Origin: Pseudoxanthomonas spadix | Lineage (GTDB): Bacteria; Pseudomonadota; Gammaproteobacteria; Xanthomonadales; Xanthomonadaceae | Assembly: GCF_003703395.1 (NCBI RefSeq) | Contig: NZ_RDQN01000003.1 | Location: 62,001 to 126,000 of the forward strand | DNA length: 64,000 nt | Reading direction: 5' to 3' | Shown here: positions 1-64,000 of the stretch, piece after piece | How positions within the stretch are numbered: the stretch's first letter is position 1 | Layout of the letters: each line of letters starts with the position of its first letter | Notes under the pieces: model-generated | Databases searched by the model: none | Told to the model about the DNA's origin: nothing | The model's input: only the letters and a program-made list of their open reading frames with translations | Translations under genes and position numbers: made by a program

Positions 1-134
1 CCGGCCGGGGTCGCAAGGTGACGCAGGATCCGGAGAGACGCGCGTTTTACCTGCGGCGCGACCCCGGACCACGCCCGTGCGAGCGCGTGGCATAATCCCC
101 GGCTGCTTTCGGCCCACCAATGGACCCACGATAG

Positions 135-482
135 ATGAACGTGCTCGATTTGCTGATTCCCGCCGCCCATGCCCAGGCTGCCGGCGCCGCACCCGCCCAG
201 GGTGGCGGGTTGTCCATGCTGATCTTCCCGGTCGTGTTGATCGCGGTGATGTACTTCGTGATGATCCGCCCGCAGATGAAGCGCCAGAAGGAGCACAAGT
301 CGCTCCTGGACAAGCTTTCCCGCGGCGACGAGATCATCACCTCCGGCGGCATCGCCGGCACCGTGGCCGAGATCGGCGACAACTTCGTCACCGTCGAGAT
401 CGCCGACGGGGTCAAGGTCCGCGTGCAGAAGGCCGCCGTGGGCAACGTGCTGCCCAAGGGCACGCTGAAGTCCGCCGTCTAA
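135..482 (+). CDS. yajC: YajC, Sec translocon accessory subunit
   Basis: This 115-residue protein matches YajC, the small inner-membrane partner of SecDF that assists protein export by SecYEG. Residues 1-20 are weakly hydrophobic with an AHAQA stretch. One clear membrane segment lies at about 28-46, followed by the family-typical IRPQMKRQKEH stretch and a soluble, charged C-terminal domain. Length and organisation are normal for the family. It is the first gene of yajC-secD-secF; tgt, usually next upstream, would lie outside the window. The ATG at 135 fits the start of similarity, although no strong ribosome binding site is visible. Recognised with high confidence. Confidence 0.95.
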   Translation: MNVLDLLIPAAHAQAAGAAPAQGGGLSMLIFPVVLIAVMYFVMIRPQMKRQKEHKSLLDKLSRGDEIITSGGIAGTVAEIGDNFVTVEIADGVKVRVQKAAVGNVLPKGTLKSAV

Positions 483-498
483 GCGTTTGGCTGTATCC

Positions 499-523
499 GA
501 CGGACCGCCTGCCGCGGTCCGTC
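499..523 (+). terminator. Hairpin between yajC and secD
   Basis: A 10-bp perfect stem (GACGGACCGC paired with GCGGTCCGTC) with a 5-base loop sits just after the yajC stop, followed by a short T-containing stretch. It could be a partial terminator or an mRNA processing hairpin that sets the yajC:secD ratio. There is no long T-run, so full termination is doubtful. Confidence 0.45.
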
Positions 524-622
524 TGCGTTTCATGCCGTGCCACATGGCCATCGGGCCAGGCGGCGTTTTCGGTTTCATCACGTAGAGCGCGCCTGGGGAT
601 GCAGGTGCGCGGGTGCTGAGCA

Positions 623-2509
623 ATGCTTGAGTTTCCCCGCTGGAAGTATGTCCTGATCGTGCTGGTGCTGGTGTTCAGCACGGTCTACGCGCTGCCCAAC
701 ATCTATCCGCAGGATCCTTCGGTCCAGATCACCGCCAGCCGCGGCGCGGCCATCGATGAGGCGCTGCGGCAGAAGGTCGCCGCGGCGCTGGCGACCGTGC
801 AGATCACGCCCAAGCAGCTGGAGACCCGCGACGGCGACCTGCTGGTGCGCCTGGCGTCGCCCGAGGCGCAGGCCAAGGCCAACGACGTGCTGCGCCAGTC
901 GCTGGGCGATGACTACACCGTGGCGCTGAACCTGGCGCCCACCGTGCCGCGCTGGCTCTCCAGCCTGGGCGCCAAGCCCATGGTGCGTGGCCTGGACCTG
1001 CAGGGCGGCGTGCACTTCACCTTGCAGGTGGACCAGAAGGCGGCGCTGGACAAGCGCGTGGAGGCCTATGTCGAGGACGCCCGGGTGACACTGCGTGACG
1101 CCAGGATCCGCGTCGATTCGGTCACCCGCGGCCCTGACAACACCATCGTGGTCAACGTGGCCCAGGGCCAGGACGTGGCTGCGGCGCGCAAGGCGCTGGC
1201 CACCACGCTCAGCGCCAGCAGCAGTGCCAGCGGGGCGCTGGTGGGTGCCTCGCCACTGAGCTACCAGGTGCAGGGCAACCGCATCACCATCGGTCTGCCG
1301 GAAAGCGAGCTGGCCCGCATCTCCGGCGACGCCATCGCCCAGAACATCGCCACCCTGCGCAACCGGGTCAACGCGCTGGGCGTGGCCGAACCGGTGATCC
1401 AGCAACAGGGCAGCGACCGGATCGTGGTCGAACTGCCCGGCGTGCAGGACACCGCGGCGGCCAAGCGCCTGATCGGCGCCACCGCCACGATCGAGTTCCG
1501 CGCGGTGGTCGATGGTGATGCGCTCGAGGCCCAGCGCACCGGCAACATTCCGCCGGAAGCCAAGGTCTACCAGTTGCGCGATGCGCCCGGAGTCCCGGTG
1601 CTGCTGAACAAGCGCGTGCTGGCCTCGGGCGAGCAGATGGTCAATGCCGTGGCCACGGTGGACCAGAACGGCCAGCCCGCGGTGGACATCACCCTGAACA
1701 ACGTGGCCGGCCAGCGCATGTTCGATTTCACCAGCGCCAATGTCGGCAAGAAGATGGCGGTGGTCTACATCGAGCGCATTCCGGAAGTGAAGGTGGTTGA
1801 CGGCAAGGAAGTGCGCAGCGTGCGGGTGAGCGAGCAGGCGCTGGCGCCGTCCACCATCCAGGGCGTCTTCAGCAAGAACTTCCAGACCACCGGCCTGAGC
1901 AAGGACGAAGCCGACAACCTGGCCAAGCTGCTGCGCGCCGGTTCGCTGGCCGCGCCCATGAGCTTTGTCGAGGAGTACGTGATCGGCCCCAGCCTGGGCG
2001 CGGAGAACGTCGAGCGTGGCATCAAGGCGGTGGTGTATTCGTTCCTGTTCACCCTGGTGTTCTTCACCATCTACTACCGCGTGTTTGGCGTGATCACCTC
2101 GCTGGCGCTGCTGTTCAACCTGCTGATCGTGGTGGCGGTGATGTCGCTGTTCGACGCGACCATGACCCTGCCCGGTTTCGCCGGCCTGGCGCTGTCGGTG
2201 GGCCTGTCGGTGGATGCCAACGTGCTGATCAACGAGCGCATCCGCGAGGAACTGCGCAACGGCATGCCGCCCAAGTCAGCGATCGACGCCGGCTACGACA
2301 AGGCCGGCGGCACGATCCTGGACGCCAACCTCACTGGCCTGATCGTGGGCATCGCGCTGTTCGCCTTCGGCACCGGACCGCTGCGCGGCTTCGCCCTGAC
2401 CATGATCATCGGCATCTTCGCCTCGATGTTCACCGCGATCACCGTTTCGCGTGCGCTGGCGGTGCTGATCTACGGCCGCCGCAAGAAGCTCACTTCCGTT
2501 GCCATTTGA
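623..2509 (+). CDS. secD: SecD, protein-export membrane protein
   Basis: A 628-residue SecD. With SecF it uses the proton-motive force to pull translocated chains into the periplasm and recycle SecA. One N-terminal membrane helix lies at about 6-25. A large periplasmic P1 domain follows and contains the DLQGG motif near residue 120. The C-terminal RND-type membrane domain (about 465-620) carries the GLSVDANVLINERIREE segment, which is strongly conserved in SecD. Length is close to the usual 610-630. The start at 623 has no strong Shine-Dalgarno, but the similarity begins there. It is followed 62 bp later by secF, so the two are likely co-transcribed. Confidence 0.97.
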   Translation: MLEFPRWKYVLIVLVLVFSTVYALPNIYPQDPSVQITASRGAAIDEALRQKVAAALATVQITPKQLETRDGDLLVRLASPEAQAKANDVLRQSLGDDYTVALNLAPTVPRWLSSLGAKPMVRGLDLQGGVHFTLQVDQKAALDKRVEAYVEDARVTLRDARIRVDSVTRGPDNTIVVNVAQGQDVAAARKALATTLSASSSASGALVGASPLSYQVQGNRITIGLPESELARISGDAIAQNIATLRNRVNALGVAEPVIQQQGSDRIVVELPGVQDTAAAKRLIGATATIEFRAVVDGDALEAQRTGNIPPEAKVYQLRDAPGVPVLLNKRVLASGEQMVNAVATVDQNGQPAVDITLNNVAGQRMFDFTSANVGKKMAVVYIERIPEVKVVDGKEVRSVRVSEQALAPSTIQGVFSKNFQTTGLSKDEADNLAKLLRAGSLAAPMSFVEEYVIGPSLGAENVERGIKAVVYSFLFTLVFFTIYYRVFGVITSLALLFNLLIVVAVMSLFDATMTLPGFAGLALSVGLSVDANVLINERIREELRNGMPPKSAIDAGYDKAGGTILDANLTGLIVGIALFAFGTGPLRGFALTMIIGIFASMFTAITVSRALAVLIYGRRKKLTSVAI

Positions 2510-2571
2510 TGCGAGTCCCTCGCAAGAGCCCGCACATCCATGTGCGGACTTTTAAAAAGGAAGAACATTCC

Positions 2572-3540
2572 ATGAAACTGTTCCCGCTGCATCTCATCCC
2601 GAACGACACCAGGATCGACTTCATGCGCCACCGCCGCCCGGTGCTGGCGGTGATGCTGGTGCTGCTGGTGGCCTCGTTGGCGATCATCGGCCTGAAGGGC
2701 TTCGACTATGCGCTGGAATTCACCGGCGGCACCGTGGTGCGCGCGCACTTCGAAAAGCCGGTCGACGTGGACCAGCTGCGCACGCGCCTGGACCAGGCCG
2801 GCTTTCAGAACGCCCAGGTGCAGAACGTCGGCAGCGCCAACGAGGTGATGGTGCGGCTGCAGCCGCATGGCGAGCACAACAACGACGAGAACGCCGGCCG
2901 CACCGTGGCCGAGGCCGTGCGCAAGGTGGTGACCAGCGATGCCAACCCCGCCACCGTGCAGCCGGGCGAATTCGTCGGCCCGCAGGTCGGCAGGGACCTG
3001 GCCATGAACGGCGTGTACGCGACGATCTTCATGCTGGTGGGCTTTTTGATCTACATCGCGGTCCGCTTCGAATGGAAGTTCGCGGTGGTGGCCTCGCTGA
3101 CCGCGTTCTTCGACCTGATCCTCACCGTGGCCTACATGTCGCTGCTGGGCCGCGAGTTCGACCTGACCGTGCTGGCCGGGCTGCTGTCGGTGATGGGCTT
3201 TGCGATCAACGACATCATCGTGGTGTTCGACCGGGTGCGCGAGAACTTCCGGTCCCTGCGCGTGGAGCCGCTGGAAGTGCTCAACCGTTCGATCAACCAG
3301 ACCCTGTCGCGCACCATCATCACCGCGGTGATGTTCTTCCTCTCGGCGCTGGCGCTGTACCTGTTCGGCGGCCGCTCGATGGAAGGCCTGGCCGAGACCC
3401 ACATGGTCGGTGCAGTGATCGTGGTGGTTTCCTCGGTGATCGTGGCCGTGCCGATGCTGAGCATCGGCCCATTCAAGGTGACCAAGCAGGACCTGTTGCC
3501 CAAGGCCAGGGACATCGAGGCGCTGGCGCGTCGTCCCTGA
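2572..3540 (+). CDS. secF: SecF, protein-export membrane protein
   Basis: A 322-residue SecF, partner of SecD in the SecDF motor. The frame is open upstream to 2506, but the ATG at 2572 is preceded at good spacing by AAGGAAG (2557-2563) and begins the conserved N-terminus, so it is chosen. Six membrane segments are visible: one at about 20-40 and five from about 145 on. The EFTGG motif (family: DFTGG) near 48 and the FAINDIIVVFDRVREN segment, typical of SecF, are present. It is the last gene of the sec cluster and converges with ispB across a hairpin at 3573-3609. Confidence 0.97.
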   Translation: MKLFPLHLIPNDTRIDFMRHRRPVLAVMLVLLVASLAIIGLKGFDYALEFTGGTVVRAHFEKPVDVDQLRTRLDQAGFQNAQVQNVGSANEVMVRLQPHGEHNNDENAGRTVAEAVRKVVTSDANPATVQPGEFVGPQVGRDLAMNGVYATIFMLVGFLIYIAVRFEWKFAVVASLTAFFDLILTVAYMSLLGREFDLTVLAGLLSVMGFAINDIIVVFDRVRENFRSLRVEPLEVLNRSINQTLSRTIITAVMFFLSALALYLFGGRSMEGLAETHMVGAVIVVVSSVIVAVPMLSIGPFKVTKQDLLPKARDIEALARRP

Positions 3541-3572
3541 GCCCGCCGAGCCTTTCGTCGGAGCCGCTTCGA

Positions 3573-3609
3573 CGGCGATGGGGCTCTACCAGCAAAATCC
3601 CCATCGCCG
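3573..3609. repeat. REP-like inverted repeat, secF/ispB junction
   Basis: An 11-bp perfect inverted repeat (CGGCGATGGGG, paired with CCCCATCGCCG) lies between the convergent secF and ispB genes. The flank GGAGCCGCTTC at 3560-3570 relates it to the better-preserved element at 31405-31472. It may act as a bidirectional terminator. Confidence 0.6.
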
Positions 3610-3634
3610 CTGACGCCTGACCCGTGCCATTTGG

Positions 3635-4636
3635 TCAGTGCTGGCGCTGGACCGCGTAGCGGGCCAGCCCGCGCAGGGCAGCGATGGCCTCGTTTTCGGG
3701 CAGGCCCTCCAGCGTGGCTTCGGCGGCACGCGCGTACTCGGCTGCGCGCTGCTGGCTGTAGGCGATGCTGCCGGCGGCGTGGATCGCGGCCAGCACCTCC
3801 GGCATCGCATCGCCATCGCCGTCCTGGATGATCTGGCGCAGGCGTGCGGCGGTGGCCGGATCGGAATGGGCGATGGCATGGATCAGCGGCAGGGTCGCCT
3901 TGCCCTCGGCCAGGTCGTCGCCCAGGTTCTTGCCCAGCTCGGCCGCGTCGGCGGTGTAGTCCAGCACATCGTCGGCAATCTGGAAGGCATGACCCAGCTG
4001 CAGGCCATAGTCGTACAGGCACTGCCGGGTGGCCGGATCGGCGCCCGAAGCCAGCGCGCCCAGCTCGGTGCCGGCGGCGAACAACACCGCGGTCTTGCGC
4101 TCGATCACGCGCAGGTAGGCCGCTTCGTCGGTATCGGGGTTGTGCACGTGCAGCAGCTGCAGGACCTCGCCTTCGGCGATGCGGTTGGTGGTATCGGCCA
4201 GGATGCGCATGACCGCCATGCGCTCCAGTTCGACCATCAGCTGGAAGCTGCGCGAATACAGGAAGTCGCCGACCAGCACGCTGGGAGCGTTGCCCCACAG
4301 CGCGTTGGCGGTGCTGCGGCCGCGGCGCAGGTCCGACTGGTCCACCACGTCGTCGTGGAGCAGGGTCGAGGTGTGGATGAACTCGATGATCGCCGCCAGC
4401 TGGTGGTGTTCGGCCGTCGCATCGACCCCGCAGGCGCGTCCGGCCAGGGCTACCAGCATCGGCCGCAGGCGCTTGCCGCCGGCGGAGATGATGTGGTCGG
4501 CGATCTGGTTGATCAGGACCACCTCCGAGGCCAGGCGGCGACGGATCAGGGCATCGATGGCCGCCATGTCCGGGGCGGCGAGGGACTGGATCTGGGCCAG
4601 CGCCAGGGCGGGGCGGGGAAGCTGGACGGCGGACAT
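3635..4636 (-). CDS. ispB: Trans-polyprenyl diphosphate synthase (octaprenyl type)
   Basis: A 333-residue polyprenyl diphosphate synthase that builds the isoprenoid side chain of ubiquinone by adding isopentenyl diphosphate to an allylic primer. The first aspartate-rich motif DDVVD is at 95-99 and the second, DDVLD, at 222-226. The GGKRLRP substrate-binding motif is at 53-59. Length and motifs match the IspB group rather than the shorter FPP/GGPP synthases; octaprenyl specificity is inferred from the family and from Q-8 use in this bacterial family. It is divergent from ssb, with about 170 bp between the starts. Confidence 0.92.
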   Translation of the reverse strand: MSAVQLPRPALALAQIQSLAAPDMAAIDALIRRRLASEVVLINQIADHIISAGGKRLRPMLVALAGRACGVDATAEHHQLAAIIEFIHTSTLLHDDVVDQSDLRRGRSTANALWGNAPSVLVGDFLYSRSFQLMVELERMAVMRILADTTNRIAEGEVLQLLHVHNPDTDEAAYLRVIERKTAVLFAAGTELGALASGADPATRQCLYDYGLQLGHAFQIADDVLDYTADAAELGKNLGDDLAEGKATLPLIHAIAHSDPATAARLRQIIQDGDGDAMPEVLAAIHAAGSIAYSQQRAAEYARAAEATLEGLPENEAIAALRGLARYAVQRQH

Positions 4637-4750
4637 GCGCTCTGGGCTGTTCCAAGGAGAATTGCGATTATAGGTTCAGCCAGCGCCGGGCGTTGGGGAA
4701 TTCTCCTACCCGTGGGCGGGTCGTTGCCCGATGGCGCGGACCGGGGTGGC

Positions 4751-4756
4751 TATAAT
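4751..4756 (+). promoter_or_regulatory. -10 element of ssb promoter
   Basis: A perfect TATAAT stands 50 bp before the ssb start in an otherwise GC-rich divergent spacer. The best -35 candidate (TTGCCC at 4724-4729) is too far upstream for an ideal spacer, so only the -10 box is called. Confidence 0.55.
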
Positions 4757-4805
4757 CGAATGTCAATGCCCGCAATCGGCGGGCCAAGCTAGAGCGGATA
4801 CTCAT

Positions 4806-5342
4806 ATGGCACGCGGCATCAACAAGGTCATCCTGGTCGGCAATCTGGGCAATGACCCGGACACCAAGTACACGCAGGGCGGCATGGCTGTGACCCGCAT
4901 CAGCCTGGCCACCACCAGCGTGCGCAAGGACAAGGAAGGCAACAACCAGGAGCGCACCGAATGGCACCGGGTGGTGTTCTTCGGCAAGCTCGGCGAGATC
5001 GCCGGCGAGTACCTGCGCAAGGGCTCTCAGGTCTATGTCGAAGGCGAACTGCGCTACGACAAGTACACCGGCCAGGACGGGGTGGAGAAGTTCAGCACCG
5101 ACATCGTCGCCAACGAGATGCAGATGCTCGGTGGTCGCGGTGAAGGCGGTGGCGGCACGGGTGGCGGCGAGCGGCCGCAACGTTCGGCTGCGCCGCGCCA
5201 GGAATACGGCGGCGCGGGCGGCCAGCGCGGTGGCGCAGACGGCAACTACGGCGGCGGCCAGCAACAGGGCCCGCGCGGCCAGGCCCCGGCCACGCAGCCG
5301 GCCCCAAGCGACGACTTCGCCGACGACGACATTCCGTTCTGA
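4806..5342 (+). CDS. ssb: Single-stranded DNA-binding protein SSB
   Basis: A 178-residue SSB that coats single-stranded DNA in replication, repair and recombination. The OB fold spans about 1-110 and begins with the typical [17 protein letters not shown]. It is followed by a Gly/Gln-rich flexible linker and the acidic tip DDDIPF, the docking site for partner proteins. The ATG at 4806 is used although the frame is open to 4731, because homology begins there and the promoter -10 box lies inside the extension. Divergent from ispB and followed by a hairpin terminator. Confidence 0.97.
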
Positions 5343-5374
5343 TTGATCGGACCGGCTGGCGGTTGCACTGACCA

Positions 5375-5402
5375 GAGTCCCGCACGCGCGGGGCTTTGTT
5401 CT
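5375..5402 (+). terminator. Terminator after ssb
   Basis: A GC-rich hairpin (AGTCCCGC/GCGGGGCT with one wobble) is followed by TTTGTTCTTTC, shortly after the ssb stop. It has the layout of an intrinsic terminator. Confidence 0.65.
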
Positions 5403-5514
5403 TTCGCAGCGGCAAGGCCCTGCTTGGCGGTGCGGCCGCGGTGTCCGCGCGACTTTGCCGGCCGGGCCAGTTCAGGTAGCGTTGCCGGCTTGCGTCTTTC
5501 CCAAGGTCCTTGTC

Positions 5515-7506
5515 ATGCAGCAGCCCGTTGCCCAACCGCGGCAGCTCACTTTTCGCGCGATCGTGCTGGCCGTCTTCCTGGCGGTGGTGCTGGCCGCGGC
5601 CAACGCGTACCTGGGGCTGTTTGCCGGGCTGACCATCGCCACCGCGATTCCGGCGGCGGTGGTCTCGATGGGCGTGCTGCGCCTGCTGGGCGGCGGCACG
5701 ATCCTGGAGAACAACATCGTCCAGACCGGCGCCTCGGCCGGCTCGTCGATCGCCGCCGGGGTGATCTTCACCATCCCGGCACTGGTGATCATGGGCTACT
5801 GGCCGGACTTCAAGTACTGGTGGGTGCTGGGCATCGCCGGCATGGGCGGCCTGCTGGGCGTGCTGTTCTCGGTGCCGCTGCGGCGCTCGATGATCGTCGA
5901 GGAGCCGCTGCCCTTCCCCGAAGGCAAGGCCGCGGCCGAAGTGCTCAAGGCCGGTGACCGTGCCGGTGAAGGCGCGCCCGGCCCGGGCCTGAGGATCCTG
6001 GCCGCCTCCGGCGCGATCGGCGCCCTGGTCAAGCTGGCCGCGGCCAGTGGCCTGCGCGTGATCCCCGACACCTGGACCCAGGCGGCCTATCTGGGCAGTT
6101 CCAGGATCACCGCCTTCATCGGCACCAACCTGTCGCCGGCGCTGCTGGGCGTGGGCTACATCGTGGGCCTGAACGTGGGCATCGTGGTGCTGTCCGGCTC
6201 GGTCCTGTCCTGGCACATCGCCATCCCGCTGTACCAGGCGTTCTTCATGCACACCGATCCGGCGCTGGCCGCCTCGATTGCCGGTGCGCCCCCGGCCGAT
6301 GCCGCCTTCGCCATCTGGGGCGCCAAGCTGCGTTACCTGGGCGTGGGTGCGATGCTGATCGGTGGCATCTGGACACTGTTTTCGCTGCGCAAGTCGCTGC
6401 TGGGCGGGATCAAGTCCGGCCTGGCCGCCGCACGCAGGAACACCGCCGGCGCGGCGGTGGCCGAGACCGAGCGCGACCTGCCGATGAAGTGGATGCTGGT
6501 GGCGCTGGTGCTGTGCACGCTGCCGTTGCTGGGCCTGTATCAGGCCATCGTCGGCCAGTGGCATGTCTCGATCCCGATGACGATCATCATGATCGTGGCC
6601 GGCTTCCTGTTCGTCTCGGTGTCCGGTTATCTGGCCGGGTTGATCGGTTCGTCCAACAACCCGGTCTCGGGCATCACCATCTCCACCATCCTGTTCGCCT
6701 CGGTGGTGCTGGTGCTGCTGCTGGGCAAGAGCGGCCTGACCCCGGTCGGCAGTGGCGGGGCGCCGCTGGGCGCGGTGGCGGCGATCATGATCGGCGCGGT
6801 GGTGTGCTGCGCAGCGGCCGTGGGCGGGGACAATCTGCAGGACCTCAAGGCCGGTTATCTGGTCGGGGCCACGCCATGGAAGCAGCAGCTGATGCTGGGG
6901 ATCGGCGCGTTCTCGTGCGCACTGATCATGGCCCCGGTGCTGAACCTGCTGGCCCAGGCCTACGGCATCGGCGCGCCGACGCCCGAGCATCCCCAGTCGC
7001 TGGCCGCACCGCAGGCCAACCTGATGGCCTCGGTGGCGCGTGGGTTGTTCGGCGGCCAGCTGCCGTGGAGCTTCATTGCGCTGGGCGCAGTGGTCGGTGC
7101 GCTGGTGATCGCCCTGGACCAATGGCTCAAGCGCACTGGCAGGCGTTTTCGCGTCCCGGTGCTGGCCGCGGCCATCGGCATCTATCTGCCACTGGAACTG
7201 ATGGTGCCGATCTTCCTGGGCGGCCTGCTGGCGCATCTGGTCGAACGCTTCCACAGGATCGGTGCCGATGACGAGGACGGCCGCGACCGCGTGCATCGCC
7301 CGGGCGTGCTGTTTGCCGCCGGTCTGATCACCGGCGAGGCGCTGATGGGCATTGCCATCGCCGTGCCGATCGTGGTCTCGGCCCGGGCCGACGTGCTGGC
7401 CCTGCCCGAGGCCCTGCAGCTCAACCAGTGGGTCGGCCTGGCGATCCTGGCGCTGGTCGGCTGGCTGCTGTACCGGGTCGGCAGGAAGGCCGAGCAGGTC
7501 GCCTGA
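5515..7506 (+). CDS. OPT-family oligopeptide transporter
   Basis: A 663-residue polytopic membrane protein of the OPT (oligopeptide transporter) family, which imports small peptides or metal-peptide complexes in symport with protons. About 15 hydrophobic segments are visible. The N-terminal FRAIVLAVFLAVVLAAANAY stretch and the GGTILENNIVQTGASAGSS stretch are typical of the prokaryotic OPT branch. The SSNNPVSGITIS motif near 380 and the AVGGDNLQDLKAGYLVGATP segment are also characteristic. The ATG at 5515, preceded by AAGG at 5503-5506, is chosen over an upstream alternative at 5455. It appears monocistronic. The substrate cannot be told from sequence. Confidence 0.93.
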   Translation: MQQPVAQPRQLTFRAIVLAVFLAVVLAAANAYLGLFAGLTIATAIPAAVVSMGVLRLLGGGTILENNIVQTGASAGSSIAAGVIFTIPALVIMGYWPDFKYWWVLGIAGMGGLLGVLFSVPLRRSMIVEEPLPFPEGKAAAEVLKAGDRAGEGAPGPGLRILAASGAIGALVKLAAASGLRVIPDTWTQAAYLGSSRITAFIGTNLSPALLGVGYIVGLNVGIVVLSGSVLSWHIAIPLYQAFFMHTDPALAASIAGAPPADAAFAIWGAKLRYLGVGAMLIGGIWTLFSLRKSLLGGIKSGLAAARRNTAGAAVAETERDLPMKWMLVALVLCTLPLLGLYQAIVGQWHVSIPMTIIMIVAGFLFVSVSGYLAGLIGSSNNPVSGITISTILFASVVLVLLLGKSGLTPVGSGGAPLGAVAAIMIGAVVCCAAAVGGDNLQDLKAGYLVGATPWKQQLMLGIGAFSCALIMAPVLNLLAQAYGIGAPTPEHPQSLAAPQANLMASVARGLFGGQLPWSFIALGAVVGALVIALDQWLKRTGRRFRVPVLAAAIGIYLPLELMVPIFLGGLLAHLVERFHRIGADDEDGRDRVHRPGVLFAAGLITGEALMGIAIAVPIVVSARADVLALPEALQLNQWVGLAILALVGWLLYRVGRKAEQVA

Positions 7507-7557
7507 GCAGCCGCATGCGTGTCAAGGAAAGGCGGCCGCTGGCTGCTTTTTTGCCCG

Positions 7558-7625
7558 GTGGGAGCGGCCATGGCGGCGAAAGGGTCTTGCCGCCGATGTC
7601 CCTTCGCCGCCATGGCCGCTCCCAC
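7558..7625. repeat. REP-like inverted repeat, family A copy 1
   Basis: An almost perfect 26-27-bp inverted repeat around a 15-base loop, with arms beginning GTGGGAGCGGCCATGGCGG. The same arms recur at 17122-17186. It lies between the OPT transporter and the S9 peptidase genes. Confidence 0.85.
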
Positions 7626-7733
7626 GGTTGCCTGGATGACGGCTCGGCCAGGCCATGACCGCATTCCTTTGCGCCGGCTGACGTGCCCGGCCTACCATCG
7701 AGCACTTTTTTACCTTTTTCGGAGTTCGAGCCA

Positions 7734-9815
7734 ATGAAGTTTCGCCCCGTCTGGTTGGCCCTGTCCCTGATCGCCGTGCTGCCGGCCGCCGCTGCCGAGC
7801 GCGGCTTCGATGTGCGCGACCTGGTCAAGCTGGATCGGTATTCCTCGCCCACGCTCTCGCCGGACGGCGCGCGCCTGGTGTTCGCCAGGCGCGTGATGAA
7901 CGCCGAGCTGACCAAGGCCAGCACCGCGCTGTACCTGCGCGATCTGCGCACCGGCGATCTGGCCGCGCCCAGGCAGATCACGCCCGAGGGCTGGAATGTC
8001 AGCGCGCCGGCGTTCTCGCCCGACGGCCAGACCGTGTATTTCCTGTCGGACACATCCGGCAGCCAGCAGCTCCATGCGGTGCCGGCCACCGGCGGGCAGC
8101 CGCGCCAGCTGACCGATTTTGCCGTGGGCGTGGATGGCTTCAGGCTTTCACCGTCGGGCGATCGCATCGTCTTCAGCGTCGGCGTGTTCCAGGACTGCGG
8201 CTCGGATCTGGCCTGCACCAGGCAAAGACTCGACGCCGCTGAAAACGCCAAGGCCACCGGCAAGGTCTTTGACAGTCTGTTCGTGCGCCACTGGGATACC
8301 TGGAACGACGGCCGTCGCAACACCTTGTTCGTCGCGCCGCTGCCGGCGGCCGGCGCCGGGCCGGTGGTCGGTGCCTCGGCCATCAGCGCGACCATCGCCG
8401 GTGACGCGCCGTCCAAGCCGTTTGGCGGCATGGAGGACATCGCCTGGTCGCCGGACGGCAAGTCGGTGGTGGCCAGCATCCGCGTGGCCGGCAACAGGGA
8501 GCCGTGGTCGACCAACTTCGACCTGTACATGCTCGATGCCGCCGGCCGTGCCGCGCCGAAGAACCTGACCGCGGCCAACCCCGCCTGGGATGCCGGCCCG
8601 GTCTTCAGTGCCGACGGCAAGACCCTGTACTACCGTGCGATGAAGCGCCCGGGCTTCGAGGCCGACCGTTTCGGCCTGATGGCGATGGACCTGGCCAGCG
8701 GCAAGCTCAGCGAAATCGCTGTCGACTGGGACCGCTCGGCCGGCGAAATCGTGCTCGCCGATGACGGCAAGGCGATCTACACCACCGCCGACGACATGGG
8801 CGAACACCCGCTGTTCCGCATCGAGGTGGCCAGCGGCAAGGTCGACAAGCTGGTGGGCCAGGGCAGCATCGGCTCGCCGACGCTGGCCGGCCCGACCCTG
8901 GCCTTCACCCGCAACTCGCTCAACAGCGGCGATCAGGTGTTCGTGGCGCAGGCCGATGGCCAGCGGCCGCGTGCGATCACGCCCAGCGCACAGCAGATGC
9001 TGCCGGAGGTGAAGTTCGGCGATTACCAGCAGTTTTCCTTCAAGGGCTGGAACCAGGAGACCGTGCACGGCTATGTGGTCAAGCCGTACGACTACCAGGA
9101 AGGCAAGCAGTACCCGGTGGCATTCCTGATCCACGGCGGGCCGCAGGGCAGCTTCGGCAACGGCTGGAGCTATCGCTGGAACCCGCAGACCTATGCCGGC
9201 CAGGGCTACGCGGTGGTGATGATCGACTTCCACGGTTCCACCGGCTACGGCCAGGCCTTCACCGATGCGATCAGCCAGCACTGGGGCGACCGCCCGCTGG
9301 AAGACCTGCAGAAGGGCTGGGCCGCCGCGCAGGCGCAATACCGCTTCCTCGATGGCGACAAGGCCTGCGCGCTCGGCGCCAGCTACGGCGGCTACATGGT
9401 GTACTGGGCCGCCGGCAACTGGTTCAAGTCCGATGGAAGCGCGCCGTGGAAGTGCCTGGTCGACCACGACGGCGTGTTCGACAACCGCATGATGGCCTAC
9501 AGCACCGAGGAGCTGTGGTTTTCCGAGTGGGAAAACGGCGGCACCCCGTGGGCCAATCCTGACAGGTTCGAACGGTTCAACCCCATCAACCACGTCAAGG
9601 ACTGGAAGACGCCGATCCTGGTGATCCACGGCCAGCAGGACTTCCGCATCCCGGTCGAGCAGGGCCTGGCCGCGTTCACCGCCGCCCAGGGCCTGGGGCT
9701 TGAGTCGAAGTTCCTGTACTTTCCCGACGAGAACCACTGGGTGCTCAAGCCGCAGAACTCGATCCAGTGGCACGACACGGTCAACGCCTGGCTCAGGCAG
9801 CACATCGGCGACTGA
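7734..9815 (+). CDS. Secreted S9 prolyl oligopeptidase-family peptidase
   Basis: A 693-residue serine peptidase of family S9 (dipeptidyl/acylaminoacyl peptidase type) that would trim peptides in the periplasm. Residues 1-21 form a signal peptide (hydrophobic LALSLIAVL core, AAAAE cleavage region). The N-terminal half (about 35-420) has repeated SPDG-type blades of a beta-propeller. The C-terminal alpha/beta hydrolase domain holds the triad: Ser550 in GASYGGY, Asp636 in GQQDFRIP and His668 in DENHW. The ATG at 7734 is preceded by a GGAG element. It stands alone, upstream of a hairpin at 9845-9866. An adjacent peptide transporter makes a shared peptide-scavenging role plausible, but this is inference. 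Confidence 0.93.
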   Translation: MKFRPVWLALSLIAVLPAAAAERGFDVRDLVKLDRYSSPTLSPDGARLVFARRVMNAELTKASTALYLRDLRTGDLAAPRQITPEGWNVSAPAFSPDGQTVYFLSDTSGSQQLHAVPATGGQPRQLTDFAVGVDGFRLSPSGDRIVFSVGVFQDCGSDLACTRQRLDAAENAKATGKVFDSLFVRHWDTWNDGRRNTLFVAPLPAAGAGPVVGASAISATIAGDAPSKPFGGMEDIAWSPDGKSVVASIRVAGNREPWSTNFDLYMLDAAGRAAPKNLTAANPAWDAGPVFSADGKTLYYRAMKRPGFEADRFGLMAMDLASGKLSEIAVDWDRSAGEIVLADDGKAIYTTADDMGEHPLFRIEVASGKVDKLVGQGSIGSPTLAGPTLAFTRNSLNSGDQVFVAQADGQRPRAITPSAQQMLPEVKFGDYQQFSFKGWNQETVHGYVVKPYDYQEGKQYPVAFLIHGGPQGSFGNGWSYRWNPQTYAGQGYAVVMIDFHGSTGYGQAFTDAISQHWGDRPLEDLQKGWAAAQAQYRFLDGDKACALGASYGGYMVYWAAGNWFKSDGSAPWKCLVDHDGVFDNRMMAYSTEELWFSEWENGGTPWANPDRFERFNPINHVKDWKTPILVIHGQQDFRIPVEQGLAAFTAAQGLGLESKFLYFPDENHWVLKPQNSIQWHDTVNAWLRQHIGD

Positions 9816-9844
9816 GTAGGCACGTCGGTGGGTCATGCCTGTCG

Positions 9845-9872
9845 CAGGGCGCCTTCGGGCGCCCTGTTTGTC
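9845..9872 (+). terminator. Terminator after S9 peptidase
   Basis: The perfect hairpin CAGGGCGCC-TTCG-GGCGCCCTG is followed by TTTGT. It has a stable tetraloop, lies 30 bp after the peptidase stop, and fits an intrinsic terminator. Confidence 0.7.
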
Positions 9873-10005
9873 TGAGGGTCACGCTGAGGCCTCTGATGAG
9901 CGGGAAATGTGCGTTCCGATGCGCGATCGGCTCCTATGGCCGCATGCCGCGCCGCCCGATGCGGGACTTCGGCTGGCCCACGACGGGCCTCGCCGCCAGC
10001 GCGCT

Positions 10006-11250
10006 TCAGGCCATCGTCGGGCGCGGTGCCTGCCGTTGCTGTTGTTCCTGATCCTGCTGCGTGGCGAGCACCTGCGCTTGCGCGCGCAGTTGCTGGGCGC
10101 TCTGGTCTGCAGGTACCTGTGCGGCCTGGTTGGCATCGACATGGCTGCGCCGGTGTGCGGGATCGTCCAGTCGCCCCTGCACCGCGAACACGCCGCCGCG
10201 CGCATCGGGCACCAGGTGATCGATGCGTGACATGCCATCGGCACCGGCCTGAGCTGCCACTCGCGCCGCCGCGTTGAGGAATCGCACATCGTCCTGCAGG
10301 CCCAGGCGCTCGCGCTGTTCGCCGAGACTGCCGACCGCATCGCGCAGCAGCGTGTTGGCGGTGTCATCGGCAGCTCGCGCGTTGGCCGGATGGGCCGGTG
10401 CTGCCTCCCGGACGCGCAGCTGCTGCAGGCTCTGCGACTGCATCACCGCCTCGATGCCATGCAGGTCGAGTCGATGCCCCAGCATCTTGCCGGGCACCAG
10501 CCGTTCCAGCACCGACAGCGGATCGGGATCGGGCAGCTCGATCTGATGCCCCGCCGCATCGGGCATCGCGTACCTGATCGGGAAACTGTCTTCCTGCAGA
10601 TGGGTCAGAATCTCGTTGTCAACGTGGTAGCCGCGGATCAGGCCTTCCTTGGCGTAGTCCTTGGCGGCCTGTGCGTCGAGGCCGTGACGCTCAAGCGTGT
10701 GATCATGTACCCCTGCAGCGTTGTAGGTGACTGCAGGTACGTCATTGACCATGGAGGCAGCGGCCGCCAAGCCTCCGCCCAATGAGTGGCCGGTCATCAC
10801 CAGGTTTTTCCCGAACACCTGCTTGGCCTGGTCAGCCAAGGCGATGGCAGATTCGTACTGCGGATCTTCGAGCCCAAGGCCTTGCCGAACGTTGGGGTTC
10901 CAGTCCCTTCCTTCATCGGTGCCACAAAACGCCAGTGCCACATGGCCGTTCGCATCTTGATAGAACGCTGCATCGAAGCCGCTTTTCTCATCATGTAAAA
11001 GTGCAGGATCGATGCCCGCATTGCGAACAGTGGCATCGTCCATGCGTCGCCAGGTACCAGAAAGCGTGCTTATGGCGGGCGATGCACTGGCTTTGCGGTC
11101 GTTGGCCACCGCGTAGAGATCACTCAACAGGCTCGGAAGCTGAAGGTCTTCGGCGTGCGGGGACCTGCCTCTCATTGCGTCGGAGAAGGGGAGCGAATTT
11201 CCGGTCGCTGTCGCCGCTGTGTCGGCAGGCATGTCGTCGGAGATATTCAT
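10006..11250 (-). CDS. XVIPCD-type T4SS effector with lipase domain
   Basis: A 414-residue putative antibacterial effector. Residues about 75-240 form a class-3-lipase-like alpha/beta hydrolase: FCGTDEGRDW (108-117) precedes the nucleophile elbow GHSLGG (154-159, Ser156), and candidate acid and base residues follow. Residues about 290-390 match the XVIPCD domain that docks effectors to the VirD4 coupling protein of the Xanthomonadales killing T4SS. The hallmark text is GMSRIDHLV, GGVFAVQG and DDPAHRR, then ADQSAQQL and a glutamine-rich tail. There is no signal peptide, as expected. A good AAGGA site precedes the start. It lies 29 bp downstream of its probable immunity gene in the same operon. 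Phospholipase activity is inferred. Confidence 0.85.
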   Translation of the reverse strand: MNISDDMPADTAATATGNSLPFSDAMRGRSPHAEDLQLPSLLSDLYAVANDRKASASPAISTLSGTWRRMDDATVRNAGIDPALLHDEKSGFDAAFYQDANGHVALAFCGTDEGRDWNPNVRQGLGLEDPQYESAIALADQAKQVFGKNLVMTGHSLGGGLAAAASMVNDVPAVTYNAAGVHDHTLERHGLDAQAAKDYAKEGLIRGYHVDNEILTHLQEDSFPIRYAMPDAAGHQIELPDPDPLSVLERLVPGKMLGHRLDLHGIEAVMQSQSLQQLRVREAAPAHPANARAADDTANTLLRDAVGSLGEQRERLGLQDDVRFLNAAARVAAQAGADGMSRIDHLVPDARGGVFAVQGRLDDPAHRRSHVDANQAAQVPADQSAQQLRAQAQVLATQQDQEQQQRQAPRPTMA

Positions 11251-11279
11251 TGCGCTGTCCTTGCAAGGCGGGGGATTTT

Positions 11280-12035
11280 TCAGCCCGCCTCTTCGACAGG
11301 GATGCCATGATCAGCCAGCCAGGCTTTGACAGCGGCGCGCGCGCGCTTCCCATCTGCGTTGAGCAGCTTGTCAGGGGTGGTGAAGAAGTAAGGCTGGAAT
11401 GTCGCGTGCTGGGCATTCCTTAGCCTCGGATCTACGCCCAGCTCAAGCAACTTCAGCACAAGGTCGCCGCCGGACGTTTGCGCGGCGACGTGCAATAGCG
11501 AGTTGTTCATGCTGTCGACCCGTTTCAGGTCCGCGCCCGCTTGAACCAGCAGATTGAATTGTTCGATGCGTTTGCTTTCCACCGCGCGAAAAATGGGTGT
11601 TCGCCCTCCGCGCGGGCTGACGACATCAATCGGGGCGTTCTTGTCGATCAGGACTTTCAGGTACTTCGGATCGTTCACCATCGCTGCCATGTGAACGACG
11701 GTCTCTTGGTCAATGCCAAACTCGGTCGGGTTGGCACCTGCATCCAGCAGCGCGGCCAGCGCCTCGGTGCTGCGGCTGTAGATGGCCCATTCCAGCAGGG
11801 TGACGTTCTTGTCGCCGTGGCCGGAAAGGTCAGTGGTGGGAGCAAGCGCGAGGATTTTTGCGCGGTCGCCGTCGGCGATGGCGCGAGCCATCTTTTCCAG
11901 CGACGGGTCGGGGAAGATCGCTTTTATATCAGTGGACTTCATCGCGGGTTGCTCCTGGGCGCCGGCGTCGTGGGTGCTGCAGCCGGCCAGGAAAAGGGTG
12001 ACGGCAACGGCGATGGCGGCGGGGGCGTGCTGCAT
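11280..12035 (-). CDS. Ankyrin-repeat lipoprotein, probable immunity to the adjacent lipase effector
   Basis: A 251-residue lipoprotein. The ATG at 12035 opens a signal peptide whose lipobox LAGC puts the lipidated Cys at residue 19; a TTG at 12080 would only add an unneeded extension. The mature part carries about four ankyrin-like repeats, with motifs such as TLLEWAIYSRS, AALLDAGANP, LIDKNAPID and LLVQAGADL. Residues after the lipobox Cys are STHDA. Immunity proteins for XVIPCD phospholipase effectors are typically periplasmic lipoproteins encoded directly next to the effector, which is the arrangement here. The immunity role is inferred from location and topology. Ankyrin lipoproteins of other function exist, so the pairing needs a biochemical test. 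Confidence 0.75.
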   Translation of the reverse strand: MQHAPAAIAVAVTLFLAGCSTHDAGAQEQPAMKSTDIKAIFPDPSLEKMARAIADGDRAKILALAPTTDLSGHGDKNVTLLEWAIYSRSTEALAALLDAGANPTEFGIDQETVVHMAAMVNDPKYLKVLIDKNAPIDVVSPRGGRTPIFRAVESKRIEQFNLLVQAGADLKRVDSMNNSLLHVAAQTSGGDLVLKLLELGVDPRLRNAQHATFQPYFFTTPDKLLNADGKRARAAVKAWLADHGIPVEEAG

Positions 12036-12149
12036 GGGGAGAGGGATTCCGGTAAGGGCGGCGTTGGTCTGGGACGTCAATAGGCGAGGGCAGTGCGCAG
12101 GCCGGCTTCGCCCGCACCATCGTATCGTGCTCGCGCGACTGTTGAGCCT

Positions 12150-12371
12150 TCAGCGCCAATGCTGTCTTCGATGCAGGTTGGGGCAGGCACATCGGGGCCC
12201 GGTGTCGGTGTAGATGCCGGCGCTGAAACCGCGCTTGTCGCTGTGCAGTTGCGGCTCGATACCGGCGCAGCGGACCTGGTCGGCAAAGCAAGACGCTGCG
12301 GCGTCGCTGGCAGGGGCGGTCTGAAACAGACGTGCGGCGCCGCTGATCAGCGAATCGAACTGCAGGCTCAT
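12150..12371 (-). pseudogene. Decayed N-terminal fragment of a lipase-effector paralogue
   Basis: A 73-residue open frame starting at ATG 12371 contains VRCAGIEPQLHSDKRGFSA then GIYTDTG, which aligns with VRNAGIDPALLHDEKSGFDA then AFYQDANG (residues 75-101) of the intact effector at 10006-11250. The similarity stops after TGPR, and the remainder is unrelated, out of frame and soon terminated. No lipase motif or XVIPCD is left. It is therefore a relic of a second effector gene of the same family, located upstream of the immunity gene. The homology is read directly from the sequence. Expression is unlikely, though a short peptide cannot be excluded. Confidence 0.55.
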
Positions 12372-12408
12372 GTTCTACCCGATGGCCATCGCACGGGCCG
12401 AGCGTAGT

Positions 12409-12529
12409 GGCTGACGGCGAATCGGGCGACCCTGGTCATGTCCATCCGGATGTATCGAGGCCTGTTCCAGGACCTGTGTCGCAGATCAGCCCGACCGGAA
12501 ACTGGAAAGGGCCAAGCGCCGGCCTAGCG
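12409..12529. repeat. Direct repeat copy 1 (~120 bp)
   Basis: This stretch is about 90 percent identical to 13171-13288 in the same orientation, with shared blocks such as GTCATGTCCATCCGGATGTA and GGCCAAGCGCCGGCCT. The two copies flank the AhpD-like gene. Its right end runs into the last codons of that gene. No terminal inverted repeats or transposase are visible; origin unknown. Confidence 0.85.
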
Positions 12530-12901
12530 CTCGACCTGCCCGGTCTTGGCTTGAGCTGCCCTGGAGAATTCTTCGAATGCTTCCAGTGCGTGCGCGGCAT
12601 ACATCAATGACGGACCGCCGCCCATGTAGACGGCGACGCCGAGCATTTCGCGCACCTCTTCTTCGGTGGCCCCCACGCGTACCAGCGCCTTGCCATGGAA
12701 GCCCAGGCAGTCTTCGCAGCGGACCGCAACGCCGATGGCCATCGCGATCAGCTCCTTGGTCTTCTCGTCGAGCACGCCGGGCGCCATCGCACTGCGGGCC
12801 AACTCCCCGAAGCCTTGCATCACCCCGGGTAACCCGTTGCGAAGCGATATCAGATGCTGGTTGGTGTTGGCGGTTAGGTCCTGATAGCGGTTGCTGGACA
12901 T
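12524..12901 (-). CDS. Carboxymuconolactone decarboxylase / AhpD-like protein
   Basis: A 125-residue CMD-domain protein of the AhpD-like group. The redox motif is Cys62-x-x-Cys65 with His69 (RCEDCLGFH), the arrangement used by alkylhydroperoxidase-type proteins. The rest is helical, as in this family, with the typical KTKELIAMAIGVAV segment just before the motif. The ATG at 12901 is chosen because AGGAGG lies at ideal spacing; the frame is open further upstream to 12994 without similarity. Its C-terminal codons abut repeat copy 1, so the end of the gene may have been reshaped by the duplication. The substrate is unknown; a thiol-peroxide role is inferred. Confidence 0.85.
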   Translation of the reverse strand: MSSNRYQDLTANTNQHLISLRNGLPGVMQGFGELARSAMAPGVLDEKTKELIAMAIGVAVRCEDCLGFHGKALVRVGATEEEVREMLGVAVYMGGGPSLMYAAHALEAFEEFSRAAQAKTGQVER

Positions 12902-13027
12902 AAATCCTCCTCTTGGCCAAGGATTGTATGGAGCATGGTCGTCACCACGCCATGCTGGGCCAGCAGAATGGCTGCAAGCAGATCTTCCGTTCACCAGTGA
13001 AAGTCAGCAGCGATTTCAGGAACCCGA

Positions 13028-13168
13028 TCAAGAGTCGACTTTCCTTTTCGTCCGTGCCGGCGCGCAACAGATGCCGTAAAGCGCCTGGATCACCTGGAGC
13101 GCCGGCCCCGGCGCCAGCGAATAATAGACGGTCTACCCCTCGCGCCGCGTGTCGGCCAGGCCTTGGCC
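13028..13168 (-). pseudogene. Broken ArsR-family regulator (C-terminal relic)
   Basis: Read leftwards from 13168 the sequence gives LADTRREG, an in-frame TAG, then TVYYSLAPGPALQVIQALYG and ICCAP, ending at a TGA at 13028. This is the recognisable wing and last helix of an ArsR/SmtB-type winged-helix repressor; the intact family member at 57759-58172 has STRRQSRSIFYRIADPR in the equivalent place. The N-terminal two thirds are missing and are replaced at 13171 by repeat copy 2. The internal stop and the missing DNA-binding helix make it a pseudogene. The relic lies just upstream of the AhpD-like gene, which its ancestor may have controlled. Confidence 0.6.
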
Positions 13169-13170
13169 TT

Positions 13171-13288
13171 GGCTGACGGGGACGCGGGCAACTCTGGTCA
13201 TGTCCATCCGGATGTATGGAGGCCTGTTCCAGGACTTGCGTCCCAGATCAGCCCGACCGGAACTGGAAAGGGCCAAGCGCCGGCCTGG
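13171..13288. repeat. Direct repeat copy 2 (~118 bp)
   Basis: The second copy of the repeat seen at 12409-12529, in the same orientation and about 760 bp away. Its left border coincides with the point where the ArsR relic loses similarity, and its right border lies about 28 bp before the ybdD stop codon. Duplication or insertion of this block probably destroyed the ArsR gene. Confidence 0.85.
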
Positions 13289-13316
13289 CCCTGCTGCGCA
13301 GATCAACCAACTTTGG

Positions 13317-13541
13317 TCAGCAGCAGCGGAACCCGTTCCCACCGCCGAAGCGCGCCTGCTGGCGTTCGCGGAAGAAGGTCTTGTAGTCCATCGGCGTGCG
13401 GTCCGGGTGCTTGTCCAGCACGTGGCGCACGTAGTTGTCGTAGTCGGGAATGCCGCAGCACAGCCGCGCGGTCTGGACCAGGCGCCGCCACAGGCGGCGG
13501 TGCGCCTGGTACTGCCCGACCGGAACCAGTTCGGTGCCCAT
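13317..13541 (-). CDS. ybdD: YbdD/YjiX family small protein, CstA partner
   Basis: A 74-residue protein of the YbdD/YjiX (DUF466) family. The signature features are the N-terminal RRLWRRLVQTARLCCGIPDY, then VRHVLDKHPDRTPMDYKTFF and a Cys-rich C-terminus ending RCC. Its ATG (13541-13539) shares the final base of the cstA stop (TAATG overlap), so the two genes are translationally coupled. In enterobacteria YbdD and its homologue YjiX are needed for pyruvate uptake by CstA and BtsT. The frame is open far upstream inside cstA, but family length and the overlap fix the start. Confidence 0.92.
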   Translation of the reverse strand: MGTELVPVGQYQAHRRLWRRLVQTARLCCGIPDYDNYVRHVLDKHPDRTPMDYKTFFRERQQARFGGGNGFRCC

Positions 13542-15613
13542 TACACGTCCACCATCTGGTGCGGCTCGAGCTTCACGTACGCCGTTTCCTTGTCGCTGCG
13601 TTGCGGATTGCGGCGTGCAGCCAGGATCGTCTTGACCGAATAGACCAGGACCGCGGCCACCACGAACAGGAACAGCACCGTCAGGCCGGTATTGACGTAG
13701 GCATTGACCACGATCTGGTGCATCTGGTCCATGGTCGTGGCCGGGGCGGTGACGGTGCCCTCGGCGATGGCCTGCTGGAACTTGCGCGCCTGGGCCAGGA
13801 AGCCCTGGCCCGGACTGGGGTCGAAGACCTTGATCAGGCCGGCGCTGGTCGTGCACAGCAGCAGCCATACCGCCGGCACGATGGTCACCCACGCGTAGCG
13901 GTCGCGCTTGAGCTTGAACAGCACCACCGTGGCCAGCATCAGCGCGATCCCGGCCAGCATCTGGTTGGAGATGCCGAACAGCGGCCACAGGGTCTTGATC
14001 CCGCCGAACGGATCGGTCACGCCGGTGTACAGCAGGTAGCCCCACAACGCCACGCAACCGGCGGTGGCGATGACGTTGGCCACCCACGATTCGGTCCGCT
14101 TCATCGCCGGGATGAAGTTGCCCAGCAGGTCCTGCAGCATGAACCGGCCCGCGCGCGTGCCGGCATCGACCGCAGTCAGGATGAACAGCGCTTCGAACAG
14201 GATCGCGAAGTGGTACCAGAAGCCCATGGAGTTCTCACTGGGCAGCACCTGGTGCAGGATCTGGGCGATGCCCACGGCCAGGGTCGGGGCGCCGCCGGCG
14301 CGGTTGAGGATGGTGGTCTCGCCGATGTCCGTGGCGGTGGCGGTGAGGACCTCGGGACTGATGGCAAAGCCCCATTCGCTGACCTTGGCGGCCACGGCCA
14401 CCACCTCGGTGCCGACCGCGGCCGGCGGGGCGTTCATGGCGAAATACACGCCCGGCTCGATGATCGAGGCCGCCACCAGCGCCATGACCGCCACGAAGGA
14501 TTCCATCAGCATGGCGCCGTAGCCGATGTAGGGCATGTGGCGCTCGTTGGCCAGCAGCTTGGGCGTGGTGCCCGAGCTGATCAGCGCGTGGAAACCGGAG
14601 ACCGCGCCACAGGCGATGGTGATGAACAGAAACGGGAACAGGCCGCCGGTCCACACCGGCCCCAGGCCGTTGTGCGCGTACTCGGTCAGCGCCGGCATCT
14701 TCAGGTCGGGCCTGACCAGCAGGATGCCGATGGCCAGCGCGACGATGGTGCCGATCTTGAGGAACGTGGACAGATAGTCGCGCGGGGCCAGCAGCAGCCA
14801 CACCGGCAGCACCGAGGCGATGAAGCCGTAGCCCACCATCATCCAGGTGATCGACTCCTTGGTGAAGGTGAACGCCGGGCCCCAGGTCGGGTCCACCGCC
14901 ACCTTGCCGCCCAGCCAGATCGCCCCGAGCAGCAGGATCAGCCCCACCACCGAGATTTCACCGATCTTGCCGGGGCGGATGTAGCGCATGTACACGCCCA
15001 TGCCGATTGCGATCGGCATCGTCGCCACCACGGTGAACATGCCCCACGGACTTTCGGCCAGGGCGTTGACCACCACCATCGCCAGCACCGCCAGGATGAT
15101 GATCATGATCAGGAAGGCGCCGAACAGCGCGATGGTGCCGGGCACCTGGCCCATCTCCTCGCGCACCAGGTCGCCGAGCGAGCGCGCGTCGCGCCGGGTG
15201 GAGATGAACAGGATCATGAAATCCTGCACCGCCCCGGCCAGCACGACACCAAAGACCAGCCACAGCAGGCCGGGCAGGTAGCCCATCTGCGCGGCCAGCA
15301 CCGGGCCGACCAACGGACCTGCGCCGGCGATGGCGGCGAAGTGGTGGCCGAACAGCACGTGCTTGTTGGTCGGCACGAAATCCAGACCGTCGTTGCGCAG
15401 CACCGCCGGGGTGGCCCGGGTCGGATCCAGGCGCATCACCTTGTCGGCGATGAACAGCGCGTAGTAGCGGTAGGCCACCAGGTAGATCGAGACCGCGGCG
15501 ACCACGATCCAGATGGCGTTGACCGTCTCGCCGCGCCGCAGCGCCACCGTGCCCAGGCAGAACGCGCCAAGCAGCGCAAGCAACGCCCAGGCAACTTTGG
15601 AAAACCATTTCAT
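13541..15613 (-). CDS. cstA: CstA carbon-starvation peptide/pyruvate transporter
   Basis: A 690-residue CstA-family integral membrane transporter (about 16-18 hydrophobic segments), which imports pyruvate and possibly peptides under carbon limitation. Family landmarks are FGHHFAAIAGAGPLVGPVLA near 95-115, the DFMILFISTRRDARSLG stretch, and ISSGTTPKLLANE near 335-350. The ATG at 15613 begins the conserved N-terminus (MKWFSKVAWALLALLG); an upstream start at 15643 has no support. It is the first gene of a two-gene operon with ybdD. A MITE-like element (15706-15859) sits in its upstream region and may affect its promoter. Confidence 0.95.
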   Translation of the reverse strand: MKWFSKVAWALLALLGAFCLGTVALRRGETVNAIWIVVAAVSIYLVAYRYYALFIADKVMRLDPTRATPAVLRNDGLDFVPTNKHVLFGHHFAAIAGAGPLVGPVLAAQMGYLPGLLWLVFGVVLAGAVQDFMILFISTRRDARSLGDLVREEMGQVPGTIALFGAFLIMIIILAVLAMVVVNALAESPWGMFTVVATMPIAIGMGVYMRYIRPGKIGEISVVGLILLLGAIWLGGKVAVDPTWGPAFTFTKESITWMMVGYGFIASVLPVWLLLAPRDYLSTFLKIGTIVALAIGILLVRPDLKMPALTEYAHNGLGPVWTGGLFPFLFITIACGAVSGFHALISSGTTPKLLANERHMPYIGYGAMLMESFVAVMALVAASIIEPGVYFAMNAPPAAVGTEVVAVAAKVSEWGFAISPEVLTATATDIGETTILNRAGGAPTLAVGIAQILHQVLPSENSMGFWYHFAILFEALFILTAVDAGTRAGRFMLQDLLGNFIPAMKRTESWVANVIATAGCVALWGYLLYTGVTDPFGGIKTLWPLFGISNQMLAGIALMLATVVLFKLKRDRYAWVTIVPAVWLLLCTTSAGLIKVFDPSPGQGFLAQARKFQQAIAEGTVTAPATTMDQMHQIVVNAYVNTGLTVLFLFVVAAVLVYSVKTILAARRNPQRSDKETAYVKLEPHQMVDV

Positions 15614-15705
15614 GGTCAAGATTCCCGCTGGAAGTGATGGCAAGGGTTCATGAAGCCAGGTTGGGGGTCAATTGAAAAGCACGATTGGCGCCTCGTACTT
15701 TGGTC

Positions 15706-15859
15706 TAGGAGTCTGTCGGGCTTTCGATGGGCGGACCGAAGATTGGTCAAAAAATCGCCAAAACCGTCCGCGTACGTGCATAAAGCGAGTTTGCAGGACG
15801 CGAAGTCTCTGGAATTCACGTACGTGGCCCATTTTTTGGAAAGCCCGACAGGCTCCTAG
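15706..15859. mobile_element. MITE-like element 1 (154 bp)
   Basis: Terminal inverted repeats TAGGAGTCTGTCGGGCTTTC and GAAAGCCCGACAGGCTCCTA bound an unrelated AT-richer core with no open reading frame of note. The ends match those of the elements at 41455-41622 and 43650-43815. It lies between cstA and corA, upstream of cstA. Confidence 0.8.
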
Positions 15860-15898
15860 GGCACAGGGCCGGGGATCCGGTCCTGGCCCTGGCCGCGG

Positions 15899-16948
15899 TC
15901 ACAGCCAGCGTGCGCGCTTGAACAGCGCGTACAGCCCCGTGCAGACCACCGCGACCGCGCCCATCAGCCCGACATAGCCGAAGCGGGCGTGCAGCTCGGG
16001 CATGTGCTCGAAATTCATGCCGTACCAGCTGGTCATCAGGGTCGGCGCAGCAAGCAGCGCGGCCCAGGCGCCCAGGCGCTTGACCGTTTCGCCTTGGCCC
16101 AGGGTCACCAGCGACAGGTTGACACTCAGCGCGGTGCCCAGCATCTCGCGCAGGGTGTCGATGCCGTCGTTGACCCGTAGCGCATGGTCGTGGACATCGC
16201 GCATGTACAGCCGGATTTCCTCTGGCACCAACGGGCTCTGGGTGCGCACCAGGTGGTTGAGCACGTCCTGCAGCGGGCCCACCGCCACGCGCATCAGGGT
16301 GAGTTCGCGCTTGAGGTCATACAGGCGCCGCACCACTGCGCCCTTGTAGGTCTCGGAAAAGATGTCGCGCTCCAGCGCGAACAGTGCGTTGCGCGCGCCC
16401 TCGATGATCGGCAGGTAGTTGTCGACGATGAAGTCCAGCACGGTGTACAGGCAATAAGTCGGGCCCATCGCCAGCAGCTCCGGCTCGCGCTCGATGCGCA
16501 GTCGCGCCGGGGTGTAGGACAGCGATGCGCCATGGCGCACGGTGATGAGATAGCGCTGACCGAGGAAGGCCTGGGTCTCGCCGTAGCGGATCTTCTCGTC
16601 GATCACCTGCACGGTATGCATGGCCAGGAACATCGACTGGCCATAGGCTTCCAGCTTCGGCCGCTGGTGCGCCTTGCTGGCGTCCTCGATGGCCAGGTCG
16701 TGCAGGCCGAATTCCTCCTGCAGCTTCAGCAGCACCTCGCGAGGCGGCTGGTACAGGCCGACCCAGACAAAGGAGCCATCATCGGCGGCCAGCACGTCGC
16801 TGATCTCATCCAGGGTCAGGTCGTGGCGCTTGCCGGCGCGGTCGTAGGAGGCGCAGGTGATCACGCTGGCGGGATTGCCGGGCGAGGAGGGCGGTTGGGG
16901 GATCGGAGCGGCGTCGATGTCCGCGGGCAGCAGGCTCATGGCAGACAT
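15899..16948 (-). CDS. corA: CorA-family magnesium/cobalt transport protein
   Basis: A 349-residue CorA-type divalent cation channel. A soluble alpha/beta N-terminal domain is followed by a long stalk helix and two C-terminal membrane segments (about 290-310 and 322-342). The signature YGMNF near 299-303 is the GMN selectivity-filter motif, followed by the HMPELH loop. Length is normal. The N-terminal 25 residues are Pro/Ala-rich and variable. The gene is monocistronic: the strong terminator at 17077-17107 separates it from phaZ upstream. Mg2+ is the most likely substrate by family; Co2+ or Zn2+ cannot be excluded. Confidence 0.93.
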   Translation of the reverse strand: MSAMSLLPADIDAAPIPQPPSSPGNPASVITCASYDRAGKRHDLTLDEISDVLAADDGSFVWVGLYQPPREVLLKLQEEFGLHDLAIEDASKAHQRPKLEAYGQSMFLAMHTVQVIDEKIRYGETQAFLGQRYLITVRHGASLSYTPARLRIEREPELLAMGPTYCLYTVLDFIVDNYLPIIEGARNALFALERDIFSETYKGAVVRRLYDLKRELTLMRVAVGPLQDVLNHLVRTQSPLVPEEIRLYMRDVHDHALRVNDGIDTLREMLGTALSVNLSLVTLGQGETVKRLGAWAALLAAPTLMTSWYGMNFEHMPELHARFGYVGLMGAVAVVCTGLYALFKRARWL

Positions 16949-17076
16949 CGTGCGCCAGCGGCGGTGGATGCCACAAGCGCCGGTGCCCGCCCGTGGTGTT
17001 GGCCACCTGCATGGCTGGCTGGCCAGGCAGTTGCTGGTGCGCTTGCCGATGACCTGAGCAATACCTCGCCCATAAC

Positions 17077-17110
17077 CAAAAAAACCCGCCTTTGCTGGCG
17101 GGTTTTTTGG
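17077..17110 (-). terminator. Bidirectional terminator between phaZ and corA
   Basis: AAAAAACCCGCC-TTTG-CTGGCGGGTTTTTTGG has a perfect CCCGCC/GGCGGG stem with an A-run before and a T-run after it. It should end phaZ transcription (reading left) and could also work in the other direction. Confidence 0.9.
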
Positions 17111-17121
17111 GGGCGCTTCTG

Positions 17122-17186
17122 GTAGGGAGCGGCCATGGCGGCGAGGGATTCCTTGATGAATGCTGTCGCCGCCATGGCCGCTCCCA
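17122..17186. repeat. REP-like inverted repeat, family A copy 2
   Basis: A long inverted repeat with arms GGAGCGGCCATGGCGGCGA and its complement, the same as at 7558-7625. It lies downstream of phaZ, beside the terminator. Confidence 0.85.
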
Positions 17187-17203
17187 CGACAAATCAGGGA
17201 AGG

Positions 17204-18451
17204 TCAGGCGTTGTACCTGGCGAAGAACGCCTTGACGTCCGGGTAGACCTGTTCGCGCCAACGACGGCCGCTGAAGATGCCGTAGTGGCCGGCCCCCTTG
17301 ACCGTGAGGTGCTGGTGGCTGGCCTCCGGGATGCCGGTGCACAACGCATGCGCTGCCTCGGTCTGGCCCAGCCCGGCGATGTCGTCCAGCTCGCCTTCGA
17401 TGGTCATCAGCGCCGTGTCGGTGATCGCGGCCGGATCGACCCGTTGGCCGTCGATCTCCCACTGCCCGCGCGGCAGCAGGAATTCCTGGAACACGATCCG
17501 GATGGTGTCCAGGTAGAACTCGGCCGGCATGTCCAATACGGCGTTGTATTCGTCGTAGAAGCGGCGATGCGCAGCGGCGTCCTCCAGGTCGCCCTTGACC
17601 AGGTCGGTGTAGAAATCCCAGTGCGACATGAAGTGCCGGTTGGGATTCATCGCGATGAATCCGGCATGCTGCAGGAAGCCCGGATAGACCGCGCGGCCGT
17701 GGCCGGGATAGTTGGACGGCACGCTGTGGATGACGTTGTTCTCGAACCACGACAGCGGGTTGCGGGTGGCCAGGTCATTGACCTGGGTCGGGCTGACCCG
17801 CGCATCGATCGGCCCGCCCATCATCACCAGCGAGCGCGGCGTGGGCTCGCCGGCCGCGGCCATCAGCGACACCGCCGCCAGCACCGGCACGGTCGGCTGG
17901 CACACGCTCATCACGTGCAGCTGCTCGGCGCCGATATGGCGGATGAACTCCTGGATGTAGCCGACGTAGTCCTCCAGCCCGAAGCCGCCCGCCTCGGTGG
18001 GCACCAGGCGCGCGTCGACCCAGTCGGTCACGTACACCTTGTGGTCGCGCAGCAGCGTGCGCACGGTGTCGCGCAGCAGGGTGGCATGGTGGCCGGACAG
18101 CGGCGCGACCACCAGCACGGTCGGTTGCGCCTTGAGCTTGTCGATGTAGACCGGGTCGTCGGTGTAGCGCTTGAAGCGCAGCAGCCGGCAGAACGGCTTG
18201 GCCATGACCTCCAGCTCGATCACCGGCACGGTGCGGCCTTCGGTCTCGACCTCGGGGATGTCCCAGGCAGGCTTCTCGTAGCCCTTGCCCAGGCGGTGCA
18301 TCAGCTCGTGGTAGGCCGAGATGCGCTGCGCGCCGGGCAGGTTGGACAGCCAGCTGCTGGGGTCGGAGAACGCCCGCGAACTGGCCTCGGCCAGATGCAC
18401 CCACGGGGCCATCCACTGGCGGCCAAATTCATGCCACTGGTAAAGCATCAT
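17204..18451 (-). CDS. phaZ: Intracellular polyhydroxyalkanoate depolymerase
   Basis: A 415-residue intracellular PHB depolymerase, which breaks stored polyhydroxybutyrate down to hydroxybutyrate units. It has the PhaZ-type nucleophile Cys184 in SVCQPT, in place of the serine of other hydrolases. The N-terminus MMLYQWHEFGRQWMAPW and the C-terminal GAGHYGIFSGRRWREQVYP are typical; the latter carries the candidate catalytic His. Length is normal for the family. No phaC synthase or phasin gene is in this window, so the PHB cycle would have to be completed elsewhere. Two adjacent ATG codons start the gene; the first is taken. Confidence 0.93.
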   Translation of the reverse strand: MMLYQWHEFGRQWMAPWVHLAEASSRAFSDPSSWLSNLPGAQRISAYHELMHRLGKGYEKPAWDIPEVETEGRTVPVIELEVMAKPFCRLLRFKRYTDDPVYIDKLKAQPTVLVVAPLSGHHATLLRDTVRTLLRDHKVYVTDWVDARLVPTEAGGFGLEDYVGYIQEFIRHIGAEQLHVMSVCQPTVPVLAAVSLMAAAGEPTPRSLVMMGGPIDARVSPTQVNDLATRNPLSWFENNVIHSVPSNYPGHGRAVYPGFLQHAGFIAMNPNRHFMSHWDFYTDLVKGDLEDAAAHRRFYDEYNAVLDMPAEFYLDTIRIVFQEFLLPRGQWEIDGQRVDPAAITDTALMTIEGELDDIAGLGQTEAAHALCTGIPEASHQHLTVKGAGHYGIFSGRRWREQVYPDVKAFFARYNA

Positions 18452-18546
18452 ATGTAAAAGCCGTTACAAATCCGGCGGTTGCCGCGGTGCAGCATAGCCG
18501 AATGTGGCCAGGCCAACGTGAACCGGCGACCGTCCGGTGCGGCCCA

Positions 18547-19140
18547 TCAGGCCGAGGTTTCCAGGGCGGCGGCCTCGCTGGCCAGCTCCGGGCCCAGCCA
18601 GCAGTGCGATCCGGCCGGGCGCAGGCCCACCCTGCCCAGCTGGCGCCGGTACCAGGCCGCCGGACGCGCCACGAAGCCGTCGTGGTCGCCCTCGAACGCG
18701 TCCTGCGCGGTGAAGGTCTCCAGGAAGGCGACCCCGCCGCACAGTTGCGCCAGGCCGGGCAGGCCACGCTTGAGTTCGGCATCGGGCAGGTAATGCAGGA
18801 CATCGGCGCAGACCAGCAGGTCCACCGGCGGGCACGGCCGCAGCCACTGGAAATCGCCGAACGCGGCAAGGTGCAGGTTGCGGCGCCGGCCATGACGCTG
18901 CACCGCATAGTGGCTGCTGTCAAACCCCAGGTAGCGCAGCTTCGGCCGCAGTTTCAGCAGCGGGCCACGCCAGGCACCCTCGCCGCAGCCGATGTCCAGC
19001 ACCGTGCGCAGCGGCCGCTCCAGCCAGTATTCGGCGCAGGCCACGGCCAGGGCCACCTTGCGCGCCAGACGCGCCGGGCCGCCGATGTCGCCGTGGCGGT
19101 ACCAGCGCTGGAAATATGCCTGGTCGTACTGTTTGTCCAA
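18547..19140 (-). CDS. Class I SAM-dependent methyltransferase
   Basis: A 197-residue protein with a Rossmann-type methyltransferase fold. Motif I is VLDIGCGEGAW (about 45-55), followed by LRYLGFDSS (acidic end of strand 2) and VDLLVCADVLHYLPD (motif II/III region). The N-terminal segment DKQYDQAYFQRWYRHGD is typical of a group of uncharacterised bacterial methyltransferases. No ATG fits in frame; TTG at 19140 is the nearest usable start, and no good ribosome site is seen, so the start is uncertain. It is divergent from hemJ with only 75 bp between. The substrate is unknown. Confidence 0.8.
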   Translation of the reverse strand: MDKQYDQAYFQRWYRHGDIGGPARLARKVALAVACAEYWLERPLRTVLDIGCGEGAWRGPLLKLRPKLRYLGFDSSHYAVQRHGRRRNLHLAAFGDFQWLRPCPPVDLLVCADVLHYLPDAELKRGLPGLAQLCGGVAFLETFTAQDAFEGDHDGFVARPAAWYRRQLGRVGLRPAGSHCWLGPELASEAAALETSA

Positions 19141-19215
19141 GGGGGGGCCGCCGCTGCGAGGAAATGGGCGACAATCATCGCCCCACCTTCGCCGCGCGCG
19201 CCACGGAGTCGATGC

Positions 19216-19668
19216 ATGCAGGCCTACTTGCTGGTCAAGACCTTCCACCTGCTGTTCGTGATCGGCTGGATGGCCGCGGCGTTCTACCTGCCGCGGATCC
19301 TGGTCAACATCGCCGAAAGCGCCGGCCAGGCCGAGGTGCAGGCGCGGCTGCAGCTGATGGGACGGCGCCTGTACGGTTTTGGTCACGGCATGTTTGGGCT
19401 GGCGCTGATCCTGGGAGTGGTGCTGTGGCTGGGGTATCGGGTGCTTCCCGACTTTCCGACCATGGTCGGCGGGCCGGCCGGCTGGCTGCACGCCAAGATC
19501 GCGCTGGTGCTGCTGCTGCTGGCGCACTACATCGTGGCCGGACGCTGGCTCAAGGGCGTGGCCAGCGGCAGGACCGTGCCTTCGGCCAGGGCCCTGCGCT
19601 GGTTCAACGAGGTGCCGGTGCTGCTGCTGGTGGTGATCGTGTACCTGGTGCTGGCCAAGCCGTTCTGA
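19216..19668 (+). CDS. hemJ: HemJ-type protoporphyrinogen IX oxidase
   Basis: A 150-residue membrane protein of the HemJ/UPF0093 family, which oxidises protoporphyrinogen IX to protoporphyrin IX in haem synthesis. Four membrane segments are visible. The family marks are VKTFHLLFV (His11), FYLPRILV, WLHAKIAL with its Lys, and RWFNEVPVLLL near the end. Length (140-150) is normal. It is often misnamed CopD, but the NE-x-P and LHAK motifs point to HemJ. An ATG at 19212 is out of frame, so 19216 is the start. Confidence 0.9.
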   Translation: MQAYLLVKTFHLLFVIGWMAAAFYLPRILVNIAESAGQAEVQARLQLMGRRLYGFGHGMFGLALILGVVLWLGYRVLPDFPTMVGGPAGWLHAKIALVLLLLAHYIVAGRWLKGVASGRTVPSARALRWFNEVPVLLLVVIVYLVLAKPF

Positions 19669-20155
19669 GGATGGGTTCCGGGCCAGCAGGGTCCGGTTGA
19701 AGTGGAACGGGAAAAGCCCTGGTGAAAAGCCGGGGCCACGGTGACGGGCCGGGCCGGCTGCACGGCCGGCCCGGTGCTTGGAGGGTCATGGAGCCGACCT
19801 GCGGCAACTCCGTTCCGACATGCCGCTGCCTTCGCATGGCCTGCGTGGCCTCGGGCACGATCGGCGCGGGGCCACGGCGCGGATGTTCCGGCGCGGCTTC
19901 CGACGGGTTTCCCACAGGAACTTGGCCATCCTTCCGGTGCCGTTGGACCCGACCCCCGTTGGCCATGCCCGAGCGCAACCTCTCTCCCGCTGTCTTTGCC
20001 AGGCGCCGACCGCCGTGGGCCGCTGCAGCGCCGGCGGCGCGGTCAGGTTGCCGTGCCCGGCGTGATCAAGCGGCCACCGTGCCGCCAGGCGCTGGCCGGG
20101 GCACCGGGCTCGCAGACCCCCGCGCAGGTCGTGGAGGCTGGTGGAGGGTTGGGGC
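19669..20155. other. Gene-free spacer between hemJ and GT39 gene
   Basis: About 490 bp on which I see no convincing gene on either strand. The open frames here have Arg/Pro/Ala-rich shadow-type composition. Apart from short GC-rich palindromes such as GGGCCGGGCCGGCTGCACGG at 19747-19766, no repeat shared with the rest of the window was recognised. Confidence 0.5.
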
Positions 20156-21670
20156 ATGGCGGTGACCTGGCAGCTGCCGCCCCGGGTCGTGGGCGTTGCC
20201 ACCAACCTGTTGCTGACCTGCGCCCTGGGCGCACTGCTGGCGTTCTCCTTTTTGGGTTCACGTGGCATCTGGGATCCGGACGAAGGGCGCTACAGCAACG
20301 TGGCGCTGACCATGCTCGATACCGGCGACTGGCTCACGCCCAGGCGCAACAGCACCATCGGCCACTGGACCAAGCCACCCGGCACCTATTGGCTGGTGGC
20401 CGGCAGCGTGGCCCTGTTCGGCGAAACCCCCTGGGCCGCCCGGCTGCCCATTGCGCTGTCCTACCTGGCCTGCATGTTGCTGGCCGGCCTGTGCGCGGAT
20501 CGGCTGTTCCCGGGCAGCGGGCCAGTGGCAGCCATCGCCTACGCCACGATGATCACCCCGTCCGTGGCCGGACAGTTGATCACGACCGACTTTCCCCTGG
20601 CGGCCAGCCAGGCGCTGGCGATGTATGCCTGGCTCGGGCGCAGGGCGGGCGACGCGCTGTATCGGCATCGATGGCTGCTGCTGATGTGGGCGGCCTTCGG
20701 CATCGGCTTCATGATCAAGGGGCCTCCGGCGCTGCTGCCGCTGCTGGCGGTGGGGCTGGCAGGCATGCTCTGCCCGGCGCCCGGCCTGCGCTGGCGGTGG
20801 CATCTGTCCGGCATCGTGGTGTTCCTGGCGATCGCGCTGCCGTGGTACCTGATGGTGGCGGCGCGCAATCCCGGGCTGCTCGGGTATTTCCTCGGCGCCG
20901 AGGTCATTGACCGCGTCGCCACCGACCGCTTCGGCCGCAGCGGGCAATGGTATGGCTGGCTGCAGGTCTATGTGCCGGTGCTGGTCCTGGGGACGCTGCC
21001 GTGGACCGGCGACCTGTGGCGCTGGCTGCGCCAGCTGCCGGGCCACCTGCGCAGCTGGCGTGCGCGGCGCCAAGGCAGCGTGGACCAACAGCTGCTGCTG
21101 GCGCTGTGGATCCTGGTGCCGCTGCTGGTGTTCTGCCTGGCCAGGTCGCGCATGCCGCTGTATCTGCTGCCGCTCTTCGTCCCGCTGGCCGTTGCCGTGG
21201 CCGGCCAGCGCCTTCAGGCGGGCAGGCGGTTCAACTGGAAATGGCTCGGCGCATGGATCGTGCTGCTGCTGGCGGCGCGTGCCGGCGGTGCGCTATGGCC
21301 CACCCACAAGGACGCCTCCACCTGGGCCGAGGCGATCAGGGCCCGGGTCCACGGCCCGATCCATGAAGTGGTGTTCGTCGAAGACATGGCCCGCTATGGA
21401 CTTCACCTGCACCTGGGGACCGAAATCAGGAAGGTGTCGGTCATGCCTGTCCCCGCTGCGCGCTTCAATCCCACCTACGACGGCGCGCTGCAGGCCGAAC
21501 TGAAGCAGGCCGAACGCGACCCGGGCCTTGTGTTCGTCGTCAAGCAGGCGCGATACCCAGAGGTCGAGCGGGTGATCCACGCCTACGGCTATGCGGTCCA
21601 CCCGTGGGGCTCGCCGTTCCAGGGCCGGGTGTTGTTCGGCGTGGAACCTGCCGCGGATGCGGCCCGGTGA
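20156..21670 (+). CDS. Glycosyltransferase family 39 / ArnT-like membrane transferase
   Basis: A 504-residue GT-C type membrane glycosyltransferase, which would transfer a sugar from a polyprenyl-phosphate carrier to lipid A, protein or another acceptor on the periplasmic side. Residue stretch GIWDPDEGRYSNVAL holds the conserved Asp-Glu pair in the first periplasmic loop. KPPGTYWL follows, and about ten membrane segments come before a small C-terminal soluble domain. The ATG at 20156 is preceded by GGAGGG at 20143-20148. It stands alone. Specificity cannot be read from the sequence; L-Ara4N transfer is one option. Confidence 0.88.
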   Translation: MAVTWQLPPRVVGVATNLLLTCALGALLAFSFLGSRGIWDPDEGRYSNVALTMLDTGDWLTPRRNSTIGHWTKPPGTYWLVAGSVALFGETPWAARLPIALSYLACMLLAGLCADRLFPGSGPVAAIAYATMITPSVAGQLITTDFPLAASQALAMYAWLGRRAGDALYRHRWLLLMWAAFGIGFMIKGPPALLPLLAVGLAGMLCPAPGLRWRWHLSGIVVFLAIALPWYLMVAARNPGLLGYFLGAEVIDRVATDRFGRSGQWYGWLQVYVPVLVLGTLPWTGDLWRWLRQLPGHLRSWRARRQGSVDQQLLLALWILVPLLVFCLARSRMPLYLLPLFVPLAVAVAGQRLQAGRRFNWKWLGAWIVLLLAARAGGALWPTHKDASTWAEAIRARVHGPIHEVVFVEDMARYGLHLHLGTEIRKVSVMPVPAARFNPTYDGALQAELKQAERDPGLVFVVKQARYPEVERVIHAYGYAVHPWGSPFQGRVLFGVEPAADAAR

Positions 21671-21690
21671 CGGTCAGGTAAACCGGGGGC

Positions 21691-21712
21691 GCGGCGGCAG
21701 CGTGGCCGCCGC
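21691..21712. terminator. Hairpin between convergent GT39 and phosphatase genes
   Basis: A perfect 8-bp stem, GCGGCGGC/GCCGCCGC with a 6-base loop, lies between two convergent genes. There is no T-run, so termination is only suggested by position. Confidence 0.4.
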
Positions 21713-21766
21713 GGTGCAGGGCGCAGCGCGCCCGGCCGGGGCGTCCATGTCTTGCCCTGGACGCGG

Positions 21767-23458
21767 CTATTTCGCCTCGAATGCCTTGGCCGGCGGCAGT
21801 TCCACCGGCACGCCCGCTGCATCGCACGTGCCTGCCGCGCACAGGCGCTGGCGCAGCTTCGGGGTGGCCTGCACGATCAGGTGGTAGAGCGTGTTCTGTT
21901 CGAGCGTGCCGTGGAAGGCCGCGCTGCCCGGGCCGGTGGCCCAGATGCCGACGTCATCGCCGCCATGGGTCTCGGCCTTGAGCGGGATCATGCTTTCCTG
22001 CAGGTAATCCGGTGCTTGGGTATCGACGTGGGTCAGGTCGGGGCGGCCGGTCGAGGGGTGCACGTTGGCCGGTTGGTGCGGATGGTGTTTGGATCCCTGC
22101 GGCTGGGCGTTGCTGGCCCCGGGGTAGCCGGGGCCGTTGGCATAGCTGAGCGTGGTGTAGGGCAGGCCGAGCTGGTCGCGGGCGTACTGGGTGCGGTCGC
22201 CCTCTTCGCCGCCCAGGCCGCGGACCTTGCCCAGGATCGGGTTGCCGCGCACCGGATAGCCGACGAAGTTCAGCGAATGGGAATGGTCGGCAGTGACGAT
22301 GATCAGCGTCTCCGGCGGCGCGGCCTGCATGGCGGCGCGCACCGCATCGGACAGGGCCACGGTCTCGTCCAGCGCGCGGAAGGCGTTGCCGTTGTGGTGG
22401 GCGTGGTCGATGCGGCCGGCTTCAACCATCAGGGCAAAGCCCTGCGGCGTGCGCGCCAGCGCCTGGATCGCGGTGGTGGTCATCTCGGCCAGGCTGGGTT
22501 CGCCGCCGGGCGTGCGGTCGCGGTCATGGTCGAACTGCATGTGGTCCGGCTCGAACAGGCCCAGCAGCGCCGGTGCATCCTTGGCTGCCCGCAGTTGGCC
22601 GGTGTTCCAGACGTAGGCGCCGCCGGGGTGGGCCTGTTTCCACTCGGCCACCAGGTCGCGGCCGTCCAGGCGCAGGCCGACCTTGTCGGCGTATTCGGGG
22701 TCGCGCGCGGTGGCCGGCTGGAACTGGCCGCGCCCACCGCCCAGGGCCACCAGCGGACCGCGGCCAAAGCGCGCGTCGGTCAGCAGCTGCTGGGCGATGT
22801 CGGTGCAGCCGGCGGCCCTGGCTTTGGGCGGCAGGTCGGCGTCGCTTTCCCAGTTGCGCTCCGGGGAATGGGCGTAGGTGGCTGCGGGTGTGGCATGGGT
22901 CAGGCGCGTGGTGGTCACGATGCCGGTGGCCATGCCGGCGCTGTCGGCCAGCTGCAGCCAGCTCAACAGGCCCTTGTCCAGGCTGTCGGCACAGTCATTG
23001 CGGGTGCCGGCGCTGACGCCGATGGCGCCCATGTGCGACTTCACGCCGGTCATGATGGCGGTCATGGTCCCGGCCGAATCGGGCGTCTGCGAATCGGTGT
23101 TGTAGGTCTTGCTCAGCGCGGTGGCGGGGAAGCCCTCCCAGCTCAGGGCATTCTCCTCGCCCGGGCCGCCCTTGCGCTGGCCTTCCAGGATGCGCGCGGC
23201 GGCCACGGTGGTCAGGCTCATGCCATCGCCCAGGAACAGGATCACGTTGCGCGCCCGGCCGGTCATTGCGCCGTTGCCGGCCGCGCTGGCCGCACCGCTG
23301 CGATACCACCATTGCGGGGTTTCGCCTTGCGGATGGGTCACCCCGGGCACCTGCATCGGCGGTGCGGCCATGGCGGTGGCGGTGGACGAGGGCGGGGTCG
23401 CGCAGCCGGCCAGGACGGTCGCGGTCAGGACGGCGGCGATGCGGGTGGCGTGGCGCAT
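21767..23458 (-). CDS. Alkaline phosphatase, lipoprotein form
   Basis: A 563-residue PhoA-superfamily alkaline phosphatase that would release inorganic phosphate from organic esters in the periplasm. The N-terminus is a lipoprotein signal (lipobox LAGC, Cys19), so it is probably membrane-anchored. Metal and nucleophile sites: Asp78 in FLGDGMS, and the phosphorylated Ser128 in TPDSAGTMTAIMTG. VEAGRIDHAHHNGNA, VTADHSHSLN and GDDVGIWATGP hold the remaining zinc and magnesium ligands. All key residues are present. It is convergent with the GT39 gene and divergent from the symporter. No Pho box was identified. Confidence 0.94.
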   Translation of the reverse strand: MRHATRIAAVLTATVLAGCATPPSSTATAMAAPPMQVPGVTHPQGETPQWWYRSGAASAAGNGAMTGRARNVILFLGDGMSLTTVAAARILEGQRKGGPGEENALSWEGFPATALSKTYNTDSQTPDSAGTMTAIMTGVKSHMGAIGVSAGTRNDCADSLDKGLLSWLQLADSAGMATGIVTTTRLTHATPAATYAHSPERNWESDADLPPKARAAGCTDIAQQLLTDARFGRGPLVALGGGRGQFQPATARDPEYADKVGLRLDGRDLVAEWKQAHPGGAYVWNTGQLRAAKDAPALLGLFEPDHMQFDHDRDRTPGGEPSLAEMTTTAIQALARTPQGFALMVEAGRIDHAHHNGNAFRALDETVALSDAVRAAMQAAPPETLIIVTADHSHSLNFVGYPVRGNPILGKVRGLGGEEGDRTQYARDQLGLPYTTLSYANGPGYPGASNAQPQGSKHHPHQPANVHPSTGRPDLTHVDTQAPDYLQESMIPLKAETHGGDDVGIWATGPGSAAFHGTLEQNTLYHLIVQATPKLRQRLCAAGTCDAAGVPVELPPAKAFEAK

Positions 23459-23663
23459 GCGGGAGCGGCTTCTGTAGGGATCGGCCCTCGATTATGCGCA
23501 GCCTCCGCGGCACTGCTGTGACGCCTGCCCACGCTGTCGTGGACGCCAGTGCTGTCGGCGCTGTCCCGCCACTGGTCCGCCGGGTTCCAGCGCGGGCGTC
23601 GTCACCGCCCGGTGCCTGGGCTAAGGTGCGCCCCGAGACCAAAATGACGGCAAGGGTGTGGCA

Positions 23664-24986
23664 ATGAAACTGATCCAGGCGTGGCTGAAGATTCCGTTCT
23701 GGCAACGCGTGGTGGCCGGCTTCGTGTTGGGTGCGCTGGCTGGCTGGGCGCTGGGGCCGCGTGCGGAAACCTGGTTCGGTCCGCTGGGCGAGCTGTACGT
23801 CACCCTGATCAAGATGATCGCCATCCCGCTGGTGTTCTTCGCGGTGATCAACGCGATCTCGGCGCTGAGCGGGCAGAAATCGATCGCCGCCCTGGGCGCA
23901 CGCACCTTCGGCTGGTTCGTCATCACCGCCTGTCTGGCGGTGGGCGTGGGCCTGCTGGTCGGCACGATCCTGCAGCCGGGCCATGGGGCGCCGAACATCG
24001 CCATCGATCCGGCCTGGAAGCCACGCGATGTCCCCAGCCCGGTCAGGGTGTTGCTGGACGTGGTACCCGCCAACCCCTTTTTTGCCCTGGCCGGGATCGG
24101 GACCCGCACCAACGCCGCCGGTGAGACCGTGCTGGCCGCCGGCCGCGGCTCGATCCTGCCGGTGATCTTCTTCGCCGCGCTGCTGGGGTTTGCGATGGTC
24201 AAGCTGGGCGATCGGGTGAGCGAAGCGCGCAGGCTGACCGCGCAGCTGAGCGAGATCATTATCAAGGTGACCCGCTTCGTGCTGGAGGTCACTCCGATCG
24301 GCACCTTCGGCCTGATCGCGGCGCTGGTGGGGGCCTACGGGTTCGAGAAACTGTTGCCGCTGGGCAACTTCGTGCTGGCGCTTTACCTTGCCTGCGCGCT
24401 GCACATCGTCTTCGTCTACGGCGGCCTGCTGGTGGCCCACGGATTGAATCCGCTGAAGTTCTTCCGCGGTGCCGCGCCCGGCATGGAGGTGGCCTTCGTC
24501 AGCTCATCCAGCTTCGCGGCCATGCCGGTGGCGCTGCGTTCGATCACCCACAACCTGGGCGTCAACAGGGACTATGCGTCCTTTGCCGTGCCGCTGGGCG
24601 CCAGCATCAAGATGGATGGCTGCGGGGCGATCTACCCGGCGCTGTGCGCGGTGTTCATTTCGCAGTACACCGGCGTGCCGCTGACCGGCAACCAGTACCT
24701 CATCGTGCTGATCGCCTCGGTGCTGGGCAGCTTCGGCACCGCCGGGGTGCCGGGCACGGCGGTGGTGATGGCCACGGTGGTGCTGAGCGCCGCCGGCCTG
24801 CCGCTGGAGACCATCGGCTACCTCTACGCGATCGACCGCATCCTGGACATGATGCGCACCCTGACCAACGTCACCGGGCAGATGCTGGTGCCGGTGCTGG
24901 TCGCACGCGAGACCGGCCTGCTGGACAGGCAGACCTACGATGCGGCGCCGACCAACGTCGGGATCGAGTCGCCCACGCGCGGCTGA
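23664..24986 (+). CDS. Dicarboxylate/amino acid:cation symporter (DAACS family)
   Basis: A 440-residue GltP/DctA-type sodium- or proton-coupled symporter. It carries eight hydrophobic segments and the two re-entrant hairpin signatures: a serine-rich FVSSSSFAAMP near 274-284 and GTAGVPGTAVVMA near 360-372. Between them is the binding motif MDGCGAIYPA. The ATG at 23664 is used; a GTG two codons upstream is possible. The substrate (C4-dicarboxylate, glutamate or aspartate) cannot be fixed from the sequence. It is divergent from the alkaline phosphatase and followed by a peptidase relic. Confidence 0.92.
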   Translation: MKLIQAWLKIPFWQRVVAGFVLGALAGWALGPRAETWFGPLGELYVTLIKMIAIPLVFFAVINAISALSGQKSIAALGARTFGWFVITACLAVGVGLLVGTILQPGHGAPNIAIDPAWKPRDVPSPVRVLLDVVPANPFFALAGIGTRTNAAGETVLAAGRGSILPVIFFAALLGFAMVKLGDRVSEARRLTAQLSEIIIKVTRFVLEVTPIGTFGLIAALVGAYGFEKLLPLGNFVLALYLACALHIVFVYGGLLVAHGLNPLKFFRGAAPGMEVAFVSSSSFAAMPVALRSITHNLGVNRDYASFAVPLGASIKMDGCGAIYPALCAVFISQYTGVPLTGNQYLIVLIASVLGSFGTAGVPGTAVVMATVVLSAAGLPLETIGYLYAIDRILDMMRTLTNVTGQMLVPVLVARETGLLDRQTYDAAPTNVGIESPTRG

Positions 24987-25029
24987 AACCCGGCAATGTG
25001 CAGGAAATGGCGCTGTCGCCGCGCGCGCC

Positions 25030-25167
25030 TTGTCCGTTTTCACCGCCAGCTGCGCATCGCGCGCAAAGTACGATGACCCGGCCAGGCAGTCGGTGATCGT
25101 GGTCGGCGACGGCAAGGCGGTGGGCGAGCAGCTCAAGGAGTTCGCGACCTTCAAGCTGCAGAGGTAG
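25030..25167 (+). pseudogene. C-terminal relic of an M16-type peptidase gene
   Basis: From about 25030 to a TAG at 25165 the plus strand reads a tail KYDDPARQSVIVVGDGKAV followed by GEQLKEFATFKLQR. This has the look of the last strand and helix of M16 (pitrilysin-type) zinc peptidases, where a V-V-V-G-D element precedes the C-terminus. There is no start codon or upstream domain in this frame, and the symporter stop lies only 40 bp upstream. It is therefore read as a leftover 3' end of a deleted gene. Recognition rests on a short stretch and is tentative. Confidence 0.4.
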
Positions 25168-25239
25168 ACCGCGTTGACAAGGCACTGAAGGGCCTCGGCC
25201 GTGCGCAGGGATCAGTGTTCCTGCACGGGGTTGCTTTCT

Positions 25240-25644
25240 TCAGACTTCCAGCCGCGGAGTGGCCAGGCGCGTGGCCACCAAGGCCAGCGGGATGGGCAGC
25301 AGCAGGCTGGCCACCGTCACCAAGGCGGGGAAGGGAACCAGCGCCGCCAGCCCGATCGCCGCCAGCATCACCACCGCACCGACGGTGACCGCCGCACCGC
25401 CACGGTGGCTGCGTGCGATGAACGCCGCGCACAGGCCTCCCACCAGGCCCGCCAGCGCGTAGCCGCCGATCACCCAGGCCAGGGCCTGGCGGGGCGCGGC
25501 CAGCGCGTAGGCAGCCAGATTGGAGAAGGTGTAGAAGTCCGGGCCGGCCGGCAGCCGATACACACGCTGGTAGCCGTGATAGGCGCCGACCATGACCGCC
25601 GCGGCGACCAGGCTGCCAAGCACGACGGCGATGAGCGTGCGCAT
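25240..25644 (-). CDS. Small membrane protein, unknown function
   Basis: A 134-residue protein with four predicted membrane segments (about 3-22, 45-68, 76-96 and 104-125) and no catalytic motif that I recognise. The loop after the first segment has YHGYQRVYRLPAGPDFYTF. The third loop, ARSHRGG, is positively charged. The ATG at 25644 is the first in-frame ATG near the similarity to a membrane protein; no strong ribosome binding site is seen. It is divergent from the thioesterase gene at 25786. Composition and codon use resemble the neighbours, so I take it as a real hypothetical gene. Confidence 0.65.
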   Translation of the reverse strand: MRTLIAVVLGSLVAAAVMVGAYHGYQRVYRLPAGPDFYTFSNLAAYALAAPRQALAWVIGGYALAGLVGGLCAAFIARSHRGGAAVTVGAVVMLAAIGLAALVPFPALVTVASLLLPIPLALVATRLATPRLEV

Positions 25645-25785
25645 GAGACATGCATTCCATTGGGGGAGGGCAGAGGATCGCGCGAAACTCGGCGTTGCCG
25701 CAACCGGGCTATGCTGCGCCCAGTCACGGCCAGGCCGCACGCTCCGGCGGTGGCCACTGCCCCCAGGCACGACCCAGGAGTGCGC

Positions 25786-26286
25786 ATGCGCGGCGAACAG
25801 CGTGAACTGACGTTTCGATTCCTTGCCGAGCCCAAGGATGTCAACTACGGCGGCAAGGTGCACGGCGGGGTGGTGATGCGCTGGATCGACCAGGTCGGCT
25901 ATGCGGCGGCGGTCGGCTGGAGTGGCCACTACAGCGTCACCGTGGCGGTGGGCGGCATCCGCTTCGTCGCGCCGATCCGGATCGGTGATGTGGTGACCAT
26001 CACCGCCAAGCTGGTGCACACCGGCACCAGCAGCATGCACTTTGCCGTCGACGTGCGCGCCCGCGGCCTGGGCCTGGAGGATGGCAGCTCCGCCAGCCGG
26101 CTGTGCACGCACTGCGTGATCGTGTTCGTGGCCATGGACCAGGCAGAAGGCCGACCGACTGCGGTGCCGGCCTGGACCCCGGTCAACGACCAGGACCATC
26201 GCCTGGCCGAATACGCGACCAAGGTGATGGAGCTGAGCAAGGGCATCGAGCAGACCGTGGCGGCCTTCCACGCCGACGCGCCTTGA
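25786..26286 (+). CDS. Acyl-CoA thioesterase, hotdog fold (YciA-like)
   Basis: A 166-residue hotdog-fold thioesterase, which hydrolyses acyl-CoA to free acid and CoA. The family landmark is DVNYGGKVHGGVVMRWID (18-35), the equivalent of the N-x-x-G-x-(x)-GG helix motif, with an Asp at the end of the helix. VRFVAPIRIGDVVTI-type strands follow. The ATG at 25786 is preceded by AGGAG at 25776-25780. The C-terminal 35 residues extend beyond the fold. The gene is followed by a strong terminator that it shares with the convergent NlpC/P60 gene. The acyl chain preference is unknown. Confidence 0.9.
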   Translation: MRGEQRELTFRFLAEPKDVNYGGKVHGGVVMRWIDQVGYAAAVGWSGHYSVTVAVGGIRFVAPIRIGDVVTITAKLVHTGTSSMHFAVDVRARGLGLEDGSSASRLCTHCVIVFVAMDQAEGRPTAVPAWTPVNDQDHRLAEYATKVMELSKGIEQTVAAFHADAP

Positions 26287-26312
26287 TGGCCCGGCCGCAG
26301 ACCCCTGCAGGC

Positions 26313-26349
26313 ATGAAAAAAGCCAGCGCATGCGCCGGCTTTTTTCATG
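26313..26349. terminator. Bidirectional terminator
   Basis: GAAAAAAGCCAGCGCATGCG followed by CCGGCTTTTTTC forms a hairpin flanked by A and T runs, between the thioesterase gene (reading right) and an NlpC/P60 gene (reading left). Confidence 0.9.
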
Positions 26350-26368
26350 ATCCAAGTAAGGCGCTGCG

Positions 26369-27292
26369 TTACATCGCCACGCGACGGGCCTGCATGAAGC
26401 GGCCGCCCCAGTAGCCGGAGGTCAGGGTGTCCACGCGGACATCCTTGCCGGTGCTGGGTGAGTGCAGGAAGCGGCCTTCGCCGACGTAGATGCCGACATG
26501 GTTGACCCGGCCACGCACGCCGAAGAACACCAAGTCGCCCTGGCGCAGTTCGTCGCGGTTGCTGATGAGCTGGCCCTCGCCGCTGGCCGCCATGTCGCGC
26601 GACACGCGCGGCAGGTCCACGCCCAGCGCGGTACGGAACACGTAGCCGACCAGGCCGCTGCAGTCCAGGCCACTGTCCGGATCGGTTCCGCCCCAGCGGT
26701 ACGGGGTGCCCAGCAGGGTCAGGGCCCGCTGCAGCACGCTCTGGACCTTGCCGACCTCGGTTTGGTTGGCGGCGGCCGCGCCGGTCAGGTCGTAGTTGCT
26801 CAGCAGGCGGCTCAGGTCGCCGGCCAGCATCGCCGAACGGTCCATCACCGGCACCGTGTCGGTGGCGGCCAGGCGCGGCAGCAGGGCGGTCAGGGTGGCG
26901 GCGGCGGCCTGGGTGGCCTTGTCGCGCAGGCTGCTGCCGGTGCTGGCCACGGCCGGCACCGCGGCGCCGGGCACCAGGGCCGAAGCGGGAAGGGTCACTG
27001 CCAGGGGTGTGGCGGCGAGGGACTGGCCTGCCGGTACGGCGGCCGGGCCGGCGGGGGTGATGGTGGTCGGAACGCCGGTGGCGACCGTGGTCGGGACCGG
27101 GCTGGTCACCGTGGCGACATCGCCGGAGAGGGTATGGATGGCCTGCGGCTGGGAGCCAGGGGCAGCATCCTGAGCCATCGCCAATGGCGAGGCCGACGTG
27201 CCCAGCAGGGCCAGGATCAGAAGGTGGAGCGAACCGCGACGGGGTCGGCGGGTGGTGAGCGGTGTGCCTGACGGCAGGTCATCGTTCGTCAC
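26369..27292 (-). CDS. Secreted NlpC/P60 peptidoglycan hydrolase
   Basis: A 307-residue NlpC/P60 (C40) endopeptidase that would cut peptide stems of peptidoglycan. Residues 1-41 are an N-terminal export signal with a twin-Arg-like R-R-P-R-R-G before the hydrophobic LLILALLG core, ending at AMAQ. A long Ala/Thr/Pro-rich linker (about 42-175) precedes the catalytic domain. Catalytic Cys is in LDCSGLVGY (RWGGTDPDSGLDC), the catalytic His in VNHVGIYV, and the third polar residue is in FLHSPSTG. Downstream of a second NlpC/P60 gene (27416-27973) by 124 bp. The two proteins share the catalytic pattern but differ in anchoring: this one appears soluble. Confidence 0.92.
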   Translation of the reverse strand: MTNDDLPSGTPLTTRRPRRGSLHLLILALLGTSASPLAMAQDAAPGSQPQAIHTLSGDVATVTSPVPTTVATGVPTTITPAGPAAVPAGQSLAATPLAVTLPASALVPGAAVPAVASTGSSLRDKATQAAAATLTALLPRLAATDTVPVMDRSAMLAGDLSRLLSNYDLTGAAAANQTEVGKVQSVLQRALTLLGTPYRWGGTDPDSGLDCSGLVGYVFRTALGVDLPRVSRDMAASGEGQLISNRDELRQGDLVFFGVRGRVNHVGIYVGEGRFLHSPSTGKDVRVDTLTSGYWGGRFMQARRVAM

Positions 27293-27415
27293 GGGCAGAT
27301 GAAGGTTTCGTGGCGGAGACAGGAGTGTGCCGTTAGATCCAAGTGAAAATGTTCAAAGTTCGTTAGGTTTCCGGGGTGTGACCTGATACTTCCATCACAT
27401 TTTCAGCCATCACCT

Positions 27416-27973
27416 CTACTCAACAACGCGCCGGGCGCCGGTGTAGTGATCCCGCCAGTAGGGGCCGTCCAGATCATCCAGGCGCACGGTGCCACCGCTG
27501 CTGGGGGCGTGGACGAAGCGCCCCTGACCCAGGTAGATGCCAACATGGCTGACGTTGCCGCGGCTGCCGAAAAACACCAGGTCGGCCGGCGCCAGACGGT
27601 CCTGGTCGATCTTCGGGCCTTGGACCTTGGCCAGTTCGCCCGAGCTGCGCGGCAGGCGCAGGTCGAGCATGTCGCGATAGACATAGCTGACCAGGCCGCT
27701 GCAGTCGAAGCCCGAATCGGGCGTGTTGCCGCCGTAGCGGTAGGGCGTGCCGACCAGGCCCAGCGCCCGCATCAGCACGCCGTTGACCGCGGCCGGGTCG
27801 GCGACCTGGACCGTCGGCCAGGCCTTGCCCGAGGGTGGCGCGGCAGGCCTGCGGACCAGCGCGCGCTCGCTACCACAACCGGCCAGCAGCAGGCTGGCAC
27901 CCAATGCCAGCCAGGCGGCGGCATGGGCGACTGGCAAGCGCTTGGGCGAGCCGGGATAATGGGCGGTCTTCAT
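27416..27973 (-). CDS. NlpC/P60 lipoprotein, cell-wall endopeptidase (Spr-like)
   Basis: A 185-residue lipoprotein hydrolase. The signal has a long n-region and lipobox LAGC with Cys33, so the enzyme is membrane-anchored. The C40 catalytic Cys sits in FDCSGLVSYVY, the His in VSHVGIYLG, and the third residue in FVHAPSSGG. GTPYRYGGNTPDSG precedes the Cys. Length and layout are like E. coli MepS (Spr). The ATG at 27973 is chosen over an upstream one at 28054, because it starts a better lipoprotein signal and the longer form would overlap the divergent slyD start. Tandem with the other NlpC/P60 gene, so they arose by duplication or act together. Confidence 0.92.
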   Translation of the reverse strand: MKTAHYPGSPKRLPVAHAAAWLALGASLLLAGCGSERALVRRPAAPPSGKAWPTVQVADPAAVNGVLMRALGLVGTPYRYGGNTPDSGFDCSGLVSYVYRDMLDLRLPRSSGELAKVQGPKIDQDRLAPADLVFFGSRGNVSHVGIYLGQGRFVHAPSSGGTVRLDDLDGPYWRDHYTGARRVVE

Positions 27974-28053
27974 GGCGGCCCATGTTGACCGCATGCCCTG
28001 CGGCAGACAAGCCGTGCACCCGCCGCCCGCCGCGGCCCACCCAAGAGTGTTCA

Positions 28054-28533
28054 ATGAAAATCGCCAAAGACAGCGTCGTGCGTTTCCACTACACCGTTTC
28101 CGAAATCGGCGCCGAGCCGCTGGAGAGTTCCGAAGGCCGCGAGCCGCTGGCGATCCTGGTCGGCCACGGCAACATCATCCCGGGCCTGGAGAAGGCGATG
28201 ATGGACAGGGAAGCCGGCGAGCAGTTCGGCGTGGACGTCGAGGCGGCCCAGGCCTATGGCGACAAGCGCGACGGCCTGACCCAGCGCGTGCCCAAGAAGC
28301 ACTTCGGGGCGCAGAAGCTGGCCCCGGGTCAGCAGGTCGTCCTGCAGACCAACTTCGGCCCGCGCGCGGTGACCGTGCAGAAGGTGGGCATGAGCGTGGT
28401 CGATGTGGATCTCAACCATCCGATGGCCGGCAAGGACCTGCATTTCGAGGTGGAAGTGGTCCAGGTGCGGCAAGCTACGCCCGAAGAGCTCGAGCATGGC
28501 CATGTCCATGGCGACGGTGGCCACGATCACTGA
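28054..28533 (+). CDS. slyD: SlyD-type FKBP peptidyl-prolyl isomerase and metallochaperone
   Basis: A 159-residue SlyD-type FKBP. The FKBP domain (1-70, 130-150) surrounds the insert-in-flap chaperone domain, with the typical GREPLAILVGHGNIIPGLE. The C-terminal tail is His-rich (HGHVHGDGGHDH), suited to nickel binding, though shorter than in E. coli. It catalyses Pro isomerisation in the cytosol and may deliver Ni2+. The ATG at 28054 begins the conserved MKIAKDSVV. It is followed by a hairpin at 28560-28577. Confidence 0.93.
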   Translation: MKIAKDSVVRFHYTVSEIGAEPLESSEGREPLAILVGHGNIIPGLEKAMMDREAGEQFGVDVEAAQAYGDKRDGLTQRVPKKHFGAQKLAPGQQVVLQTNFGPRAVTVQKVGMSVVDVDLNHPMAGKDLHFEVEVVQVRQATPEELEHGHVHGDGGHDH

Positions 28534-28559
28534 TCGGCGTCCAACGCGATCGATCCGGC

Positions 28560-28590
28560 GGCCCGCGTGCGCGGGCCGTCTTCGTTTGCG
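28560..28590 (+). terminator. Hairpin terminator after slyD
   Basis: GGCCCGCG and CGCGGGCC form a near-perfect hairpin followed by GTCTTCGTTT, 27 bp after the slyD stop. It lies just before the DUF418 gene. Confidence 0.55.
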
Positions 28591-28599
28591 CCGGTCGCG

Positions 28600-29838
28600 A
28601 TGAGGGCGGACACGCGCGCGGGGCAGCCGGCCGCGCCGCTGCCGCCGATGACACGCGTGGCGGCGCTGGACGCGCTGCGCGGGCTGGCCCTGCTGGGTAT
28701 CGTGCTGATGAACCTGGAAGGCTTTGCGGGCCCGCCGGCGCAGATGGGCACCGGGATCGACCCGGCCTGGCGGGGCCTGGACCGCTGGGCCGATGCGGCG
28801 ATCTACGTGCTGGTGCAGGGCAAGTTCGTCGCGCTGTTCTCGTTGCTGTTCGGCGCAGGCTTTGCGGCGATGGCCGCGCGCGCCGAGGGTGAAGGCTGGT
28901 CGCTGAGCCAGGTCTGGTTGCGGCGTTGCGCCGGACTGCTGCTGATCGGGTTGGCGCACGCGCTGCTGCTGTGGTCCGGCGACATCCTGGTGACCTACGC
29001 GCTGTGCGGACTGGTGCTGCTGGCCTTTCGCGAAGTGCTGGGCGGACTGCTGGCGTGGGTCGGGGCAGGGGTGTTCCTGATCCCGGCCGGTGTGTCGTTG
29101 CTGGCCGGACTGGCCGAACCGGCGCTGGCCGGCTCGGCGCAGTGGCAGCACGCACTGCAGGCACAGGCCGCGCACGTGGCCGAAGTGACCCGTGCGCAGG
29201 TGCTGGCCTACGGGCACGGCGACTTCGCGATGGCCACCGCCCAGCGCCTGCGCGACCTGGGCCAGAGCCTGAGCGTGTTGCCCATCACCGGTGCGCAGGT
29301 ACTGGGGCTGTTCCTGATCGGACCGTGGCTGGGCCAGGTGCTGGCCCGGCCGCAGGCGCATGCGCGCGCGCTGGCGTGGATGCGCCAGGGCGCCTTGCCG
29401 CTCGGGCTTGGCATGACCCTGGTGTCGGTGTGGCTGGCGCCGTGGATCGCGCCCGGCCGTGCCGATCTGCGCGCCGGCCTGGCGGCGGCCCTGATGCTGG
29501 CCGCCAGCCTGCCGCTGTGCCTGGGTTATATCGGCTGGACCCTGCGCTGGCTGGCACATCCGGCCTCGGCGCGGCTGGCTGGTCTGCTGGCCGCGGCCGG
29601 GCGCCTGGCATTGAGCAACTACCTGCTGCAGTCGCTGGTGTGTGTGGGGGTGTTCTATGGCTATGGAATGGGGGCCTTCGGACTGGGGCGCGCCTGGCAG
29701 GTGGCGTTGGGCTTCGGCTTGTTTGCGCTGCAGCTGCTGGTGAGCCGCTGGTGGCTGGCACGTGCAGCGATGGGGCCGGCCGAATGGCTGCTGCGCGCCG
29801 CCGCCTATGCGCGTGCGCCGGGGCGCCGCGCCAGCTGA
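28600..29838 (+). CDS. DUF418-domain membrane protein
   Basis: A 412-residue polytopic membrane protein (about nine segments) of the DUF418/YeiB group. N-terminal RVAALDALRGLALLGIVLMN and the FALLFSLLFGAGF-type second helix are the family marks. The DUF418 domain follows in the C-terminal half, with ALSNYLLQSLVCVG near 350. No activity is established for the family; some members resemble acyltransferase-3 proteins in the N-terminal fold. The ATG at 28600 is chosen over a GTG at 28567, which lies within the terminator loop. It is not clearly in an operon with gor, 127 bp downstream. Confidence 0.88.
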   Translation: MRADTRAGQPAAPLPPMTRVAALDALRGLALLGIVLMNLEGFAGPPAQMGTGIDPAWRGLDRWADAAIYVLVQGKFVALFSLLFGAGFAAMAARAEGEGWSLSQVWLRRCAGLLLIGLAHALLLWSGDILVTYALCGLVLLAFREVLGGLLAWVGAGVFLIPAGVSLLAGLAEPALAGSAQWQHALQAQAAHVAEVTRAQVLAYGHGDFAMATAQRLRDLGQSLSVLPITGAQVLGLFLIGPWLGQVLARPQAHARALAWMRQGALPLGLGMTLVSVWLAPWIAPGRADLRAGLAAALMLAASLPLCLGYIGWTLRWLAHPASARLAGLLAAAGRLALSNYLLQSLVCVGVFYGYGMGAFGLGRAWQVALGFGLFALQLLVSRWWLARAAMGPAEWLLRAAAYARAPGRRAS

Positions 29839-29965
29839 CCTCCCGCGCGCCAGGCGCGGTCGGTCGGCGCGATCCTCACTTCCTTCGATCGCCCTGCACG
29901 GCATGCTGGAGCGACAACGGCGGGCCTCGGTTCGCTGCGGGTTTTCATTCGATGGAGTGGTGTAG

Positions 29966-31330
29966 ATGCCTCAGCGCGACAACAGCCAGTACGACCTGAT
30001 CGTCATCGGCGCTGGGTCGGGCGGCCTGGCCGGCGCCTTCCGTGCAGCCGAATATGGCGCCAGCGTCGCGATCCTGGACCCGGGTGAACTGGGCGGCACC
30101 TGCGTCAACGTCGGCTGCGTGCCGAAGAAGGCGATGTGGCTGGCGGCCGAGCTGGGCCGGCACGTCGAGATGGCCGCCGACCTGGGCTTCAGGGTGCATG
30201 GCGGGCCGCTGGACTGGCAGGAGTTCGTCGTCCACCGCCAGCGCTACATCGCCGGTATCCACGACAGCTACCGCAAGCGCCTGGCGAAGGCCGACATCAT
30301 GCGCATCCCCTCGCGCGGCACCCTGGTGCCGGGCGGGGTGCGCTGCGAGGACGGCCTGGACCTGAAGGCCAGGCACGTGCTGCTCGCCACCGGTGGCCAT
30401 CCGCTGCGACCGCAGATCCCGGGCGCGGAACTGGCGATCGATTCGGACGGCTTCTTCAACCTGTGTTCGGCGCCGCCGCGGGTGGCCATCATCGGCGGCG
30501 GCTACATTGCCGTGGAGCTGGCCGGTGTGTTGCAGGCGCTGGGCAGCCAGGTCGAACTGTTCGTGCGCGGGCCATGCCTGCTGCAGTCCTTCGACCGCGA
30601 CCTGACCCTGCAGCTGGCCGAGAACCTGCGCCAGGGCGGCATTGGCCTGTTCTTCGACACCGAGGTCACTGCGCTGGAAAAAGCCGGCCAACAGACCTGC
30701 GTGGTCACCGATACCGGGCCGGTGCCGGGCGGTTATGACTGCGTGATCTTCGCCACCGGGCGCGCGCCCAACACGCGCGAGCTCGGGCTGGAGGCGGTCG
30801 GCGTGGCCACCGACACCCACGGCTCGGTGCAGGTGGACTGCTGGCAGGACACCACTGTCCAAGGCGTCCACGCGATCGGCGACGTCACCGACGTCGGCGT
30901 GGCGCTGACGCCGGTGGCCATTGCCGCGGCGCGCCGGCTGATGGATCGCCTCTTCGGCCACAAGCCGCAGGCCCGGCTCGACTACGCCAACATCCCCAGC
31001 GTGGTGTTCTCGCATCCGCCGATGGGCAGCGTCGGAATGACCGAAAAACAGGCCCGCGCCGAGCATGGCGATGACACGGTGCGGGTGTTCGCCACGACCT
31101 TCAGGCCGATGCTCCACGCGCTGGCCGACACGCCCCAGCACAGCCTGTTCAAGCTGGTCTGCGTCGGTGATGAAAAGCGCGTGGTCGGCGTGCACCTGAT
31201 GGGCGAGAACGCCGACGAGATCCTGCAGGGGTTTGCGCTGGCGGTGAAGCTGGGCGCCACCCTGGACGACCTGCACGACACCGTGGCGATCCATCCCACC
31301 AGTGCCGAGGAATTGGTCCTGCTGCGCTGA
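29966..31330 (+). CDS. gor: Glutathione-disulfide reductase
   Basis: A 454-residue flavoprotein disulfide reductase. The FAD site GAGSGG is at 15-20 and the redox-active disulfide Cys46/Cys51 in GGTCVNVGCVPKK. The NADPH-binding GGGYIAVELAG is present and the C-terminal active site HPTSAEE carries the catalytic His and Glu. This fits glutathione reductase, which keeps glutathione reduced. One oddity: at the spot where E. coli Gor has two arginines for the NADPH 2'-phosphate (FVRKHAPLRSFD), this protein has FVRGPCLLQSFD, so only the first Arg is kept. Cofactor preference may therefore differ. No oxidative-stress operator was recognised upstream. Confidence 0.92.
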   Translation: MPQRDNSQYDLIVIGAGSGGLAGAFRAAEYGASVAILDPGELGGTCVNVGCVPKKAMWLAAELGRHVEMAADLGFRVHGGPLDWQEFVVHRQRYIAGIHDSYRKRLAKADIMRIPSRGTLVPGGVRCEDGLDLKARHVLLATGGHPLRPQIPGAELAIDSDGFFNLCSAPPRVAIIGGGYIAVELAGVLQALGSQVELFVRGPCLLQSFDRDLTLQLAENLRQGGIGLFFDTEVTALEKAGQQTCVVTDTGPVPGGYDCVIFATGRAPNTRELGLEAVGVATDTHGSVQVDCWQDTTVQGVHAIGDVTDVGVALTPVAIAAARRLMDRLFGHKPQARLDYANIPSVVFSHPPMGSVGMTEKQARAEHGDDTVRVFATTFRPMLHALADTPQHSLFKLVCVGDEKRVVGVHLMGENADEILQGFALAVKLGATLDDLHDTVAIHPTSAEELVLLR

Positions 31331-31404
31331 AGCCAGGTGGCAGACCCTGCGGCAATCGGGAAGGGCCGCATCGCAGTGGCCCTCAGTCTGCGGACCCAGC
31401 AGAT

Positions 31405-31472
31405 GTGGGAGCCGCTTCAGCGGCGAAAGGGCTCTCCCGGGAAAGCTCCATCGCCGCTGAAGCGGCTCCCAC
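31405..31472. repeat. REP-like inverted repeat, family B copy
   Basis: GGAGCCGCTTCAGCGGCGA and its complement are separated by about 24 bp. It lies between the convergent gor and emrB genes and is related to the shorter copy at 3573-3609. Confidence 0.85.
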
Positions 31473-31582
31473 CGGAGCGGTGTTGATCCCTCGCTGGCGA
31501 CAGGCCATGGAGTCTGGCAGCAACCGGAGGGGACGCACTGCAGCGCCCCGTTCCCGTTGTGCGTGCTGCAAATCCCGGAAGG

Positions 31583-33163
31583 TCAGTGCCCGGCCGCGGC
31601 ACCGGTGCCGGCCTTGGCCGCGAACGGCGGCCGGGCAAACCACACGAACACGATCACGCCCAGGAAGATCCAGCCCAGCAGGTAGAAGATCTCGTTGAAG
31701 CCGATCTGCAAGGCCTGCTGGCCGATCATCTGATTGAGCATCACTGCCCCGGCCTGGGGATCGCCGTGGCCGAGCTGGTACACGGTCTGCTGCATGGCCG
31801 GGTCGTAGGCGCTGATATGTTCGGTCAGCTCGGCGTGGTGGATGGTGGTGCGCCGGTTCCAGGCCCAGGTGGTCAGCGAGGCGGCGAAACTGCCGCCCAG
31901 GGTGCGCACGAAGGTGGCCAGGCCCGACCCTGCGGAGATCTCGTGCGGCTCCAGATCCGAGAGCAGGATGGTCAGCACCGGCATGAAGAACAGCGCCACG
32001 CCCAGGCCCTGGATCAGCTGGATTTCGGCCACCCGGCCGAAGTTCACCTCCAGGTTGAAGCCCGAACGCAGGAAGCTGGTCGCGGCCATCACCACGAACG
32101 CCACGCTGGCCAGCACGCGCAGGTCGAAGCGGTGGGCGTACTTGCCCACGAACGGGGTCAGGATCACCGGCAGCAGGCCGATCGGCGCGGTGGCAAGGCC
32201 AGCCCAGATCGGCGTGTAGCCCATGTTCCGCTGCAGCCACAGCGGGACCAGCAGGCTGATCGAAAAGAATGCCGAATAGGCCATCACCAGCGCCAGCGTG
32301 CCGGCGGCGAAGTTGCGGTGGCGGAACAGGCGCAGGTTGACGATCGGGTCCTTCTCGGTCAGTTCCCAGATCACGAACACGCTCAGCGCGATCGCCGCCA
32401 CGATGGCCAGGATCACGATCCTGTGCGAGTTGAACCAGTCCTCGTCGTTGCCCAGGTCGAGCATGATCTGCAGCGCGCCCACGCCCAGCACCAGCGTGGC
32501 CAGGCCGATGTAGTCCATCTTCGGCGTTTCCAGCTTTTCCGGACGGCCCTTCATCTGCCGCCCGACCACGATGCTGGCGAAGATGCCGATGGGAATGTTG
32601 ATGAAGAAGATCCATTCCCAGCTGTAGTTGTCGGTGATCCAGCCGCCCAGGATCGGTCCGGCGATCGGCGCCACCACCGTGACCATCGCCAGCAGGGCGA
32701 TGGCCTGCCCGCGTTTTTGCGGTGGATAGATCGAGATCAGCAGCGCCTGTGTGACCGGGTACATCGGCCCGGCGACGAAGCCCTGCAGCGCCCGGGCCAC
32801 CACCAGCAGGCCCATCGAGTTGGCGATGCCGCACAGGAACGAGGCGATCACGAAGGCCAGCGTGGCCCAGGTGAACAGCCTGACCTCGCCGAAGCGGCGG
32901 GTCAGGTAACCGGTCAGCGGCAGGGCGATGGCGTTGCTCACCGCAAAGGAGGTGATGACCCAGGTGGCCTGGTTGGCGCTGGCGCCCAGGTTGCCGGAGA
33001 TGGTGGGCAGCGAGACGTTGGCGATGGTGGTGTCCAGCACCTGCATGAAGGATGCAAGGGCCAGCCCCAACGTGCACAGGGCCATGTTCGGCGGCCGGAA
33101 CGGCGCGGCCGCCGGCTGTGGAGCGGCCCGGGGGCCGCCGGCGTCTTCGGCGATGGTGGACAT
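31583..33163 (-). CDS. emrB: EmrB-type DHA2 MFS multidrug efflux pump
   Basis: A 526-residue, 14-segment DHA2-family major-facilitator drug:proton antiporter. The family motif C-like stretch APIAGPILGGWITDNYSWEW is near 164-183, and motif A is LTRRFGEVRLF. N-terminal VLDTTIANVSLPTISG is typical of EmrB/QacA-group pumps. It sits 11 bp downstream of emrA in the operon marR-oprM-emrA-emrB and would form the inner-membrane part of an EmrAB-type tripartite pump. Substrates (uncouplers, hydrophobic drugs, bile-type compounds) are inferred from the family. Confidence 0.94.
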   Translation of the reverse strand: MSTIAEDAGGPRAAPQPAAAPFRPPNMALCTLGLALASFMQVLDTTIANVSLPTISGNLGASANQATWVITSFAVSNAIALPLTGYLTRRFGEVRLFTWATLAFVIASFLCGIANSMGLLVVARALQGFVAGPMYPVTQALLISIYPPQKRGQAIALLAMVTVVAPIAGPILGGWITDNYSWEWIFFINIPIGIFASIVVGRQMKGRPEKLETPKMDYIGLATLVLGVGALQIMLDLGNDEDWFNSHRIVILAIVAAIALSVFVIWELTEKDPIVNLRLFRHRNFAAGTLALVMAYSAFFSISLLVPLWLQRNMGYTPIWAGLATAPIGLLPVILTPFVGKYAHRFDLRVLASVAFVVMAATSFLRSGFNLEVNFGRVAEIQLIQGLGVALFFMPVLTILLSDLEPHEISAGSGLATFVRTLGGSFAASLTTWAWNRRTTIHHAELTEHISAYDPAMQQTVYQLGHGDPQAGAVMLNQMIGQQALQIGFNEIFYLLGWIFLGVIVFVWFARPPFAAKAGTGAAAGH

Positions 33164-33174
33164 CTGCGGCGTCC

Positions 33175-34377
33175 TCAGTGGCTCTGGGACGATGCGGGCA
33201 GGTTCTGCTCGATGATCGAGGCGATCAGCCGGTCGGCATCGGCCAGCTGCTGCGCGTAGGCCGCGGTGGTCATCAACGGCCTGGCATCGGCGCGGTCCTG
33301 GCGCGCCGGGGCCAGCACCGGACCGTTTTGGTCCTTGAGGTTGACGTTGACGTCCATGCTCAGGCCGATGCGCAGCGGATGCTCGCGCAGCTGCCCGGGG
33401 TCCAGGGTGATCTTCACCGGCAGGCGCTGGACGATCTTGATCCAGTTGCCGCTGGCGTTCTGCGCCGGCAGCAGCGAGAACGCACTGCCGGTGCCCATGC
33501 CCAGGCTGTCGACCGTCCCTGCGTAGGTGACCTCATCGCCGTACAGATCGGCATGCACCTGCACCGGCTGGCCGATGCGCATCTTGCCCAGCTGGGTTTC
33601 CTTGAAGTTGGCTTCCACCCAGAGCTGGTCGATCGGCACGATGGTCATCAGCGTGGTGCCCGGCTGGACCTGCTGGCCCAGTTGCACGCTGCGCTGGGCC
33701 ACATAGCCGGAGACCGGTGCCACGATCGCCACACGCTGCAGGTTCAGGTACGCCTGGCGCAGCTGCGAGGCCGCAGCCTGCACCTGCGGGGCCTTGCCCA
33801 CGGTGGTGGCATCGACCAGCGCGCGGCTGCGCTGCAGGCCGCCGCGCGCAGCGCCCAGGGCCGCCTCGGCCGAGGCCAGGACATCGCGGGCATGGGCCAG
33901 TTCCTCGCGCGAGACCGCACCGCTGGCCACCAGGCCTTGGCGGCGCTTGACGTCGGCCCGGGCCTGATCGACCGCGACCTGGCGCGCGCGCAGGTCCGAC
34001 TCGCCGGACTGGACATCGCTGAACAGGCCGCGCACCTGGCGCACGGTCGCGCCCAGGTTGGCCACGGCCTGGTCGTAGCTGACCTGGGCATCATTGGGAT
34101 CCAGGTGCACCAGCGCCTGGCCGGCCTCGACCTTCATGCCGTCGTCGGCATCGATGCTGACCACCGTGCCCATGGTCTGCGGCACGATCGAGACGATGTT
34201 GCCGTCCACATAGGCGTCGTCGGTGGACTGGTGCCAGCGGCCGTACAGCAGCGCGTAGGCCAGCCAGCCCAGGCCGGCCACGATCACCACGGCCACCAGG
34301 ATCAGCAGCGCGCGCCGGCGGTGGTTCTTCTGCGGTGGCGTGGCGGCCGCTGCGGGAGGTGGGGTCTGCGTGTTCAT
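33175..34377 (-). CDS. emrA: EmrA-type HlyD-family membrane fusion protein
   Basis: A 400-residue periplasmic adaptor of the HlyD/EmrA family. A short cytoplasmic N-terminus and one membrane helix (about 24-44) precede a split lipoyl domain and a long coiled-coil hairpin (about 95-210). The second lipoyl half is near 215-240 with VAIVAPVSGYVAQRSVQLGQ, and the beta-barrel is TTLMTIVPIDQLWVEANFKE-like. The start ATG overlaps the OprM-type gene's stop (ATGA at 34374-34377), so the two are translationally coupled. It links the EmrB pump to the outer-membrane factor. Confidence 0.94.
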   Translation of the reverse strand: MNTQTPPPAAAATPPQKNHRRRALLILVAVVIVAGLGWLAYALLYGRWHQSTDDAYVDGNIVSIVPQTMGTVVSIDADDGMKVEAGQALVHLDPNDAQVSYDQAVANLGATVRQVRGLFSDVQSGESDLRARQVAVDQARADVKRRQGLVASGAVSREELAHARDVLASAEAALGAARGGLQRSRALVDATTVGKAPQVQAAASQLRQAYLNLQRVAIVAPVSGYVAQRSVQLGQQVQPGTTLMTIVPIDQLWVEANFKETQLGKMRIGQPVQVHADLYGDEVTYAGTVDSLGMGTGSAFSLLPAQNASGNWIKIVQRLPVKITLDPGQLREHPLRIGLSMDVNVNLKDQNGPVLAPARQDRADARPLMTTAAYAQQLADADRLIASIIEQNLPASSQSH

Positions 34378-35849
34378 GGGCTGGTTTCGGCGGTGAGGTT
34401 GGAAGAAGGGACGGTCAGCGGCAGGCCGCCGCCGAGGGCTTGGTCGAGGTCGACCACGGCGGCGTAGCGCTGCGCATGCAGGCCGGCCAGCTGCTGTTCA
34501 AGCTGCAGCAGCGGGCGCTGCGCGGCCAGGACCTCCAGCTGGGTGCCAAGGCCGGCGTCGTAGCGGCTGCTGGCCAGCTCGAAGGCCTTCTGCGCCGCGT
34601 CGCGGGCCTGACCGATGGAGGCGATCTGCGCGTCCAGCGAACGGGCGGTCTGCACCGCATCGGCGACTTCGCGCATGGCCCCGACCAGGGACTGGTTGTA
34701 GTCGGCCACGGCCAGGTCGTACTGCGCCTGGGCGCTGTCGAGGTTGGCGCGCAGGCGGCCGCCGTCGAAGATCGGCAGACTGATCGCCGGCCCACCGAAG
34801 ACCAGGGCCGAGTCGTTCTCGAACAGGTCCGACAGATGGGCCGAGGCCAGGCCGGCGATCACGCTGAGATTGACGCTGGGCTTGAACGCGGCCTGGCGCG
34901 CGTCGATCCCGCGGTTGGCCGCCTCCACCCGCCAGCGCGCGGCCACCACATCGGCGCGGTGGCCGAGCAGTTCGCTGGGCAGCACGCCGGGCACGGCCGG
35001 GGCCGGGGCCTGCAGCAGGCGCGGCTGGGTGATCGACTGGCCGCGGTCCGGGCCCTTGCCCAGCAGTGCGGCCAGGGCGTTGTGCAGCAGGGTGATCTGG
35101 TGCCCGGCGGCCTGTTCCTGCTGGCGCGCGGCGGCGATCGTGCTTTCGGCCTGGCGCAGCTGCAGGTCGTTGTCCAGGCCGGCGTCCACGCGCTGCTGGC
35201 TGAGCTCGCGCAGTTGGGTGGAGCGGTCCATTTCGCGCCGGGCCACGTCCAATGCTTCATGGGCCTGTGAAAGCGAAATGTAGGTGCGGGCGATGTTGGC
35301 CGACAGGGCCAGGCGTGCGGCCTGCGCATCGACCTGGGTCGCCCGGGCCTGGCCGACCGCCGCTTCCCAGGCGGCGCGCTGGCCGCCCCACAGATCCGGG
35401 GCCCAGCTCAAATCGAGCCTGAGCACATTGCTCCACCTCAGATCGCCGCCGAGATCTTCCCCGGCCAGGCCCTCGGGCAGCTGCACGCCGCTGTGCTGGG
35501 CCGAAGCATCCAGGGTGGGCCTGCGCTGGGCATCGGCCAGTCCGGCCTGGGCCCGGGCCTGGCGCAGGCGTGCGTCGGCAGCGGCCAGCGACGGGCTGCC
35601 GGCCAGGCCTTCGTTGATCAGGCTGTCCAGCTGCGGGTCGCCCAGCGTCTTCCACCAGTCCTGCTGCGGGAAGGCAGCGGCGCTGAAGGCGTCCTTGCCC
35701 AGGCTCTGGCGCGCGCTGAGGGTGTCGGCATCGAGCGCCTGGCCGGTGGTGGTCAGGCCATGGCTGCTCGCGCAGCCGACCAGGGCCAGGGCCCAGGCCA
35801 GCGACACGGTGAGCCTGACGGGCAGGCGCGTGGAAACAGGCGTGGACAT
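34374..35849 (-). CDS. NodT-family outer-membrane efflux lipoprotein
   Basis: A 491-residue outer-membrane factor of the RND/NodT family, forming the channel for the EmrAB pump. The signal peptide carries the lipobox ALVGC, so it should be lipidated. Two repeated four-helix modules follow, ending in the conserved SRYDAGLGTQLEVL segment. Sequence around GPAISLPIFDGGRLRANLD is typical of the OprM group. The ATG at 35849 starts the lipoprotein signal. The operon order places it directly after marR (2 bp), and it overlaps emrA by four bases. Confidence 0.92.
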   Translation of the reverse strand: MSTPVSTRLPVRLTVSLAWALALVGCASSHGLTTTGQALDADTLSARQSLGKDAFSAAAFPQQDWWKTLGDPQLDSLINEGLAGSPSLAAADARLRQARAQAGLADAQRRPTLDASAQHSGVQLPEGLAGEDLGGDLRWSNVLRLDLSWAPDLWGGQRAAWEAAVGQARATQVDAQAARLALSANIARTYISLSQAHEALDVARREMDRSTQLRELSQQRVDAGLDNDLQLRQAESTIAAARQQEQAAGHQITLLHNALAALLGKGPDRGQSITQPRLLQAPAPAVPGVLPSELLGHRADVVAARWRVEAANRGIDARQAAFKPSVNLSVIAGLASAHLSDLFENDSALVFGGPAISLPIFDGGRLRANLDSAQAQYDLAVADYNQSLVGAMREVADAVQTARSLDAQIASIGQARDAAQKAFELASSRYDAGLGTQLEVLAAQRPLLQLEQQLAGLHAQRYAAVVDLDQALGGGLPLTVPSSNLTAETSP

Positions 35850-35851
35850 GG

Positions 35852-36313
35852 TCAATCGGTCTCGGAGGTGAGGTTGTCGCGGGCCAGCTGGAGCAGGCGC
35901 ATGAGTTCGCTGGCTTCGGTTTCGGACATGCCGGCGGTGGCCTGCTGGAGGATGCGCTGACCGCACAGGTGGATGTCCTGCCAGATGGCCTGGCCGGCAT
36001 CGGTCAGGTGGATGTGCAGGGCCCGGCGGTCGCCCGGATCGGCCTGGCGCACGATCAGGCCGCGCGCCTCCAGCCGGTCCAGCAGCCGGGTCATCGCGCC
36101 GGGGTGAACCTCGGCGGCACGGGCCAGGTCGGTGACGCTGGCCATGCCGCCGGCCAGCCTCTTGAGGGTGATGAACTGGCTGAAGGTCAGATCGTGGCCG
36201 GTGGCGGCCAGCTCCTTCTCCAGGGCTTGCCAGACGGCCTCACGCACCTGGCGAATGAGCAGGCCAAGCGAGGCACCGCTGGCAGGCGCGGCGAGGGACG
36301 CGGGGGGTTTCAT
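35852..36313 (-). CDS. MarR-family regulator of the efflux operon
   Basis: A 153-residue winged-helix repressor of the MarR/EmrR group. The recognition helix region is MASVTDLARAAEVHPGAMTR, and the wing is IVRQADPGDRRALHI. It is the first gene of the pump operon, and by analogy with E. coli emrR it should repress it, with derepression by pump substrates. A palindrome at 36339-36360 lies 26 bp upstream of its start and is the likely operator. Ligand and strength of control are inferred. Confidence 0.9.
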   Translation of the reverse strand: MKPPASLAAPASGASLGLLIRQVREAVWQALEKELAATGHDLTFSQFITLKRLAGGMASVTDLARAAEVHPGAMTRLLDRLEARGLIVRQADPGDRRALHIHLTDAGQAIWQDIHLCGQRILQQATAGMSETEASELMRLLQLARDNLTSETD

Positions 36314-36338
36314 GGCGCGGCATGATCTGCGCCCACGA

Positions 36339-36360
36339 AATAACTGTCAATGCAATTATT
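36339..36360 (-). promoter_or_regulatory. Candidate MarR operator
   Basis: The AT-rich inverted repeat has arms AATAACTG and CAATTATT around TCAATG (7 of 8 positions paired), in a GC-rich genome, just upstream of marR. It overlaps a TTGACA-like element on the minus strand. Confidence 0.5.
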
Positions 36361-36367
36361 GTCTCGG

Positions 36368-36398
36368 CAGCAGAATGACGCGTCGCATCATTCTGCTG
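36368..36398. terminator. Perfect inverted repeat between ypjD and marR
   Basis: CAGCAGAATGA and TCATTCTGCTG pair perfectly over a 9-base loop. It lies between the ypjD stop and the MarR operator. No T-run is present, so it could be a Rho-independent-like hairpin or a second regulator site. Confidence 0.5.
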
Positions 36399-36411
36399 AC
36401 AGAACGGTCAG

Positions 36412-37206
36412 CTACAGGGTGCGATGCAGGATCAGTTCCAGCACCGCCTTGCTGCCGAAGAACGCCAACAGCAGCAGCGCCATCGCCACCAGGGTCCAGC
36501 GCACCGCCTTGGGCCCGCGCCAGCCACGCCGCCAGCGGCCCAGCAGCAGCCCGCCGAACACCAGCCACGACAGCACGCTCAGCACGGTCTTGTGGATCAG
36601 GTGCTGGGCGAGAAGGTTCTCCACGAACAGCGTGCCGGTCAGCAGGGTCGCGGTCAGCAGCGCGAAGCCGACCCCGATCGTGCGGAACAGCAGGGTCTCC
36701 AGTTCGGTCATCGGCGGCATCGCGCGCAGCCAGCTGTGGAATTCGCGCCGGCGCAGGGCCCGTTCCTGGACCCACAGCATGATCGCCAGCAGCGCCGCCA
36801 CGGCCAGGGCGGCATAGGCCAGCAACGCCAGCCAGGCATGCAGCTGCAGGCGCCAGTCCAGGTGCGGTGAAGGCCGGTGCCCATAGCCGTGGTAGACCGC
36901 CAGCAACAGCGCGGCCAGCGGAAAGGCGACCACGCCCACCGTGGCCATGCGCCCGCGCGCGCCCACCACCGCCGTCATTGCCGCCATCCCCAGGCTGACC
37001 AGCGACAGGGCCGAGAAAAAGTGCATGTCCGGCCCGCCCGGCGTGCGCCAGGCGATCCACAGGTGATAGCCGGCGTGCAGGACCAGCGCCGCCAGCGCCG
37101 GCCAGCGCCAGCTGCGCGACGGGCCTGCGGCCTCGTGGCCGAGCGCGCGCACCAGCAGCACGGTCGCCAGCAGGTAGAAGACGATGGCAGCAAGGATGAA
37201 ACCCAT
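36412..37206 (-). CDS. CcsA/YpjD-type inner-membrane cytochrome-assembly protein
   Basis: A 264-residue protein with eight predicted membrane segments. It has the YpjD/HemX-type core of the CcsA family: LDWRLQLHAWLALLAYAAL, then YKT-type HKTVLSVLSWLVFGGLLLG. The conserved His pair used for haem contact in CcsA lies in these helices. It is usually found beside ffh in gammaproteobacteria, as here (divergent). The role is believed to be in c-type cytochrome handling, but it is unproven for YpjD; the WWD motif of CcsA proper is not obvious. Confidence 0.85.
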   Translation of the reverse strand: MGFILAAIVFYLLATVLLVRALGHEAAGPSRSWRWPALAALVLHAGYHLWIAWRTPGGPDMHFFSALSLVSLGMAAMTAVVGARGRMATVGVVAFPLAALLLAVYHGYGHRPSPHLDWRLQLHAWLALLAYAALAVAALLAIMLWVQERALRRREFHSWLRAMPPMTELETLLFRTIGVGFALLTATLLTGTLFVENLLAQHLIHKTVLSVLSWLVFGGLLLGRWRRGWRGPKAVRWTLVAMALLLLAFFGSKAVLELILHRTL

Positions 37207-37329
37207 GCAAACAGTGTCGCACGCAGCCGCGCGCGGCGAGGATCATTGCCGATTGCCCATGCCGATGCGGCCCGGGCAAAACGCGCCGGATATACTGCGC
37301 GCCTGCCTTCGCCCCCCCCGGTTCCTGCC

Positions 37330-38712
37330 ATGTTCGAATCCCTGACCCAGCGCCTGTCCGGCACCATCGAGCGCCTGCGCGGCCGCGGCCGCCTGACCGA
37401 GGAAAACATCCGCGAGGCCACCCGCGAGGTGCGCATCGCGCTGCTGGAAGCCGACGTGGCCCTGCCGGTGGTCCAGGCCCTGGTCGAGCGCATCAAGGTG
37501 CGCGCGGTCGGTCAGGAAGTGCTCAAGTCGCTGACGCCGGGCCAGGCCCTGATCAAGATCGTGCGTGACGAGCTGGCCACGGTCATGGGCTCGGCCGCCT
37601 CCGACCTGAACCTCAACGTGCCGGCGCCGGCGGTGATCCTGATGGCCGGCCTGCAGGGCGCGGGCAAGACCACCACGGTGGCCAAGCTGGCCAAGCACCT
37701 GAAGGAAAAGCGCAGGAAGAAGGTGATGGTGGTGTCCGCCGACGTCTACCGCCCTGCTGCGATCGAGCAACTCAGGACGCTGGCCCAGCAGGTGGACGTG
37801 CTGTTCTTCGCCTCCAGCGCCGAGCAGAAGCCCGAAGCCATCGTCCGCGCCGCCATCGAGGACGCGCGCAGGTCCTATGCCGACGTGCTGATCGTCGATA
37901 CCGCCGGCCGGCTGGCCATCGACGAAGCGATGATGGACGAGATCAAGGCGCTGCACGCAGCGGCCAGGCCGGTCGAAACCCTGTTCGTGGTCGACTCGAT
38001 GACCGGCCAGGACGCGGCCACCACCGCCAAGGCCTTTTCCGAAGCGCTGCCGCTGACCGGCGTGGTCCTGACCAAGACCGACGGCGATGCCCGTGGCGGC
38101 GCGGCGCTGTCGGTGCGCTACATCACCGGCAAGCCGATCAAGTTCATCGGCGTGGGCGAAAAGCCCGACGGCCTGGACGTGTTCCACCCCGAGCGCGTGG
38201 CCAGCCGCATCCTGGACATGGGCGATGTGCTGTCGCTGGTGGAGCAGGTCGAAAGCCAGGTCGACAAGGACAAGGCCCAGAAGCTGGCCGAGAAGGTCGC
38301 CAAGGGCAAGAAGTTCGACCTCAACGACATGCGCGACCAGCTCGAGCAGATGCAGAACATGGGCGGCATCGGCGCGCTGATGGACAAGCTGCCCGGCCTG
38401 GGCCAGGTGCCCGAGCATCTGAAGCAGCAGGTTGCCGGCAACAAGGAAGTGCCGCGCATGATCGCCATCATCGGTTCGATGACCAAAAAGGAGCGGCGCA
38501 ATCCGGCCCTGCTCAACGGCTCGCGCCGCGCCCGTATCGCCAAGGGCTCGGGTACCCAGCCTTCGGACGTGAACAAGCTGATGAAGCAGTTCACCCAGAT
38601 GGAAAAGATGATGAGCAAGCTCGGCCGTGGCGGCATGAAAGGCATGATGCGCGGCATGAAGGGCATGATGGGGGCCATGGGCGGCCGCGGCGGCATGCCG
38701 CCGTTGCGTTGA
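37330..38712 (+). CDS. ffh: Ffh, signal recognition particle GTPase
   Basis: A 460-residue SRP54/Ffh. The N-domain (1-90) is followed by the GTPase with G1 GLQGAGKTTTVAKL (about 104-117), G3 DTAGRL and G4 TKTDGDARGG. The M domain starts near residue 330 and ends with a Met/Gly-rich tail that binds signal sequences and 4.5S RNA. Length matches the family. ATG 37330 is the first in-frame start after the TATACT box at 37291. It is divergent from ypjD and followed by a short coupled pair of genes. Confidence 0.97.
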   Translation: MFESLTQRLSGTIERLRGRGRLTEENIREATREVRIALLEADVALPVVQALVERIKVRAVGQEVLKSLTPGQALIKIVRDELATVMGSAASDLNLNVPAPAVILMAGLQGAGKTTTVAKLAKHLKEKRRKKVMVVSADVYRPAAIEQLRTLAQQVDVLFFASSAEQKPEAIVRAAIEDARRSYADVLIVDTAGRLAIDEAMMDEIKALHAAARPVETLFVVDSMTGQDAATTAKAFSEALPLTGVVLTKTDGDARGGAALSVRYITGKPIKFIGVGEKPDGLDVFHPERVASRILDMGDVLSLVEQVESQVDKDKAQKLAEKVAKGKKFDLNDMRDQLEQMQNMGGIGALMDKLPGLGQVPEHLKQQVAGNKEVPRMIAIIGSMTKKERRNPALLNGSRRARIAKGSGTQPSDVNKLMKQFTQMEKMMSKLGRGGMKGMMRGMKGMMGAMGGRGGMPPLR

Positions 38713-38719
38713 TGCGCTG

Positions 38720-38875
38720 ATGGCATCGGCCGCGCGCCAGCGATCGCAGGCTTTCTGTGCGCGCTTGGGCGCACGGCTTCCGATCCTGCTGGCGCCAATG
38801 GCGCCGATGGCGCAGGCCACGCCGGCGGCAACGCTGCTGAAGGACTGGTGGATCCAGGCCGAGGCGCTGCTGTGA
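38720..38875 (+). CDS. Small hypothetical ORF coupled to aminotransferase
   Basis: A 51-residue open frame (ATG at 38720) whose TGA overlaps the GTG start of the next gene in a GTGA junction, suggesting translational coupling. The peptide has a basic start, a short hydrophobic stretch LPILLAPMAPMAQA, then TPAATLLKDWWIQAEALL. No similarity is recognised. It could be a leader or a small membrane peptide, or chance: base composition does not settle this. It is reported because of the overlap and its position directly after ffh. Confidence 0.35.
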   Translation: MASAARQRSQAFCARLGARLPILLAPMAPMAQATPAATLLKDWWIQAEALL

Positions 38876-39678
38876 GCACGCCGGCACTGTATTGCGGCAG
38901 CCGGCTGGCCGGCACCGACGAGCTGCGCGCGCTGGCGAGCGTCAACTATGGCCACTTCACCGTCATGCGCGTGCGCGGCGGCGCGGTCCAGGGGCTGGAT
39001 CTGCACCTGGCGCGGCTGCGGCAAGGCCATGCGGCGTTGTTCGATGCCGACTTCGACCAGGCCCAGCTGCGCCATGACCTGCGCACGGTGCTGGCCGGGC
39101 AGGGCGAGGCGTGGGTGCGGATCACCGGCTTTGCGCGGGACTTCAACTACCGCGATCCCTTGCAGGCGGTGCAGCCGGCGTGGTTCATCTCGGTGGCCGC
39201 CGCGGCGCCGGTGGCCGGCGGGGCGCCGCTGTCGCTCAAGTGCTTTGCATTCGTGCGCCCGCTCCCGCAGATCAAGCACCTGGCGACCCTGCCGCTGTTC
39301 CATTACCGGCGCCAGGCTCGCCTGGCCGGACATGACGATGCGCTCTTCGTCGCAGGGCCCGGCAGCGACGCCCGGGTCGTCGAAGGCTCGCTGTGGAACA
39401 TCGGCTTCTGGGACGGAACCGGTGTGCTGTGGCCGCAGGGGCCGGCCCTGCGCGGCACCTGCGAGGCCCTGCTGCAGCGCGGCCTGGACCAGCTCGGCGT
39501 GTCGCAGCGCGTGGCCGCGGTGAGCGTGGCCCAGGCCACGACCCTGGCCGCCTTTACCGCCAACGCCAGCGGGTGTGCCGGCGTGGCGCGGATCGAGGCC
39601 ACGACGCTGCCTGCCGCGCCCGGCCTGCAGGACTTGCTGGCGCGCGCGCTGGCGACCCAGGCCTGGGACCTGATCTAA
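38872..39678 (+). CDS. Class IV aminotransferase (ADC-lyase-like)
   Basis: A 268-residue PLP-dependent fold-type IV protein. The probable Schiff-base lysine is in LPQIKHLATLP, which aligns with the GIKHLNRL segment of PabC (4-amino-4-deoxychorismate lyase). Later features are DARVVEGSLWNIGFWDG (the EG-x-x-x-N cofactor motif) and LRGTCEALLQ. It may be an ADC lyase of folate synthesis or a D-amino-acid/branched-chain relative; the KH-type site favours the PabC side, but the usual sequence around it is not fully conserved. GTG at 38872 overlaps the preceding ORF. It is followed by rpsP with its own promoter. Confidence 0.78.
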   Translation: MSTPALYCGSRLAGTDELRALASVNYGHFTVMRVRGGAVQGLDLHLARLRQGHAALFDADFDQAQLRHDLRTVLAGQGEAWVRITGFARDFNYRDPLQAVQPAWFISVAAAAPVAGGAPLSLKCFAFVRPLPQIKHLATLPLFHYRRQARLAGHDDALFVAGPGSDARVVEGSLWNIGFWDGTGVLWPQGPALRGTCEALLQRGLDQLGVSQRVAAVSVAQATTLAAFTANASGCAGVARIEATTLPAAPGLQDLLARALATQAWDLI

Positions 39679-39718
39679 AGGGGGCTGGCGTGAGGTCGGG
39701 CGGCTGAACCACGCAAGT

Positions 39719-39746
39719 TTGCGTGTCGCGCGCAGCCGGCTATAAT
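39719..39746 (+). promoter_or_regulatory. Promoter of rpsP operon
   Basis: TTGCGT at 39719-39724 and a perfect TATAAT at 39741-39746, with a 16-bp spacer, lie 52 bp before the rpsP start. This is a good sigma-70 promoter in the window. Confidence 0.7.
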
Positions 39747-39797
39747 TGCCGGCTTACCGCGCCATTCCGGCGACTGGGCAACACCCGAGAAAGCACC

Positions 39798-40061
39798 ATG
39801 GTCAAGATCCGCCTTAGCCGCGGCGGCGCCAAGAAGCGCCCCTTCTATCACATCATCGTCAGCGACGTGCGTGCTGCACGCGATGGCCGCAACATCGAGC
39901 GCGTGGGCTACTACAACCCGGTCGCCCAGGGCGCCGAGCCGCGCGTGGTGCTGGACACGGCCCGGGTCGACCACTGGGTCGGCCAGGGTGCCCAGCTGAC
40001 CGACAAGGTCCGCAACCTGTACAAGGAAGCGGCCAGGCTCAACCCGCAGGCTTCGGCCTGA
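39798..40061 (+). CDS. rpsP: Ribosomal protein S16
   Basis: An 87-residue small-subunit ribosomal protein S16. It starts [19 protein letters not shown] and contains the conserved [15 protein letters not shown] stretch. Length is typical. It is the first gene of the rpsP-rimM-trmD-rplS set and follows a sigma-70-type promoter. An upstream open frame to 39723 would run through that promoter, so 39798 is the start. Confidence 0.98.
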
Positions 40062-40104
40062 TCGCGCCTCGGGCGCGGCTGCCAGCCGCGGCCGAAAGAT
40101 CCCC

Positions 40105-40620
40105 ATGACCGGGAACACGACGCGCCACATTCTGCTGGGCAGGGTGGTTGGCGCGTTTGGCGTGCGTGGCCAGGTCAAGATCGAATCCTGGACCGAGCCG
40201 CGCGAGGCCATCTTCCGCTACCAGCCCTGGACCCTGCGCGACGCCGCCGGCAACGCGCGTGAGCTCATCGGCGCGCGTGGCAGGAACTCCGGCAAGCACC
40301 TGGTCGCCGATTTGCCCGGGGTGGAGGATCGCGATGCGGTCGATGCGCTGGTGGGCCTGGAAATCTCGGTGCCGCGCAGCGCGCTGCCGCCGCCCAGGCC
40401 CGACGAATATTACTGGGTCGACCTGGAGGGTCTGCGTGTGATCAACGCCGACGGCCGCGATTTCGGCATCGTCTCGCACCTGTTTTCCACCGGCGCCAAC
40501 GACGTGCTGGTGGCCAAGGGCGACAAGGAGCGGCTGATTCCGTTCGTGCAGCCCGAGTTCGTGACCGGGGTGGATTTCCAGGCCGGTGTCGTCGGTGTGG
40601 ACTGGGATCCGGACTTCTGA
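40105..40620 (+). CDS. rimM: RimM, ribosome maturation factor
   Basis: A 171-residue RimM, which binds S19 and helps 16S rRNA 3' domain maturation. The N-terminal beta-barrel opens with [20 protein letters not shown]. The C-terminal PRC-barrel has [16 protein letters not shown] and ends with VGVDWDPDF. It lies 43 bp after rpsP and 69 bp before trmD in the conserved order. Confidence 0.97.
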
Positions 40621-40689
40621 CCGGTTGGCGGGCCGCGGGTTCGCCATACTGATCTTGTTCGTTTCCTGCCGCCGCCTGCACGCATCGCC

Positions 40690-41457
40690 ATGCGCATCGA
40701 CGTCATCAGCCTGTTCCCTGAATTCATCGACCAGAGCACCGGCTTTGGCGTGGTCGGGCGCGCACGCGAACGCGCCCTGCTGCAGCTGCAGGGTTGGAAT
40801 CCGCGCGACTACGCCAGCGGCAACTATCGCCGCGTGGATGATCGTCCGTTCGGCGGCGGGCCGGGCATGGTGATGCTGATCGAGCCGCTGCGCGCCTGCC
40901 TGGAGGCCGCGCGCCAGGCCGATCCGACCCCTGCGCCGGTCCTCTACCTGAGCCCGCAGGGCCGCCCGCTGACCCAGGCGCGGGTGCGCGAACTGGCCCT
41001 GCTGCCGCGGATGATCCTGCTGTGCGGGCGCTATGAAGGCGTGGACGAGCGCTTGCTGGCGCACCAGGTCGACGAGGAGATCTCGATCGGCGACTACGTG
41101 CTGTCCGGCGGCGAACTGGCTGCCGCGGTGCTGATCGATGCGGTCACCCGGCTGCAGGAGGGCGTGCTCAACGACGCCGAATCGGCCGCCCAGGACAGCT
41201 TCGAGGGCGAGGGCGGGCTGCTGGACTGCCCGCATTTCACCCACCCGGCCAGCCACGCCTGGGGCGAGGTGCCCGAGGTGCTGCGTTCGGGCAACCACGC
41301 CGCCATCGCCCGCTGGCGGCGGCAGCAGTCGCTGGGCCGGACCTGGCTGCGGCGCCCGGAGCTGCTGGACGAGTCGGCCCTGTCACCGGCCGATCGCAAG
41401 CTGCTGGAGGCGTTCCGGCAGGAATGGGCGGCAGATGGATCGCCCGCGAAACCCTAG
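40690..41457 (+). CDS. trmD: TrmD, tRNA (guanine-37-N1)-methyltransferase
   Basis: A 255-residue SPOUT-class methyltransferase that makes m1G37 in tRNA. The deep trefoil knot signatures are [24 protein letters not shown] and [28 protein letters not shown] is the N-terminal glycine motif. The last residues are GSPAKP, and the stop codon TAG (41455-41457) is the first three bases of the MITE-like element at 41455-41622. The stop may therefore have been provided by the inserted DNA. Core motifs are all intact and the protein has normal length. Confidence 0.97.
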
Positions 41458-41622
41458 GAGCCTGTCGGACTTTGGCCGGCCGGGCTGCAAATCCGGCTTG
41501 TGCGGTCCATATTTCCGTCGCTCCTTGCCCCATAGAACCACGATGGGGCGGCGAATCGCCGAAAATCTGTCCTCGCACAGCCGAATTTTCGCCTCGACCG
41601 CCAAAGCCCGACAGACTCCTAG
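41455..41622. mobile_element. MITE-like element 2 (168 bp)
   Basis: Ends TAGGAGCCTGTCGGACTTTGG and the complement of TAGGAGTCTGTCGGGCTTTGG. The interior is about 85 percent identical, in reverse orientation, to the element at 43650-43815. It separates trmD from rplS. Confidence 0.88.
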
Positions 41623-41641
41623 CCACGGCGGCCAATTTGTC

Positions 41642-41647
41642 TATAAT
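41642..41647 (+). promoter_or_regulatory. -10 box of rplS promoter
   Basis: A perfect TATAAT is 20 bp after the MITE end and 132 bp before the rplS ATG. No clear -35 is seen at the proper distance. It suggests rplS has its own promoter, so the insertion need not silence it. Confidence 0.5.
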
Positions 41648-41778
41648 GCGCAGTTCTCACGGCCAGCTCGGCTTGCGGGGAACCCCATAACAACAATCGT
41701 GCGGCGCAATCCTGCGAACGCATCAGTGCCTGCTGTCGAAACCCGACACGCCCACCTCAACAGATAACCGGTGCCACC

Positions 41779-42195
41779 ATGAGCAAGTTGAACAAGTCCA
41801 TCGTCGCGGAGTTCGAAGCCGCCCAGATCACCCGCGAGCTGCCGCAGTTCAGCCAGGGTGACACCATCGTGGTCAACGTGAAGGTGAAGGAAGGCAACCG
41901 CGAGCGCGTGCAGGCCTACGAAGGCGTGGTCATCGGCAAGAAGAACGCCGGCCTGAACTCGGCCTTCACCGTGCGCAAGATCTCGCACGGCTACGGCGTC
42001 GAGCGCGTGTTCCAGACCCACAGCGCGACCATCGACTCGGTCGAGGTCAAGCGCCGCGGCAAGGTCCGCGCCGGCAAGCTGTACTACCTGCGTGGCCTGC
42101 AGGGCAAGGCCGCACGCATCAAGGAAGACCTGGCTGCCGCGGCTCAGGCCAAGGTGGCCCGCCAGGCCGCTGCTTCGGCCAGCGCAGGCAAGTAA
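41779..42195 (+). CDS. rplS: Ribosomal protein L19
   Basis: A 138-residue large-subunit ribosomal protein L19, which sits at the 30S-50S interface. The conserved block [19 protein letters not shown] is followed by [20 protein letters not shown] and [14 protein letters not shown]. The C-terminus has an Ala/Lys-rich extension. It is the last gene of the conserved rpsP-rimM-trmD-rplS set, but is 321 bp from trmD because of the MITE-like element and promoter. Confidence 0.98.
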
Positions 42196-42237
42196 ACCTG
42201 GCCACATGCGCCGCTGCGGCGGCGCTGCGCTATGCTC

Positions 42238-42269
42238 GAAACCCGGCGAAAGCCGGGTTTCCTGTTTTT
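42238..42269 (+). terminator. Terminator after rplS
   Basis: GAAACCCGGC-GAAA-GCCGGGTTTC followed by CTGTTTTTG is a clear intrinsic terminator with a GAAA loop, 43 bp after the rplS stop. Confidence 0.9.
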
Positions 42270-42327
42270 GCTGGATCGCACAGGCGCATGCCTGCATGCA
42301 GGACGATTCCGCTCAAGGCTTGAGGTG

Positions 42328-42612
42328 ATGGCGATGCAGCCCAATGCATTGAAGTTGCTGTGCGGCATGGCGATGCTGGCCCTGGCCGGCTGCGCCAGCA
42401 CGATCGGCCAGGATGGCTCGACCGTTTCACTGGTCTGCCAGCAGCAGGCGCGCGAGGCGGCCAACCAGCCGCCGTTCCCAAAGTCGTTGCGAGACGGCAA
42501 GCATGGTCAGGAGTTTCAACAAGGCATCCGCGACGCGCAGATGTCGCGATCCTGCCAGCAGGAAGTCGATTCGCATGTCGAAGTCACCTTCAAACCCACG
42601 CACGGCAGTTGA
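42328..42612 (+). CDS. Small lipoprotein, unknown function
   Basis: A 94-residue lipoprotein. The signal peptide ends in the lipobox LAGC (alternative in-frame ATG at 42334 fits the GAGG element at 42322-42325 better). The mature part is hydrophilic with two further Cys (VCQQQAREAANQ and RSCQQEV), which could form a disulfide. No domain is recognised. It sits between the rplS terminator and hslR and has normal-looking codon use. Confidence 0.7.
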   Translation: MAMQPNALKLLCGMAMLALAGCASTIGQDGSTVSLVCQQQAREAANQPPFPKSLRDGKHGQEFQQGIRDAQMSRSCQQEVDSHVEVTFKPTHGS

Positions 42613-42815
42613 ACAGGCGCATCCGATCGTGGCATTGATGGCCTTCGGATATTCAGGAATTCATCCATGAAACTGCTGGCTTCGTCCTCCTCGGCCGCAA
42701 CATTGGCCAGGTCGAGCGCCGGCACGATGGTCCGTGACCCCTGCCAGCCCAACGATTTGCCGGAATGGTCCAGCGGCAAGCGGGACACCATCAAACCCGA
42801 CTTCTTCAGGAAAAC

Positions 42816-43220
42816 ATGACTGAACCGCTTGTCGCACGAACCGTCCGCCTGGATGTCTGGCTGTGGGCGGCGCGCTTCTACAAGACCCGTGTGCTGGCCA
42901 AGGATGCGGTGGCGCTGGGCAAGGTGGAGATCGGCGGCCAGCGGGCCAAGCCGGCGCGTGCGGTGCGAGTGGGCGATGTGTTGCAGGTCCAGCGCGGCGA
43001 TGAACGCTTTGAGGTGACCGTGCTGGGCCTGTCCGATGTGCGCGGGCCGGCGCCGGTGGCGCAGGCGCTCTACGGCGAAAGCCAGGCTTCGCAGCAGCGT
43101 CGCGCGCAGGTCCGCGCCACACGCGCTGCCGAGCGCAGCGGCTACCGCGCGCCGCAGACCAAGCCGGACAAGCGTGCACGGCGCCTGATCCAGGCGCTGG
43201 GCGACATCGACGCGTTCTGA
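42816..43220 (+). CDS. hslR: Hsp15, S4-domain heat-shock RNA-binding protein
   Basis: A 134-residue S4-domain protein of the HslR/Hsp15 type, which binds 50S subunits carrying stalled peptidyl-tRNA and helps recycle them. The S4 fold is at 11-70: VRLDVWLWAARFYKTRVLA, then KVEIGGQRAKPARAVRVGD. The basic C-terminal tail (RRAQVRATRAAERSGYRAPQ) is typical. ATG 42816 is preceded by AGGA at 42808. It is followed by a repeat-rich spacer. Confidence 0.93.
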   Translation: MTEPLVARTVRLDVWLWAARFYKTRVLAKDAVALGKVEIGGQRAKPARAVRVGDVLQVQRGDERFEVTVLGLSDVRGPAPVAQALYGESQASQQRRAQVRATRAAERSGYRAPQTKPDKRARRLIQALGDIDAF

Positions 43221-43452
43221 TCCGGCCTCTGGCGGCCGACGCTGCAGGGACTGGCCGGCTGCTCAGCCCGGCGCGGCAGGATCGGCCACCGGCAAGGAAC
43301 AACGAAAACGTCCAGCGGTCCAGCAGGACCAGCGTCAGCATCGACGTGGTGACTGGCAGGTGCCGCCGGCTCCGCATGGTCGTGGGTCGAAGCCAGGAGC
43401 TGTTCTGCATTCGCGCCGGGCAACCCACCGCCCGCGCCGCTGGGGTTTTGCC

Positions 43453-43480
43453 CCCTCTCCCCCGCCTGCGGGGGAGAGGG
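43453..43480. repeat. GC-rich hairpin repeat, copy 1
   Basis: A perfect 13-bp hairpin, CCCTCTCCCCCGC/GCGGGGGAGAGGG with a 2-base loop. The flanks CCGGGGTGAGGGGG on its right are the complement of the left flank of copy 2, so the two form an inverted pair. Confidence 0.8.
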
Positions 43481-43586
43481 CCGGGGTGAGGGGGATCGAG
43501 GTGATGGCCGTGCTGACGACGACACATCGCGTGCCGGAGCCGGCTGCGGTTTGCTGAGTTTCAAGCAACAAGCCCCCCTCACCCAA

Positions 43587-43614
43587 CCCTCTCCCCCGCC
43601 TGCGGGGGAGAGGG
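43587..43614. repeat. GC-rich hairpin repeat, copy 2
   Basis: The same hairpin as at 43453-43480, CCCTCTCCCCCGC and its complement, with the flank CCCCCCTCACCC on its left, the mirror of copy 1's right flank. Confidence 0.8.
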
Positions 43615-43649
43615 GGCTTATGTGCCGCGTCGCTGGCCGGAGCCCAGGC

Positions 43650-43815
43650 TAGCAGCCTGTCGGGCTTTGGTGGTCGAGGCGAGAATTCGGCTGTGCGAGG
43701 TCAGATTTTCGACGGTTCGCCGGCCCATAGTGGTGCTATGGGCCAAGAAGCGGCGGAAAGATGGACCGCACAGGCGGATTCGCAGCCCGGCCGACCAAAG
43801 TCCGACAGGCTGCTA
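43650..43815. mobile_element. MITE-like element 3 (166 bp)
   Basis: Terminal inverted repeats TAGCAGCCTGTCGGGCTTTG and its near-complement. The interior is about 85 percent identical to the reverse complement of element 2 (41455-41622). It lies 78 bp from the pnuC stop codon. Confidence 0.88.
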
Positions 43816-43893
43816 GGGGATTGACGAGGTGACAGAGAGACAGTGCAGGTGGGGGAAAGGGAGCCGAGCACCATGTCGTGAAGACCGCTGCGC

Positions 43894-44475
43894 CTACACG
43901 CCGGTGGTCAGCGCGGGATCGCCGGCGCGGCGCCAATGACGCAGGCCGAGTACGGCCAGCCCGACGAAGCCCAGGTACAGCGCCGCGGTCACGTCCAGCG
44001 ACTTGTACAGGTACAGCCCGGTGTAGATCACGTCCACCACGATCCACAGCCACCACGCCGCCACGTGGCGGCGTGCCTGCCACCACTGCGCCACCAGGCT
44101 GAAGGCAGTCAGTGCCGCGTCCAGCCAGGGCAGGGCGGCATCGGTGAAGGTGTGCATCACCATGCCCAGCGCCACGGCCAGGACCACGCCGCAGGCCAGG
44201 TCGCGCAGCATCGCGCGCCCCGCCAGCGGCGCAACCTGGACCAGGCCATCGCCATCCAGGTGCGCCTTCCAGCGCCACCAGCCGTAGCCGATGAAGCCGG
44301 CGAAGGCGCCCTGCAGCAGCGCATCCGAATACAGCCTGGCCTGGATGAACACCCCGGCATACAGCGCCACCGAGACCAGCCCGAGCGGCCAGCCCAGCAG
44401 GTGCCGGCGCGCGGCCAGCCAGACCGCGGCCACGCTCACCGCCGCGGCGATCCATTCCAGGGTCTGGGCGTTCAC
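43894..44475 (-). CDS. PnuC-family vitamin transporter, probably PnuT (thiamine)
   Basis: A 193-residue PnuC-family facilitator with about seven membrane segments. The central signatures are IGYGWWRWKAHLDGDG and AQWWQARRHVAAWWLWIVVD, which hold the conserved Trp-rich substrate helices. The GTG start at 44475 overlaps the TGA of the TonB receptor (GTGA), so the genes are coupled. Since the transcript begins with a TPP riboswitch, the substrate is most likely thiamine rather than nicotinamide riboside (the PnuT subgroup). A GTG start was inferred from the overlap. Confidence 0.85.
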   Translation of the reverse strand: MNAQTLEWIAAAVSVAAVWLAARRHLLGWPLGLVSVALYAGVFIQARLYSDALLQGAFAGFIGYGWWRWKAHLDGDGLVQVAPLAGRAMLRDLACGVVLAVALGMVMHTFTDAALPWLDAALTAFSLVAQWWQARRHVAAWWLWIVVDVIYTGLYLYKSLDVTAALYLGFVGLAVLGLRHWRRAGDPALTTGV

Positions 44476-46646
44476 AGCGCGTAGCTCACCGACAGGCGCG
44501 CCATGCGCGGCGCGCCGGGGAACAGGTAATAGTCGCCGCCGCTGCTGCCGGTGTCGCGCCAGTAGCGGTGGTCGAACACGTTGTCCACCGACAGGCGCCA
44601 GGTCAGCGCATGGCCGCGCAGCTCGCTGCGCAGGCGCACGCCGGCGTCGAACACGTTGTAGGCCGGCGCGCGCACCGCGCCGTCGGCGGTGGCCACGTTC
44701 GGCGCGGCATAGCGCCAGCCGCCGCTGAGCGTCCAGGCCGGCGCGAACGGCAGCTGGTAGTCGGCATACACGCTGGCGCGCGCCTTGGGCACATTGAGCA
44801 GCTGGTGGCCTTGGTAGGCCGGCGTGCCGGCATCCTCGGCGCGCGCGCGCAGCACACTGGCGCTGGCGGTGACGCGCAGGTGCTCGGTGATGCGGCCGTT
44901 GGCGCTCAGTTCCAGGCCGGTATGCACCTGGTCGCCCTGCTGGACGAAGCTGTAGCCGGCGGCGCTGTCGTCGGGCCGTGCGTACTGGAACGGCTGGCTG
45001 ATGCGGAACAACGCCGCGCCCAGGTCCAGGGTGTCGGTCGCGGAGAACTTGACCCCCAGCTCGACCTGGCGCGAGACCATCGGCGGCAGGAAGCTGCCGG
45101 CATTGGAAGTCCAGTAAGGCGCCTGCTGGCCCAGCGACAGGCCCTTGCTGTAGCTCAGGTATGCGTTGAGCTGCGCGGTGGCCTGCCACAGCAGCGCGGT
45201 CTGCGGCAGGAACTTGCTCAGGCGCGTGTGCCGCTCGCGCACGCCTTGGCTGTCGTTGGCGTCTTCGTCCAGGCGCACATGGCGCCCGCCCGCCAGCCAC
45301 TGCCAGCCGTTGCCCAGGCCGATGCGGTCCAGCGCGAAGACCGCGCGCTGCCTGTCGTCCAGGCGGCGCGCGGAGGGACCGGGCTGGTTGGGCGAGGGCG
45401 CGAACACCGGCACCTGCGGATCATCGATGTTGGCCGTGCCCACGTAGTCGTATACGTCCTGGCGCCGGTCCACCGTGCGCTGGAAACCGTCCACGCCAAA
45501 GGTCAGCTGATGGCTGAGCGCGCCGGTGTGGAAGCTGCCCTGCAGCTGCGCGCGCAGTTGATCGTTGACCCGGGTGTCGTCGGGGCTGCGGTAGTCGTAG
45601 ATGTCGTAGTCGCCGTTGGGCGCGAAGAAGTTGCCCGGCACGCTGCCATCGGCGCACTGTGCGGCATAGAAACACCCGTAGGCGAAGGCCACGTTGTCAT
45701 CGATCACGCTGCGGCTGTGGCCCAGCGCCACGCTGCCCTGCCAGGCATCATTGAACCGGTAGCGATAGCGCGCGGTAAAGTTGCTCGAGGCGATGGCCAC
45801 CGGCTGCTGCCAGGGCTGGTAGCCGAGCATCCGGGTGCGGCTGGGATGGTCGGGCAGGGCCTGGCCGCCCAGCAGCTGATAGCCGGAGACCGAGCGTTGC
45901 GCGCTGGTCTGGTAGTTGCCGTCCAGTTCGAGCCTGGCCTTGTCGCCGATCAACCAGTCGGCCGCCAGCGCATAGAAATTGCGCCGGCCATCGGCGTGCT
46001 CGACGTGGGAATGGGTGTCTTCCCAGGCCGCATTGAAGCGCAGGCCAAAGCGCGGGGTGATCCAGCGGCCCAGGTCCACCGCGGTGTAGCGCGAGCCATG
46101 CGAGTCGGTGCCAACGGTCAGCTCCTGCACCCGCGCCGGGCGCTTGGCCACGTAGTTGATGATGCCGCCAGGGGCCATGATGCCCGCGGTCAGGCCGGCT
46201 TCGCCCTTGAGGATCTCCACCTGCTGGATGTGCTCCAGGGCCAGGCGCTGCTCGCCGGCGATGGTCAGGTCGTTGAAGCGATAGCCGGTGGCCAGATCCA
46301 GCGCAAAGCCGCGGATGGCCACGTTCTGGTAATAGCCCACCGCGGCATAGCTGTCGCCGAGCGAGGCGTCGCTGTAGGCCAGCTCGCTCAACGTGCGCGG
46401 TTGGCGGTTGTCGAGCAACCCACGACCCAGCACGTTGATCGAGGCAGGGATGTCCTTCCAGCTGCCGGGGCCGAAGCTGCTCAGCTGCGGGGCCGGAGTG
46501 GTCGGTTCCTGGCCCTGCACCCGCACCGGTGCCAGCTCGGTGGCGGAAGTTTCGGTTGCCTGCGCATCGTCGGCCTGCTGGGCCTGGAGCGGCAGCGCGG
46601 TGCAGAGCAGGGAGGAAAGTAGCAGGGTGGAGCGAGAGCGGTTCAT
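44472..46646 (-). CDS. TonB-dependent receptor, probably for thiamine
   Basis: A 724-residue outer-membrane TonB-dependent receptor. The ATG at 46646 opens a signal peptide ending AQA (about 1-23). The plug domain follows and contains SINVLGRGLLDNRQPRTL, IRGFALDLATGYRFNDL and HIQQVEILKGEAGLTAG. A 22-strand barrel fills the remainder and ends with the aromatic-terminated RLSVSYAL. It belongs to the siderophore-like branch by sequence, but the TPP riboswitch upstream and the PnuC-family gene downstream point to thiamine or a thiamine phosphate. Binding has not been shown here. Confidence 0.9.
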   Translation of the reverse strand: MNRSRSTLLLSSLLCTALPLQAQQADDAQATETSATELAPVRVQGQEPTTPAPQLSSFGPGSWKDIPASINVLGRGLLDNRQPRTLSELAYSDASLGDSYAAVGYYQNVAIRGFALDLATGYRFNDLTIAGEQRLALEHIQQVEILKGEAGLTAGIMAPGGIINYVAKRPARVQELTVGTDSHGSRYTAVDLGRWITPRFGLRFNAAWEDTHSHVEHADGRRNFYALAADWLIGDKARLELDGNYQTSAQRSVSGYQLLGGQALPDHPSRTRMLGYQPWQQPVAIASSNFTARYRYRFNDAWQGSVALGHSRSVIDDNVAFAYGCFYAAQCADGSVPGNFFAPNGDYDIYDYRSPDDTRVNDQLRAQLQGSFHTGALSHQLTFGVDGFQRTVDRRQDVYDYVGTANIDDPQVPVFAPSPNQPGPSARRLDDRQRAVFALDRIGLGNGWQWLAGGRHVRLDEDANDSQGVRERHTRLSKFLPQTALLWQATAQLNAYLSYSKGLSLGQQAPYWTSNAGSFLPPMVSRQVELGVKFSATDTLDLGAALFRISQPFQYARPDDSAAGYSFVQQGDQVHTGLELSANGRITEHLRVTASASVLRARAEDAGTPAYQGHQLLNVPKARASVYADYQLPFAPAWTLSGGWRYAAPNVATADGAVRAPAYNVFDAGVRLRSELRGHALTWRLSVDNVFDHRYWRDTGSSGGDYYLFPGAPRMARLSVSYAL

Positions 46647-46730
46647 CGATTCGTCACCAGGGAGTGGCTCAGGGACGAAGCGACGGCCGCACGTGCGCAC
46701 GCCTGCCACAGGCGGTGCTTGCGTGCTGCT

Positions 46731-46815
46731 CAAAGCTCCCTACGCCGGTACGAACCGGATCAGGTTCCAAGGGACTCTCTCAGCCTGGCAACGCCAGGCA
46801 CCCCCGCTTCAGGGG
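46731..46815 (-). promoter_or_regulatory. TPP riboswitch (THI element)
   Basis: Read on the minus strand: GGGGGTGCC, a hairpin CTGGC/GCCAG, then GGCTGAGAGAGTCCC, ACCTGATCCGG, a TACCGGCGTAGGGA end, closed by AAGC/GCTT. These are the conserved helices and TPP-contact motifs (CTGAGA and ACCTGATC) of the TPP riboswitch in the correct order. About 85-90 nt separate it from the receptor start. It should shut off the downstream receptor and PnuT genes when TPP is abundant. The upstream CCCC repeat can also pair with the GGGG part (expression-platform alternative). Confidence 0.93.
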
Positions 46816-46857
46816 TCATTTGACAACAAACCGCGGGCAATTGCACACCCGGCGTGT

Positions 46858-47994
46858 TCAGGCCGCCGCGCCGATCGCCTGCAGCAGGGCCTGGCCCGGC
46901 GCGGTGTGGAACCAGCGTGCATGCCCCAGCAGGAAGGTGTCGTAGGCCACCTGGGCATTGCCGGGCGAATGGGTCACGGCCTGGAAATACTCGACTTCGG
47001 ACAGCGCGAACTCCACGTGCACCAGCGGCAACAGGTCGGCCAGCAGTTGCAGGCGCGGTGGCTCCAGCGCCAGCACGCTGCGATAGCCGTCGATGAGTGC
47101 CAGGGCGGTGTCCAGGTGGAGCGCGTCCATGCCGCGTTCTGGCGTCAGCCAGGCGATCGCGTTGCGTTCGATCGCCGTGGCCAGGTCGAACAGCGCGCTG
47201 GTCGGCGAGGCCAGGCCGAAGTCGAGCACGCTGCTCACGCGCATGGCCGCGCCATCGTGTTGCCACAGCAGGTTGGAGACGTGCCAGTCGTTGTGCGCCC
47301 ACAGGCGCGGCTCGGCGCGCAGGCGCGCGGCAAGACCGGCGTGCCGGGGCAATAGCGCATGGCGCAAATCGGCCTGCCACTGGCGATGCTGCAGGTACGC
47401 CGCCAGGCCCGGGCGCTCGCCCAGCTGCGCCTGCAGCGCGGCAATCGGATCGTCGGCGCGCAGCAAATCGTCGCGGGCGACCAGCAGGTGGGTGCTGCGC
47501 TGGGGCGCGCGGTAGTCGGCAGCGGCCCGGTGCAGGCGTGCCAGCATCGCCCCGGCTTCATGGGCCTGCCCAGGATCGGTCAGCGGCGTCCACGAGGCGC
47601 TCTGGCGATACAGGTCTTGGCCGATGCCGGCACTGTGGACCTCGTAGGTCCAATCGCCGATGGCCGACGCCGTGTGCGCGTCCCGGTCGGCAAACACCTG
47701 CACCACCGGCACGCCGTGCGCGGCCAGGTGCGCGATGAAGCGATGTTCCTCTTCCAGCTGGGCCGGGGTCCGCACGCGGGCATGGTGGCGCTTGATGAAG
47801 ACCTGCCGCTGCGGCGTGCGCACCAGCGCCGCGGCCGACAGCGGGCGCGGGCTGTGCCACAGCACCGCTGCATCGCCATGCAGGCCCGGATAGCGCCTCA
47901 GCAGCTGCGCAATTTCCTGCTCGCGCAGCGGTGGCCAGTCCGGCGGCACCTCCTCGGCGCCGACGCCATGCACGCGATGGGTGGGAGCGGTCAT
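46858..47994 (-). CDS. APH-type phosphotransferase (aminoglycoside/choline kinase-like)
   Basis: A 378-residue small-molecule kinase of the APH superfamily. The catalytic loop is LWAHNDWHVSNLLW, with the Asp of HND and the Asn ligand. VLDFGLASPTSALFDLATAI is the metal-binding D-F-G-like segment, and KRHH near 76 holds the ATP-site Lys. ATG 47994 is chosen over 48033. The product of the family phosphorylates a hydroxyl or amino compound; the substrate here is unknown. It is upstream of the TPP-controlled receptor on the same strand, but the riboswitch lies between them, so shared regulation is unproven. A thiamine-kinase role is possible but not shown. Confidence 0.85.
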   Translation of the reverse strand: MTAPTHRVHGVGAEEVPPDWPPLREQEIAQLLRRYPGLHGDAAVLWHSPRPLSAAALVRTPQRQVFIKRHHARVRTPAQLEEEHRFIAHLAAHGVPVVQVFADRDAHTASAIGDWTYEVHSAGIGQDLYRQSASWTPLTDPGQAHEAGAMLARLHRAAADYRAPQRSTHLLVARDDLLRADDPIAALQAQLGERPGLAAYLQHRQWQADLRHALLPRHAGLAARLRAEPRLWAHNDWHVSNLLWQHDGAAMRVSSVLDFGLASPTSALFDLATAIERNAIAWLTPERGMDALHLDTALALIDGYRSVLALEPPRLQLLADLLPLVHVEFALSEVEYFQAVTHSPGNAQVAYDTFLLGHARWFHTAPGQALLQAIGAAA

Positions 47995-48027
47995 GGCAAA
48001 ACGCGCGGCGACATGGCCGGTATTGTG

Positions 48028-48057
48028 CGACAACGGCGCCAGAAGGCGCCGTTGTCG
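48028..48057 (-). terminator. Strong hairpin downstream of katG
   Basis: A 13-bp perfect stem (CGACAACGGCGCC/GGCGCCGTTGTCG) with a tetraloop lies 41 bp after the katG stop. No good T-run is seen in the katG direction, so it may act as a processing or protecting hairpin. Confidence 0.5.
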
Positions 48058-48097
48058 TGTTGCCGATGCCGTGGCGCGAAGGGCGCGCGCGGTGCGA

Positions 48098-50438
<2,341 letters not shown>

Positions 50439-50464
50439 TGCAAATCCAGCGCGGTGGCCGGCGC

Positions 50465-53116
50465 TCAGAGCAGTGCCTTGAGCCGATACAGCGCCTCCAG
50501 CGCCTGCTTGGGCGTCAGTTCGTCCGGGTCCAGAGCGGCCAGCGCCTCCTGCGCCGCGGACGGGGCCGCGGCGAACAGGCCGAACTGCTGCGGGGCGTCC
50601 AGCGCCCGCGGCGCCATCTTCGAGGCCTGGGTGTGGCGGCCGCGCTGTTCCAGCTCGGCCAGGCGGCGCCGGGCCTGGGCCAGCGTGCTGCGCGGCAGGC
50701 CGGCCAGCGCCGCCACCTGCAGGCCGAAGCTGCGATTGGCCGCCCCATCCTTGACCGCATGCATGAACACCAGCGTGTGGCCATGTTCGACCGCATCCAG
50801 GTGCACGTTGGCGATGCCGCTGGGACCGCCTTCGAAGCTCTCGCTGGCCAGCGCGGTCAGCTCGAAATAATGCGTGGCAAACAGCGTGTAGCAGCGATTG
50901 ACCGAGGCCAGGTGGCGGGCGACCGCATCGGCCAGCGCCAGGCCGTCGTAGGTCGAGGTGCCGCGGCCGATCTCGTCCATCAGCACCAGCGACTGGTGGG
51001 TGGCGTGGTGCAGGATGTAGCTGGTCTCGGCCATTTCCACCATGAAGGTGGACTGGCCGCGGGCCAGGTCGTCGCCGGCGCCGATGCGGGTCAGGATGCG
51101 GTCGATCGGCCCGATCTGCGCGCGTGCGGCCGGCACGAAGCTGCCGATTGCGCTGAGCAGCACGATCAGCGCGTTCTGGCGCATGTAGGTGGACTTGCCG
51201 CCCATGTTGGGGCCGGTGATGACCAGCATGCGCCGCGCCTGGAGCGTGTCGCTGCCGTCCAGGCGCAGGTCGTTGGGTTCGAACGGCTCGCTGCGCACCG
51301 CCTCGACCACCGGATGACGGCCGCGTTCGATCACCAGGCACGGCGCGTCGGTCAGCTGCGGGCGGTTCCAGTCCAGGGTTTGGGCGCGCTCGGCAAACGC
51401 GCACAGCACGTCCAGTTCGCTCAGGGCCAGGGCGCAGCGCTTGAGTGGTTCGATCACTTCGTTGAGCGCGTCCAGCAGCCGTTCGTACAGCACGCGCTCG
51501 CGCGACAGGGCGCGTTCGCGCGCGGACAGCACCTTGTCCTCGAAGGATTTCAGTTCCTCGGTGATGTAGCGCTCGGCATTGGCCAGGGTCTGGCGGCGGC
51601 TGTAGTGCACCGGCGCCCGGTCGGCCTGGCCCTTGCTGATCTCGATGTAATAGCCGTGGACGCGGTTGTAGCCGACCTTCAGGGTGGCGATGCCGCTGGC
51701 GGCGCGCTCGCGCGTTTCCAGCTCGATCAGGAACTGGTCGGCGTTGCTGGACAGCTGGCGCAGTTGGTCCAGCTCGACATCAAAGCCATCGGCCAGCACG
51801 CCACCATCGGTGAGCTTGAGCGGTGGCTGCTCGGCCACTGCGGCGACCAGCAGCTGCGCGGTGGCATCGTGTTCGCCCATCGAGGCGGCCAGCGCGTGCA
51901 GTCTTGGCGAATCCAGCGGGCCAAGCAGTTGGCGCAGGCGCGGCAGCTGCGCCAGGCTGTTGCGCAGGGTGGACATGTCGCGCGGGCGCGCCGAGCGCAG
52001 GGCCACGCGGGTGAGGATGCGTTCGACATCGCCGAAGGCGCGCAGCGCCTGGCGCAGCGCCTGGCCGGTACTTGTTGCGGGGTCGGCATCGGTGCCGTGC
52101 TCGATCAGGGTCTGGACCGCATGCTGGCGCTGGTTCAACACCGCGTGGTCGCGCAGCGGACGGTGCAGCCAGCGCCGCAGCAGCCGTCCGCCCATCGGAG
52201 TGATCGTGCTGTCCAGGATGCCCAGCAGGGTGTGGCGGGTGTCGCCGTCCACGCGCGTGTCCAGCTCCAGGTGGCGCCGGGTGGCCGCGTTCATCGCGAT
52301 CGCCTCGCTGGATGACTCCAGCGCGATCGCGGTCAGGTGCGGCAGCTGGGACTTCTGGGTTTCCTCGACATAGCCCAGCAGCGCGCCGGCGGCGGCAATG
52401 GCCAGCGGCTTGTCCTGGATGCCGAAGCCGGTCAGGTCATGCAGCCCGAAGAACTGCAGCAGCTGGCGCCGACCGCTGTCGGCATCGAACAGCCATGGCG
52501 CGCGGCGACGGATGCCGCTGCGGGCGGCCAGAAACGCCGGCCAGCCTTCCTCATCGGGCACCAGCAGCTCGGCCGGTTCCAGGCGCGCGATTTCAGCTTC
52601 CAGCGCGTCTTCGGATTCGACCTGGTTGACCAGAAAACGCCCGCCGGCCAGATCGGCCCAGGCCAGGCCGTAGCCGCGCTTGTCACGCGAGAGCGCCATC
52701 AGCAGCGTGTCGCGGCGTTCGTTGAGCAGCGCCTCGTCGGTGACCGTGCCCGGTGTGACGATGCGCACCACCTTGCGCTCGACCAGGCCCTTGGCCAGGG
52801 CCGGGTCGCCGATCTGCTCGCAGATCGCCACCGATTCGCCCAGCGCCACCAGCCGCGCCAGATAGCCTTCGTAGGCATGCACCGGCACACCGGCCATCGG
52901 GATCGGCGCGCCACCGGAGCTGCCGCGCTGGGTCAGGGTGATGTCCAGCAGCCGCGCCGCCTTGCGCGCATCGTCGTAGAACAGCTCGTAGAAATCGCCC
53001 ATGCGGAAGAACAGCAGCAGGTCCGGGTACTCGGACTTGGCTGCGAAGAACTGCTTCATCAGCGGGGTGTGTTCCAACACAGCCTTGCCGGCTGGCGAAT
53101 CGTCTTTTTTTGTCAT
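50465..53116 (-). CDS. mutS: MutS DNA mismatch repair ATPase
   Basis: An 883-residue MutS that recognises base mismatches and starts MutL-directed repair. The mismatch-reading GDFYELF motif is near the start, after [13 protein letters not shown]. The ATPase has Walker [11 protein letters not shown], Walker B in [15 protein letters not shown] and FATHYFEL. The C-terminal tetramerisation tail follows. ATG 53116 (MTKKDD) begins the homology; an upstream start at 53155 would add only a short tail. Length is normal. Confidence 0.97.
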
Positions 53117-53512
53117 TGACTTCAGAACGTATCGCTTCTTTGTGCGGACAACCACTTGACCCGTCCCGCGCGCCCCAACGCCGTTTGGCTTGAGTCACGC
53201 CGCCATGGGCAGCGCGGCCGGTTGCCGATGGTGGGCTGCTTCGGATTGCGCCTGCGGGGTGTGCCCGATCGGCCCCGTTCCTTGCGGCGCACCTGCTCCT
53301 TGGAAGTGGCCACGGTGCGCATCGATGAACGCAGTCATGGCTTCAACCGGCAGCCCCGCTCGGACTGGACAGGATACGCCGACGCCTTGGCAGGATAGCG
53401 TTGGCCTGAACCGCTTGGGCTTTCGTGGAGGCCGGTTGAGAAGGTCCGGTTGTGGCAGCGGACCGCGCCGCTGGCTTAGCATCGGCGCGTCGATTGCGAG
53501 AAGGAGATTTGC
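53117..53512. other. Gene-free spacer with possible IS3 relic
   Basis: About 395 bp without a supported gene. On the minus strand, ATG 53340 starts MTAFIDAHRGHF, which resembles the N-terminus of an IS3-family transposase OrfB, but it then loses similarity. The rest shows no coding signal or repeat recognised from elsewhere in the window. Confidence 0.4.
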
Positions 53513-54031
53513 ATGTTGGGCCTGATTTCCCGTTCCAAGGATCCGTGGCCGTTGAAGTTCACGCGGCATAACTTCGAAGCGGCTTGCTACAACACGCAGC
53601 GTTGCAGCGTGGTCTACGACCGGGACCAGTTCACGCGTCGCTACGAGTTTGAAGCCTCTGGCCCTCCACCCGCTGGGGATTGGAAGCAGCGGTGGACGGC
53701 GGGAACGGGCGTCGACAAGTGTTTCCCCCCGCCTGCGCAGGTGGACTGGATCTCGCTGGACGGCACCGAACACCATGCCCGGATCGACATCGGCGCCATG
53801 TTCAAGGACCGGTTGGTGCGCCACAACGTGCCCAGGGAGGACATTCCGGAGGGCTGGCTTGCGGCCAATGCAATCGATCCGGTCTCCATTCACGTCCTGA
53901 TGGAGATCAATGACCGCACGATTACGGTTTATACCCGGGCGCTAGTCGCCACCAAAGAACCTCAGATTCCTGGCAACCCTAGAAGCATGGGACGCAATGA
54001 CCTGATAGAAGTCTGGACCCATACCTACTGA
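53513..54031 (+). CDS. Hypothetical protein, candidate partner/immunity of the DUF2235 effector
   Basis: A 172-residue protein with no signal peptide or membrane segment. An AAGGAG ribosome site precedes ATG 53513. It is soluble and beta-rich looking, with a central HHARIDIGAMFKDRLVRH and a C-terminal RNDLIEVWTHTY. I recall similar proteins beside DUF2235 phospholipases in other proteobacteria, but I cannot name a Pfam family. It lies 20 bp upstream of the effector and is likely translated from the same mRNA. It may be an immunity protein or a chaperone/adaptor; a cytosolic location is unusual for immunity to a periplasmic-acting phospholipase. Confidence 0.65.
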   Translation: MLGLISRSKDPWPLKFTRHNFEAACYNTQRCSVVYDRDQFTRRYEFEASGPPPAGDWKQRWTAGTGVDKCFPPPAQVDWISLDGTEHHARIDIGAMFKDRLVRHNVPREDIPEGWLAANAIDPVSIHVLMEINDRTITVYTRALVATKEPQIPGNPRSMGRNDLIEVWTHTY

Positions 54032-54051
54032 CTCGGACAAGGAGCGCCGAC

Positions 54052-57000
54052 ATGGCGGACAACGACCAACAGCCAATCGTGCCGATGGACGATGACGTCA
54101 CCTCGTTCCCCGCCGACCAAGCGCGGCTGCAAACCTTCCGGGACGCCAGCGCGCAGCTGTCACGCTTCCAGGTGCCGCGCCTGCTCGATGCGGCCAATCC
54201 GCGTGAGAAGCTCTTCTATGCCTTCTTCGACGGGACTGGCAACGACGCGGAGAAGGATCCGCTGCATGCCACCAATGTTGGACGGCTGCGCGATCGGATC
54301 ATCGATCTGAAGAAAACCGATGCTCAGGTCGATTTTCACTATGTCGCAGGCGTCGGCACTCAGGACCAGGCACTTGCTCGGGCGCTGGATGGTGCGCTTG
54401 GCTACACCTACGAAACCCGCTTGGAGGAGATGTACGAGAAGCTCGTGGACAAGGCTTGGGAGTGGGATCAAGCAGAACCAGGCGTCAAGATCAGCGTCTG
54501 TTCGGTCGGCTTCAGCCGAGGCGGCACGCAGTGCGCGATCTTCACCAACCTGCTGGATCAACGCGGCATCGTCGACCCGACCAGCCGTGTCGAAGATGCC
54601 GAAGGACGCATCTCTTACACCCGCCACATCGCGCCCCCCGGACAGACGCCGCAGTCGGTGGCCCTGTTCGATCCGGTCTCCACCGGCGTGCAGGAGCTGG
54701 CCGATCGCAGACTGGCGCCGTCAGTGGTGTCCGGTTTCCAGATCACCGCGCTGGACGAACAGCGGGTGAAGTTCATCTCCGACCGCGTCATGCCGTTGGG
54801 GCTGTCCGAGGACGGACGTTTCCTCAACGTGGCGGTGGCGGGCGCGCACTCGGACATTGGTGGAAGCTACCTGCGTGATGGGTTGTCCAATCGCAGCCTC
54901 AACCTGACGGTCGATTTTCTCAACGCGCAGCGGCCAGGCGCGCCCATGTTCGAGAAGGTGCATGAGCCGGACGATCCGCGCCTGAACCGGGTGCACAACT
55001 CACACGAGGGCATGCCGATCTACCAGCTGGACCGCAAGGTCAGCCGGTCCATGCCCGAAGGCGTCAATACACGCCTGGCCCCTGAGCTGCCCGTGGCGGC
55101 CGGCCAGGTCGCCATGCCGGAGTCGGTGCCGCATGGTCCCAAGCCGCTTGCGCGGGAGCTCGCGCGTGAGGCGATGACCCAGGTGCGCATCGGTCCGGTG
55201 CCAGACCGGCCTGGCGAGCGCGCCGTGGCCAACCTGGAACGCATCGCCGCGGCCGAGGCTGCAGGCATCGGGCCGCTGACCGGCGAGCAGAAACTGGCCA
55301 ACCTGGCCCGCGGGGTTGCCGGCGGGGCTGGCGTCGCGTTGGGTGTGGGCGCGACAGCCTACGACGGCGTGCAGACAGCGCGCCGCGTCTCGGAGCTGAT
55401 GGAGCAGGGCAATCACACGGCCGCCCAGTCCGAGATCAACCATGCGTGGGCCAGAAACGCAGGCGGCTGGGTGGGCGGAGCTGCGGCGACCTATGCCATG
55501 GGTGCGTCCGGCTTCGTGCCTGCAGCCATCGTCGCCGGCGATGCATTGTTGATGAGCAAGGCCTTCGAACATGGTTCGGATCTGGTGGACAACCACAAGG
55601 TCTTCCGCCAGACCGACAAGGCCGGGGTGGACTGGCAGTTCACGGGGCGGGAATGGACACGCGAGGGCCAGCTCGACCGCGGCAACGGTGACGGTGACGA
55701 TGCTGCCATCGACTCCTCTTTCGGCGCCAGCTACGAAAAGTCGCGCGAACTCAATGCCCATGCCAACGCGGCGGCCGTCGAACTGGCCCTGGGCAAGGTG
55801 CCGGCACCGCAAGACCCCTTCAGCGTGCCAGCCAGTGACGGCGAGCGCAGGCTGGACAATCCCGATTGGCGCTACGACGCCCGCTCCGATCAATGGTCGC
55901 GCTCGGTCAAGGTGGCATTGACGGGGGTCAATGACACGGGCGTCTACCAAACCCAGATCGCACTGCCCGAACGCAAGGTCGAACTGGACAGGCAAGCGCT
56001 GGGAATCATCCAGCACAACATCGCAAACAGCCGGGAAGCCATCGCCCAGTCATATCTGGAAAACGCCGCCGCGCAGCGGACACAGGATTTCATCGGCGTG
56101 CCTGCTGCGGTGGAAGCAGCCCGCGCCAAGCCCGATACGGTGACCGGTTCGGACAATCGCCTCTATCGCCGCGAGCAAGCCGAACAGACCGTGCAATGGG
56201 TCCGCAAGGACACTGGCGAAGCGGCAGAAGGCAACCGGGCATTGGAGCTGGAATTGACCTGGCAGGTGCGCCAGCCTGTTTTGGAGCAGGCGCAGCAGAC
56301 CTTGGCCCAGTTGCAGGCCCGGCCCGCACCGACACCGGCGCAGGTGGAGCAGAACGAACTGCTGCACCGCTATCGGGTCGCAGGGACCGAGCTGAACCCT
56401 GACTTCCAGCAGGCCATCGAACTGGCCAGCCAGCGCACGCGCCAGGCGCACGGCATCACCGGTCAAGGATCGGTAAAGCTGTTGCGCAACGAGACCGGGC
56501 AGTTCGGTGCCGACAGCCCGATCGCCCACTATCAGCGGGGCACAGACGGCGTGGACCACCTGGTGGCGACCACCACCACACAAGAAATCCGGCAGGCGCT
56601 GGCTGAGGTCCGCCAGCAGCACGTCGAAACGGCAACGGCCACCTTGGCCACGGTCTCGGTGGTCGCACCCAGCACGGGTCATGGACAGTCCACTCGGCCG
56701 CCCGCGTTGACACGGGGCGAAGCGACGCCGCCGGACACGCCTACGCCACCGGCCAACGTGCCCGGCCCGGCGATGTCCGATACCGCTGGCCAGCCCGGCC
56801 CTGCGCTGCCGCAGGAGCCCCAACCCGCACCACCACATTCGCAGGAGCAGGCGACACCGGCGCCGATGCCGGCACGCTCGGCCAGCTTTACCGATCCCGG
56901 CCATGCAGGCCATGCCACCTACCAGCGCATCCTGCGCGAAGTGCATTACATGGAAGCCGGCCAGGGCATCGCCCCGGGTCCGCACAGCGAGAAGATCGCC

Positions 57001-57597
57001 GCTGCCCTGCTCAATGAAAGCGTGGCCAAGGGCTTGCACATCAGTCAGGTCAGGATGGGGGCGGATGGCAATGTGCGCGGCATCCAGCAGCTCAGCGCAT
57101 TCGACACGCCACGCGAGGTCAGCATCGTCCCCAGGCAGGCGCAGGGGCTTTCGATGCAGGAATACGCCGTGCGGCTGGAAAGTACGCTTTCATCGCACCT
57201 GGCCGGCAAGGCGCCTGCGGCCGCGCGTGAACCTGCACAGGCTCACGCCATTTCGGCCATGTCGATGGCCGACCAGGTCATGTTCGCCCATCTGCGGCGA
57301 GGCACGCCGGGCCACATTGGCGACGATCAGGTGGCCCAGTCCATGCTGGCTGCCAAGCGGAGCGGCATCGATGACGCCAGCAAGATCGGGGGCATGACCA
57401 TGGCCGGTGATCGGCTGTGGATCATTGGCACCGGTGAAGGCCAACGCGTGGCGATCGATGTCAGTCGACAGGCACCGCCGGTGCAGGACACCCTGCAGCA
57501 GCTGCAGGTGGTCAACCAGCAGCGCGAGCAGCAGCTGGCCATGGACCAGCAGCGCAGCCAGCAAGCTCCCGGGCGCGGCGCGCCAGTGATGGGTTGA
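54052..57597 (+). CDS. DUF2235 phospholipase-type XVIPCD effector
   Basis: An 1181-residue probable antibacterial effector. The N-terminal DUF2235 domain (about 50-330) resembles Tle1-type phospholipases: DGTGND at 60-65, the nucleophile elbow GFSRGG at 153-158 (Ser155), and AGAHSDIGGSY carrying acid and base residues. A Gly/Ala-rich hydrophobic region (about 420-510) precedes a Gln-rich helical region and a Pro-rich linker (about 880-940). Two C-terminal modules follow: residues about 943-1040 begin DPGHAGHATYQRILREVH, and 1070-1160 contain FAHLRRGTPGHIGDDQVAQ. Both resemble XVIPCD/effector-tail modules, ending in a Gln-rich tail. It has no signal peptide. Killing T4SS delivery is inferred from the tail. 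Confidence 0.8.
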   Translation: MADNDQQPIVPMDDDVTSFPADQARLQTFRDASAQLSRFQVPRLLDAANPREKLFYAFFDGTGNDAEKDPLHATNVGRLRDRIIDLKKTDAQVDFHYVAGVGTQDQALARALDGALGYTYETRLEEMYEKLVDKAWEWDQAEPGVKISVCSVGFSRGGTQCAIFTNLLDQRGIVDPTSRVEDAEGRISYTRHIAPPGQTPQSVALFDPVSTGVQELADRRLAPSVVSGFQITALDEQRVKFISDRVMPLGLSEDGRFLNVAVAGAHSDIGGSYLRDGLSNRSLNLTVDFLNAQRPGAPMFEKVHEPDDPRLNRVHNSHEGMPIYQLDRKVSRSMPEGVNTRLAPELPVAAGQVAMPESVPHGPKPLARELAREAMTQVRIGPVPDRPGERAVANLERIAAAEAAGIGPLTGEQKLANLARGVAGGAGVALGVGATAYDGVQTARRVSELMEQGNHTAAQSEINHAWARNAGGWVGGAAATYAMGASGFVPAAIVAGDALLMSKAFEHGSDLVDNHKVFRQTDKAGVDWQFTGREWTREGQLDRGNGDGDDAAIDSSFGASYEKSRELNAHANAAAVELALGKVPAPQDPFSVPASDGERRLDNPDWRYDARSDQWSRSVKVALTGVNDTGVYQTQIALPERKVELDRQALGIIQHNIANSREAIAQSYLENAAAQRTQDFIGVPAAVEAARAKPDTVTGSDNRLYRREQAEQTVQWVRKDTGEAAEGNRALELELTWQVRQPVLEQAQQTLAQLQARPAPTPAQVEQNELLHRYRVAGTELNPDFQQAIELASQRTRQAHGITGQGSVKLLRNETGQFGADSPIAHYQRGTDGVDHLVATTTTQEIRQALAEVRQQHVETATATLATVSVVAPSTGHGQSTRPPALTRGEATPPDTPTPPANVPGPAMSDTAGQPGPALPQEPQPAPPHSQEQATPAPMPARSASFTDPGHAGHATYQRILREVHYMEAGQGIAPGPHSEKIAAALLNESVAKGLHISQVRMGADGNVRGIQQLSAFDTPREVSIVPRQAQGLSMQEYAVRLESTLSSHLAGKAPAAAREPAQAHAISAMSMADQVMFAHLRRGTPGHIGDDQVAQSMLAAKRSGIDDASKIGGMTMAGDRLWIIGTGEGQRVAIDVSRQAPPVQDTLQQLQVVNQQREQQLAMDQQRSQQAPGRGAPVMG

Positions 57598-57758
57598 GGG
57601 TTTTCAGCTGCGGCTTCAGGCAGCCAGGCTCATCGGTGCCGAACCGCGTCACTTGCCTGGCCGCGCGCCGGATGCTCGCTTGCCGTCTGGTCAACCACGG
57701 TGTCGCCTGAGGAACGAGCAAGCAGTCCGCCGATGCACGGCGCGATCCTCCGGTGCCG

Positions 57759-58172
57759 CTATTGCACCGGATCCAGGCGCGCAAATCGCGCCGCACCCGT
57801 GCTGGGCTTGTCCGGTGAGGGCGGTGGTGGCTTGGGTGTTGACCGGCCTTCGGCACAGAGGTCGGCACAGAAAATCGTATACATCGCCGCCAGCAGCTGC
57901 TGCACGCGCGGGTCGGCGATCCGATAGAAGATCGAACGCGACTGGCGCCGGGTGCTGACCAGCTTGTGCTGGCGCAGGTCGGCCAGTTGCTGGGACAGGG
58001 CCGGCTGACGGATGCCCACGGCCTGTTCGAGTTCGCCCACCGAAGCTTCTCCTTGCGACAGCTGGCAAAGCAGCAGCAGCCGCGAGGGGGTGGCCATCAG
58101 TCGCAGCAGTTCGGACACTTCCGGTGCCTTGGCCTTCATTTCCTCCAGTTCGGCGGCGCTGATGGCCCTCAT
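57759..58172 (-). CDS. bigR: BigR-like ArsR-family repressor of sulfide genes
   Basis: A 137-residue winged-helix ArsR-type repressor. The recognition helix is IRQPALSQQLADLRQHKLV. Cys36 and Cys102 are 66 residues apart, the same spacing as the two redox-sensing cysteines of Xylella BigR, so it should sense hydrogen sulfide or persulfide by forming a disulfide or polysulfide link. Cys106 is a further cysteine. The C-terminal 30 residues are Pro-rich and unusual. Its start overlaps the stop of the peroxiredoxin gene (ATGA), so they share an mRNA. It should repress both directions from the operator at 58898-58930. Confidence 0.88.
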   Translation of the reverse strand: MRAISAAELEEMKAKAPEVSELLRLMATPSRLLLLCQLSQGEASVGELEQAVGIRQPALSQQLADLRQHKLVSTRRQSRSIFYRIADPRVQQLLAAMYTIFCADLCAEGRSTPKPPPPSPDKPSTGAARFARLDPVQ

Positions 58173-58819
58173 GCCTTGCTCCAGAGGTAGTACCAGGCCT
58201 CGCCTTGGCCAGGCTGGAGCGCCAGGGCGGTGCCGGAGTCGACTGCGGCGGATTGCAACAGTCTGCCGCCCGGCTGCCAGCCCTCGGGGGTCCCGGTGTC
58301 GGTCTGGTCCACCGCCTGCAGCGCGGCGACCAGGCGCAGCAGTTCCTCGACCGAGCGGCCCACGTTCATCGGGTACCAGCTGATCGCGCGGATCACCCCC
58401 TGCGGGTCGATGACGTAGGTCGCCCGCACCGTGGCGCTGTCGCCGGCCTCGGCGCCGACCATGCCATAGCCGCGCGCAATGGCCATCGACGGGTCTTCGA
58501 TCAGGGGAAAATTCACCGTCACCCCGAAGCGGTCGCGGATGTCACGGATCCAGGCCAGATGGGAGAACAGCCCGTCCACCGACAGGGCCAGCAGGTCGCA
58601 GCCGATCGCTTCGAAGCGTGGCTGGGCCGCGGAAAAGGCCATGAACTCGCTGGTGCACACCGGGGTGAAGTCGGCCGGGTGCGAGAAAAACACCAGCCAG
58701 CGGCCGCGGTAGTCCGCAAGCGACACCTCGCCAAGGGTGGTGCGCGCGTGGAAACCCGGCGCCACATCGTTCAGGCGAAGCGGAGTGGACGCATTGGCGA
58801 AAGGTTCGGTTCGAGACAT
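58169..58819 (-). CDS. 1-Cys peroxiredoxin (Prx6-like)
   Basis: A 216-residue peroxiredoxin of the Prx6/1-Cys type that reduces hydrogen peroxide and organic or sulfur peroxides. The peroxidatic Cys55 is in DFTPVCTSEF. The distal YVIDPQGVIRAI and the long C-terminal arm match the Prx6 group. No clear resolving Cys is seen in the usual 2-Cys place. Divergent from the persulfide dioxygenase gene and translationally coupled to bigR. In this setting it may protect against the reactive sulfur or peroxide products of sulfide oxidation; this is inference. Confidence 0.9.
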   Translation of the reverse strand: MSRTEPFANASTPLRLNDVAPGFHARTTLGEVSLADYRGRWLVFFSHPADFTPVCTSEFMAFSAAQPRFEAIGCDLLALSVDGLFSHLAWIRDIRDRFGVTVNFPLIEDPSMAIARGYGMVGAEAGDSATVRATYVIDPQGVIRAISWYPMNVGRSVEELLRLVAALQAVDQTDTGTPEGWQPGGRLLQSAAVDSGTALALQPGQGEAWYYLWSKA

Positions 58820-58897
58820 GCGGGAGCCGGTGTGGGAAAGGCGCGCAAACAAGTCTAAAGCGCCGCCTGTCGACACGCGCGCTTCCAGGGGCGTCCA

Positions 58898-58930
58898 ATA
58901 GTTGCATACTTTATGAGTATGTATAACTAT
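58898..58930. promoter_or_regulatory. AT-rich palindromic operator, candidate BigR box
   Basis: ATAGTTGCATAC and GTATGTATAACTAT flank TTTATGA. This is an inverted repeat with one 2-base gap difference, of strikingly low GC content. It lies between the divergent peroxiredoxin-bigR genes and the persulfide dioxygenase operon, the expected place for a BigR operator. A -10-like TATAAC overlaps it, so binding would block the promoter. Confidence 0.65.
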
Positions 58931-58958
58931 AGCGCCACTCTGATCTTCATCGGTGTAC

Positions 58959-59903
58959 ATGCGCATGACTGGCGACACTCGGGATTCCGCACTCCTGCTT
59001 GCCCAATCCACCGTCGATGACGCCCTGCACGGACGCTCGCCGCGTCCGCAGGTGACGACTTTCTTCGACGAGGCCACCTTCACCGCCAGCCATGTGGTGA
59101 AGGATCCGGACAGCGCTGCCTGCGCGATCATCGACAGCGTGCTGGACTTCGACATGGCCAGCGGGCGGACCTCGCACGCCTCGGCGATGCAACTGGTCGA
59201 GTTCGTGCGCGACCAGGGACTGAAGGTGGAATGGCTGCTGGAGACCCACGCCCACGCCGACCATCTCTCCGCCGCACCGCTGCTGCAGGAACACCTGGGC
59301 GGGCGACTGGCGATCGGCTCCCACATCACCGTGGTGCAGGAAGTCTTCGGCAAGATCTTCAACGCCGGCACCGGCTTTGCGCGCGACGGCAGCCAGTTCG
59401 ATCACCTGATCGCCGAGGGCGAGCGCTTCGGCATCGGTGGCCTGCAGGCCACGGCCCTGCACGTGCCCGGCCACACCCCGGCGTGCATGGCCTACGTCAT
59501 CGGCGATGCGGTGTTTCCGGGCGACACGCTGTTCATGCCCGACTACGGCACTGCCCGCTGCGACTTCCCTGGCGGCAGCGCGCGCACGCTGTACCGCTCG
59601 ATCCAGCGCCTGCTGGCCCTGCCGGGGCAGGCGCGGGTGTTCCTGTGCCATGACTACAAGGCGCCCGGACGCGACCAGTACGCCTGGGAGACCAGCATCG
59701 AGGCCGAGCGCAGCGGCAATGTCCACGTGCACCAGGGGGTGGACGAGGACAGCTTTGTGCAGATGCGCGAGCAGCGAGACGCCACCCTGCCCATGCCGCG
59801 CCTGATCCTGCCTTCGGTGCAGGTGAACATGCGCGGCGGACGCCTTCCCGAACCGGAGGACAACGGCGTGCGTTACCTCAAGCTGCCGCTGGACCTGCTG
59901 TGA
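58959..59903 (+). CDS. Persulfide dioxygenase / ETHE1-like metallo-beta-lactamase fold
   Basis: A 314-residue MBL-fold protein of the Blh/ETHE1 (persulfide dioxygenase) group. The iron-binding THAHADHL motif is at about 90-97, with HVPGHTPACMAY, PGDTLFMPDYGTARCDFPGG and LCHDYK providing the remaining ligands. It would oxidise glutathione persulfide to sulfite and glutathione. The start is uncertain: GTG 58953, ATG 58959 and ATG 58965 are all in frame with no clear ribosome site. It overlaps the next gene by four bases (GTGA). The DSP domain that is fused to it in Xylella Blh is here a separate gene (60770). Confidence 0.9.
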   Translation: MRMTGDTRDSALLLAQSTVDDALHGRSPRPQVTTFFDEATFTASHVVKDPDSAACAIIDSVLDFDMASGRTSHASAMQLVEFVRDQGLKVEWLLETHAHADHLSAAPLLQEHLGGRLAIGSHITVVQEVFGKIFNAGTGFARDGSQFDHLIAEGERFGIGGLQATALHVPGHTPACMAYVIGDAVFPGDTLFMPDYGTARCDFPGGSARTLYRSIQRLLALPGQARVFLCHDYKAPGRDQYAWETSIEAERSGNVHVHQGVDEDSFVQMREQRDATLPMPRLILPSVQVNMRGGRLPEPEDNGVRYLKLPLDLL

Positions 59904-60340
59904 GTACGGTACAGACCATCGCCTGGTACTGGCCGGTGGCCGGTGGCGCCCTGATCGGGCTGGCCGCCGGCGGCTACCTGATCCTGCTGGGCCGCATCGC
60001 CGGCATCTCCGGTCTGGTCGCCGCGGCCACCGGGCTGGCGCGCAACACCGCGCGCGGGCTGGCGGTGTGGTTCCTCATCGGGCTGCTCGGCGGCAGCGCC
60101 ATTGCGATGCGGCTGCGCGGGATGCCGGACCTGCAGGTGACCGGCGCCTGGCCGGTGCTGGTCATCGGCGGCCTGCTAGTCGGCTACGGCACCCGGCTGG
60201 GCTCGGGTTGCACCAGCGGACACGGCATCTGCGGAATCGCCCGGCTCTCGCCGCGCTCGCTGGTGGCCACCGGCGTGTTCATGGCCTTCGGGGTGGGCAC
60301 GGTCTGGGTCGTGCGGCACCTGATCGGAGGTGCGCCATGA
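59900..60340 (+). CDS. YeeE/YedE-family sulfur transporter, first half
   Basis: A 146-residue YeeE/YedE (DUF395) protein with three to four membrane segments. The signature GTRLGSGCTSGHGICGIARLS is intact, with the two Cys residues that carry sulfur through the pore. It starts with a GTG overlapping the previous stop and overlaps the next gene by four bases (ATGA). Together with the next gene it forms the equivalent of the two-domain TsuA-type channel; thiosulfate or persulfide is a likely substrate. Confidence 0.9.
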   Translation: MSTVQTIAWYWPVAGGALIGLAAGGYLILLGRIAGISGLVAAATGLARNTARGLAVWFLIGLLGGSAIAMRLRGMPDLQVTGAWPVLVIGGLLVGYGTRLGSGCTSGHGICGIARLSPRSLVATGVFMAFGVGTVWVVRHLIGGAP

Positions 60341-60750
60341 AGGCCCTGGCCGCCTTGGCCTGCGGGTTGCTGTTCGGCGCCGGCCTGATCATCTCGGACA
60401 TGGCCAACCCGGCGCGGGTGCTGGCTTTCCTGGACATCTTCGGCGCGTGGGATCCGTCGCTGGCATTGGTGATGGCCGCCGGTCTGGTGCCTTCGACCCT
60501 GGCCTACCGCTGGCACCTGCGTCGCCAGGCGCCGGTGCTGGAGGACCGCGCCCAGGTGCCCAGCGGCGGACGCATCGACGCCCCGCTGGTCATCGGCGCG
60601 GCGCTGTTCGGCATCGGCTGGGGCCTGGTTGGCCTGTGCCCGGGCCCGGCCGTGGCCGCGCTGGTGAGCGGGCGCTGGCCCTTCGTCGTGTTCGTCCTGG
60701 CCATGCTCGGTGGCATGGCCCTGTTTCGCCTTTTCCACGCGCGTCGCTGA
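60337..60750 (+). CDS. YeeE/YedE-family sulfur transporter, second half
   Basis: A 137-residue partner of the previous gene. MKALAALACGLLFGAGLIIS is the usual start of the second DUF395 half, with MANPARVLAFLD and the later FGIGWGLVGLCPGPAVAAL. Four membrane segments. The start ATG overlaps the previous gene's stop (ATGA). In many bacteria the two halves form a functional pair. Confidence 0.9.
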   Translation: MKALAALACGLLFGAGLIISDMANPARVLAFLDIFGAWDPSLALVMAAGLVPSTLAYRWHLRRQAPVLEDRAQVPSGGRIDAPLVIGAALFGIGWGLVGLCPGPAVAALVSGRWPFVVFVLAMLGGMALFRLFHARR

Positions 60751-60769
60751 CGCAAAGGAACACCCTGCC

Positions 60770-61207
60770 ATGACACCTCGCATGCTCGATGAGCGCCTTT
60801 CGGTGCTTCCGCAAATCCAGCCTGAGGATCTGCCGGCCCTGGCGGCAATGGGCTTCCGCTCGATCATCAGCAATCGGCCCGATGGCGAATCGCCAGACCA
60901 GCCCGCCACCGCGGAGATTGCCAGTGCCGCCAAGGCGGCCGGCCTGCAGTTCGAACACGTGCCGGTGGTCGGCGGCGCCATCTCAGATGCGGACATCGCC
61001 CGTTTCGGCACGCTGCTGGACACCTTGCCCGGCCCGGTGCTCGGGTTCTGCAAGACCGGCACGCGCGCGGCCACCCTGTGGGCGTTGTCGCAGGCGCGAC
61101 AGCAGCCGGTCGCGCAGCTGCTGCAGGCAGCCGCCCAGGCAGGGTACGACCTGTCCGGGCAGGCCGAGCGGATGGCAAAGCTGGCCGCGCCGGACAAGGC
61201 GAGCTGA
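60770..61207 (+). CDS. DSP/rhodanese-like sulfur transferase (TIGR01244-type)
   Basis: A 145-residue dual-specificity-phosphatase-like protein of the Blh N-domain type (TIGR01244). The active-site loop FCKTGTRA holds a Cys-x-x-x-x-x-Arg motif that in this family acts as a sulfur transferase rather than a phosphatase. It is separate from the MBL enzyme (58959), whereas Blh of Xylella is a fusion. An AAGGAA site precedes ATG 60770. Probably it passes persulfide sulfur to or from the dioxygenase. Confidence 0.88.
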   Translation: MTPRMLDERLSVLPQIQPEDLPALAAMGFRSIISNRPDGESPDQPATAEIASAAKAAGLQFEHVPVVGGAISDADIARFGTLLDTLPGPVLGFCKTGTRAATLWALSQARQQPVAQLLQAAAQAGYDLSGQAERMAKLAAPDKAS

Positions 61208-61210
61208 CAG

Positions 61211-62449
61211 ATGTACGACGTGGTGGTCATCGGCGGCGGCAGTGGCGGCCTGGCGGTGGCCGCCAGCCTGCTGCGGCGCGAATCCGGCCTGCGCATCTGC
61301 CTGCTCGAGCCGCGCCAGGAACACTACTACCAGCCCGGCTGGACGATGGTCGGCGCCGGCGTGTTCGATGCACCGCAGACCGTGCGCCCGATGGCCAGCC
61401 TGGTGCCCGCATGCATTGGCTGGAAGCAGGTGGCGGCCGAAGCCATCGATGCGCCGAATGACCGGGTCCACCTGGCTGGCGGCGGCTCGGTGTGCTACCG
61501 CGCCCTGGTGGTCGCCACCGGCCTGGAACTGGACTGGGATGCCATCCCCGGCCTGCGCCAGGCGCTGGGCCATGGCGGGGTGACCTCCAACTACCGCTTC
61601 GACCTGGCGCCCTACACCTGGGAGCTGGTCCAGAAGCTCCGCGGCGGCAAGGCACTGTTCACCCAGCCGCCGATGCCGATCAAGTGCGCCGGTGCCCCGC
61701 AGAAGGCGATGTACCTGTCAGCCGACCACTGGCGCCGACAGGGCCTGTTGTCCGATATCAACATCGAGTTCCACAGTGCGGGGCCGGCCTTGTTTGGCGT
61801 GGCCGACTACGTGCCGGCGCTGATGGAATACGTGGAGCGCTACGGCATTGAACTGAACCTTGGCTCGACCCTGGTCGCCGTGGACGGTCGCGCCAAGGTG
61901 GCCACGTTCGCCACACAGGCGGCCGATGGCGCGAGCAAGGAGAGCATCCGCCCGTTCGACATGCTGCACGTATGCCCGCCGCAGCGGGCGCCTGGCCTGA
62001 TCGGCGACAGCCAGCTGGCCAATGACGCCGGTTGGCTGGAAGTGGACCCGGCCAGCCTGCGCCACCCCAGCCATCCCAACGTGTTCGGCGTGGGCGATGT
62101 CGTCGGCACGACCAACGCCAAGACGGCCGCTGCCGCGCGCAAGCACGCGCCGGTGGTGGCAGAGAACGTCCTGGCGACCCTGGCCGGCAAGCCGCTGACC
62201 GCGGTATACGACGGCTATGGCGCGTGCCCGCTCACCGTCGAGCGCGGCAAGATCGTGCTGGCGGAATTCGGTTACGGCGGCAAATTGATGCCGACCTTCC
62301 CGGAATGGCTGATCGACGGACGGCGTCCCTCGCGCCTGGCCTGGTATCTGAAGTCCGAGGCGATGCCGCTCCTGTACTGGGACGCCATGCTCAAGGGTCG
62401 CGAGTGGCTGTGCGCGCCCGATCGCGTCGCCGCCCCGGGAACCCTGTAA
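61211..62449 (+). CDS. sqr: Sulfide:quinone oxidoreductase
   Basis: A 412-residue flavoprotein that oxidises sulfide and reduces quinone. The FAD motif GGGSGG is at 8-13. Cys159 in IKCAGAPQK and Cys339 in GYGACPL are the redox cysteines of the polysulfide-forming active site. The later GVGDVVGTTNAKTAAAARKHAP motif is typical of SQR. It is 3 bp after the DSP gene. The product persulfide would be passed to the DSP and dioxygenase proteins of the same operon. Confidence 0.93.
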   Translation: MYDVVVIGGGSGGLAVAASLLRRESGLRICLLEPRQEHYYQPGWTMVGAGVFDAPQTVRPMASLVPACIGWKQVAAEAIDAPNDRVHLAGGGSVCYRALVVATGLELDWDAIPGLRQALGHGGVTSNYRFDLAPYTWELVQKLRGGKALFTQPPMPIKCAGAPQKAMYLSADHWRRQGLLSDINIEFHSAGPALFGVADYVPALMEYVERYGIELNLGSTLVAVDGRAKVATFATQAADGASKESIRPFDMLHVCPPQRAPGLIGDSQLANDAGWLEVDPASLRHPSHPNVFGVGDVVGTTNAKTAAAARKHAPVVAENVLATLAGKPLTAVYDGYGACPLTVERGKIVLAEFGYGGKLMPTFPEWLIDGRRPSRLAWYLKSEAMPLLYWDAMLKGREWLCAPDRVAAPGTL

Positions 62450-62451
62450 AG

Positions 62452-63249
62452 ATGCCGACGCTGACGGTGTTGCAATACGTGCTCGGAATGGGTGCGGGCG
62501 TGCTGGTGGGCTTTACCCTGGGATTGGTCGGTGGTGGCGGCTCGATCCTGGCGGTACCGCTGATGGTCTATCTGGTCGGGGTGGACAACCCACATGTCGC
62601 CATCGGCACCAGCGCCCTGGCGGTGGCGGTCAACGCCGCGACCAACCTGGCCAACCACGCCCGGCGTGGCAACGTGAAGTGGGCCTGCGCGGGCGTGTTC
62701 GCCCTGGCTGGCGTTGCTGGTGCTTTCCTCGGCTCCAGTCTGGGCAAGGCCTTCGATGGACAGAAGCTGCTGATGCTGTTCGCGTTGCTGATGATCGTGG
62801 TCGGCGTGCTGATGTTGAAAAAGCGCGACGCCCAGGGCGACCCGGATGTCCACCTCAACCGGCAGAACGGGCCGCGCCTGCTGCTGGGCGGGGGCCTGGC
62901 CGGCGCGCTGTCCGGGTTCTTCGGCATTGGCGGTGGCTTCCTGATCGTGCCGGGGCTGGTGGCGGCCACGCGCATGCCGATGCTGTATGCGGTGGGCAGT
63001 TCACTGGTGGCGGTCACTGCCTTCGGCCTGACCACCGCACTCAACTACGCCCGTTCCGGCCTGGTGGACTGGGCGCTGGCAGCGGTCTTTATTGGCGGTG
63101 GCTTGTTCGGCGGACTGTTCGGGGCGCGTCTGGCCACGCATCTGTCCAGGCGGCGAGGCACGCTCAATGCCGTGTTCGCAGCACTGATCTTTGTCACCGC
63201 GCTGTACATGCTGGTCAAGTCGGCCCTGGCGATCCATGGCGCGCGTTGA
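62452..63249 (+). CDS. TauE/SafE-family sulfite/organosulfonate exporter (TSUP)
   Basis: A 265-residue membrane protein with eight segments of the TSUP (TauE/SafE) family. The repeated family marks are GFTLGLVGGGGSILAVPLM near 22-40 and GALSGFFGIGGGFLIVPGLV near 145-165. It lies 2 bp after sqr. Export of sulfite or thiosulfate, the products of the dioxygenase, is the likely job. ATG 62452 is chosen over an upstream open frame within sqr. Confidence 0.92.
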   Translation: MPTLTVLQYVLGMGAGVLVGFTLGLVGGGGSILAVPLMVYLVGVDNPHVAIGTSALAVAVNAATNLANHARRGNVKWACAGVFALAGVAGAFLGSSLGKAFDGQKLLMLFALLMIVVGVLMLKKRDAQGDPDVHLNRQNGPRLLLGGGLAGALSGFFGIGGGFLIVPGLVAATRMPMLYAVGSSLVAVTAFGLTTALNYARSGLVDWALAAVFIGGGLFGGLFGARLATHLSRRRGTLNAVFAALIFVTALYMLVKSALAIHGAR

Positions 63250-63265
63250 TCACGGTGGATTGACG

Positions 63266-63397
63266 ATGCGGTGCGGACCCTGCGTGCGTCGGCTGCCCCG
63301 CCAGCCGCTGGTGATCGGATGGGTGTCAAAGGTGGTCGACAAGGTTGGCTTGTTTTGCAAGGGCGCCCGGCGCCGCGACTTGATTGAGGTGATCTGA
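63266..63397 (+). CDS. Small basic ORF overlapping cioA start
   Basis: A 43-residue open frame, ATG at 63266 with GGTGGA at 63256-63261 as a possible ribosome site. It is basic, starts MRCGPCVRRLPRQ and has an amphipathic VVDKVGLFCKGARRRDL part. The TGA shares its last base with the cioA ATG (TGATG), so translation could be coupled. No family is recognised; a leader peptide or chance frame is possible. Confidence 0.3.
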   Translation: MRCGPCVRRLPRQPLVIGWVSKVVDKVGLFCKGARRRDLIEVI

Positions 63398-64000
63398 TGG
63401 ATGCCCTGCTACTGGCGCGGGCGCAGTTTGCGTTTACCGTCTCCTTCCACTTCATCTTTCCGGCGTTTTCCATCGGCCTGGCCAGCTTCCTGATGGTGCT
63501 CGAAGCCATGTGGCTGCGCACCGGCAGCGGCCTGTACGCCAACCTCTACCGTTACTGGCTGAAGATCTTCGCCGTGGTGTTTGGCATGGGCGTGGTCTCG
63601 GGCATCGTGATGTCCTACCAGTTTGGAACCAACTGGTCGGTGTTCTCGGCCAAGGCGGGCCCGATCATCGGGCCGCTGATGGCCTACGAGGTGATGACGG
63701 CGTTCTTCCTGGAGGCCGGGTTCCTGGGGGTGATGTTGTTCGGCATCTCCAAGGTTGGCCCCCGGCTGCATTTCTTCGCGACCTGCATGGTGGCGCTGGG
63801 GACCCTGATCTCGGCGACCTGGATCATCAGTGTCAACAGCTGGATGCAGACCCCTGCCGGCTATGCGATCAATGCCGACGGGCAGTTCGTTCCGGCAGGC
63901 TCGTGGCTGCCGATCATCTTCAACCCCAGCTTCCCGTATCGCCTTGTGCACACGGTCATTGCCGCCTTCCTGACCACCTCGCTGGTGGTCGGCGCGGTCG
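63397..64000 (+). CDS. cioA: CydA/CioA, cytochrome bd-type quinol oxidase subunit I (partial)
   Basis: The first 201 residues of subunit I of a bd-type oxidase. Recognised marks: His18 in SFHFIFPAFS (haem ligand), SYQFGTNWSVF, YEVMTAFFLEAGFLGVM with its conserved Glu pair, NSWMQTPAGY, and HTVIAAFLTTSLVVG at the edge with another haem ligand His. The sequence is of the cyanide-insensitive CIO type (close to Pseudomonas CioA). It is cut by the window edge. It follows the sulfide operon with a 148-bp gap and a small overlapping frame; a sulfide-resistant oxidase taking electrons from SQR fits. Confidence 0.93.
   Translation, partial: MDALLLARAQFAFTVSFHFIFPAFSIGLASFLMVLEAMWLRTGSGLYANLYRYWLKIFAVVFGMGVVSGIVMSYQFGTNWSVFSAKAGPIIGPLMAYEVMTAFFLEAGFLGVMLFGISKVGPRLHFFATCMVALGTLISATWIISVNSWMQTPAGYAINADGQFVPAGSWLPIIFNPSFPYRLVHTVIAAFLTTSLVVGAV

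Follow-up and report, generated by a model that had tools for sequence, protein, structure and literature searches.

The gap between trmD and rplS contains a short transposable element, a non-autonomous MITE, which directly follows the stop codon of trmD. It was examined in a 64,000 nt stretch of DNA from Pseudoxanthomonas spadix (the window), along with its copies elsewhere in the genome and the corresponding loci of relatives. The preferred reading, to which we assign a probability of about 0.87, is that this is a non-autonomous member of the IS1182 family with ISAzo2-like ends, moved in trans into the CTAG that ends trmD, with duplication of the target and no change to TrmD. The ends and flanks of the element, the empty sites in relatives and the unchanged end of trmD are direct observations.

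The element and its surroundings

The trmD gene (40690..41457, + strand) encodes a protein of 255 aa with a match to PF01746, and ends in a CTAG (41454..41457) whose TAG is the stop codon. This is the proximal copy of a duplicated target. The element occupies 41458..41618 (+ strand, 161 bp), and is followed by the distal CTAG copy (41619..41622) and then by native DNA, CCACGGCGG, as at the empty site of relative G007. It begins with GAGCCTGTCGGACTTTGGC and finishes with GCCAAAGCCCGACAGACTC; read inwards, the two ends (GAGCCTGTCGGACTTTGGC and GAGTCTGTCGGGCTTTGGC) form terminal inverted repeats, and the element is palindromic along its whole length.

Bacterial MITEs (e.g., MITEAba12) are short, lack a transposase gene, have inverted ends, duplicate their target and occur in many copies. 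These general traits are all shared by the element, which is short and carries no transposase gene, but it differs from MITEs in general by its full-length palindrome, its CTAG target and the location of half of its copies on stop codons. The predicted RNA fold of the element plus flanks, at -84.1 kcal/mol, is far more stable than those of 200 shuffled sequences, which average -55.1 (z -6.9), and the two CTAG copies pair at the base of the element's fold. With 31 full copies in the genome and a fold of this kind, the element is far beyond chance. No intrinsic terminator, in the sense of a GC hairpin with a T tract behind it, was found in 41400-41800.

The distance between the two genes is 321 bp, or 156 bp after taking out the element and one CTAG, the native intergenic DNA being 41623-41778. 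A TATAAT sequence (41642..41647, + strand; promoter-like site 41620-41647), the native -10-like box of rplS, is located 19 bases beyond the distal CTAG, and a conserved pair of leader hairpins (41699..41748, + strand) precedes rplS itself (41779..42195, + strand, 138 aa). A previous sequence-only reading of this DNA had described a MITE-like insertion tolerated between two essential genes. A terminal-inverted-repeat element is indeed there, and the tolerance is supported, trmD and rplS usually being essential. The span given for the element, 41455-41778, was too wide: an element is present, but the TAG at 41455-41457 belongs to the duplicated target and the DNA from 41623 to 41778 is native.

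Empty sites in the genus

The trmD-rplS region was compared at 29 loci, from 29 of 36 congeneric relatives, and the element was present at none of them. At these loci trmD ends in TAG in 23 cases and in CTAG in seven, and encodes 245-263 aa, with 255 aa in the four nearest element-free relatives (G004, G007, G009 and G017). The empty sites bring out the target duplication, with CTAG on both sides of the element here and a single CTAG at the trmD end in seven relatives. That of G007 reads ..GCGCTAGCCACGGCGG, and is matched by the distal flank of the element, which still reads CTAGCCACGGCGG. The gap between trmD and rplS in the 29 congeners is 122-319 bp (median 149; 155 in G007 and 160 in G009). 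A TANNNT box is found 124-173 nt upstream of rplS in all 29 relatives, none of which has the element, so the TATAAT at 41642-41647 is ancestral.

These comparisons overturn several proposals made from the window alone, namely that the element supplies the trmD stop codon, splits a tight and universal operon, and is followed by a TATAAT box that restores expression of rplS. The 321 bp gap and the position of the box just past the element had been read correctly, but the genes are not normally a few bases apart, the native gap in relatives being about 150 bp, and the box occurs in relatives that lack the element. Comparison of the trmD C-terminus with such relatives, a check put forward at the same time, shows that the TAG end and the 255 aa length are also found without the element. 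Judged by the empty sites, the trmD TAG predates the insertion, the element having landed on an existing stop and copied it; the element gave neither stop nor promoter, and broke no tight operon.

Genomic copies and their target

The 31 full copies (159-161 bp, with one of 186 bp), which are accompanied by several fragments, fall into two subfamilies, GAG...CTC and CAG...CTG. CTAG is found on both sides of 28 of them, with no wider target motif and no further base conserved around the copies. The outer C and G of the target are nearly invariant, so the duplication may be of CTAG, or of the central TA alone with the outer bases as a target preference, and the data fit both. Under TA duplication, the G of the proximal trmD TAG would be the first base of the element. 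In all 15 copies located on stop codons, the gene-distal flank reads CTAG in the direction of the gene and so retains its own TAG, from which it follows, whichever duplication model holds, that the insertion found a TAG codon already in place.

A second full copy in the window, of the CAG...CTG subfamily (43653..43812, - strand), has CTAG on both sides and lies between convergent genes. A related inverted-repeat element of 147 bp (15709..15855, or 15705-15859 as the wider span) has similar ends, a different core and CTAG on both sides. Copies also lie near contig ends in contigs C26, C23 and C14 of G000, and some assembly breaks may therefore stem from the repeat. Element-like DNA was detected in 4 of 38 genomes of the genus; across the family, 4 of 395 genomes contain the exact end pattern.

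Use of stop codons

Genes were called with our own simple codon-score script, the elements having been removed beforehand, and the background consisted of hand-picked stretches (20 around copies and 20 elsewhere) plus the window. By these gene calls, 15 of the 31 copies coincide exactly with a gene's TAG stop codon and the other 16 lie between genes, leaving none within a coding sequence. Free CTAG sites numbered 145 in 862 kb, with 13 at stops, 19 within genes and 113 elsewhere. Stop codons are used in excess of these free sites (15/31 versus 13/145, Fisher p 1.5e-6) and genes are avoided (0/31 versus 19/145, p 0.027). Stops are also over-used relative to free CTAG sites in convergent (p 0.04; two copies and 11 free sites only), tandem (p 0.0002) and divergent (p 0.003) gaps. 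Six of the 31 copies lie in divergent gaps, so that loss of insertions into promoters is, alone, no easy explanation for the excess. CTAG itself is scarce, occurring 116 times in 462 kb (some of these being copy flanks) where base composition predicts 1369 and a second-order model 375, or about 12-fold and 3-fold below expectation. We think that the stop excess comes mainly from the rarity of CTAG in genes, the loss of gene-breaking insertions and the protein-neutral outcome of insertion at TAG; perhaps a further preference for gene ends adds to it.

A Pfam search with ten of the 15 stop-site proteins assigned each of the ten to a family: tRNA_m1G_MT (trmD), CD225, Rieske, tRNA-synt_1c, PNPOx, Iso_dh, DUF924, BMFP, SPOR and PALP. 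We take these to include GluQ, PdxH and cysteine synthase, and presume that RecD, EpmB and a hybrid kinase are among the other stop-site proteins. At two sites (L019 1507-1666 and L246 17373-17532), the CTAG target at the end of the gene is also the start of a TAGAAT box (CTAGAAT), and the duplication preserves this box along with the stop codon; the sequence after CTAGAAT in L019 looks to us like the start of a tRNA.

Thirteen of the 15 stop-copy genes could be compared with a relative, G007 or G009 (none was found for those of L237 and L241). Their proteins end at the same residue as the relative or no more than two residues away, except for the RecD homologue, which has a variable end. For five of the 13 (those of L014, L019, L025 and L246, and trmD), one or both relatives have a gene that ends in CTAG, and the remaining eight have TGA or TAA in both G007 and G009. 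The control consisted of 13 genes ending in a free CTAG, nine with a relative and four for which none was found; here CTAG was retained for 1/9 genes and TAG for 2/9. The difference in CTAG retention (5/13 versus 1/9) is not significant (p 0.33), and so gives no support to the idea that the element supplies stops. Stop identity turns over regardless, with no sign that the copies changed it.

Relationship to the IS1182 family

The end pattern was found in many phyla, with at least 118 stretches when each species was represented by a single genome. Among the matches listed, short elements with paired ends number 63 in 55 stretches, and 30 have a length of exactly 161 bp. Classification was possible for 57 of the 63 (six near locus ends were dropped), and the count took in the 31 flanked by CTAG at both ends. 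Again among the matches listed, the stop excess is weak (7/31 versus 10/108, p 0.06), several of the elements coming from Extensimonas genomes and not being independent, and 5/31 lie inside predicted genes.

A longer element with the same ends (1407 bp, flanks CTAG/CTAA) is carried by an alphaproteobacterial MAG (L116, 2245-3651). Its transposase frame is broken, and the first 292 residues match NF033551 (IS1182) with an E value of 4.3e-55 and 187.5 bits, against a cut-off of 270; the fragment also matches DUF772. Three of the four plasmid IS1182 elements examined (L232, L233, L234) have ends of this kind, with 1-2 mismatches to the pattern. Those of Polaromonas pPNAP01 and Aromatoleum (ISAzo2) have CTAG flanks and that of the Acetobacter plasmid has flanks TTAG/CTAA; paired ends of this kind were not found in the fourth, from a Simplicispira plasmid (L235). 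The ISAzo2-like elements of Aromatoleum plasmid 2 and Polaromonas pPNAP01 resemble the MITE in their ends, CAGCCTGTCGGGCTT (one ISAzo2 end being CAGCCTGTCGGACTA), and in the CTAG on both flanks, but carry about 1.5 kb of transposase sequence, of which the 161 bp MITE has none.

An intact IS1182 transposase was not found in this assembly. The L116 fragment had no match in the genome, NF033551 matched a 33-residue remnant only (contig C12), without such ends nearby, and the listing of end patterns for the genome contains no two facing ends 1-2 kb apart. IS1182 matches scoring above the cut-off are present in 5 of 38 congeners (G007, G012, G019, G022 and G030). These were considered as mobilisers and rejected, as their ends differ (at least one locus was examined in each), which leaves the genus with no observed mobilising element of this end type. 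Judging by these assemblies, the copies are orphans; no transposase to mobilise them was found in their own genome, though a relic MITE does not require one.

IS5 has the target YTAR and also inserts at CTAG-like sites, and this shared type of target suggested it as a parent. It was rejected, as the two PF01609 loci of the genome lack these ends and PF13586 gave no match. The open literature searched yielded nothing on IS1182 MITEs in connection with CTAG, a target site or palindromes, on MITEs in Lysobacter, or on Xanthomonadaceae MITEs at CTAG stop codons.

The rplS leader

The two hairpins of the rplS leader (41699-41723 and 41734-41748) lie downstream of the -10 box and are common to 36 distinct leaders from 40 loci (L031-L060 without L044, L342-L344, L349, L351 and L353-L358), which belong to the genus and to part of the wider family. 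These leaders were selected by a permissive pattern in which some of the outer stem is fixed, and a length filter removed L044. In the first hairpin, four of nine pairs change on both sides (G-C/A-U or U-A/C-G) across the 36 distinct leaders, and the single non-standard pair is that of the present genome. The second hairpin has four pairs, all of them invariant, which is uninformative either way. At the gathering score, Rfam gave no match for the leader here or in six relatives, and nothing on an rplS/L19 leader was found in the open literature searched. This may be a candidate leader for L19 self-control. Elsewhere in the family, at L345-L348, L350, L352 and most of L367-L382, the rplS leaders are different but alike within groups (e.g., GACGCGGGTCCACGTGCACTCGCGC), giving the impression of a remodelled leader.

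Discussion

In the reading we favour, an IS1182-type transposase would have worked in trans in the past and recognised ends of the form [G/C]AGNCTGTCGGNCTTTG. Insertion into the CTAG at the end of trmD (..CC TAG) duplicated the target and rebuilt the stop codon and, because this CTAG is the end of the gene, left TrmD unchanged. The native -10 box and leader of rplS were kept, with rplS moved 165 bp further from trmD, and 14 other stop codons have undergone the same. Both the movement by an IS1182 transposase in trans and its timing are what we infer.

The opposite account, in which the element brought in the TAG, ended trmD, split a tight operon and left a new TATAAT box to restore rplS, has in its favour that the TAG directly adjoins the element, that the last G would be the element's own first base under TA duplication, and that, for eight of the 13 stop-copy genes, both relatives stop with TGA or TAA. 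It is nevertheless extremely improbable, as the TAG end, the gap size and the -10 box are all present in element-free relatives, the far flank keeps TAG in every stop-codon copy, and stop identity also turns over in element-free control genes. Equally hard to credit is a REP or REPIN moved by a RAYT tyrosine transposase. The element is like REPINs and GTAG-tagged REPs (PMC3116915, PMC3733652) in being a palindrome with a TAG-containing tag at one end, and is likewise found outside genes in many copies with TAG at its ends, but here the target is duplicated and the same ends are borne by IS1182 elements, which are of the DDE type. REPIN/RAYT systems are not known to duplicate their target. In addition, the element is about 160 bp long, whereas a published abstract puts REPs at 20-40 bp. 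It is also unlikely, if less so, that the element has been kept for a function, as a long hairpin that starts at the stop codon and protects the 3' end of trmD or blocks read-through into rplS. Its very stable fold, paired at the base by the CTAG copies, and its position directly after the stop would suit such a role, but no terminator-like site was found, all 29 relatives examined lack it here, and the other copies lie in all kinds of gaps.

Whether the stop excess includes true target choice is a separate matter. A transposase might be steered to gene ends (e.g., by transcription, supercoiling or terminating ribosomes), where insertion is nearly free of scars. The over-use of stops relative to CTAG sites in all three types of gap speaks for this, and the data from other phyla go in the same direction, but there is no motif beyond CTAG, the small number of convergent copies and sites makes the neutral comparison weak, and the cross-phylum difference is marginal among the matches listed. 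We regard steering to gene ends as a tentative possibility, with the odds somewhat against it. The same holds for an IS1182-type system that occupies a nearly scar-free niche and favours CTAG stops beyond what site availability and selection would give, CTAG being uncommon within the genes of this GC-rich genome but present where genes finish with TAG. In such a niche, housekeeping genes (trmD, and the icd, cysteine synthase, pdxH, recD and gluQ homologues) would be safe landing sites, since the duplicated target rebuilds the stop exactly.

A stop codon that adjoins an element need not have been supplied by it, and what had looked like an insertion that rewrote the end of an essential gene becomes a simple rule for insertion without harm. 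If the duplicated target of a transposon contains a stop codon, the transposon can occupy the end of a gene and leave the protein unchanged, which makes the use of stop codons a countable and testable property of IS1182-type elements.
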